This document shows positions 1-32,359 of a stretch of 32,359 nt of DNA, one piece after another. The DNA is from Bacillota bacterium (GTDB lineage Bacteria; Bacillota; Limnochordia; DTU080). The notes beneath the pieces were generated by a model. It was not told the DNA's origin, ran no database searches, and saw only the letters and a program-made list of their open reading frames with translations. How positions within the stretch are numbered: the first letter of the stretch is position 1; every line of letters starts with the position of its first letter. The position numbers and the translations under genes were made by a program. The stretch is taken from positions 1 through 32,359 of the forward strand of contig DULU01000083.1 of NCBI GenBank assembly GCA_012840225.1. Reading direction: 5' to 3'.

Positions 1-84
1 ATCAATTGGCTCCCCTCCATTCACCAACAACGATAGTAATACTATCTTAGTATATTCCTCCTCATCTGCAAACATGTGTTTCAT
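1..84 (-). CDS. Partial CDS, N-terminus of an unidentified protein running off the left edge
   Basis: Reading leftward from ATG at 84 there are 28 open codons to the window edge, beginning MKHMFADEEEYTKIVLLSLL. A good ribosome site (AGGGGAG) lies five bases upstream of the ATG on the minus strand. The fragment is too short to assign a family. It is transcribed divergently from the large gene starting at 436, so the region 85-435 would hold both promoters. Reality as a gene is supported only by the ribosome site and the open frame. Confidence 0.45.
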   Translation of the reverse strand, partial: MKHMFADEEEYTKIVLLSLLVNGGEPID

Positions 85-179
85 CTTTTCTCCCCTTACT
101 TCCGGTATATTTTTCGGGGAGATGCGGATGGACGGCCTGTTGTCGGGTGATGAGACCTCTATAGATGGGAAAATTTAAC

Positions 180-214
180 GCAAAGCAAAGCCGAGCAAAG
201 CTAAGCTAAGCAAG
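180..214. repeat. Pentanucleotide tandem repeat (GCAAA/GCTAA)
   Basis: Seven consecutive 5-bp units occur, read as GCAAA, GCAAA, GCCGA, GCAAA, GCTAA, GCTAA, GCAAG. They lie in the divergent intergenic region. The period is not a multiple of three and the block lies outside any supported gene. Confidence 0.7.
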
Positions 215-283
215 CCGAGCAGCAACGGCAGGAATAATTCAAGTGGTGGGGAATTCATTCTGACAATTATAAATGTATGTGAC

Positions 284-363
284 TCAGCGATTCAAACCGA
301 ATAAAAGGCGAGCAAAGCACGCCTAAGGTAATGGCGAGAAAAACAGGCCTTAGGTATGGCTGA
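284..363 (+). promoter_or_regulatory. Structured 5' leader, resembling a c-di-GMP-I (GEMM)-type aptamer
   Basis: A closing stem TCAGC (284-288) / GCTGA (359-363) encloses the ordered motifs CAAACC (293-298), GCAAAGC (312-318), CCTAAGG (322-328), CCTTAGG (348-354) and TATGG (355-359). CCTAAGG can pair either with CCTTAGG (7 bp) or, as in the 11-nt GAAA-tetraloop receptor, with TATGG. The order CAAACC, GCAAAGC, CUAAGG, UAUGG resembles the GEMM / c-di-GMP-I riboswitch consensus, but the 5' ACGCACAG block is only approximate and no clean GNRA loop is visible. Treat it as a candidate. It sits immediately upstream of a terminator-like hairpin, the usual riboswitch arrangement. Confidence 0.33.
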
Positions 364-370
364 AGGCATG

Positions 371-393
371 AAAGGAGGTAGATGCGCATCTGA
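371..393 (+). other. Ribosome site followed by a three-codon mini-ORF
   Basis: A consensus Shine-Dalgarno (AAAGGAGG, 371-378) is followed by ATG CGC ATC TGA at 382-393. It does not lead into the large downstream gene, whose start at 436 has no good ribosome site of its own. The SD-to-ATG spacing of three bases is short, so translation is uncertain. It could be a regulatory minimal ORF, or the SD could serve the 436 start if the intervening hairpin is folded out. Confidence 0.3.
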
Positions 394-432
394 GCCAGAG
401 GGATATATCTCTGGTGAAGCAGATGCGTTTTT
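385..432 (+). terminator. Terminator-like hairpin directly before the 436 start codon
   Basis: CGCATCTG (385-392) pairs perfectly with CAGATGCG (420-427). An inner stem CCAGAG (395-400) / CTCTGG (409-414) closes an 8-nt loop, and TTTTT follows at 428-432. This is the form of an intrinsic terminator, placed three bases before the ATG of the heparinase-like gene. With the aptamer-like fold upstream it would make an attenuator. Part of the first arm is also the mini-ORF. Confidence 0.55.
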
Positions 433-435
433 CCT

Positions 436-3400
436 ATGAAACCATTGAACAGAAGACCATGGTTGGAATTGCAAAAGCAAGAGGATCTAATTTTCCGGGA
501 ATCACGGCTTGTTCAGCAGCGCACGCCTTTATGCACTGCTAGTGAAGCGCAGGCGGTCGTTATCTATCCCGATAGCCCTGCCGGCCGACAGGCGGCGCTG
601 CAGCTGCAGGAAGAGGTAAAGAGCCTCAGTGGACTAATGCTGCCGATATGCCCGGCACCTAAATCCAGATGGGCTATGTTCCAGGAGAATCCGCTCGCCA
701 AATATGGATCTTTACCTATACCCACAGTGTATCAAGACCAGTTGCAGCCGGTCCTGGGGGATATGGCGAACAAGCATCTGATTCTATTGGGTAACCTGTC
801 GAACAATCCATATATAGCTTCTTTATATAGAGCATACCTGTGTCCCGTTGATAGCGAATATCCCGGCAGCGGCGGTGGCATCTATCTCCATTCCCTCCTC
901 GATCCTTGGGGGGATGGCCGGAACAGGATCATCGTCGGGGCGAGCAGTGAGGAAGATCTGTCTCAGGCCGTAACCAAAATGCTATCTTACCTGGAGAAAG
1001 ACCCGGTTGGGGTGGGGGTAGGATCAGGGGGAGGATCAGGAGTAGGGGCTGGAGTAGAGGCAGGAGTAGAGGCTGGGGTATATTTGCCGTATTTACATCA
1101 TGTAGAGATGGGCGCGGCCTTTTTGCGCAAATATCCCGACTATGCCCTCGCTCCGGATGAAGAATATGGGCAGCGGATCAGGCGGGAAGCCAACCATGCT
1201 TATGCCACCCGTGCCCACACCGGTATGACCAAATTTTTGACTCAGGCCGCCCTTATGTATCTGTTGACGGGGCATAGGCAGTATGCTCAAAGTTACCTGG
1301 ATATTTTCCAGGATATGGTAGAGGCGGTGGCGCACTGGGAAAAAGATGCTTGGGGACCATGGGGTTTCGACGCCGATTTTCAGGGGGCACAGATGGTGCA
1401 ATATTGGCATGCCATATCCGGCTCGCCCCTCTTCACAGATGAAGATCGTCTGAACATCGCCTCCCATCTGGTGGCCTATTTGGGTAACAGCGAGGAGCAT
1501 TGGCGGATGCACCGACCCAAGCGCCCCACACGTACCAGACAAAATCACTTCACTTTTGCCTCTTTAGGACTGTTGTTTGGGGCGCTTACCTTCGGTTGCT
1601 GTTACAAATATCCTGAGGCGGAGCGCTGGCTGTCTATGGCCGACGAATGTTTCCTGCCGCAGCTGGAGGTGCTTAAAGGTACCGAAGATTGTGAGAGCTA
1701 TGGTTGGTTGACCTTTACTCATGCTCTGACATATGCCTTGGTGCGTCCGGCGCTATTCTATTTCAGTAGTGGCACCTGCCGCCGTCTGTTGGAAAGAGGC
1801 ATCAATGCCATGGATAACTTGGGTTACCAGGTACCATATGGCGACACGGCGTCATATTACGGCAGCTTCAGTGAAAAGGCTTTCTGGCGCCCTGCGGCAT
1901 GGCTGTTGGCGGACCCGGCATTATATGAAATTATATATAAGAAGGATGAAGCCGAGAGCCGCATCAGGGATAGAGGACAGCGCTTCGTGGCGTATCGATA
2001 TGATTTGCCGCCAGCTCCCGCCCCCGCCCCCGCCTCCACCTCCACCTCAGCCTCCGCCCCGACTAAGGCCGCTCCGGCAAAAACGTCCCCCGCCAAGCTG
2101 AAGGTGGATAGCATAGATCCAGCCTATTACGATACGCATCCCGGAGGCACCATACCGATTGGAGCCGGCTTTGACAAGATCGCCATACGTTCAGGTTTTG
2201 ATGCAAATGAGCCTTATCTCTTGCTGGACGGGATCGGCAACGGCAGTCACGGCCACCGGGACACCAATGCTATTGTGCGCTTTACCAGCAAAAACCGTAT
2301 ATGGCTGGAGGATGCCGACTATCTAAAGGTGGCGGCCAACTTCCATAATGCTGTAATAGTGAAGAAGGAAGGAGAAGCAGGGATTTTGCCTCCTTACTCC
2401 CGGCTGGATGCGGTGCTTGAGGGCCGGCGGGTGGTGGCGGCGGCCAGTACGGCTGTTAATGTCAGGGATACAGACTGGACCCGTACGATAATGTGGGTAC
2501 AGGGGCTGGGATTTATGGTGGTGGATCGCATCACCGCCCTGAAAGCAGGAGACTACGATCTGAGCTGTTATTGGCGGACGGTGGGGTGCACACAATTAAT
2601 TGAGAACTTTTCCGCTCCCACTTCTTCTGCCTCCACACCCACTTCCTCCTCCTGGCAGATCACCATGGGCGACGAGGTGCTTGAGGTGGTGAGCGTTCCA
2701 CCTGAGCAGGGCAGATGGTCTTGTCTGGAGATGAGCGAACCTCATGCGCGTACCAATTGGCTGCAATATCCTTGGGCAGACTCAGTCGTGCATGTCCTGC
2801 GCCAAACCGTGACGGTCTCTCTGGATGCCGGCGAGGACTGTGTCTTCGTCAACTTTTTGGTGGATAAAGAGCAGGAGTTGGAGGTCGGTTACATCAGGCC
2901 GGGATTGATCAGAGGGAAAGTGAAAGGCAAAGGCTTTTTACTGGCTATTAATGCCGGCGGCTCGGGTTATAGCTCAGGCTATAGCTCGGGATCTGAGTCT
3001 GGATCTGGCTCGGGCTCCGGCCTGGGCTATGGCCTGGACTATGGCTTGGGCTGGGGCAAGGCACCCTTGGTGTATTATGACGAACTGGACTTACTGGTCT
3101 TGGGCAAAGCCGGCAGAGCCTCACTGATCTGGGAGCAAGATGAAGGTAATCTAATTCTCACCCCGGCAATCAATACGGCAGTCACCCCGGCAGCAACTCC
3201 AGCGACTATCCCGGCGGCCACCCCTTCCATCAGTTCGGGCAGTACTGCCGGCATAGAGGCGGAATGTCGCCGGTTGGCCGAAGAGTTGGCGAGGACATTA
3301 CAGCCGGGGACAAGGGCAGACCAGTGGCCGCCGGAGTCCATGTTGCCGCCGGAGTCCAGGTTGCTGACGGATTCAATGTTGCCGACAGAGCCGAGAGCTT

Positions 3401-4677
3401 TAGCACCGCTTCCTGTTGCTATCCCGGTTGATCAGCATCTGCAGATGGGAAAAATAGTGGCCGTGGCCTCGGTGGATGTGGATGGTGATGGAGTAGATGA
3501 AATAGTGGTCGGGACGGATCAGGGCTTTTTGTCGACATACAAGCATTGTAATAGCCATACCGACCATGAAAACGATGATAGCCCTCATGATCATGGTCCT
3601 GACGATAGTCATATTCATGATCGATATAATCTGCTCTGGCAGGCGAAGACGAAGGCTGCCGTGACAGCCATTGGCAGTGGCGATGTCGACGAGGACGGCC
3701 GAAGGGAGATTATTGCCGGGCAGGCAAAGGGCACAGTGGAGTTATTCGGGGCTGACGGCACCCGTCGCTGGACACAGGAATTCTTGCCGCATATGGGTCA
3801 TCCGGCCAATGTACGGCTGGCCTTTACCGGGCGCCTGCGACCCGCTGCACCTCCTGCCGTATTGATCGCCACCGAAAGCTGTCATATACATGCCTATAAC
3901 CATGCAGGCGAGGAACTCTGGCGGTATGAAGTGGTACATGCCGCCACCGCCGCCTGTGCTGCCGATATAGACGGCGATGGCTGCGACGAGGTGCTGGCGG
4001 CTTCAGAGTATTGGACGTGGCATTGCATAAAGGATGGCCGGGCGCTATATAAAGTGCACGGTATTAAGAGCACAGGTAGCTGGGCTGTCTGCAGTTTGCT
4101 ACAGCCGGGAGCCGCAGCCGGCGGAACAGGTAAAAGGCAGAGACTGGCTCTTTTCGGCGGCTGGGATGGACACCTGACAGCCTACAATGCCGACCGGGAG
4201 CAGGTGTGGGATGCCCCGCTCGGGGATATCATCGCCGGATTATGCAGTTTACCCTCCGCCGGTCGTCAAGGCGATGAAATTGGTACAGGCAGCGGCGATG
4301 GCGCTGACCATGGGAATGGCGTAGGCTGTGTTGCCGGCAACGGCGAGGATATGATGGCAGTCTGCCGCAACGGTGAGGATGTGGTGGCGGTTTGCCGCGA
4401 CGGCTATGTCTATCGTTATAGATATGACGGGCGGCAGCTCTGGCACCGCAGGTTGAATAAGCAGCTCGGCGCTGTGAAATGGTTGCCCTCGGCTCAACTG
4501 CTGGCTGTTTCCGCCGGGGAGGAAATCTACTGGCTATCTCCTGCCGAGGGAGAAGTGGTAGGCCGGACCATCTGTTCAGCCCCGGTTGTGGCGTTGCAAA
4601 TTCGGCAGATGCCAGATCATGAGGAGCTGTTGCTCTTGGATGCCGGCGGAAACCTGTACTTGGTGGATCCCAGGTAA
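436..4677 (+). CDS. Heparinase II/III-like protein with C-terminal FG-GAP/VCBS propeller
   Basis: The product has 1413 residues. The N-terminal part (about 35-500) looks like the helical toroid of heparinase II/III and alginate-lyase-like enzymes. The heparinase II/III motif SHGHRDTNAIVRF lies near residue 605 and begins the beta-sandwich part. From about residue 1000 there are FG-GAP/PQQ-type repeats with calcium-loop motifs, DVDGDGVDE near 1013, DVDEDGRRE near 1083 and DIDGDGCDE near 1177, and blades such as GWDGHLTAYN. No signal peptide is visible: the protein starts MKPLNRRPW and a stop lies in frame at 415-417, so ATG 436 is the only usable upstream start. A polysaccharide lyase or uronide-binding role is inferred. 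Tandem-repeat low-complexity inserts interrupt it at 1006-1080, 2008-2096, 2611-2653, 2955-3057, 3159-3234, 3325-3396 and 4342-4401, and a His/Asp-rich insert lies at 3544-3630. Confidence 0.85.
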   Translation: MKPLNRRPWLELQKQEDLIFRESRLVQQRTPLCTASEAQAVVIYPDSPAGRQAALQLQEEVKSLSGLMLPICPAPKSRWAMFQENPLAKYGSLPIPTVYQDQLQPVLGDMANKHLILLGNLSNNPYIASLYRAYLCPVDSEYPGSGGGIYLHSLLDPWGDGRNRIIVGASSEEDLSQAVTKMLSYLEKDPVGVGVGSGGGSGVGAGVEAGVEAGVYLPYLHHVEMGAAFLRKYPDYALAPDEEYGQRIRREANHAYATRAHTGMTKFLTQAALMYLLTGHRQYAQSYLDIFQDMVEAVAHWEKDAWGPWGFDADFQGAQMVQYWHAISGSPLFTDEDRLNIASHLVAYLGNSEEHWRMHRPKRPTRTRQNHFTFASLGLLFGALTFGCCYKYPEAERWLSMADECFLPQLEVLKGTEDCESYGWLTFTHALTYALVRPALFYFSSGTCRRLLERGINAMDNLGYQVPYGDTASYYGSFSEKAFWRPAAWLLADPALYEIIYKKDEAESRIRDRGQRFVAYRYDLPPAPAPAPASTSTSASAPTKAAPAKTSPAKLKVDSIDPAYYDTHPGGTIPIGAGFDKIAIRSGFDANEPYLLLDGIGNGSHGHRDTNAIVRFTSKNRIWLEDADYLKVAANFHNAVIVKKEGEAGILPPYSRLDAVLEGRRVVAAASTAVNVRDTDWTRTIMWVQGLGFMVVDRITALKAGDYDLSCYWRTVGCTQLIENFSAPTSSASTPTSSSWQITMGDEVLEVVSVPPEQGRWSCLEMSEPHARTNWLQYPWADSVVHVLRQTVTVSLDAGEDCVFVNFLVDKEQELEVGYIRPGLIRGKVKGKGFLLAINAGGSGYSSGYSSGSESGSGSGSGLGYGLDYGLGWGKAPLVYYDELDLLVLGKAGRASLIWEQDEGNLILTPAINTAVTPAATPATIPAATPSISSGSTAGIEAECRRLAEELARTLQPGTRADQWPPESMLPPESRLLTDSMLPTEPRALAPLPVAIPVDQHLQMGKIVAVASVDVDGDGVDEIVVGTDQGFLSTYKHCNSHTDHENDDSPHDHGPDDSHIHDRYNLLWQAKTKAAVTAIGSGDVDEDGRREIIAGQAKGTVELFGADGTRRWTQEFLPHMGHPANVRLAFTGRLRPAAPPAVLIATESCHIHAYNHAGEELWRYEVVHAATAACAADIDGDGCDEVLAASEYWTWHCIKDGRALYKVHGIKSTGSWAVCSLLQPGAAAGGTGKRQRLALFGGWDGHLTAYNADREQVWDAPLGDIIAGLCSLPSAGRQGDEIGTGSGDGADHGNGVGCVAGNGEDMMAVCRNGEDVVAVCRDGYVYRYRYDGRQLWHRRLNKQLGAVKWLPSAQLLAVSAGEEIYWLSPAEGEVVGRTICSAPVVALQIRQMPDHEELLLLDAGGNLYLVDPR
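1006..1080 (+). repeat. In-frame Gly/Val-rich hexanucleotide repeat
   Basis: Imperfect 6-bp units of the form GG-A/G-GT/GC encode alternating Gly-Val, Gly-Ser and Gly-Ala/Glu dipeptides at about residues 191-215 of the heparinase-like protein. It sits between two ordinary folded segments. Confidence 0.8.
2008..2096 (+). repeat. In-frame Ala-Pro / Ser-Thr / Ala-Lys repeat
   Basis: C-rich hexanucleotide units (GCCCCC, TCCACC, GCCTCC) encode Ala-Pro and then Ser-Thr dipeptides, followed by an Ala/Pro/Lys tract, around residues 525-554. This lies between the helical domain and the beta domain. Confidence 0.8.
2955..3057 (+). repeat. In-frame 12-bp repeats encoding GYSS/GSGS/GYGL tetrapeptides
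   Basis: About eight 12-bp units encode GYSS, GYSS, GSES, GSGS, GSGL, GYGL, DYGL, GWGK. The units grade from one motif to the next, as expected of slippage followed by divergence. Confidence 0.8.
3325..3396 (+). repeat. Four 18-bp in-frame tandem units
   Basis: Units start at 3325, 3343, 3361 and 3379, each resembling TTGCCGCCGGAGTCCATG. They encode variants of LPPESM in the linker before the FG-GAP propeller. The first two units are nearly identical. Confidence 0.8.
3544..3630 (+). other. His/Asp-rich insert in the first FG-GAP blade
   Basis: About 28 residues rich in His, Asp, Glu and Asn (for example PHDHGPDDSHIHD) interrupt the propeller between a calcium-loop strand and the next strand. 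Such composition could bind divalent metal, but that is inference; it may be just another low-complexity expansion. Confidence 0.5.
4342..4401 (+). repeat. 30-bp in-frame tandem duplication
   Basis: The units 4342-4371 and 4372-4401 encode GEDMMAVCRN and GEDVVAVCRD. They duplicate one beta-strand plus its turn inside the propeller. Confidence 0.75.
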
Positions 4678-4740
4678 CCTTACTGATATGAAGCCCGGCT
4701 AAATACTCGGAAAGTCAGAAAACTCAATAAAAAAGACCTG

Positions 4741-4791
4741 CACACCCCCGCCGGCTGATGCTTATTATATGCTGTCGGGGGTGTGGTTTTT
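4741..4791 (+). terminator. Intrinsic terminator after the heparinase-like gene
   Basis: CACACCCCCG (4741-4750) pairs perfectly with CGGGGGTGTG (4776-4785), followed by GTTTTT (4786-4791). It lies 63 bases past the stop at 4677. The ATG at 4769 is inside this hairpin, which argues against its use as a start for the next small gene. Confidence 0.85.
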
Positions 4792-4813
4792 GGGGTTAGA
4801 GGGGGTATTTTCG

Positions 4814-5002
4814 TTGGAGCGTAAGAGATGCCATGCCTGTGCCAAACTCAGCTACTCCATTAGCCGGGTGGGAGCCTGGATATGTCCGCATTGCGGTAAG
4901 GACCTTTCGGATCAACCGGTTTTGCCCCGTCATCCCAGCAGCCACTGGGTGCTGCCACTACGCCTGGGTCTCGGCGATGAGCTGTGGGCCAGCCGTAATT
5001 AA
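4814..5002 (+). CDS. Small zinc-ribbon protein
   Basis: The product has 62 residues and starts at TTG 4814, with AGAGGGGG about eight bases upstream. The frame is also open from ATG 4769, but that codon lies in a terminator stem. The sequence has a four-cysteine zinc ribbon near its N-terminus, CHAC then CPHC separated by 15 residues. The tail contains His and Pro residues and no recognised domain. It is a stand-alone Zn-binding protein of unknown partner, lying between the heparinase-like gene and the DUF3604 gene. The Cys spacing makes it a likely real gene, although it is short. Confidence 0.6.
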   Translation: MERKRCHACAKLSYSISRVGAWICPHCGKDLSDQPVLPRHPSSHWVLPLRLGLGDELWASRN

Positions 5003-5037
5003 AATGTATATATAGATTATAGACCGAGTTTTACGGC
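4992..5037 (+). other. Inverted repeat in the 137-bp gap before the DUF3604 gene
   Basis: GCCGTAA (4992-4998) pairs with TTACGGC (5031-5037) around an AT-rich loop. There is no T-run, so it is not a clear terminator. The first arm overlaps the end of the zinc-ribbon gene. Nothing else convincing was seen in 5003-5139. Confidence 0.3.
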
Positions 5038-5139
5038 AGGCTATACCTTCTTCGGATTCCATTAGATTAAGATTTGAAGGAGAAGCGCAAAAACAGCAGG
5101 AATAAAGGAAGGCAAAACGAGGAGATAGGAGTAAATTGC

Positions 5140-7686
5140 TTGCCTTCTGAACCTGTGAGATTTTATCCCGACGCTTATGAGCCGGGAGATTGGGATATAG
5201 ATGTGCAAATAGCATTTGTGCGCCGGGATGGGCGGCGTTGGCTCTACCCGGATTTACGATTGCCGGCGGGAGCTTGCGGCACCTGGGAGATAAAGCTGAC
5301 CAACAGGGCTCAATCTTTAATGCCGGGTGCCTGCGTGAGCATCCTGCGTTTTAACTGCCAATTTGCTTACACATTCCAGACCACGCATCCCCACCGCCGA
5401 GATTATTGCACCATCGAGAACACCGGTAGCGCCCGGTTGAGGCTGATCATTGCCAAGGATCAATTGCATCTGGCCACGATCATCGTAGAGGATGGGGTAT
5501 GGGCGGTTGGCGATACTATCACCCTCAGGCTCGGTGACCGCCGGCGGGGCAGTGTGGGTTCGGAGGTATTCTGGGCGGTGACGGAGGGGACGCTGCTGGT
5601 GGCCGTCTCACCTCAACCGGGGCATAAATTTCAGGGTGTGGCCGGTAATCCCTTCACTTTCCAGGTGGTGGCCGCCCAAGCCGCCCGCCTGCGGGTGTTG
5701 GGACCTACCGTGGCGGCAGTTGGTGTGCCTTTTGCCGTACATGTGAGTGTATATGATATCAACGGCAATCCGGCAGTCGATTTTGCCGGTACGGTGCGGC
5801 TGGCCTGCGATGAGGGGGCGGTCGAGGTTTTGGGGGAGGCTTCAGCTCCTGCTCCTGCTCCTGCCCCTGCCCCTGTCCCTGCCCCAGCCTCAGCCCAGTT
5901 CCCGTCACCGGCCCTGGTGGGCTTACCGTCGGAGATCACTTTTACTCTAGACGATGCCGGAGTGAAAGTGCTGAGCGAAGTGCGGGCTGTGAGGGAGGGC
6001 GTCTTTCGCCTGCGTGCCGTCAGCCCTGAACTCGGGGCGGTGGGCGACGGGCAGTTTAGCAATCCCATCGTGGTGCAGGAAAAGCCGCATCATTATATTT
6101 ACTGGGGCGACGTGCATGCTCATGGCTGGGGCGACTCCACCATGTATTTGATGCACCGGCGCACGGAGAAGCTTGATCCTTTGTCCAGGCATCGCCAGGG
6201 ACGATTATACGGCCGCTTCGATTTTGCTTTTCCCGGGGCTATGTCGATGCCGCAGCTGCAGGATGGCTCTGGGGCGGGAAATGTCGGAGCGAGAAGCGCC
6301 GGGGATGCAGGTGCCGGGGTTGTGAGCACCGGCGACAGCCATCCCGGCGAAATATGGCAGGCCTATCAGGAAGCCTGTCGCCTTCTTGATGCGCCGGGAG
6401 AATATGTGCCGTTTCTCTCATATGAAGCGCACCCGCCCTCGGGCGGTGACCGGCAGGTGATGTTCCGCCATTGGGAAAACGAGCCTCTGCCTCCGCCTAT
6501 GCGTGCTCCCATGGAAGAATTGGATAAGCATTATGCCGGGCGGGATGATGTCATATTACAGGTGCACATCGGCGGAGCGCCTCCCGAATGGGACGCTTAT
6601 CGTCCCGCCGGGCTGCGCATGGTTGAGGTAGTCTCAGGGTTCGGTGCTGCCGAATGGCTGTTGCAGCAAGCTCTCGCCCTCGGCTACCATCCGGCGGTCT
6701 GCGGAGCTTCCGACCTGCATCTGGGCCTGATGGGCGGCCCGAGGGCTGTGGAGCCGTTTAGAGGCCGGTTCGGCCAGAAGTATCCCATGTGCCAGCGGGA
6801 TGCCGCCTACGGCCAGGGACCGGTTACAGCCGTCATCGCTCCCAAGCTTGAGCGGGAGGCCCTGTGGCAGGCTATGAGGCAAAGGCTGACCTATGCCACG
6901 ACAGGAGCCCGTATCTTCCTCGCCGTCACCGCCAACGGTTATCCGATGGGTTCTGTAATACCACCGGAAAAAATGGGGGAGGCGGTGGAGGTGCGGATAG
7001 AATGCCACGGTACGGCGGAGGTCGACCGCATCGATCTCATCGTGGGGCGATATCAGGTGCGCTCCTGGCAACCCCACTCCCTGGACTGCAGCCTCACGGC
7101 GCTACTACGAGCCGCAGAGATCCCCGGCAACTGGCTATATGTGCGTGTGCACCAGCGGGATGGGGAGTATGCCTGGTCAACACCCATCTGGTTGGCCTTG
7201 GATATAGATAATGCCAAGGTTAATGACAAGATCAAGGCGCCGTTTCCGCTCTGGAACGAACCCGACCCGCTTTTTGGGTTTGGGCTGTCGGCGGCCAAGG
7301 GGACGACGAACGGCAAAGGCGCTGCCGCTGCTACATCTGCATCTGATGCTGTTACAGCCGCATCTGATGCTGCAACAGCTACCACCGCTACCACCGCTGC
7401 CACCGCTGCCGAAGCTTACCTCCCAGCCGTCCGAGCTTACCTGGAGCTGGAGGAGAATCCCCGGCTTTTTGCCGATATTACACCTGTGGCCATTGAACGG
7501 CTCTCAGCGGGCACCTGTGCACTTTTTTATTGTTATTACGGCGAAGAAAGGTTGCCCATGTCCATTCGCTGGTTTTTCGAGTTTGAGATACCGAGGATAC
7601 GCTTCGATTGGGGTGAGCGCGATTTCGGTGCCCGGGAGGAGGATCTCTTCGGTCCATACCTGAAAGCTAAATACAGCGGTGCTTAA
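5140..7686 (+). CDS. DUF3604 (PHP-like) metal-dependent hydrolase-like protein
   Basis: The start is taken as TTG 5140 (MPSEPVRFYPDAYEPG) because AGGAG at 5127-5131 is spaced eight bases away; a longer frame from TTG 5074 lacks a ribosome site. The product has about 848 residues. Residues 1-300 form a beta-rich N-terminal region with Ig-like segments. The DUF3604/PHP part then starts at YWGDVHAHGWGDS with metal-ligand candidates HAH, SYEAH, LQVHIGG and CGASDLHLG. The C-terminal beta region (YVRVHQRDGEYAWSTPIW) is typical of DUF3604. There is no signal peptide, so action is predicted in the cytoplasm. Substrate is unknown; glycan-utilisation loci often carry the family. Three low-complexity inserts interrupt it (5839-5910, 6265-6340, 7316-7415). 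A shorter paralogue is encoded at 11651. Confidence 0.8.
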   Translation: MPSEPVRFYPDAYEPGDWDIDVQIAFVRRDGRRWLYPDLRLPAGACGTWEIKLTNRAQSLMPGACVSILRFNCQFAYTFQTTHPHRRDYCTIENTGSARLRLIIAKDQLHLATIIVEDGVWAVGDTITLRLGDRRRGSVGSEVFWAVTEGTLLVAVSPQPGHKFQGVAGNPFTFQVVAAQAARLRVLGPTVAAVGVPFAVHVSVYDINGNPAVDFAGTVRLACDEGAVEVLGEASAPAPAPAPAPVPAPASAQFPSPALVGLPSEITFTLDDAGVKVLSEVRAVREGVFRLRAVSPELGAVGDGQFSNPIVVQEKPHHYIYWGDVHAHGWGDSTMYLMHRRTEKLDPLSRHRQGRLYGRFDFAFPGAMSMPQLQDGSGAGNVGARSAGDAGAGVVSTGDSHPGEIWQAYQEACRLLDAPGEYVPFLSYEAHPPSGGDRQVMFRHWENEPLPPPMRAPMEELDKHYAGRDDVILQVHIGGAPPEWDAYRPAGLRMVEVVSGFGAAEWLLQQALALGYHPAVCGASDLHLGLMGGPRAVEPFRGRFGQKYPMCQRDAAYGQGPVTAVIAPKLEREALWQAMRQRLTYATTGARIFLAVTANGYPMGSVIPPEKMGEAVEVRIECHGTAEVDRIDLIVGRYQVRSWQPHSLDCSLTALLRAAEIPGNWLYVRVHQRDGEYAWSTPIWLALDIDNAKVNDKIKAPFPLWNEPDPLFGFGLSAAKGTTNGKGAAAATSASDAVTAASDAATATTATTAATAAEAYLPAVRAYLELEENPRLFADITPVAIERLSAGTCALFYCYYGEERLPMSIRWFFEFEIPRIRFDWGERDFGAREEDLFGPYLKAKYSGA
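5839..5910 (+). repeat. In-frame Ala-Pro hexanucleotide repeat
   Basis: Units GCTCCT/GCCCCT/GTCCCT encode about ten Ala-Pro or Val-Pro dipeptides, inserted between beta-sandwich strands of the DUF3604 protein's N-terminal region. Confidence 0.85.
7316..7415 (+). repeat. In-frame 21-bp and 9-bp tandem repeats (Ala/Thr/Ser)
   Basis: Two 21-bp units (7339-7359 and 7360-7380, each starting GCATCTGATGCT) are followed by three 9-bp units at 7381, 7390 and 7399 (ACCACCGCT, ACCACCGCT, GCCACCGCT). They encode an Ala/Thr-rich tract near the C-terminus of the DUF3604 protein. Confidence 0.85.
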
Positions 7687-7701
7687 TTAGGTGCATTGGG
7701 G

Positions 7702-8898
7702 GTGCATGAGGAGTTGCAGCAAATACAGCTGGAGCGTTGGGTGCACGGCTCGCTCCGCGACAGCGGGCGGACCGTCAGCTTGCTGCGGCAGCTGGGGATC
7801 AGTCACGTTGGTTGCCGACCTGATGCCGGCCTGGTCGGGGCGCTGGCCGATGCCGGGATTAAGCCGATAGTCTGCAGCGGGGCATATAGCAAGCGGCGTG
7901 AGGACGGCGATCACCTGCAATGTGTCAGCATTACCGGGACACGTGAGGTCTGGTTCGGTTCCAACTGCCCCAGCCAGCCGCTGGTGAGAGAAAGGCACCT
8001 GGAGGCGGTGCGGCGGATGGCCGGCTTGCCGGGAGTGGCCGGCATCTATCTGGACGGGGCTCGCTTTGCCTCACCCGCTTCCGGGACGGCCGCCTTCTTT
8101 ACCTGCTTTTGCCCGGCGTGCGAGACCAGGGCTGAGGAGCTGGGATTTGACTTTGCCGCCATGCGGCGGGATGTGGCCATTTTATATAAGAAACTCTCCA
8201 AACTCAAAGTCGAGGGGTCCAAATTTTCCGCCGCTATGGATCTGCTGAACCTGCTCATCGAATTGCCGGGGGTGTATGAATGGTTGCGCTTCCGGGCCGC
8301 CGCCACCATCGCCCACTTGCGGGAAGTGCGCCAGATCCTGCATGAGATGAATCACCGGCTACTCTTGGGTATGTATATCTTCACCCCGGCTTTGGCCGGG
8401 CTGGTCGGCCAGCCTTACGCCGGATTGACGGATATTATTGACATCTTCTCGCCCATGATTTACCGCCAGGGTCCTTGGCCGAACGGCATCGCCTGCCTGA
8501 ACACCGAATTGGGAAGCATGATCGAGGCCTTGGCTGAATTGTCGGGGGTGCCTGGGGAGAGGTGCGCGGAATTTGTGTGCTATGCCTGCGGTTTCATTGG
8601 CACCGGTATCGGCGTGGGCACCTCAGGCCTGAGCTCGGGCCTGAGCCCGGAACGGGAGCACCTGGATTACCGGCAAATTCGGGAAGCGTTGCCGCCCCAG
8701 GTGATAAAGCTTGAGACCAGTCGGGCCAGGCTGGGCATTGGGCCGCAGAAAAAGTTGGTACCTATCTTGTGGCTGGACGATGACGAAATCGCCGCCTCCA
8801 TTGCCGCCGCCCGGGAAGGTGGGGCTGACGGCGTCTCCTTCTACGTGCTCCGTGACGGCAACGAGGCGTTGCTGGAAAAAGCCGTTGCCGCCATTTAA
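7702..8898 (+). CDS. Putative TIM-barrel glycoside-hydrolase-like protein
   Basis: The product has about 398 residues. The start is taken at GTG 7702, with AGGTG at 7689-7693 spaced eight bases away; TTG 7696 is also in frame but too close. Features resemble uncharacterised GH-like TIM barrels: GVAGIYLDGARFASP, a Cys-rich FTCFCPACETRAEELG segment (three Cys, possible metal site), and DIIDIFSPMIYR, where a barrel strand ends in a Tyr/Arg pair. The last strand is ADGVSFYVLRDG. It lies only 15 bases after the DUF3604 gene, so the two are probably co-transcribed. There is no signal peptide. A Gly/Ser-rich stretch near 8590-8650 contains duplicated GGCCTGAGC units. The exact family and catalytic acids could not be fixed by eye. 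Confidence 0.6.
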   Translation: MHEELQQIQLERWVHGSLRDSGRTVSLLRQLGISHVGCRPDAGLVGALADAGIKPIVCSGAYSKRREDGDHLQCVSITGTREVWFGSNCPSQPLVRERHLEAVRRMAGLPGVAGIYLDGARFASPASGTAAFFTCFCPACETRAEELGFDFAAMRRDVAILYKKLSKLKVEGSKFSAAMDLLNLLIELPGVYEWLRFRAAATIAHLREVRQILHEMNHRLLLGMYIFTPALAGLVGQPYAGLTDIIDIFSPMIYRQGPWPNGIACLNTELGSMIEALAELSGVPGERCAEFVCYACGFIGTGIGVGTSGLSSGLSPEREHLDYRQIREALPPQVIKLETSRARLGIGPQKKLVPILWLDDDEIAASIAAAREGGADGVSFYVLRDGNEALLEKAVAAI

Positions 8899-8958
8899 CG
8901 TGCCGCTATTTATATTTAGTGTGCCGGCTTGTTGATTATGGATTGGGGGACTAACTGG

Positions 8959-10467
8959 ATGTCCGAGCAATACCACTCCCTGGCCATCAGTTGGGAAATA
9001 ACCAGAAAGCGGAGGAAGCGCTTCCGGAATGTGCCCGCCGGCAGCACCGCCTGCGCCGGCTCCTCGTCCCCGGAGGACCTCTCCATAGCCGATCCGCTCT
9101 CTCTCACCCTGGCGGAGGTATCCGCTTTGCTCCGGGAGAGACGCCTTTCGCCGGTGCAGCTGGCCAAGAGCTGCCTTGAGCGGATTGAGAAGCTCAACCC
9201 GGTGCTCAATGCTTTTATCACCATCACCGCCGAAGAAGCGCTGGCCCAGGCGGAGCAGGCTGAAAAGGAGTTGGCGGCCGGCCGCCCCCGCAGCCCGCTC
9301 CATGGGGTGCCGATAGCTTTGAAAGACAACATCGATACAGCCGGGGTGCGCACCACGGCGGGCAGTGCCGTCTATGAGGAGCGTGTGCCGGAGGCCGACG
9401 CCTGGGTGGTCACCCGGCTGAAGGAAGCCGGCGCCGTCATATTGGGCAAGCTCAACATGCATGAATTTGCCTATGGAACCACCTCCGTGATCAGCCGCTT
9501 CGGACCGGTGCGCAATCCTTGGCATCCCGACTATATCTCCGGCGGGTCGTCGGGCGGTTCGGCGGCGGCAGTGTCGTCAGGGATGGTGTTCGGCGCCTTG
9601 GGTACCGATACGGGAGGTTCGATACGCCTTCCGGCCGCTTGCTGCGGTGTGGTCGGCTTTAAGCCCACCTACGGGCTGGTCGGCATCAGGGGGATTGTGC
9701 CCTTGGCTTTGAGCTACGATCATGCCGGCCCCCTCTGCCGCACGGTTGAGGATGCCGCCCTGTTCCTCTCCGTCATTGCCGGATACGACGCTTTGGATCC
9801 GACCAGTGTCCCAGCTCCCGCCTTATCCCCAGTCCCAGCCTCAGCTCCAGTCTCAGCCTCAGCCCCAGCTTCAGCTCCCACCTCAGTCCCGGCCCGGGTC
9901 GGTATAGTGAGCAATCTGACGGCTCTGGCGGCCGAGGAAATCAAGGAGAGGGTGGAAGAGGCTGGGGAGGTGTTCAGAGCTGCCGGGTCCGGCGTACGCC
10001 ATATTGAGCTCCCGGCCCTGCCGCCATTGGCGGCGGATGTAATGCGCGCCGAGGTATATGCCCTGCATCAGCCGTATCTGGAAGAAGCGGCGCAGCTCTA
10101 TGATCCGAGGACGCTGCAACGCATCATGAGTGGGGAGCATATCACGGCAGCGAATTATATCCGCACCCGCCAGGAAATCGGGCTCGTCCGCCGCACCATT
10201 GCCGGCTTCTTTGCGGAGGCAGGGATGGATATCCTCCTGGCTCCCACCACCCTCCAACCGCCGGGGTTGATCGCCGACGGCCAGATGCCCACCTCTCTTT
10301 CCACGGCTTGCACGTTTCCTTTCAATGTCCTGGGCTTGCCGTCCATCAGTGTACCCTGCGGCAGGGCAGCCGACTCGGGCCTGCCCCTCGGACTGCAGAT
10401 CATCGGCCCGCCGTTTGGGGAGAGCATGGTTATAGCAGCCGCCGCCTGTTACGAACAGCTGGCCTGA
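8959..10467 (+). CDS. Amidase, amidase-signature (GatA-like) family
   Basis: The family hydrolyses carboxamides with a Ser-cisSer-Lys triad, all visible here: Lys in [14 protein letters not shown], cis-Ser in [14 protein letters not shown], and nucleophile Ser in [12 protein letters not shown]. The C-terminal motif [12 protein letters not shown] is typical. The product has about 502 residues from ATG 8959 (GGGGGA eight bases upstream); ATG 8938 and TTG 8929 are in frame but have no ribosome site. The conserved core starts about 45 residues in, so there is an N-terminal basic extension (ITRKRRKRF). No gatB or gatC is adjacent, so a catabolic amidase is more likely than Glu-tRNA amidotransferase. 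A hexanucleotide Ala/Pro/Ser insert (9802-9893) interrupts the enzyme after GYDALDPT. The gene ends 10 bases from the convergent LacI gene. Confidence 0.88.
9802..9893 (+). repeat. In-frame Ser/Ala/Pro/Val hexanucleotide repeat in the amidase
   Basis: About fifteen 6-bp units (CCAGCC, TCAGCT, CCAGTC and similar) encode alternating Pro/Ser with Ala/Val. In ordinary amidases this position is a short surface loop between GYDxxDPTS and the next strand, here RVGIVSNL. Confidence 0.88.
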
Positions 10468-10477
10468 TAGGCCAAAC

Positions 10478-11509
10478 CTAGGTCGGGGGAGCAAAGGAGG
10501 TCGGGGGAGCCGAGGTGGCCGAAGGTACCGCTACGCTCCCCCGCATTATCAACCTGGGTTTCACCAGCACATTGCGCCCCGGCAATTTATGGTTGTCGAG
10601 GCGGCGCAAAAGGTGCTGGACCGCTTCCCGGGCAATTTCCATATTGGGTATATCAATCACCGTTACCGGCGGTGAGAAAGAGACAAAGGATTGGTCGTCC
10701 CGGAAAGCGATGACGGAGATGTCGCCGGGTATGGCATAGCCCATCTCCTGCAGCACACGATAGACGCTGTGAGGGAGAAGACGCTCGCCCGAAATGATCG
10801 CCGTGATGTCGGGATGCTCGCTCAACAGCCTCCGGGTGGCTTCCAGACCATGTTCTTCCCTGAAACCTTCCGAGATGACCATATGTCCGGCTACCTCCGG
10901 GGCGGCCCGCCGCAAGGCTCGTTCAAAGCCAAGCTGCTTTAAGTCCGTGGTGTGCGATTGGCGGGGACCGTTCACCAGCCCGATGGATACATGACCATGA
11001 TCTATAAGGTAGTTCGTGGCCCGGTTTATGCCGTCGATGTTGTCCACCCATACTTCGTCCACCTCGGTGCCCGGAAAGGATCCACCCAAGAGTACGGTGG
11101 GATAAGCTCCGGCAATCTCCTTTAGCAGGGTTTGTTTCCACAGCCCACCATAGATGAGGAAGCCGGTGATCCTTATATTGTTCGGGAAAGGCGGCAGCTC
11201 TTCTATATCAGGTTTCCAGGGAAGATGATGAAGCGAATAGCCATATTCCGCCACGGCTCTGTAGAGACAGGAGAGCATGGAATCGGGAACGGTCGGACCC
11301 AGGAGGGCAATGGTGCCGCTGCTTTGCCGCCGCCGGTAGTCGAGCTCCTTCACGGCCTCTCGCACCTGTTCCCTGGTTTCCTCGCTGATGTGGCCTTTGT
11401 TGTTTAGGACCAGGGAAACCGTGGTGATGCTTACATTGCATAAGTCGGCCACATCTTTTATCGTTGCTCTCATCGCTGCTCTCTTTGCCGCTCTCATCGT
11501 CGCCCCCAT
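10478..11509 (-). CDS. LacI-family transcriptional regulator
   Basis: The N-terminal helix-turn-helix (TIKDVADLCNVSITTVSLVLN, then ISEETREQVREAVKELDY) is typical LacI, followed by a periplasmic-binding-like effector domain ending LLRRLDNHKLPGRNVLVKPRLI. The product has 343 residues from ATG 11509; ATG 11497 and 11473 are in frame, and MRATIKDVA from 11473 is the usual family start. The extra N-terminus is made of four 12-bp repeats. The C-terminal tail carries an 18-bp-spaced direct repeat (SAPPTSFAPPT). The effector is presumably a sugar or sugar acid. It is divergent from the DUF3604-amidohydrolase operon at 11651 and convergent with the amidase, and it likely controls the 11651-15603 operon. 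Confidence 0.9.
   Translation of the reverse strand: MGATMRAAKRAAMRATIKDVADLCNVSITTVSLVLNNKGHISEETREQVREAVKELDYRRRQSSGTIALLGPTVPDSMLSCLYRAVAEYGYSLHHLPWKPDIEELPPFPNNIRITGFLIYGGLWKQTLLKEIAGAYPTVLLGGSFPGTEVDEVWVDNIDGINRATNYLIDHGHVSIGLVNGPRQSHTTDLKQLGFERALRRAAPEVAGHMVISEGFREEHGLEATRRLLSEHPDITAIISGERLLPHSVYRVLQEMGYAIPGDISVIAFRDDQSFVSFSPPVTVIDIPNMEIAREAVQHLLRRLDNHKLPGRNVLVKPRLIMRGSVAVPSATSAPPTSFAPPT
10480..10510. repeat. Direct repeat in the LacI C-terminal tail
   Basis: AGGTCGGGGGAGC occurs at 10480-10492 and again at 10498-10510, an 18-bp period. On the coding strand it gives APPT twice, immediately before the stop of the regulator. Confidence 0.75.
11462..11509 (-). repeat. Four 12-bp tandem units duplicating the LacI start region
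   Basis: The coding strand reads ATGGGGGCGACG, ATGAGAGCGGCA, AAGAGAGCAGCG, ATGAGAGCAACG, giving MGAT-MRAA-KRAA-MRAT before IKDVADLC. Three units carry an ATG that could initiate translation. Confidence 0.8.
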
Positions 11510-11623
11510 CTCTGTTCCAGATCTCTGCCCTCATCGTTATTTAATAAGTTTTACTTTCGCTTCTTTATCCCAAAACACCTGGAATACCTGCACATAGCTT
11601 TGGAATAACAGCATTATTTTACC

Positions 11624-11641
11624 AAGTTTTACTAGTGAAAA
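11624..11641. promoter_or_regulatory. Candidate operator in the LacI/DUF3604 divergent region
   Basis: TTTTACTAGTGAAAA is an imperfect palindrome around ACTAGT, ten bases upstream of the ATG at 11651. Its first half AAGTTTTACT also occurs as a perfect direct repeat at 11546-11555. The position between the regulator and its likely target suggests a LacI-type operator. The typical central CG is absent, so confidence is low. Confidence 0.3.
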
Positions 11642-11650
11642 TGAGAGGGA

Positions 11651-12757
11651 ATGCCTGCCGGAAAGCCGAAATTGCGGCCAATTACCGGGCCTCGCTCCCA
11701 TGCAGGTAGCCGCCCCGCCGTCGGCCCCTGGGAAGCCTATTGGGGCGATGTTCATGTGCATACCGCTTTTTCCGCCGATGCAGAGGGCTTTCCGGATGAG
11801 CTGATCTATTATGCGCAGGATAAAGCCGGGCTGGACTTCATGGTGCTTCAGGATAACGACTCCCACCATATCGCCATAACGGAATCGGAATATGCGCTGA
11901 CGCAATATTATGCCCGCCACTATCATCAGGACGGCCGGTTCGTCATCCTACCGGCCTTTGAATGGACCCAGCGCGGTCCCAATCATCGCACGGTGATCGC
12001 CGGCGGCGAACCTTTACCCATCCTCCGCAACACAGGCGCCGCCGGTGCCAGGAGCATTGAAGATCTGGCCCGGCATGCCGAACGCCATGGAGCTATAATG
12101 CATATTCACCACGAAAACTTCCGCCTCACGGATTCCCCCGCTGAAACAAATCTGGAAATATGTTCGGGATGGCGGGTGCATATGATAGATCCTGCCTATC
12201 GTGAGGTTATACACAAACTCCTCGCCGGCGGGCGCCGGCTGGGCTTTGTAGGGGGGAGCGACAATCATCGCCGCAACCCCGGATTGGGAGGGGCCCTGAC
12301 TTTGGTCTATGCCGCGGAAAAATCCCGGGCGGCGATTCTCGAAGCCTTCAGGCAACATCGTACCGTGGCCACAGACGGCTCACGCATCGGTGTGCGTTTC
12401 TGGATCAACGACGCCTTCATCGGGGAGAGCCTCGCGGTGAACAAAGTGCCGGAAATACGCTGGGAAGCGACGTTGACTTCCCTCCCGGCCACCGTTTCCC
12501 TGATCAGGGACGGCCAAATGGTAAAAAGTTGGCGCATCGGGCAGGTTGACCCGGAACAAACAGGTCTGGAGGGAGCCGCCCCATACTGGGCAAAAGGGCA
12601 ATGGCAAGACAAGGATTGTCCTTTCGGCAGCCATTTTTACTACATCCAGGTCGAAGAGGAAGGTATAGCCTGGCATGCTTGTCCAACTAACATGGCAGTG
12701 GCCTGGGGTCCCAGGGCCTGGACCAGTCCCATATGGGTCGACTACCGCTCCGGCTGA
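11651..12757 (+). CDS. DUF3604 (PHP-like) metal-dependent hydrolase-like protein, short form
   Basis: The product has 368 residues. After a basic, Pro-rich start it enters the PHP motif YWGDVHVHTAFSADA at about residue 29. Further metal-ligand candidates are DNDSHH, MHIHHENF and GGSDNHRR. The C-terminal beta part ends FYYIQVEEEGIAWHA and AWTSPIWVDY, matching the DUF3604 C-terminus and the longer paralogue at 5140. It lacks the paralogue's N-terminal beta region and its low-complexity inserts. GAGAGGGA lies directly against ATG 11651, an unusually short spacing, so TTG 11672 is an alternative start. There is no signal peptide. It is the first gene of a probable operon running to 15603, divergent from a LacI regulator. 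Confidence 0.82.
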   Translation: MPAGKPKLRPITGPRSHAGSRPAVGPWEAYWGDVHVHTAFSADAEGFPDELIYYAQDKAGLDFMVLQDNDSHHIAITESEYALTQYYARHYHQDGRFVILPAFEWTQRGPNHRTVIAGGEPLPILRNTGAAGARSIEDLARHAERHGAIMHIHHENFRLTDSPAETNLEICSGWRVHMIDPAYREVIHKLLAGGRRLGFVGGSDNHRRNPGLGGALTLVYAAEKSRAAILEAFRQHRTVATDGSRIGVRFWINDAFIGESLAVNKVPEIRWEATLTSLPATVSLIRDGQMVKSWRIGQVDPEQTGLEGAAPYWAKGQWQDKDCPFGSHFYYIQVEEEGIAWHACPTNMAVAWGPRAWTSPIWVDYRSG

Positions 12758-12830
12758 CGGGCAGGAGGGTGGAGCGAGCGAGCCCTAAGCTCCAGGCGAC
12801 GCTTATCATTTTCAAAAGAAGGCGATGCAG

Positions 12831-13616
12831 ATGGTCATTGATATCCACACGCACACCAGTATCAAGGACGCGGTGTTCAACCAGGGGGATTTGGCCGATG
12901 CTAAACGTATGGCCGCCCATTCCGGCATCGACAGAATCGTACACCTCTTCAACCTGAGCACCGGCGGGCGGGATCCCTCGAGGCAGGATGTGCAAACCAG
13001 CAATAACCTGGCTATGCAGCTGGTGGCGGCCGCCCCCGATTTCTACATGGGCTTTTGCTACCTCAATCCCGCCAATGGGGCGGATTTCTGTCTTGAGGAG
13101 ATGGAACGCTGCATAGTGCGGGGTAATCTCCGCGGGGTGAAGCTGTGGGTGGCCGTGCATGCTACGGACAAGCGTCTCGATCCGATCATGGAGCGGGCCG
13201 CTCAGCTGAAAATACCTGTTTTACACCACTCCTGGTATAAGGGTACGGAATGGGCCTATAACGAATCGTCGCCAGTCGAGATCGCCGATCTGGCCAGGCG
13301 GCATCCTCAGACCACCATCATCATGGCGCACCTGGCCGGGGTGGGTTGGCGGGGAGTGCTGGATGTAAAAGAGTGCCCGAATGTATGCATCGATACCTCC
13401 GGAGGTCAACCTGAAGCCGGTTTGGTGGAATATGCCGTAAAGGAGTTGGGTGCCGAGCGGGTGCTTTTCGGCTCCGACTGGCCGCTCCGCGACTTTGCGG
13501 TGCAGAAGGCCCGGATCACCGGATCAGCCATCACCCCGGAACAAAAAGAGCTGATCCTTGGCGGCAATGCCGCCCGCATACTGAAACTACAGAAGGGGGC
13601 TGGAAGGCATGTATGA
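12831..13616 (+). CDS. Amidohydrolase-family (amidohydrolase_2-like) TIM-barrel hydrolase
   Basis: The product has 261 residues from ATG 12831 (MVIDIHTHTS). AGAAGG at 12817-12822 is spaced eight bases from it, which favours this ATG over 12825. The metal-site residues of the family are all present: HTH near the N-terminus, VLHHSW, IIMAHLAGVGW and FGSDWPL. Members (COG2159-like) act on amide, lactone or decarboxylation substrates; the substrate here is unknown. The coding region overlaps the next gene by eight bases, so the two are translationally coupled and may form a complex. Confidence 0.85.
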   Translation: MVIDIHTHTSIKDAVFNQGDLADAKRMAAHSGIDRIVHLFNLSTGGRDPSRQDVQTSNNLAMQLVAAAPDFYMGFCYLNPANGADFCLEEMERCIVRGNLRGVKLWVAVHATDKRLDPIMERAAQLKIPVLHHSWYKGTEWAYNESSPVEIADLARRHPQTTIIMAHLAGVGWRGVLDVKECPNVCIDTSGGQPEAGLVEYAVKELGAERVLFGSDWPLRDFAVQKARITGSAITPEQKELILGGNAARILKLQKGAGRHV

Positions 13617-14421
13617 TGCCAGTGCATTTTGCGGCAGTTGGGCATACCGCCAGGTAACGGCTCGCTTTTTGGAGGAGCTCATCTCGCAGTTGAAGGAGGC
13701 CGGTTTGGCCGGAGCGGCCATTTCCCCGGTGGAAGCTATCCTGCATCCGGAGCCGATGACGGCCAATCGCCGTTTTCTCAAGGAATGCGCCGCCTGTGCC
13801 GCCGCTGCCGCCGCAGGTACCGCCGACCGGAGCCGGGCGTTTGCGGTATATCCCGTGCCGGTGATCGATCCCAACCTGTCTAACTGGGAGGAGCAATTGG
13901 CCGAGTGCATGGCTCTGGCCAACAGCCACCGGCTCCCGGTCCCGGCGGTGAAGATATTTCCTAATTATCATGGCTATGAAATAGATCTGCCGGCGTTGGA
14001 CGCCTTGGCTCAATCTCTCGCCGCCATGGGGATCACCTTATGCGTGCAGTTGCGCATGGAGGATGAACGCGCCCGCCATCGCACCGTCAATGTCCCGCCA
14101 CTATCCATTCCGGACATTGTCGCTTTCGCCGGGTGCCACCCGGAATTATCGATCCTGGTGTGTGCTCCCTATATGCGTGATTTGGCCGAGCTCAACTCGG
14201 CGCCCAACATCAGCGTGGAAATGAGTTTTGTGGAATCGGGACATCTCCTGCGTGATGCCCTGCGCCATATGACGGCATCGCGACTCTTGGTGGGCACCCA
14301 CGCTCCCTTGTTTATCCCGGCAGTAGGTGTGGCCAAAGCCAAAGCGGACGTGGTGGAGGCTGAGGTGTTTGCCCAGATAAGCACCGACAATTTTATGAGG
14401 CTTTTCGGTGCTAAACATTGA
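13609..14421 (+). CDS. Divergent amidohydrolase-fold protein lacking the metal ligands
   Basis: The product has 270 residues and starts at ATG 13609 inside the previous gene, with AGAAGGGGG nine bases upstream. The strand order matches the amidohydrolase_2 barrel of its neighbour, but the usual ligands are replaced: DASAFCGSW instead of HxH at the start, LCVQLRM instead of a His strand, LVCAPYM instead of AHLAG, and GTHAPL instead of GSDWP. It may be a catalytically inactive partner or use different chemistry. An Ala-rich tract (13786-13825, CAACAAAAAAG) is another low-complexity expansion. It ends 27 bases before the URO-D-like gene. Confidence 0.75.
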   Translation: MYDASAFCGSWAYRQVTARFLEELISQLKEAGLAGAAISPVEAILHPEPMTANRRFLKECAACAAAAAAGTADRSRAFAVYPVPVIDPNLSNWEEQLAECMALANSHRLPVPAVKIFPNYHGYEIDLPALDALAQSLAAMGITLCVQLRMEDERARHRTVNVPPLSIPDIVAFAGCHPELSILVCAPYMRDLAELNSAPNISVEMSFVESGHLLRDALRHMTASRLLVGTHAPLFIPAVGVAKAKADVVEAEVFAQISTDNFMRLFGAKH

Positions 14422-14448
14422 GCGGTGGCATTGATATGGGAGACGGTA

Positions 14449-15603
14449 ATGAAAAGTGCAATGACATCCAAAGAACGGGTACTGAGTGCTATCCGTCGGC
14501 AGCCGGTTGATTATGTTCCTTGCTCACCGTTTTATTCATACCTCTTGCCCAGACAAAGGACGAATTATCCGGTACAATTACCCTGGGGTGAGTCCTCCCG
14601 GAAGGAGATCGAGTATAACGTCACTGTGTTGGGCGTCGATCCTGTGGTGGCATCAGGAATATGCTACTACCAGACCGGTAGCGCAGTGACCACGAAGGTG
14701 TGGGAGGAAGATGGGCTTTTGCATAAGGTGTATGAGACGCCGGACGGCGTTCTCCACGCCTCGGTTAAGCTTAACGAACTCTGGCCGCATGGGCAGGATA
14801 TCCCCTTATATAGCGACTGCAATGTCGGTCATTTTGTCAAGCCGTGGGTGCAAAACAGCCAGGATATCGCCTGCCTGCGCCACATTGTGCAGCCTGTGGA
14901 ACCGCACAGCCCGGCTATGGAGCGATCTAGAAAGCGCTTTGAGGCCGCGAAGGAGCTGGCGAACCGCTATAACCTGGCTATGACCGCCACCGCAGGTTTG
15001 GGGCTGACCGGCGCCTTGCACTTGTTCGGTGTTGAAGGTATCTGCCTGGCTATACTGGAACGCCCCGATCTGGTCCATGCCTATCTGGAGCTGGAGCATA
15101 AAGCCAATATGCGGGCGATCGAGATGGCCCTGGACTGGGACATCGACATCATCATCAGAAACGGGTTTTATGAGACGGCGGATTACTACGGAGCCACCAC
15201 ACTCAAGGAATTCTTAGGCCGACACCTGCTGGAAGAGATGAATTTAGTGCATCAGGGAGGAAAGGTGGTCGTCTATACGCTTAACACCGGCCTCATGCCG
15301 ATCCTGGATTACCTGGACGAGCTGCCCTTCGACTTCGTGTTCAAGATGGACACGGCTAAAAAATATGTGGATCTGAATGCGGTGTATAACAAACTCGGCG
15401 CCAAAAAAAGCTTTTGGACCGGCCCCAGCGGGCATAATCATATGTGGAGCAAGGATCCCGCAGTGGTGCGCCAAGCCGTAGAGGAGGTCTTTTCCGTCTT
15501 CGGCAAGCAAGGCTTAATTCTCGCCGCCTGTCCTTCCATACAAAACATAATGCCCTGGGAAAATGCCCTGGTTATGTTTGAGGAATGGAAACGGTGGCGA
15601 TAA
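14449..15603 (+). CDS. Uroporphyrinogen decarboxylase-fold (URO-D / methyltransferase-like) protein
   Basis: The product has 384 residues. The start is ATG 14449 (MKSAMTSKERVLSAIRRQPVD), with GGGAG at 14438-14442 spaced six bases; GTG 14425 is in frame but unsupported. The opening SKERVLSAIRRQPVDYVP, the central ERPDLVHAYLELEHKANMRAIEMALDWDID and the closing GLILAACPSIQNIMPWENALVMFEEWK are typical of the URO-D superfamily, which includes heme-pathway HemE and corrinoid-dependent methyltransferases (MtaA/MtbA type). Heme genes are absent nearby and members in catabolic operons are usually of the methyltransferase or uncharacterised branch, so HemE is unlikely. A corrinoid adenosyltransferase lies about 1.3 kb downstream. 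It is probably the last gene of the operon from 11651. Confidence 0.85.
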   Translation: MKSAMTSKERVLSAIRRQPVDYVPCSPFYSYLLPRQRTNYPVQLPWGESSRKEIEYNVTVLGVDPVVASGICYYQTGSAVTTKVWEEDGLLHKVYETPDGVLHASVKLNELWPHGQDIPLYSDCNVGHFVKPWVQNSQDIACLRHIVQPVEPHSPAMERSRKRFEAAKELANRYNLAMTATAGLGLTGALHLFGVEGICLAILERPDLVHAYLELEHKANMRAIEMALDWDIDIIIRNGFYETADYYGATTLKEFLGRHLLEEMNLVHQGGKVVVYTLNTGLMPILDYLDELPFDFVFKMDTAKKYVDLNAVYNKLGAKKSFWTGPSGHNHMWSKDPAVVRQAVEEVFSVFGKQGLILAACPSIQNIMPWENALVMFEEWKRWR

Positions 15604-15667
15604 GCAACCGGATTGTAGTAGGATAGGCTGGGCAAGGTAAACAATAAAAATAGGAGGTGATTTGCAT

Positions 15668-16075
15668 ATGGCTGACCGCAGCATCGACTGGCTCAACCAG
15701 GCACAAAGAGATTATCAGCATGCCGTCAATTCCCATACCAGCCAAATTTATGAATGGGCTTGCTTTGCCGCACATCAAGCTGCAGAAAAAGCTGTGAAAG
15801 CTTTACATCTTTTCATCGGCCAGGAAGCATGGGGTCATGTCATAGCAAAACTGCTTAGAGAATTGCCGGAATGTATACAGGTACCAGTGGAATTGATTGA
15901 TAAGGCAATGGTGTTGGATAATTTTTACATACCGTCGCGTTATCCTGACAGCCATCCGGAGGGTGCGCCATTTGAACACTATGGAGCATTGCAAAGCAAG
16001 GAAGGTATAGCCTATGCCGGTGAAATCCTTGAATTCGTCCGTACTAAAATGGCCCAAAAGGCAAGAGATATTTGA
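15668..16075 (+). CDS. HEPN-domain protein (toxin-type partner of the MNT protein)
   Basis: The product has 135 residues and starts at ATG 15668, with the perfect ribosome site AGGAGGTGA at 15652-15660. The sequence is typical PF05168 HEPN: DWLNQAQRDYQHA near the start, then CFAAHQAAEKAVKALHLF. The nuclease motif RX4H is present as RYPDSH near residue 98. The Tyr two residues after the His, described for HepT-type toxins modified by AMPylation, is not there. HEPN proteins of this kind are RNases neutralised by an MNT nucleotidyltransferase, encoded by the next, overlapping gene. The pair sits between unrelated metabolic genes, a typical place for a mobile toxin-antitoxin-like module. Confidence 0.88.
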   Translation: MADRSIDWLNQAQRDYQHAVNSHTSQIYEWACFAAHQAAEKAVKALHLFIGQEAWGHVIAKLLRELPECIQVPVELIDKAMVLDNFYIPSRYPDSHPEGAPFEHYGALQSKEGIAYAGEILEFVRTKMAQKARDI

Positions 16076-16379
16076 TGTACTCTCCCACTGGGTACAAAAA
16101 ACGATAAATTCGAGGTCTGATATTCAGAAAATAGGTTATTTTGGTTCCTTTGCCCGTAATGATTGGGGACCGGGGAGCGATCTTGATCTGATTGTTATTG
16201 TAAACGATGCAGTAGAGCCTTTTGGTAGGCGATCGCTGGGGCGCGATGTCCTGGAATTGCCGGTAAGTGTGGATTTGCTGATCTTCACCATGGATGAATG
16301 GCGTCGGCATGAAAAAATGAATAGCCGGTTCTATAAAACTATACAAAATGAGGTTGTTTGGATTTATGAGGCCGGGTAG
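16014..16379 (+). CDS. MNT-family minimal nucleotidyltransferase (antitoxin-type)
   Basis: The product has 121 residues. ATG 16014 has AAGGAAGG at 15998-16005 spaced eight bases and overlaps the HEPN gene by 62 bases, so the two are translationally coupled. The nucleotidyltransferase signature GSFARNDWGPGSDLDL (GS-X10-D-X-D) is intact, followed by a later strand with an acidic partner (PVSVDLLIF). MNT proteins in such pairs transfer AMP to the HEPN protein and block its RNase activity; that is family knowledge, not shown here. The HEPN-first gene order is common. Confidence 0.88.
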   Translation: MPVKSLNSSVLKWPKRQEIFDVLSHWVQKTINSRSDIQKIGYFGSFARNDWGPGSDLDLIVIVNDAVEPFGRRSLGRDVLELPVSVDLLIFTMDEWRRHEKMNSRFYKTIQNEVVWIYEAG

Positions 16380-16420
16380 TTGGATAACCAAGATGCCGTG
16401 CGCCCTATTCGAAGGCGTTT

Positions 16421-16449
16421 TTGCATAAAACGAAATGAGCAGATGCAAT
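16421..16449 (+). promoter_or_regulatory. Candidate sigma-A promoter for the VanZ-like/cobO pair
   Basis: TTGCAT (16421-16426) and TGCAAT (16444-16449) are separated by 17 bases, 52 bases upstream of ATG 16502. Each hexamer matches four or five of six consensus positions. This fits a transcription unit separate from the HEPN/MNT pair. Confidence 0.35.
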
Positions 16450-16501
16450 AATGGTATAAACCTAAAAGGAATGTCCTTGCTGGTGGCTAATCTTACGAGG
16501 C

Positions 16502-16963
16502 ATGCAGCCAAAAAAATACTCCTATTCCGTAAACCATCCGCCTAGCTGGCCGGTGACAATCTGTAAAACAGCAGCCCGATGGCTACCCTTTGTCGTTGTT
16601 TTGGTCTTTTTTGCTATTTTGGCGGAGAGGCCTTCCTGGCGCAACACTGTGGTGCGGCGTTATGGGATAGACTTCTGGGATAGCCTGCACTGGTATGTCT
16701 GTGCCGCCTTAGTCTGGTTGAGCTACCTGGCCCAACCTAAAAAGCGCCCACTTTGGCTGCGACTCTTGTTCTCGATCGCTCTTACTTTAATTATCGGGTT
16801 GGTACGGGAATGGCGACAACATGCTCAGGGCTGGGCACGCTGGAGCGTTCACGACATGCAATCCAACTTGGGCGGCACCTTTCTGGGGACTATTATTAGC
16901 CTGATCACCGAAGCGGTGCGGAATTATTGCCGGGGTGACCTTTATGGCAGAAGACGGAGATAA
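16502..16963 (+). CDS. VanZ-like four-helix membrane protein
   Basis: The product has 153 residues with about four hydrophobic segments: WLPFVVVLVFFAILAE, LHWYVCAALVWLSYLA, LRLLFSIALTLIIGLV and GGTFLGTIISLITEAV. The VanZ family pattern is recognisable: an early DSLHW (D-x-x-H), a Glu/Gln cluster after the third helix (REWRQH), and HDMQSNLGGTFLG corresponding to the family's D-x-x-N-x-x-G. The function of VanZ-like proteins is poorly known; some affect glycopeptide or cell-wall resistance. ATG 16502 has GAGG only two bases upstream; a stop at 16463-16465 excludes an earlier start. It overlaps the cobO start by about 20 bases. Confidence 0.65.
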   Translation: MQPKKYSYSVNHPPSWPVTICKTAARWLPFVVVLVFFAILAERPSWRNTVVRRYGIDFWDSLHWYVCAALVWLSYLAQPKKRPLWLRLLFSIALTLIIGLVREWRQHAQGWARWSVHDMQSNLGGTFLGTIISLITEAVRNYCRGDLYGRRRR

Positions 16964-17510
16964 GGCCGAAGTCGGCGCCGGTGGACGTAAAGGGTTGGTC
17001 ATCGTCTATACCGGCGACGGCAAAGGCAAGACAACGGCGGCTCTCGGCCTGCTCACCAGAGCCTGGGGCCGGGGCATGAAGGTGTGCATGCTGCAGTTTA
17101 TTAAGCATGAGAGAGCCCGCTTCGGCGAGATAAGAGCAGCGGAAAAGATGGGTTTTGAGTTGATCCCGATGGGTCAGGGGTTCACCTGGCGTTCCAGCGA
17201 CTATGAAAGGGATAAAGCCATATGCCGGGCCTGCTGGGAGCGCTGTGTGGAGAGAATTCTGGCACCGGACGGGGTCTGGGATATCGTCGCCCTGGACGAG
17301 ATCACCTATGCCTTTAAGTTCCGTTGGCTGACGACGGATGAGGTGATTGAGGTCTTAAAGCAGCGTCCTCCTCTGCGCCATGTGGTGCTCACGGGGAGAG
17401 ATGCCCCCCAGGAGCTGATAGACTTTGCCGACCTGGTCACGGAGATGAGGATGGTGAAGCATCCCTATCATGATCAGGGGATAGCGGCTCAGCCGGGCAT
17501 AGAATTTTAA
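16944..17510 (+). CDS. cobO: Cob(I)yrinic acid a,c-diamide adenosyltransferase (CobO/CobA/BtuR)
   Basis: The enzyme adds the 5'-deoxyadenosyl group to cob(I)alamin or cob(I)inamide using ATP. The modified P-loop GDGKGKTTAALGLLTRAWGRG is diagnostic. VCMLQFIK, WDIVALDEITYAF and the final PYHDQGIAAQPGIEF are the family's other signature blocks. The product has 188 residues from ATG 16944 (GGGGTGA upstream); GTG 16935 is an alternative. No other corrinoid biosynthesis gene is in the window, so it probably activates salvaged corrinoid. The nearby URO-D/methyltransferase-like gene is a possible user, but the link is inference. It is convergent with the LarA-family gene, 31 bases apart. Confidence 0.93.
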   Translation: MAEDGDKAEVGAGGRKGLVIVYTGDGKGKTTAALGLLTRAWGRGMKVCMLQFIKHERARFGEIRAAEKMGFELIPMGQGFTWRSSDYERDKAICRACWERCVERILAPDGVWDIVALDEITYAFKFRWLTTDEVIEVLKQRPPLRHVVLTGRDAPQELIDFADLVTEMRMVKHPYHDQGIAAQPGIEF

Positions 17511-17525
17511 CCGGTCGCCGACCGG
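17511..17525. terminator. Compact hairpin between convergent cobO and larA-like genes
   Basis: CCGGTC (17511-17516) and GACCGG (17520-17525) form a perfect 6-bp stem, followed by further GGCC-rich pairing possibilities. It directly follows the cobO stop. There is no T-run, so it is only a possible bidirectional terminator. Confidence 0.35.
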
Positions 17526-17541
17526 CCGGCCGTTCCCCGGC

Positions 17542-18870
17542 CTATCTTTCACCGGCCTGCCTGATATAGATATCGGCAGCGTGGGTCAATACGCCGATCC
17601 TCACCGCCGCTCCTCCATCCGGCCCGGCGCCCACTTTGGGTCCGGCTCCCGCCCCCAGTTGGGCCAGGGCTTCGGAGACGGCCTGCTCCAGCGTGGGTGC
17701 CCAGGCGAAGCCCATGCGTCGGGCTTCCGCTTCTCCCACCCCGCTGCTCACCAGGGTCGTCGGGACCATATCCAGATTGAGGCGGAGAGCCAGGTAGGTG
17801 GAGAGACCCACTTTATCGGTTATGATACCCGAGTGAAAGGCCTTCTTGGCTTCTTCCCGGGTTTTCCCGCCCAGAGCCACGAAGTCGGGGTGGTCCGGAG
17901 CTACCCCGGCCGGTGAGGCAGAACAGAGTATCAGCCGACCTCCGGGTCGTACGGCCATAGCCGCCGCGTTCAGCGCCTTCACCGACTGCCAGATGTCCAG
18001 GTCGGCCGGGGCGGCACTGGCGATGACCAGATCGACAGGTTCATCGATAACCATCTCATAGATGCCGCCGGCAATCTCCACCCCACGGCGATGGGCCTGC
18101 ACGGGATCGCCGGCCACCACGGCCACGACCTCGTGGGCGGTGTTCAGAATGGTATTCACAATCATGGTGAGTCCGGTAAGGCGGGCTATGTTCTCCACTT
18201 CCCGGCGCACGGGATTATCCACCACGCCCAGGATGTTGCGGACATTTTCCGCCGCCATGAAATGGGTTTCGCCGGTGGTCGCCGGTCCGCATACCCCCGG
18301 CTGCACCATCTTGGCGCCGCCCGCCCAGCCGGCATACATATGCGGGACAATGTTGCCCACGGCGATGCTGAACTTGCTTTCGTAATATAGGCGGTTGACG
18401 ACCACCGGCGTGGACGAATACGGATTCTCCACCACCACGAGAGAAGACAAATCGTGGCAGTTGTGGTTGACGAAGCGGATGCGCTCTCTAACCTTGGCGC
18501 CGAACCTGGCCGTGATTTCCGCCTCGCTCATGGTACGATGGGTCCCGGTGGCGATGAGTGCCGTGATCTGTGCATCAGGGACGCCCGCCTTGTTCAGCTC
18601 ATCCAAGAGCGGCGGCAGGATCAGGTGCTGAGGTGTCGAGCGGGTCATGTCGTCCACCAGAAGCAGCATCTCCCGGTCCCGTTCTTTCACCAGCTCCGGA
18701 AGGGGGGGAAGGCCTATGGGGTTGTGCAAGGCCGCCGCCACGGCTTCGGCTATGTCCGGGACGGGCGGCATATAGCGGGGCGAGAGCACCCAGGCCAGGT
18801 TGGTCCGGGGTACGGCCACCTTCAGGAAATCGGCACCAAAAGGCAATTCCAGGATCTGCATGTCCTGCAT
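17542..18870 (-). CDS. LarA-family (DUF2088) nickel-pincer racemase/epimerase-like protein
   Basis: The product has 442 residues. LarA-family signatures are present: DDMTRSTP, ALIATGTHR, NHNCHD and GNIVPHMYAGWAGGAKMVQPGV, whose Lys corresponds to the residue that attaches the nickel-pincer nucleotide in lactate racemase. The family catalyses hydride-transfer racemisation or epimerisation of 2-hydroxy acids and related sugar acids. ATG 18870 has GGAGG nine bases upstream on the minus strand, inside the palindrome GGAGGACCTCC. The cofactor genes larB, larC and larE are not in the window. It is the third gene of a leftward operon after two sugar-isomerase-like genes, so a sugar-acid substrate is more plausible than lactate. 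A Gly/Ala-rich repeat (17603-17660, GAGAGPKVGAGPDGG) interrupts it before the last strand. Confidence 0.88.
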   Translation of the reverse strand: MQDMQILELPFGADFLKVAVPRTNLAWVLSPRYMPPVPDIAEAVAAALHNPIGLPPLPELVKERDREMLLLVDDMTRSTPQHLILPPLLDELNKAGVPDAQITALIATGTHRTMSEAEITARFGAKVRERIRFVNHNCHDLSSLVVVENPYSSTPVVVNRLYYESKFSIAVGNIVPHMYAGWAGGAKMVQPGVCGPATTGETHFMAAENVRNILGVVDNPVRREVENIARLTGLTMIVNTILNTAHEVVAVVAGDPVQAHRRGVEIAGGIYEMVIDEPVDLVIASAAPADLDIWQSVKALNAAAMAVRPGGRLILCSASPAGVAPDHPDFVALGGKTREEAKKAFHSGIITDKVGLSTYLALRLNLDMVPTTLVSSGVGEAEARRMGFAWAPTLEQAVSEALAQLGAGAGPKVGAGPDGGAAVRIGVLTHAADIYIRQAGER

Positions 18871-18922
18871 GACGGAGGACCTCCAGAATAAATAAATTTC
18901 GGCATGGAGCTACGGCATGGAT

Positions 18923-19909
18923 CTACAGCAGGGAGTAAAGATACTCAAGCGCCGCCACGGGATTCCGCCGCTGCAGCAAGCCCTGGATCTGCGCATCGTC
19001 GAGGCGGGTGCTCATATCCCAGAGCTTATTGGTGATCTTGGTGACGGCGTTGAAGGTATCCAGCGTGTCGATTTCCTTGCTGAAGACATCGAAAGCAAAC
19101 CAGTCGTCATAACCCAGTTTTTTTACATAATAGAAGAACTCCACCATATCCCAGAAATTATAGGCGCCGGGGATCATATCCCAATCCCAGAACTTATCGT
19201 TGTCGTTAAGGTGGATATAAAACAGGCGACCGGCTTTGGCCAGCAAGGCTGCCGATTGGGCCGGCCTCTCCCCGGCTTGTATGGCATGGCCGAAGTCGAG
19301 GGTCACACCGATATTCGGCCGCCCACAAGTCTGGCAGAAAGCCAGGGTCTCGCCGGCATTGCCCAGGAGGCAGCGGGCTCTCGGGTCGTTCCATTTATAT
19401 TCCAGGCACAGCTGTACCTCGCTGTTGTGGTCTGCGACCCGGCAGAGGCTCTCGGCCATGAAGTCGTAGGCCGCCAGGTAATCCATCTCGAAAGGATAGT
19501 CGTGCCCTTCGTTCAGGGGACAGGTGGTGATGCGCCGGCAACCCAGGCGGGCGGCAATATCCATCGCCCGTTTCAGGTCGTCGACGGCTTCCTGCCGCTC
19601 GACTGCATCCTGGGAGGAGAAGGAGCCCCGCCACCACCTGCCGGTGCGCCTGGAGCGGAAGTTCACGGCGGAAACGGAAAGACCTTGATCCGCCATGATC
19701 TGCGTTGCCAGAGCGCCGTCGGGATCGCCGGAAAAATCCTGCGGATAGCAGAGTTCCAGGCCGGAGAGGCCGACCACCTGCCTGGCCAAAGCCACTTTTT
19801 CCGCAAAAGGCCGGTCCTCCCGATATGTCATGTAACGGTTCTTCACTGCACCCAGAAAGCCTGAGATGATAGCCAAGCGCAACTTGCCGTGTTCCATAAC
19901 CCTTTCCAT
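18923..19909 (-). CDS. Sugar phosphate isomerase/epimerase-like TIM barrel (xylose-isomerase-like)
   Basis: The product has 328 residues. The AP-endonuclease-2/xylose-isomerase-like fold is indicated by the ordered metal-ligand strands LCLEYKWND (Glu), NIGVTLDFGHAIQ (Asp, His), LFYIHLNDND (His) and DWFAFDVFSKE. The start at ATG 19909 has GGAG about seven bases upstream; ATG 19897 is an alternative. The reaction is probably isomerisation or 3-/4-epimerisation of a free sugar or keto-sugar; the exact substrate is unknown. It lies 64 bases after a second TIM-barrel isomerase and 52 bases before the LarA-family gene, all leftward. Confidence 0.87.
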   Translation of the reverse strand: MERVMEHGKLRLAIISGFLGAVKNRYMTYREDRPFAEKVALARQVVGLSGLELCYPQDFSGDPDGALATQIMADQGLSVSAVNFRSRRTGRWWRGSFSSQDAVERQEAVDDLKRAMDIAARLGCRRITTCPLNEGHDYPFEMDYLAAYDFMAESLCRVADHNSEVQLCLEYKWNDPRARCLLGNAGETLAFCQTCGRPNIGVTLDFGHAIQAGERPAQSAALLAKAGRLFYIHLNDNDKFWDWDMIPGAYNFWDMVEFFYYVKKLGYDDWFAFDVFSKEIDTLDTFNAVTKITNKLWDMSTRLDDAQIQGLLQRRNPVAALEYLYSLL

Positions 19910-19973
19910 ACCCCTTCTCCGGTTTATTTAATCTGCAATGTTTTATATTTCGGCTATAGTCATGCTGCCATGC

Positions 19974-20858
19974 TCATGTTTCCGGGCAGCACCGCCCAGC
20001 GCGGCCCAGCGTCGCCAGGAGGCGCTCCAGGCTGATCTTGATTGGTTCGGCTTCGGCCGCCAAAAGGAGCGCAGGCGTCTCCTGCTCCACTTCCGGTTTG
20101 AGCAGCGACAGCTCAAGCGTGATGGGTATAGTGGGATGCGCTTCGTCGATTTTCCGCACTATCCTGTCCACATCCAAAAGACCATCGCCCAAGGTGATTC
20201 CCTGTATGCGATGCCCACCCGGCACCCTGAAGACTATGTAATCTTTGAGATGCACACCTGACAGATAGGGCAGCATGTAGTCCAGGGTCTCTTCAGGCTT
20301 CTCGATAAAGCCCAGGTGGTTGGTGGAGTCGTAAATCAACCCGACGGCCGGATCGGCAATGGCTTCTACCAGCTCCACCAGTTCTTTGGTGGTGAGATCA
20401 AAGTGGTTTTCTATGCCCAGGTGGATGCCATCCCGGTGGAGGCGGGGAAGCGCCGAGCGGATCAATTCCCTGGTTTGCTCGATCCACTGCGGGTGGGACA
20501 CGCCTGGAGCAGGCACATCGACGACCACGCGCAGGTAATCGCTCCCGAGCTTCGGGCATAGGTCCAGAGCGGCGAAGAGGACCGGGGCAGACAACCCCTT
20601 TATGCCCAGCTCCACCTGTATTCCACAATCCTCGGCGGTGCGCCGTACCGCTGCCGGATCACCAAGTTTTATATTCTCGCAAAGCAGTGCCCGCTGAAAG
20701 CCCATTTCCGCAACGGCGGCGACAAAACCGGCGGCATCGAGGCCGGCAGCTGCCGCATAGCGCACGGCATAGCTGGATAGCCCCAGCGGGTGAGTTTGGT
20801 TGGGGGTTTGGTAAGGTTGCTGGTGTTGCCGGTGTTGCCGGGTTTGGGGGGAGCACAT
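19974..20858 (-). CDS. Sugar phosphate isomerase/epimerase family protein
   Basis: The start is taken at ATG 20858 (GAGAG seven bases upstream), although the frame stays open to 21005. The recognised family start LGLSSYAVRYAAAAG follows a 20-residue Gln/His/Pro-rich leader. Metal-ligand strands are visible: LGIENHFDL (Glu), VGLIYDSTNHLG (Asp, His), LSGVHLKDYI (His) and ITLELSLL (Glu). This is the common COG1082 fold; members include 3-keto-glycoside epimerases and inosose or hydroxypyruvate isomerases. It is first in the leftward three-gene operon. The N-terminal Gln-rich leader consists of 9-bp repeats (CGGCAACAC) and is another lineage-specific expansion. Confidence 0.85.
   Translation of the reverse strand: MCSPQTRQHRQHQQPYQTPNQTHPLGLSSYAVRYAAAAGLDAAGFVAAVAEMGFQRALLCENIKLGDPAAVRRTAEDCGIQVELGIKGLSAPVLFAALDLCPKLGSDYLRVVVDVPAPGVSHPQWIEQTRELIRSALPRLHRDGIHLGIENHFDLTTKELVELVEAIADPAVGLIYDSTNHLGFIEKPEETLDYMLPYLSGVHLKDYIVFRVPGGHRIQGITLGDGLLDVDRIVRKIDEAHPTIPITLELSLLKPEVEQETPALLLAAEAEPIKISLERLLATLGRAGRCCPET
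20795..20855 (-). repeat. 9-bp repeats at the N-terminus of the isomerase
   Basis: The coding strand reads CGGCAACAC twice, then CAGCAACCT and C/A-rich derivatives. It encodes RQHRQHQQPYQTPNQTHP before the conserved LGLSSY start of the family. Confidence 0.7.
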
Positions 20859-20950
20859 CTTAAATCTCTCGCTTATCTTTGGGATTCGCTGTGCAGTCTG
20901 GTGTGTTCCGGGCAGTATTTGCTTCACCAGCGTTTGCCTCAGGGAAACAG

Positions 20951-20970
20951 ACTGTATTACAGTATACAGT
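20951..20970. promoter_or_regulatory. Operator-like palindrome upstream of the isomerase/larA operon
   Basis: ACTGTA-T-TACAGT (20951-20963) is a perfect 13-bp palindrome, overlapped by a further ATACAGT (20964-20970). It lies about 95 bases upstream of the isomerase start, within the 300-bp divergent region. On the minus strand the site contains a TATACT -10-like hexamer. No matching regulator can be assigned. Confidence 0.4.
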
Positions 20971-21116
20971 TTATCATGGTGCCGCAGGTGGGGCAAGAGA
21001 CACAAGGGACACTGCTGGAGGTTTGCCCACGCAGATCATCATCAGAAAATTAGCATGACGAAAATATCTGTTGATATAAAGGAGTATTCATCCTCTGTAA
21101 CGAAGTATTTTACTAC

Positions 21117-21141
21117 ACGGATAATCATTCCGTATCACGGA
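21117..21141. promoter_or_regulatory. Alternating ACGGA/TCCGT inverted repeats upstream of the binding protein
   Basis: ACGGA (21117-21121), TCCGT (21129-21133) and ACGGA (21137-21141) form two overlapping inverted repeats. They lie directly before the ribosome site GAAGGAGG, so they could act as an operator or as a small mRNA hairpin. Confidence 0.35.
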
Positions 21142-21159
21142 AAAAGAAGGAGGTAGCAT

Positions 21160-22449
21160 ATGAGAAAGGTTGCGGGGATATTTTTAATAACAAGTATCTT
21201 TTTGGCGTGTCAGATCTGTTATGTAATGGCAGCTTCTCCGATTGTGATACGACTTTGGGAACAAAATGATTACCGTATTGCCGGACTGCAGCCCTCCATC
21301 GACCTGTTTAACCGCACCAATCCGGATGTACAGATTGAACTGGAAAGAAAGGACCCCAACGCCAACAATTTGCTGCCTGCCGTGGCTGCAGGTGTAGGAC
21401 CTAATGTAATCGTCGGCGCCTCCTCAAGAGACAGGGACTTCTTCGATCTGGGAATTTTGGCAGATTTAAGGCCATACATAAACCGGGACAATTTCAGCCT
21501 GGACGACTACTTCCCGGCTACGCTGGAATTTGGTCAAGCCCCGAGCGGTGAGCTTTTTTCTATGCCGCTTGATTCCCAGGTGATAGTGATGTATTACAAT
21601 CCCGAAGTGCTGGCCAGAAACGGTTTGCAACCGCCGCAGCCCGGATGGCGTAACAGCGACCTGCGGAACATGACGACAAAACTGCGGCAAAGGGACGCCC
21701 AAGGCCAGTTGACCCAGCATGCCATCATCGGCAAACACCCCAACCACGTCGGCATGTATTTCATGGGACAAAACAATGGTTACATCATCAACCTGGAAAA
21801 CGGCATTGAGTGTACGGTGAATAAACCGGCCTTCCGCCAGGCATATACCATCATCGATGAGCTTATCAGCGAGGATCGGTTGCGGGTGGAAGGAGTGCAC
21901 TCCGGCGTCACCTGGAACATATTCCTCACCGGTCAGGCAGGCTTTTATATGGACGGCAACTTCCGCCTGTTTGACTTGACCAATCAGATGAATGATGTGG
22001 TTACGGCGCCCTTGCTTTATCCCGATAGCGGGGCTCAACCGGGATCCTATCTTTGGACCCGCACCCTGGCCTTGGTGAAATCGGGCAATCCGGAAGTGGA
22101 TGAGGCGGCCTGGCGAGTGCTGAAATTCCTTTCGTCGGTTGATGCTCTGACACTTTACGTGGTGAATGCCAGGCTGCTGCCGGTCACCAAAGGTTCCATT
22201 GCTCATCCGTTGTTCAGGGAATATGTGAGGGAGTTCGGCGTCAATCTCGATTTGATGGCCAATTATTATCTGCCGGCCGGATCCGGAAAAACGGAGATGG
22301 CTTCGCCACGCTCGGACACCATCCGCGGCATCTGGGGTTCGCTCCAGACAAGGTTCATGAGGGGCGAGATTCCACTGAGCACATTTATTGATGAGCTCGA
22401 TCATCAGGTGCAGCTGATCGTGCAGGAGATCCTGACCGGGAAACAATAG
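21160..22449 (+). CDS. Extracellular solute-binding protein, sugar ABC type (family 1-like)
   Basis: The product has 429 residues and starts at ATG 21160 with the strong ribosome site AAGGAGG. The N-terminal signal MRKVAGIFLITSIFLAC runs to a likely cleavage after VMA; the lipobox-like FLAC is off-consensus. The mature part begins with the binding-protein strand SPIVIRLWEQND, then PSIDLFNRTNPDVQIELE and YYNPEVLARNGLQPP, typical of MalE/UgpB-like sugar-binding proteins. There is no permease or ATPase gene in the window. The next gene is convergent. Confidence 0.87.
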   Translation: MRKVAGIFLITSIFLACQICYVMAASPIVIRLWEQNDYRIAGLQPSIDLFNRTNPDVQIELERKDPNANNLLPAVAAGVGPNVIVGASSRDRDFFDLGILADLRPYINRDNFSLDDYFPATLEFGQAPSGELFSMPLDSQVIVMYYNPEVLARNGLQPPQPGWRNSDLRNMTTKLRQRDAQGQLTQHAIIGKHPNHVGMYFMGQNNGYIINLENGIECTVNKPAFRQAYTIIDELISEDRLRVEGVHSGVTWNIFLTGQAGFYMDGNFRLFDLTNQMNDVVTAPLLYPDSGAQPGSYLWTRTLALVKSGNPEVDEAAWRVLKFLSSVDALTLYVVNARLLPVTKGSIAHPLFREYVREFGVNLDLMANYYLPAGSGKTEMASPRSDTIRGIWGSLQTRFMRGEIPLSTFIDELDHQVQLIVQEILTGKQ

Positions 22450-22514
22450 ACTTTGCTTGGCTTGGTTAGGCTCTACTTCGTCTGACCAGGCGGGGTGTCT
22501 CTGCTATATCCATA

Positions 22515-23507
22515 TCAGTATTTCAGGCCGGCTTCAGCGATGAGGCCGGCTATATCTATATCGGCGATATAAATGCCGGCAGGTCTGTTTACCTCGGGTC
22601 TATGGGGTTGTTCGTGGCTGCTGTAATAGCTCATCAGCAGGCGGGAACCCTTGCGCACCATGCCGGCATAGGAGGTGTCGCCGCCGCTCGGGAGAGTGTA
22701 TAGCCTGGTTAAGGTATTTTCGTCATAGTGAAAGAGAGCGGTGTGCGTGCCGTCGTCGTCAAAGACGCGGGCGGCGATCAAGTATGTACAGTCGTCCAAC
22801 AGATGGAAGCACATGCCGGCCATCAGGATAGGCAGCTCTTTTTTCACCCAAAGGTGGTAGGGCGGCTTGGCTTTGGCGAGCACGGGATGGCCGTTGGACG
22901 TGGGGGGAGTGAGGCGGTAGCCGTCATGGCGCACTAAAGCCACCGCCGTTTTGTCCGGGAGGAAAAGCAAGGCCGTCTCGTTGGAATAAGGCACATCGCT
23001 GATCACCGCCTGCACTTGCCAGTCTACCCCGTCGGCGGAGTTATAGAGAAGAGAGTATATGGCTCTTTTATCGCTATTGTAACGATAGCCGGCGCCGAAA
23101 AACTGCCCGTCGTGATATACCGGCCACCAGATCACCAGATTATCTTCCCGCAAAGCCCTCTGAAAGGGCGTAAAGTGAAGGCCGTCCTCTGTCCAGCAGA
23201 GGTAGGCGTCCCGGCGCTGGTCGTCGCGATAGCCGAAAGAGTGAATATAGAGCCGCTCCGGCGTGGCCAAAAGTTTGGGATCACGCATGTCGAGCGGCTC
23301 CTCTTCCGCACCGGCGAGCAAGGCGACCTCCGTCCAGGTTAGGCCGTCGTCTTCGGATGAGAGCACCCGCACCCGGCCGTCCGGTACGCCGGGTATGACG
23401 TGCCTGGTGCCGGAGCGGAAGGCCACATATAGGCGGCCCTGCCACTCCGTCAGTGAAGTGAAGGCATTGTGCCGGCCGTCGTTATATACCGGAAGTATTT
23501 TTACCAT
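22515..23507 (-). CDS. Sialidase-superfamily beta-propeller protein
   Basis: The product has 330 residues from ATG 23507 (GTG 23510 is also possible). Two Asp-box motifs (S-x-D-x-G-x-x-W) are visible, SSEDDGLTW near residue 50 and NSADGVDW near 150, together with repeated propeller strands (RLYVAFRSG, RLYIHSFGYRDDQRRDAYLCWTEDG, GMVRKGSRLLMSYYSS). This fits the six-bladed exo-sialidase/BNR fold. The canonical sialidase active-site FRIP motif is not evident and there is no signal peptide, so a cytoplasmic glycosidase or an uncharacterised family member is likelier than a secreted sialidase. It is probably controlled by the AraC gene immediately upstream on the same strand. Confidence 0.75.
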   Translation of the reverse strand: MVKILPVYNDGRHNAFTSLTEWQGRLYVAFRSGTRHVIPGVPDGRVRVLSSEDDGLTWTEVALLAGAEEEPLDMRDPKLLATPERLYIHSFGYRDDQRRDAYLCWTEDGLHFTPFQRALREDNLVIWWPVYHDGQFFGAGYRYNSDKRAIYSLLYNSADGVDWQVQAVISDVPYSNETALLFLPDKTAVALVRHDGYRLTPPTSNGHPVLAKAKPPYHLWVKKELPILMAGMCFHLLDDCTYLIAARVFDDDGTHTALFHYDENTLTRLYTLPSGGDTSYAGMVRKGSRLLMSYYSSHEQPHRPEVNRPAGIYIADIDIAGLIAEAGLKY

Positions 23508-23572
23508 CACACCGCCGCCTTCTTTCCCTTATTCGGTAAAATATTCCAACAATCGGTAATTACATTTTGCGG

Positions 23573-23608
23573 CGGCGATTTCCTTCATTCCTCATTTCAC
23601 AATCGCCG
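23573..23608. promoter_or_regulatory. Inverted repeat between the AraC and sialidase-like genes
   Basis: CGGCGATT (23573-23580) and AATCGCCG (23601-23608) form an 8-bp inverted repeat separated by 20 bases. It lies in the gap upstream of the sialidase-like gene. There is no T-run on either strand, so an operator or leader hairpin fits better than a terminator. Confidence 0.35.
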
Positions 23609-23651
23609 TGATTTCACCGGCACCTGCCATTTATCAATTACTACCGGCTCT

Positions 23652-24539
23652 TCAGCTATACTTTTCCTGCCTTATCGACCAGGTCTCCCGAAACCTGATG
23701 CTGTCGGCAAAATGGGTGGCATGTTGCCTGTAAGTGGTGGGGGAGATGCCGTAGCGGCTGTAAAAGGCTTTGGCCAGGGTCCGGGCGGAGCCATAGCCCA
23801 CCTGGGCGGCGATGTCGCTATAGGAAAGCTTTGTGGCGGCGATCAGCTCCGCCGCTTTCTTCAGCCGCAGCATAGATAAAAAGCGCATGGGCGACATACC
23901 GTAGACAGCGGTAAATTTGGTGCAAAAATAGTTGGCATTGTAGCCAAGGTGAGAGGCAATGTCTTCTAATGTCAGATCGGCGGCCAGGTTTTGTTTCATA
24001 AAGTCGATGGACGACTTTACCATTTCATTGCCGGCGCCAAGAAGCTTGTCGTCCACTTCGGGCCAGGATTCCAGGGGGTGTGCGGTGCCGTTGGTGTGGC
24101 GCAGGAGCTGGATGATGAACTCATAAAGCCTGATGGTAGCCAGGTCTTTATAATATGGCTTCATCTGCTTGCCTTCCTGAATGACGTCTTTCATCGTGGA
24201 CAGGACGGGGCCGCTCAGCAGTTCAGCCAGGGGCAAGACCTTGATCAGCTGCTCATTAAACACGTTGTTGTGGACGTGGAACTTCACCTCAAGCAATATG
24301 GAATTCTGCAGAGCTTTAAAGCTGTGGTTTTTATCGGGAGGGGCGAGAATGGCTTTTTCATTGGTGACGATGATGCGCTTTTCACCCACCTCCCCCAGTA
24401 TGGAGCCCGATTCCACACCCAGGAACTGCCAATAATCATGAGCATGAGGCCGGACCAGCCATCCCTTCTGGACCGATCTATAGCTCGCCCAGCATAATTC
24501 CACACTCTGCAGATAAGCCAGCATAGCGTTTTCCGTCAC
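23652..24539 (-). CDS. AraC-family transcriptional regulator
   Basis: The product has 295 residues, starting at GTG 24539 with GGGAGTGA about seven bases upstream. The N-terminal cupin-like sensor (VRPHAHDYWQFLGVESGS, then KAILAPPDKNHSF) is followed by two C-terminal helix-turn-helix motifs, LTLEDIASHLGYNANYFCTKF and YSDIAAQVGYGSARTLAKAF, with the family's closing GISPTTYRQH. It is divergent from the binding-protein gene at 24725, with a direct-repeat binding-site candidate in between, and lies upstream of the sialidase-like gene. It likely activates one or both in response to a sugar. Confidence 0.92.
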   Translation of the reverse strand: MTENAMLAYLQSVELCWASYRSVQKGWLVRPHAHDYWQFLGVESGSILGEVGEKRIIVTNEKAILAPPDKNHSFKALQNSILLEVKFHVHNNVFNEQLIKVLPLAELLSGPVLSTMKDVIQEGKQMKPYYKDLATIRLYEFIIQLLRHTNGTAHPLESWPEVDDKLLGAGNEMVKSSIDFMKQNLAADLTLEDIASHLGYNANYFCTKFTAVYGMSPMRFLSMLRLKKAAELIAATKLSYSDIAAQVGYGSARTLAKAFYSRYGISPTTYRQHATHFADSIRFRETWSIRQEKYS

Positions 24540-24600
24540 CTGATTTCACTCCCGGCGTTTCCACACCCTGGGTTCTTCCACGATTTACCAATTAAGCCGG

Positions 24601-24653
24601 GTGACTTAGATCTGAAGACGAGTGACCTATACACTGCGTTTCAATTATATACT
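24601..24653 (+). promoter_or_regulatory. AraC-type direct repeats and promoter for the second binding protein
   Basis: GTGACTTA (24601-24608) and GTGACCTA (24622-24629) are spaced exactly 21 bp, two helical turns, the usual arrangement for an AraC-family dimer. A -10-like TATACT lies at 24648-24653, about 20 bases past the second half-site, which would overlap a weak -35. This favours activation of the gene at 24725 by the adjacent AraC protein. Confidence 0.5.
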
Positions 24654-24724
24654 ATACATATCACAGGTTGGGAAAGCGATCATTTCCAAATTAAATCTAA
24701 TTGGAGAGGAGAGGAGCGAGGTTG

Positions 24725-26029
24725 GTGAGGACAAGATGGTTTGTTTCGGCTGTTCTCTGTATGGGTGTGTCCCTGGGTTTGGCCATAGGTGTGGTCATAG
24801 GTGTGTTCATGTCGTTCATGGTGACGGCGGTGCCGGCAATTGCTGCCGAAAAAGTGAAACTTGTCGTGGCGGAGTGGGGCTCCCAAGTTTATTGGGATTT
24901 GCATGAGCAGGGTATTGCGGAATTTGAAAAGCTCCATCCGGATATCGATATCGAACTGTGGCGCACGCCGGGCAATGATGCCAAATATTGGGAGCAGATT
25001 ATGGTCAGGGCGGCGGCGGGCATGATGCCCGACGTGTTCAGGGTGTGGTCGACGCAGCAGACGGAAGTGTTCCGCTACGGCTATGCCATGGACCTCACCC
25101 CGCTGGTTCAGAAGGATAGCGAGTTTTTCAAGCAGTTCGTCATCCCGCCGATCGCGCTGGATGGTAAACACTATGCCATCGCCGACATGTTGATCGTGAA
25201 CTATCTCCACTTCAATGAAGACTTGATGAAGACGTTGGGCTTGGCGTCGCCCGATGACCTGTATGCCCAGGGTAGCTGGGATTACCAGGCGCTGGAGAAT
25301 ATAGCTGGCAAGGCGACGAAGCGCAAAGCCGACGGCACTCCGGAAGTGGTCGGCTTTGCCATGGTGGTTCCGGATCATTATTATGTAGGTCCCTGGGTGC
25401 AATCTTTCGGTGGCGCCTGGTTTGACGATAATTACAGCAAGGTGTTGTTCAATCAGCCGGCAGCACTTGAGGGGCTCCGCTGGGTGCAGCAACAGTTTGT
25501 GGAAGGGCGCTTTTTCCCCATGTCGCAATACAGGCCGCTGGTACTGGCCGGGCAATTCGGCTTTAACTTCAACTGGTCGCTGCCCCCAGCTCCGGGTGGT
25601 CAATACGGCAACACCAATGTCGGCTATGTGCCCTGGCCGCGGGGTCCGCAGCAGGATGTCTCCACCTATCGCACCGAGCCCTGGGCAATTGCCGCCACCA
25701 CCAAGCACCCCGGGGAAGCATTTGAGTTTGTCAAATACATGGCGAGCGACGGCATCCGTTTCATGATCGCCGCTCAGGGCAAGATTCCCAACTATCGTCC
25801 CAACATGGGCATCCTGCACGACTATGCCGCCCAGTTCAAATATGGCTTGAGACCGTTGCAGGAGCAGATCGGCAAAATAGTACCTCAACCGATGGCGCCG
25901 CAGCATTCCAGGGTGACCGCTATATTATATCCGGCCTTCCAAGACATAACGGAAGGCAAAGTGGCGGTTAATGTAGCCATGGAAGAAGCGGCGCGCCTGA
26001 TCAACGATCTATTTAAGTGGAGCAACTGA
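24725..26029 (+). CDS. Extracellular solute-binding protein, sugar ABC type
   Basis: The product has 434 residues from GTG 24725 (MRTRWFVSAVLC), with GAGGAG at 24711-24716 spaced eight bases; the TTG at 24701 is in frame but precedes the ribosome site. A long hydrophobic signal ends AVPAIAA before EKVKLVV. The mature part carries binding-protein landmarks VAEWGSQVYWD, FEKLHPDIDIELWRTP, MPDVFRVWST and the C-terminal WAIAATTKHPGEAFEFVKYM. The signal-peptide core is lengthened by a 12-bp repeat encoding IGVV-IGVF. No transporter permease is encoded nearby. Confidence 0.88.
   Translation: MRTRWFVSAVLCMGVSLGLAIGVVIGVFMSFMVTAVPAIAAEKVKLVVAEWGSQVYWDLHEQGIAEFEKLHPDIDIELWRTPGNDAKYWEQIMVRAAAGMMPDVFRVWSTQQTEVFRYGYAMDLTPLVQKDSEFFKQFVIPPIALDGKHYAIADMLIVNYLHFNEDLMKTLGLASPDDLYAQGSWDYQALENIAGKATKRKADGTPEVVGFAMVVPDHYYVGPWVQSFGGAWFDDNYSKVLFNQPAALEGLRWVQQQFVEGRFFPMSQYRPLVLAGQFGFNFNWSLPPAPGGQYGNTNVGYVPWPRGPQQDVSTYRTEPWAIAATTKHPGEAFEFVKYMASDGIRFMIAAQGKIPNYRPNMGILHDYAAQFKYGLRPLQEQIGKIVPQPMAPQHSRVTAILYPAFQDITEGKVAVNVAMEEAARLINDLFKWSN
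24790..24813 (+). repeat. 12-bp tandem repeat in the signal-peptide core
   Basis: ATAGGTGTGGTC and ATAGGTGTGTTC follow each other in frame and encode IGVV and IGVF in the hydrophobic core of the binding protein's signal sequence. Confidence 0.65.
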
Positions 26030-26081
26030 GGCGAGTGAGGCAGCAGGGAGGCCGCTGCGGGGCGAAAACGGGGCAACAGCG

Positions 26082-26101
26082 GGGCATCTTAGGGCATCTT
26101 A
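26082..26101. repeat. 10-bp tandem duplication
   Basis: GGGCATCTTA occurs twice head to tail in the 105-bp gap between the binding-protein gene and the LamG/GH gene. No promoter or terminator was seen in that gap. Confidence 0.8.
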
Positions 26102-26134
26102 GGAAAAGATGGGAGCGAAGAGGGGTGTTCTCTC

Positions 26135-28153
26135 ATGTTGCGGTGGGAAATACCGGCCTATAAAACAACCTTGACTACCATCTATATGGCGCTGGCTTTG
26201 GTTATGTCGGTTATGGGGAGTGTAGCTGCGGAGGCTGCCGGGCCGGCACCAAATCCGATCACCCCGGATCTCCTCTTTATGGCCCGTTTCGATGAAAGCT
26301 TCTCCGCCGACTACGCCAAAGGAGATCCCGAACCGGTGGTAAATGGAGCCGTGCTGGTAGGTGACGGCAAGCTGGGTGGAGCCGTGCGCCTGGACAAGGG
26401 CGCCTATCTCTCCTATTCTCCGAGCGGCAACATCAATATGGCCGGCGGTACGCTGATGTTTTGGCTGAAGCCTGACTGGAACCCGGTGGCCTCCGAATCG
26501 CACACCTTGATTTCCATGGGTCTGGGCGGCGAGGGGCGCCTGCCGGCCTATTTTGTCATCAGCCAAGGGTGGTGGGAGACTACCGGAGGGGCCGGCCGGT
26601 TTTATTTCGTCCTGGATAATCAAAACAGGATCCATACCAGCACCAAGGCGCTGCTGGATATGGGCGGGCGGATCAGAGAATGGCATCACGTGGCGGTCAC
26701 TTGGTCGGAGGGCATAGGTGTCTCCCCCAGTTTCGTCAACATATATATCGACGGGGAGGTTGCCGCCCGGACCAGCATTCCCTGGACGCCGACCTGGGAA
26801 CCGGTGCGACGACCGACCACCAATCTGATCATCGGCTCGGATATGGCCTCCCCACTAGCCAACGGGCGCTGGTGCGACGGGTTGATAGATGAACTTTATA
26901 TATACAACCGCCCGCTTTCGGCCGGAGAAATCGCTGCCATATATAAAGAACAGGAAGCCGACTGGCAAGCAGCTCAGGAGGCGAAGTGGGCTTGGCTGAC
27001 CAGCGTGCTGGAGACTCAGGTGCCATCCGCCAAACGTGATGACGAAGGGCGGTTGCTGGAGAATCGCGCCCTTTTCGACGAAGGATATTCCTGGACGGAT
27101 CCGGCGCAGATACCAGCCCTGGTGGAGAAGGTGAAAAGAGCAGGCTTTAATGTCTATGTGCCCTGTGTCTGGCACGGCCGGGGAGCCCGCTGGCCGAGCG
27201 GCAGCTCCGGCTCCTCCACCGCCGGAGCCGGAACCGCCGGAACCGCCGGGACCGCCGCCGGAACCATGGTGGAGCCCACCTTAGCCATGCGCTATCAAGC
27301 GCTGGATGTCGACCCCCTTGCCGAACTGATCAGGCAGATGCATGCCGCCGGCATCGAAGTCCATCCCTGGTTTACGGTGGCGCTCGGAGATGCGGAATTA
27401 TACCCGCAATTTGCCGACGAAGGCACGCCGGCCGGATTTTTCAATGTGCACAATCCGGCATTCAGGGACTTTATCGTCGGGCTGATGCTTGAGGTGGTCG
27501 CCAAATATGACGTCGACGGCCTGAATCTGGACTATGTGCGCACAGGCGGGATCTGCACGGGGCAGTTTTGCCGGGATGACTACCAGGCCAAATTCGGCCG
27601 GGATCTGCTTGGTGATCTAACCGCCGAGGCAGGACAGCTTAAGCCTGCCGCTCACGCCGCCGGCCGGGTCATCCAGTGGCAGGATGATGCCGTGGCCGAT
27701 ATTATCCGGCGCACGTCGGAACAAGCCCGCCGCCTCCGGCCCGGGATTGTGATCAGTGTGGACGGCAGCCCCCGCCCGGCCGAGGAAGGCCCGGCCATTG
27801 ACGGCCGCAACGAGAAGATGTGGGTGGAAGCCGGATGGGTGGATGTCGTTTACATCATGGATTATAACCAGCAGCCGGCGTACGATAAGTGGGACGCAGT
27901 GCGGGCGGAATCAAGCCGGCCGGAAGCTTATGTGTGTTTGCTCGGCAACTATGATCGCACCGAATTCGGCCAGGCAGTTTCCCGCTCCGGCAAGCTGGTG
28001 GCTGATCTGGTGGCTTATGCCCAGCGTAAATGGCCTGGAAACGGTGTCGGTCTCTATCTGTACTCCTTGCTCAATGAGGAGCAGATTGAGGCCTTGCGGT
28101 CAGGACCATTTAAAGAAGAGGCAGTCACTCATTGGGAGCGTGATATAATGTAA
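26135..28153 (+). CDS. Secreted LamG plus GH10-like (GHL10-type) glycoside hydrolase
   Basis: The product has 672 residues. ATG 26135 has AGAGGGGTG upstream. A signal sequence runs to about residue 35 (ALALVMSVMGSVAAEAAG). Residues 45-270 form a LamG/concanavalin-like carbohydrate-binding domain (GGTLMFWLKPDW, WHHVAVTWSEG, GLIDELYIYNRPLSAGEIAAIY). From about 300 follows a GHL10/DUF187-like TIM barrel: ALVEKVKRAGFNVYVPCVW, GIEVHPWFTV, FDVHNPAFRDFI-like text as FFNVHNPAFRDFIVG, then VDGLNLDYVRTG and VDVVYIMDYNQQ. The barrel is interrupted by a Ser/Gly/Ala/Thr repeat (27196-27270) after the first strand. It is probably extracellular and acts on the glycan recognised by the neighbouring binding protein, with which it may be co-transcribed. 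Confidence 0.82.
   Translation: MLRWEIPAYKTTLTTIYMALALVMSVMGSVAAEAAGPAPNPITPDLLFMARFDESFSADYAKGDPEPVVNGAVLVGDGKLGGAVRLDKGAYLSYSPSGNINMAGGTLMFWLKPDWNPVASESHTLISMGLGGEGRLPAYFVISQGWWETTGGAGRFYFVLDNQNRIHTSTKALLDMGGRIREWHHVAVTWSEGIGVSPSFVNIYIDGEVAARTSIPWTPTWEPVRRPTTNLIIGSDMASPLANGRWCDGLIDELYIYNRPLSAGEIAAIYKEQEADWQAAQEAKWAWLTSVLETQVPSAKRDDEGRLLENRALFDEGYSWTDPAQIPALVEKVKRAGFNVYVPCVWHGRGARWPSGSSGSSTAGAGTAGTAGTAAGTMVEPTLAMRYQALDVDPLAELIRQMHAAGIEVHPWFTVALGDAELYPQFADEGTPAGFFNVHNPAFRDFIVGLMLEVVAKYDVDGLNLDYVRTGGICTGQFCRDDYQAKFGRDLLGDLTAEAGQLKPAAHAAGRVIQWQDDAVADIIRRTSEQARRLRPGIVISVDGSPRPAEEGPAIDGRNEKMWVEAGWVDVVYIMDYNQQPAYDKWDAVRAESSRPEAYVCLLGNYDRTEFGQAVSRSGKLVADLVAYAQRKWPGNGVGLYLYSLLNEEQIEALRSGPFKEEAVTHWERDIM
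27196..27270 (+). repeat. In-frame 9-bp repeat inside the GH10-like barrel
   Basis: After Ser/Gly codons, 9-bp units GCCGGAACC, GCCGGAACC, GCCGGGACC and a 12-bp derivative encode AGT repeats. The position follows strand one of the barrel, where related proteins have a short loop. Confidence 0.82.
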
Positions 28154-28156
28154 AGC

Positions 28157-28172
28157 GGCAATTATAATTGCC
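28157..28172. promoter_or_regulatory. Perfect 16-bp palindrome upstream of the oxidoreductase
   Basis: GGCAATTATAATTGCC is fully palindromic with no spacer, four bases past the stop of the GH gene and about 73 bases before ATG 28245. The lack of a loop and of a T-run argues against a terminator, so an operator is the better guess. Confidence 0.45.
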
Positions 28173-28244
28173 TTATACTAATAATCCATACCGTCGGTGA
28201 TGCAGCAATAGTCAAGCAAAAATGAAACAGAAGAGGTGCGACTC

Positions 28245-29258
28245 ATGTCAGATCAAGTAAAAGTGGGGATTATCGGAATCGGTGGTTTGGCCAGAAGTGT
28301 GCATTTACCTGCTCTGAGCCAGATCAAGACGGCGCGCATTGAGGCAGTCTGCGACATCATTGAAGAGCGGGCCCGCAAGGCGGCGGAGCAATACGGCATA
28401 CCCAAAGTGTATACCCTCTATAAAGAGATGATCGCTAAAGAGAAGCTGGATGCCATATTCTGCATTGTCCAGCCTGACCAGCTTTATCGCATCGTTCTCG
28501 ACTGCTTGATGGCCGGTCTGGATGTTTTCATGGAAAAGCCGCCGGGCATCACGGCTTTCCAGGCTGAATCGTTGCAGTTTTTTGCGGAAAAAAACAACAG
28601 GATCCTGCAGGTGGGCTTCAACCGGCGCTACATACCTGTAGTGCAGAAGACGCTGGAGATTATGCGGGAACTGACTCCCATCACTCACGTGGAAGGAACG
28701 TTTCTCAAGCACGGCACGGCCAGCTTTTGCCAGGGTGCGCTGAGCGCCTTTCCGTCGGATACCATACACTGCGTGGATTTGGTGCGCTGGATAGCCGGAG
28801 GCAAGCCTGTTAAGGCGGCTACCGTGACGGGACAGGTGAATGATGTGGTAAAGAACGCCTGGTTCTCGGTGATCAAGTTTGATAATGATTGCCTGGGAAT
28901 CGTCAGGGCCAATTACATGACCGGCGGGCGGACCCATGCCTTCGAAATACATGGACCGCAAGCCAGCGCCTTCATCAACCTGGGCATGGGAGAAAATATG
29001 GTCAAGTCTCACATCATGGTGCATGGCGGCAAGACCTCCTATTCCATATCCTCAACCGGCACCCAGGCGCAGAAATATATCGATCTGGACGGCTTTGAGC
29101 TGGCCGGCAGCACCGAGTTGCACCGCTACTACGGCTTTTACCAGGAAGACGAAGCTTTCCTGGATTGCGTGCTGAACAGGAAGAAACCTCTGGCCGACAT
29201 CTCTGAAGGTGCAGCCTCGATGCGCATGGTCGAAATGTTGCTCGCTGCGGAGATTTAG
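28245..29258 (+). CDS. Gfo/Idh/MocA-family NAD(P)-dependent oxidoreductase
   Basis: The product has 337 residues from ATG 28245 (AGAGGTG six bases upstream). The Rossmann start VKVGIIGIGGLARSVHLPAL, the family motif FMEKPPGI and GFNRRYIP are characteristic, followed by the C-terminal alpha/beta domain (GTASFCQGALSAFPSDTIHCVDLVRWIAGG), whose D-x-x-H-x-x-D/DL helix carries the likely catalytic His. Such enzymes oxidise or reduce sugars, inositols or their derivatives, often giving 3-keto-sugars, which suits the two isomerase-like genes in the window. The stop codon lies inside a 14-bp tandem duplication. A strong terminator follows at 29313. Confidence 0.9.
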   Translation: MSDQVKVGIIGIGGLARSVHLPALSQIKTARIEAVCDIIEERARKAAEQYGIPKVYTLYKEMIAKEKLDAIFCIVQPDQLYRIVLDCLMAGLDVFMEKPPGITAFQAESLQFFAEKNNRILQVGFNRRYIPVVQKTLEIMRELTPITHVEGTFLKHGTASFCQGALSAFPSDTIHCVDLVRWIAGGKPVKAATVTGQVNDVVKNAWFSVIKFDNDCLGIVRANYMTGGRTHAFEIHGPQASAFINLGMGENMVKSHIMVHGGKTSYSISSTGTQAQKYIDLDGFELAGSTELHRYYGFYQEDEAFLDCVLNRKKPLADISEGAASMRMVEMLLAAEI

Positions 29259-29271
29259 CTGCGGAGATTTA
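29244..29271. repeat. 14-bp tandem duplication spanning the oxidoreductase stop codon
   Basis: GCTGCGGAGATTTA occurs at 29244-29257 and again at 29258-29271. The stop TAG of the oxidoreductase (29256-29258) lies at the junction. Confidence 0.85.
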
Positions 29272-29312
29272 GCCAAAGCGGCGGTTTGATCATAAAAGGG
29301 AATATATTAGCT

Positions 29313-29364
29313 GAGAGCGCACCGGCGGCCGGCAGTAGTCAAGCCGGCGGGGCGCTCTCTTTTT
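29313..29364 (+). terminator. Strong intrinsic terminator after the oxidoreductase
   Basis: GAGAGCGC (29313-29320) pairs with GCGCTCTC (29352-29359), inner CCGGC pairs with GCCGG, and TTTTT follows at 29360-29364. It is placed 55 bases past the oxidoreductase stop and directly upstream of the second LacI gene's control region. Confidence 0.92.
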
Positions 29365-29369
29365 GTGTG

Positions 29370-29385
29370 TTGCACAGGTGTGCAA
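29370..29385. promoter_or_regulatory. Candidate operator for the second LacI regulator
   Basis: TTGCACA-GG-TGTGCAA is a perfect 7+7 inverted repeat with a 2-base centre. It lies 110 bases upstream of the LacI start and right after the terminator. Extra half-sites (TTGCAC, TTGCAT) occur further down before the start. Autoregulation is the simplest reading. Confidence 0.5.
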
Positions 29386-29495
29386 TTGAAACCGCTCCGT
29401 CTGTGTAACTGTTGCCGACAGATTGCACGGTCGGGCAGGTATGTGCAGCCGGCTGTCGAACTGTTATACAGATGTTGCATCGGGGTGGTATGTGT

Positions 29496-30629
29496 ATGGC
29501 GGACAAGGTTGTCACGCAGGCGGATATTGCCAGGAAGTTGTCGCTTTCGCGATCTACTGTATCACGAGCTCTGGCCGGCAACGAGCGGATAGCGCCGGAG
29601 ACCAGGGAGAAGGTGATGCGGGAGGCTCGCCGCATGGGTTACAGCATGCCGGCGGTGAAGTTACCGGGGCATGGTGAGGTATTGGCTGATGCTGAAGATA
29701 ACAATGAGGAGAGCCTGGTGACGGAGAAAGGCCGCCAGGCGGCAACAAAGGGCTTACGTAAAGTTATTGGCCTTTTGCGCACTGAGGAGCTGAAGCGTTT
29801 CTTCAGTGAAGCGTTGCTGCAAATGGTCAAATGCGGGCAGTCCGCTAATTTTGAATTTGAAGTTGTGTCCAGTGCGGAAGGAGAAATGCTCAAGGACAGC
29901 GTGGAACGGTGCCTTCAGCAGAACGCTGCCGATGGCCTGATATTGCTCACCCGGGAGGACCTGGGCGAGGAAGATGCCTGGTGGCTGCGGAGTCTGCCGG
30001 TGCCGGTAGTGCTGTTCGGACGCCATATAGAGGCCCTCAGCCATGCTGTAACATTCGACGATTATGGTGCCGGTGTGCTGGCCGCCCGTTATCTCTGCAA
30101 ATTGGGGCATCGGCGCATTGCGTATATTCCCGGACCGCAGATATCCTCTTCCATGCGGGAGAGACTGGCGGGCTTTCGCATTGGACTGGAGAGGCACGGC
30201 TGTTATGATGATGCGCTATTTACCACACCGGTGGAGGGTATTACTGTAAGCGATGTGGTGAGCGGGGTGAGGATGCGGATGCACGAACTGTTGATGATGC
30301 AGCCACCTCCCACCGCTGTCTGGGTGCTGAATGATCTGGCTGCCGGAGCGGCGATTGCCACGGCGCAGATGGCAGGTTTTACGGTTCCCGGCGACATTTC
30401 GGTGATGGGTTTCGATCATGTGCATACCGATTCAGCGGTAAGCATCACTACTTTCAATTTCAACAGCTCGGAAATGGCGCGACAGGCTGTGATCCTCTTG
30501 CAACAATTGCACAGCGGCAAAGTGGACGGTTATGTCAGGATATGTGTGGCACCTACGTTGATCGAAGGTGATTCTACCGGACCGGCTGTAGCTGCCGGCC
30601 AATGTCAAAACGCATTGGGCAGGAAATAA
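29496..30629 (+). CDS. LacI-family transcriptional regulator
   Basis: The product has 377 residues. ATG 29496 has GGGGTGG seven bases upstream; the frame is open from 29412 but those codons precede the control sites. The helix-turn-helix TQADIARKLSLSRSTVSRALAGNERIAPETREKVMREARRMGY is canonical. The effector domain has VIGLLRTEEL, FDDYGAGVLAARYLCKLGHRRIAYI and GDISVMGFDHV. An acidic linker (VLADAEDNNEESLVTEKG) between DNA-binding and effector domains is longer than usual. It likely regulates itself and nearby transport or oxidoreductase genes. It is convergent with the third binding-protein gene. Confidence 0.92.
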   Translation: MADKVVTQADIARKLSLSRSTVSRALAGNERIAPETREKVMREARRMGYSMPAVKLPGHGEVLADAEDNNEESLVTEKGRQAATKGLRKVIGLLRTEELKRFFSEALLQMVKCGQSANFEFEVVSSAEGEMLKDSVERCLQQNAADGLILLTREDLGEEDAWWLRSLPVPVVLFGRHIEALSHAVTFDDYGAGVLAARYLCKLGHRRIAYIPGPQISSSMRERLAGFRIGLERHGCYDDALFTTPVEGITVSDVVSGVRMRMHELLMMQPPPTAVWVLNDLAAGAAIATAQMAGFTVPGDISVMGFDHVHTDSAVSITTFNFNSSEMARQAVILLQQLHSGKVDGYVRICVAPTLIEGDSTGPAVAAGQCQNALGRK

Positions 30630-30648
30630 GCAGGTAACAAGACCGGCA

Positions 30649-30685
30649 GGCCGGCAAGTGTCAAGAATCATAGAGTATGCCGGCC
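30649..30685. terminator. Inverted repeat between convergent genes
   Basis: GGCCGGCA (30649-30656) and TGCCGGCC (30678-30685) form an 8-bp stem around a 21-base loop, midway between the LacI stop and the end of the leftward binding-protein gene. There is no T-run. It may act as a bidirectional terminator. Confidence 0.45.
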
Positions 30686-30713
30686 CGCCCGCCCGTCACG
30701 TGTTCCCCGTGCT

Positions 30714-32060
30714 TTATTTCCCGGGTGCTTTGGCTGCATATTCAGCCAGGAGGGCATCCAACTGCGGTTTAACACGGGCGATCATCACTGCTGCCGGTTC
30801 TTCCCGGTTTACCAGCATCGCCTGGATCCAGTTCTGCATCTGGGAGGATATAGCAATGCCTCCGTAGATCAGCTCTTCAACGCTGATCCGTCCATGTTCG
30901 GTAGCTCCGCTGATATAAGTCAAAACTTCCGGCGGACTTAAGGCCGTATTCTGCGTGGTGGCGTTTATATATGCTTCCAAAGCCGAGAATCTTGTGGGCA
31001 CATGGCCGAGGTATTTCTGCATCAGCTTTTGACCTTCGGAACTGGTATAAAGTTTATGGAACTGCCAAGCCTCCTCCGGCAGGTCGGTGTCGGCGGAAAT
31101 AAATACGGTGTCGAACCAGAGGGTGTGGTTGCGGGTCACTTTTTTCGGCATAGGCGCCATGTTCCAGGCGAAACTGAGCTTGGCATTTCTGAAGGTGGTC
31201 ACTTTCCACCAGCCGACCCATTCCATGGCCGTGATACCCGACATAAAACCGCTCCAAGGATCGGCACCGACAGCATCGCCTACCCAGCCGTGTTCATATA
31301 GATCTTGAGCCGCCCGATATGCTTCCAGGTTCTGCGGGCTGTCGAGGATGGAAGTATGGGCTATTCCGGTTACATACGCCTCGGGCGGGAACCAGTCGCC
31401 GCCGAAGATCCAGGCGAGGTCGGGCAGTTTATATTCACCCAGCATATTGACCCCAACCTGCTGCACGCTACCATCAGGATTGAGACGTGTCAGTTTTTGA
31501 CAATAGCTTACAAAATCTTCCCAGGTCCATGCCTTGTCATTCCATTCGACCGGCAGGAGCGCCAGGCCGCTTTTTTGGAAGATATCGACATTATAATAAA
31601 GTCCTTGTCCGGACAATACTGCCGGTATGCCGAAGAGTTTGCCGCCCCGCTTGAAGGCGTCCAGCACTCCCGGCAGGAAATCCCTGGTGTTCAGCGTGGA
31701 AAAATCTCTTTGGTAGTATGGTGTGATGTCCATAACCCAGCCGTTGATCAGATATCCGGCTTTATCGGCAGAGCTGTGGAATAGGTCGGGCATTTGCCCT
31801 GAAGCCCGGAGCAGCATTAATTTTTCTGTGTAGTTTATACCCCCGCCGGTGCCGCTGGGAATTAATTCTACTTTTACATCAGGAAACCGCGATTCATATA
31901 GCTCGATAAGCTCCCTGACCATGAGCATTTCGTTGTTATTATTGCTGCGGTAGAACAGGGTAAGAGTCTTGGCAGAGGCGACCGTGCTCAATAGCAGTGT
32001 GGCTATGATGGCGATATGCACGGTTCTGAACAGGATTCTTGGCGGACGATGCCTACGCAT
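30714..32060 (-). CDS. Extracellular solute-binding protein, sugar ABC type
   Basis: The product has 448 residues from ATG 32060 (MRRHRPPRILFRTVHIAI), with GAGGAGG eight bases upstream; ATG 32090 lies upstream of that site. The signal sequence ends TLLLSTVASA. The mature protein starts KTLTLFYRSNNNNE and carries LIELYESRFPDVKVELIPSG, MPDLFHSSADKAGYLINGWVMDITPYY and AWTWEDFVSYCQKLTRL, typical of sugar-binding components. It is the third such protein in the window, again without adjacent permeases. A 13-bp tandem duplication lies upstream of the ribosome site. Confidence 0.87.
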   Translation of the reverse strand: MRRHRPPRILFRTVHIAIIATLLLSTVASAKTLTLFYRSNNNNEMLMVRELIELYESRFPDVKVELIPSGTGGGINYTEKLMLLRASGQMPDLFHSSADKAGYLINGWVMDITPYYQRDFSTLNTRDFLPGVLDAFKRGGKLFGIPAVLSGQGLYYNVDIFQKSGLALLPVEWNDKAWTWEDFVSYCQKLTRLNPDGSVQQVGVNMLGEYKLPDLAWIFGGDWFPPEAYVTGIAHTSILDSPQNLEAYRAAQDLYEHGWVGDAVGADPWSGFMSGITAMEWVGWWKVTTFRNAKLSFAWNMAPMPKKVTRNHTLWFDTVFISADTDLPEEAWQFHKLYTSSEGQKLMQKYLGHVPTRFSALEAYINATTQNTALSPPEVLTYISGATEHGRISVEELIYGGIAISSQMQNWIQAMLVNREEPAAVMIARVKPQLDALLAEYAAKAPGK

Positions 32061-32081
32061 ACGACATACCTCCTCGCTCAG

Positions 32082-32107
32082 CAAAGTCAATTTACAAAGT
32101 CAATTTA
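32082..32107. repeat. 13-bp tandem duplication in the binding-protein leader
   Basis: CAAAGTCAATTTA occurs at 32082-32094 and 32095-32107 without mismatch. On the minus strand each copy contains TTGACT, a -35-like hexamer, directly upstream of the third binding-protein gene. Confidence 0.85.
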
Positions 32108-32236
32108 AAACAGAGTTTGGGTGTGATAATACTCCTTGCCTTGCCGGGAGCGGGGAGTAGGCAAGTGACTGGAATATGCAGATTGACGATTACCCACCCC
32201 ACACCGGCATCCGGCACCTCCCTTCATCCACAGTAG

Positions 32237-32359
32237 TTATTCGGAAACCCAAAAGCTTCCACTGAAGCCTTTTTCTGGAACAAGTAGAGGTTTTTTCCTC
32301 CACCTGTTTACTTGTTCCTCCATCTTTTCCAGGTAGTTCTCACCACACAGAGAACGAGC
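32237..32359 (-). CDS. Possible C-terminal fragment of an unidentified gene at the right edge
   Basis: The minus strand is open from the window edge to TAA at 32239-32237, 40 codons ending KKPLLVPEKGFSGSFWVSE. The composition is protein-like, but no family is recognisable and coding status is not proven. A 10-bp inverted repeat (32277-32318) lies within it. If real, the gene would be upstream of, and on the same strand as, the binding-protein gene. Confidence 0.3.
   Translation of the reverse strand, partial: ARSLCGENYLEKMEEQVNRWRKKPLLVPEKGFSGSFWVSE
32277..32318. repeat. 10-bp inverted repeat near the right edge
   Basis: GGAACAAGTA (32277-32286) and TACTTGTTCC (32309-32318) are exact complements. 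Between them GAGG, six T and CCTC form a nested small inverted repeat. Both strands have a homopolymer (T6/A6) in the loop region, so it is not a standard terminator. Confidence 0.6.

Follow-up and report, generated by a model that had tools for sequence, protein, structure and literature searches.

A metal-binding amidohydrolase and a paralogous partner without a metal site are encoded by a widely conserved gene pair

Two overlapping genes, here called E and P, lie within the window, which is the whole 32,359-nt stretch of Bacillota DNA that we analyzed. Their products constitute a real, widely conserved amidohydrolase/pseudo-amidohydrolase pair that travels across several phyla. On the basis of homology, ligand loss, conservation, adjacency, co-occurrence, fusion and purifying selection, we consider it probable that E and P together make up a single two-part heteromeric amidohydrolase, in which E would provide the metal and the chemistry and P would serve as a metal-free helper at E's site.

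The overlapping genes and their products

The layout of the two genes is given in Table 1. A preliminary description of this DNA had reported that P starts eight bases within E, that E retains the metal-binding motifs HTH, LHH, AHL and GSD, and that the counterparts in P (DAS, QLR, CAP and GTH) have lost every metal ligand; the overlap was borne out and these motif readings are correct. The purine-rich stretch inside the end of E is likely to be the ribosome-binding site for P, judging from its sequence and position. For E itself, a second in-frame ATG at 12825 offers an alternative start.

Table 1. Positions of the E and P genes and of features within them (window coordinates)
Feature	Position	Strand	Remarks
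Gene E (Amidohydro_2, PF04909)	12831..13616	+	261 aa; ORF and Pfam match
Gene P (metal-site-less amidohydrolase-fold partner)	13609..14421	+	270 aa
E stop/P start overlap	13609..13616	+	8 nt; ATG 13609, TGA 13614; read from the sequence
GAAGGGGG purine-rich stretch (putative ribosome-binding site)	13592..13599	+	9 nt ahead of P start; by eye
P motif PNYHGY (P118, Y120, H121, Y123)	13960..13977	+	after beta4; family alignment
P motif RxxDxRxxH (R149, D152, R154, H157)	14053..14079	+	after beta5
P beta8 motif GTH (G229-H231), replacing GSD	14293..14301	+	hhalign and family rows

In a Pfam scan, E scored 112.1 bits against PF04909 (E-value 5.5e-32), well above the curated cut-off of 26.4, and its best sequence match was 3CJP (7.1e-9). 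A match to the L-fuconolactonase model NF052480 reached only 19.2 bits, against an NCBIfam cut-off of 400. E carries all five ligands of a mononuclear metal site, namely H6 and H8 on beta1, H133 on beta5, H167 on beta6 and D216 on beta8, and K104 on beta4 is invariant. All five ligands are kept in 103 of 107 distinct E rows, and three of the four rows with fewer are gapped over the HxH motif. The dN/dS of E was 0.05-0.17 (7 pairs).

P scored 17.1 bits against the same Pfam model (E-value 0.005), which is under the curated cut-off of 26.4, while the family profiles of P and E are homologous with an hhalign probability of 99.6. Read by eye, the hhalign alignment places Q147 of P opposite H133 of E (a beta5 match that adjoins a gap), A186 opposite H167 and H231 opposite D216; the beta1 matches (H6/S5 and H8/F7) fall outside that alignment and were read by eye from the family alignments. 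Among 118 distinct P rows, 105 have none of the canonical ligands, 12 have one and a single row has two, a contrast with the E rows that lies far outside what chance would give.

P has a conserved set of residues of its own. The window P keeps D3, W11, K115, P118-x-Y-H, D152-x-R154, P233 and K243, and across the 118 rows the most constant of the positions counted are D3 (114), R154 (113), P118 (112), D152, H121 and W11 (107 each), Y123 (106) and position 115, which is K or R in 106. Position 5 is usually N (S in the window P). R149 is less constant (67/118), and D152-x-R154 is not universal, since the P protein of locus L208 has neither residue. A structure model of P shows a distorted (beta/alpha)8 barrel (pLDDT 93.1, pTM 0.92) that matches 3IRS, 4DO7, 2DVT and 3CJP with Z of about 22, over 231-242 residues for the first three. 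Of these best fold matches, 3CJP, 3IRS and 4DO7 are uncharacterized PF04909 proteins with 14-16% identity to P, and the entries examined for them record no partner protein. The active site of the amidohydrolase fold is formed by the C-terminal ends of the strands, and it is at or just past these ends of strands 1, 4 and 5, by model position, that most of the conserved P residues lie. The conserved polar set at the mouth of the P barrel makes "dead copy" too simple a label. Among close relatives, the dN/dS of P was 0.06-0.15 in 11 of 12 pairs tried, the pair L202/L205 (33% identity, saturated) being left out of this range, and P is thus under purifying selection. P branches are longer than E branches in the tree described below, so P is the faster evolving of the two.

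Gene order, co-occurrence and fusion

We counted as P those ORFs that scored >90 bits and at least 30 above their E score; after removal of identical or contained sequences, 156 P ORFs were reduced to 118, 138 E ORFs to 107 and 14 double-domain ORFs to 12. Three divergent partners (L005:1911-2723, L030:2294-3049 and L173:4748-5644) fall outside the P count. E lies immediately upstream on the same strand for 101 of the 118 distinct unfused P ORFs (100 by script and L056 by hand, the P frame of L056 being open through E), immediately downstream for six and at no adjacent position for eight; the other three are at contig ends. In most pairs the genes overlap or have near-zero spacing.

The existence of P alone in many genomes was looked for and not seen. 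Seven of the eight genomes with a lone P hold E elsewhere: four are Chloroflexota that also carry other E-P pairs (G1169, G1213, G1253 and G1293), and three have E at another place in the genome (G1106, G1000 and G1035). The draft genome G645 yielded no E match at 1e-25. These eight P genes and the one genome without an E match count against a heteromer. A Tat-like signal is present on six of the 118 P proteins (L102, L104, L106, L124, L140 and L206) and on one of the 107 E proteins (L096); three of the six (L106, L124 and L206) are encoded by lone P genes. Going by these signal sequences, P of this subgroup might work outside the cytosol, by itself or carrying E along; if P is exported and E stays in the cytosol, the two could not meet unless E were carried along, which also counts against a heteromer.

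Related pairs occur in Bacillota, Chloroflexota, Planctomycetota (including Phycisphaerales) and Verrucomicrobiota. In the scan of named genomes from which this range was drawn, E was immediately upstream at 11 of 12 loci, and at the remaining one (L061) the contig begins inside P. Larger genome samples, in which part of the candidates were scored so that the counts are lower bounds, contained P (E <= 1e-25) in at least 32 of 343 Planctomycetota, at least 45 of 337 Verrucomicrobiota and at least 12 of 350 Chloroflexota genomes. Among 398 genomes from the phylum to which the window belongs, the matches listed exceeded 260 bits only in G000 (the window's own genome) and G083; this search used a narrower profile, A1, built with rows from both of these genomes. 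Because A1 also matches ordinary amidohydrolases under ~100 bits, stricter thresholds were applied in later searches. The window's own genome holds three E-P pairs (contigs C89, C115 and C55). On C66 it has a fourth, divergent pair of overlapping genes, in which the amidohydrolase L005:934-1974 appears to have its ligands intact and its relative L005:1911-2723 has none. Divergent partners like the latter are also found in L024, L025 and L030 (partner first).

Among the six genomes G000-G005, which cover the window's own genome, family and order, E was present in 4/4 with P and in 0/2 without P. In the Verrucomicrobiota sample of 337 genomes, E was present in all 45 P genomes, with a Fisher value for co-occurrence of 1e-46 that ignores shared ancestry. 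E lay within 400 nt of P in 57 of 61 P hits there, always upstream, and of the 50 E hits that were strong (at least 180 bits), 48 had P within 400 nt; in the two exceptions, G1000 and G1035, both genes are present and unlinked. Ten Verrucomicrobiota genomes had E and no P at the threshold. Several of them have open frames of 504-548 aa, in which E may be fused to a more distant P.

We found 11 single-frame ORFs of 511-687 aa that encode E followed by P (L135/L199, L190-L198 and L200); the reverse-order L077, one of the 12 double-domain ORFs, was left out of this count. In a tree of 136 rows, drawn at random from those of E and P, P forms one clade (SH-aLRT 91) and E another (99). Ten of the fusions cluster together in both halves and L135 stands apart in both, a pattern that apparently reflects two fusion events. 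For the L135 fusion, an artefact of assembly or of stop loss is possible; the other ten are mutually consistent. A model of the L135/L199 fusion (L199:8604-10184; 24 aligned sequences) reached a pLDDT of 89.7 and a pTM of 0.90. The linker at 264-274 is loose (pLDDT under 50), and a pTM of 0.90 despite this linker indicates that the relative placement of the two domains is predicted confidently, although pTM itself only scores a prediction. When the fusion model was used in a fold search, all matches listed were of single-barrel size. Three Phycisphaerales proteins of 540-584 aa (L075, L077 and L084) also contain two amidohydrolase halves, in the reverse order, the first without most of the metal ligands and the second with them; here the theme of an enzyme with a metal-less partner seems to have arisen independently.

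Across 111 E-P pairs (effective sequence number 71), 22 of the 50 strongest covariation couplings join mouth positions of the two barrels. By position, 5.3 such couplings would be expected; shuffled pairing gave 9.7 with a maximum of 12 (25 runs), and entropy-matched positions gave 4.9 with a maximum of 11 (500). The concentration of covariation at the mouths hints that P helps to build or gate the active site of E. Since the mouth sets were drawn by hand from predicted secondary structure and shared ancestry was not removed, we take this as a hint and not as proof of contact; shared ancestry or a shared substrate could also produce it.

Role of the metal-site-less partner

P is a paralogous partner without catalytic residues that is kept alongside the enzyme, as in enzyme/pseudoenzyme pairs generally. 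The reading of E and P as a heteromer, put forward in the preliminary description, is well supported by computation, drawing on adjacency, co-occurrence, fusions, the confident two-barrel model and the separate clades, and from sequences and models together it is very likely that the two proteins form a heteromer.

Pairs of this kind are already known in outline. The 2-aminoisobutyrate hydroxylase AibH1H2 of Rhodococcus wratislaviensis (PDB 6M1W and 8FUL) is a heterotetramer encoded by adjacent PF04909 genes, with one catalytic subunit and with AibH1 thought to be non-catalytic (PMC7782822, PMC10401708, PMC12141560); AibH1 has been proposed as a scaffold for AibH2 (PMC7782822, PMC12141560). 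The model of P matches chains of 8ful and 6m1w with Z of about 19.5. The systems differ in that AibH1 keeps one metal ion (bound by two His and three carboxylates) whereas the window P keeps 0/5 ligands, that AibH2 is a dinuclear oxygenase whereas E has a mononuclear ligand set of the hydrolase/decarboxylase type, and that the AibH proteins are 373-378 aa long as against ~260-270 aa for E and P. No ferredoxin or ferredoxin reductase genes of the AibH1H2 type were present among the window neighbors scanned with Pfam.

A second comparison is with ACMSD. In this enzyme His9, His11, His177 and Asp294 bind zinc, His228 acts nearby, and Arg239 from the neighboring subunit completes the site and holds the substrate carboxylate (PMC11650718). 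ACMSD (PDB 4IFK and 2HBV) and the gamma-resorcylate and 5-carboxyvanillate decarboxylases have the same fold, and E shares their kind of ligand set (HxH, His, Asp and a second His). ACMSD is a dimer of identical active subunits, whereas in E-P one partner lacks the metal site. Arg239 sits 11 residues past His228, and the conserved arginine of P follows beta5, not beta6; a positional match of the two arginines was rejected on this ground, and only the idea of an arginine supplied in trans carries over. A third precedent is the ATCase-pseudo-dihydroorotase of Pseudomonas aeruginosa, in which an inactive chain of the amidohydrolase superfamily is needed for enzyme activity (PMC7053772); there the partner is a transcarbamoylase and the pseudo-chain comes from the dihydroorotase branch. 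This metal-free PF04909 partner family was not found described in open-licence PMC literature, which is no proof of absence. What is new here is that a partner with a conserved pocket of its own has lost the metal site completely, together with the breadth of the family and the repeated fusion.

By analogy with Arg239 of ACMSD and with AibH1H2, we propose a division of labor in which E is responsible for the chemistry and P aids substrate binding or gating. In E, one metal ion would be coordinated by HxH, His, (His) and Asp, and the substrate of E is probably sugar-derived and carboxylate-bearing. P would be a barrel of the same fold with the metal site gone and with D3, usually N5, K/R115, H121, D152 and R154 at its mouth. 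In the cell, we infer, P would pack face to face on E so that the mouths of both barrels are functionally linked, and P would contribute to the active site of E by helping to build it, to gate it or to bind its substrate, much as the neighboring subunit does in ACMSD.

Other roles for P have to be weighed against this proposal. Loss of every metal ligand might suggest a decaying, functionless duplicate, a reading that we regard as practically excluded and rejected on the dN/dS of 0.06-0.15 and on motifs kept across phyla, in a gene found next to E in 101/118 cases. It is very improbable that P instead binds a metal through other ligands such as D3, H121, D152 and H231. The barrel mouth does hold polar residues, and the window P has H231 where the beta8 Asp would be, but position 231 is His in only 47/118 P rows (G, N, Y or others elsewhere) and Glu in the aligned L190-type fusions, and no His/Asp/Cys cluster is kept at the five canonical positions; with no constant ligand cluster in the 118 P rows, such a site was rejected. 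P might also be an independent metal-free enzyme or a ligand-binding protein that acts in the same pathway or operon as E without binding it. Metal-independent members of the amidohydrolase superfamily are known, for example LigI, and the polar set at P's own barrel mouth, with D152 in 107/118 rows and R154 in 113/118, the P genes that stand alone and the export signal borne by some P proteins and, L096 apart, not by E would all fit. We nevertheless think this unlikely given the repeated E-P fusion with a confidently packed model, the nearly perfect co-occurrence with E and the overlap or near-zero spacing of most pairs. Metal-free chemistry by P, the other possibility named in the preliminary description, is conjectural.

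Two further readings keep the heteromer and differ in what P does within it. As a purely structural subunit, P would be a folding or oligomerization scaffold for E. This has a direct precedent in the non-catalytic PF04909 subunit AibH1 (PMC7782822, PMC12141560) and is in line with the faster evolution of P, but the most conserved residues of P are gathered at the pocket-forming strand ends and not spread across its surface, and the E-P couplings cluster at the mouths of the two barrels. We judge a purely structural role to be somewhat unlikely. A composite active site, in which the metal barrel and the metal-free barrel meet mouth to mouth, is a similarly tentative extension of our proposal: the P pocket (D3, N/S5, K/R115, H121, D152 and R154) would then give substrate-binding or acid/base groups missing from E. 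If true, an amidohydrolase site would be split into a metal half and a metal-free half in at least four phyla and would have been fused twice.

Genomic surroundings and significance

The surroundings of the pair in the window include a LacI regulator, DUF3604/CehA-type hydrolases, solute-binding proteins, xylose-isomerase-like barrels, a GFO/IDH/MocA oxidoreductase and LarA, which suggests sugar-acid or glycan catabolism. From genome to genome the neighbors of E-P vary and include DegT and class III aminotransferases, heparinase-like, DUF3604/CehA-like and DUF6807 proteins, a sulfatase and LacI/GntR regulators. A conserved pathway was rejected because the neighboring genes differ between genomes, and they are too variable for a substrate to be named from context. 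An antisense cluster among the neighbors ("c1") was left out as an artefact of gene calling. The window gave no hits in Rfam and tRNA scans.

Several nearby genes deserve mention. DUF3604/CehA-McbA-like metallohydrolases are encoded upstream of the pair at 5074-7686 and 11651-12757, and two DUF3604 proteins adjoin the E-P pair of a Chloroflexota locus (L180). A few bases past P, at 14425-15603, lies the gene for a URO-D/MtaA-like protein (corrinoid methyltransferase family, weak match), and an ATP:corrinoid adenosyltransferase is encoded at 16935-17510. Between them, at 15662-16379, a HEPN protein gene overlaps an MNT-like nucleotidyltransferase gene, an arrangement that resembles a HEPN/MNT toxin-antitoxin pair.

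Annotation usually treats PF04909 genes singly, as metal-dependent hydrolases or decarboxylases. If the heteromer is real, E assayed alone may look inactive, and P would be mis-annotated as a hydrolase. With its natural fused and unfused pairs, the family lends itself to direct tests of the role of pseudoenzymes in the amidohydrolase superfamily.
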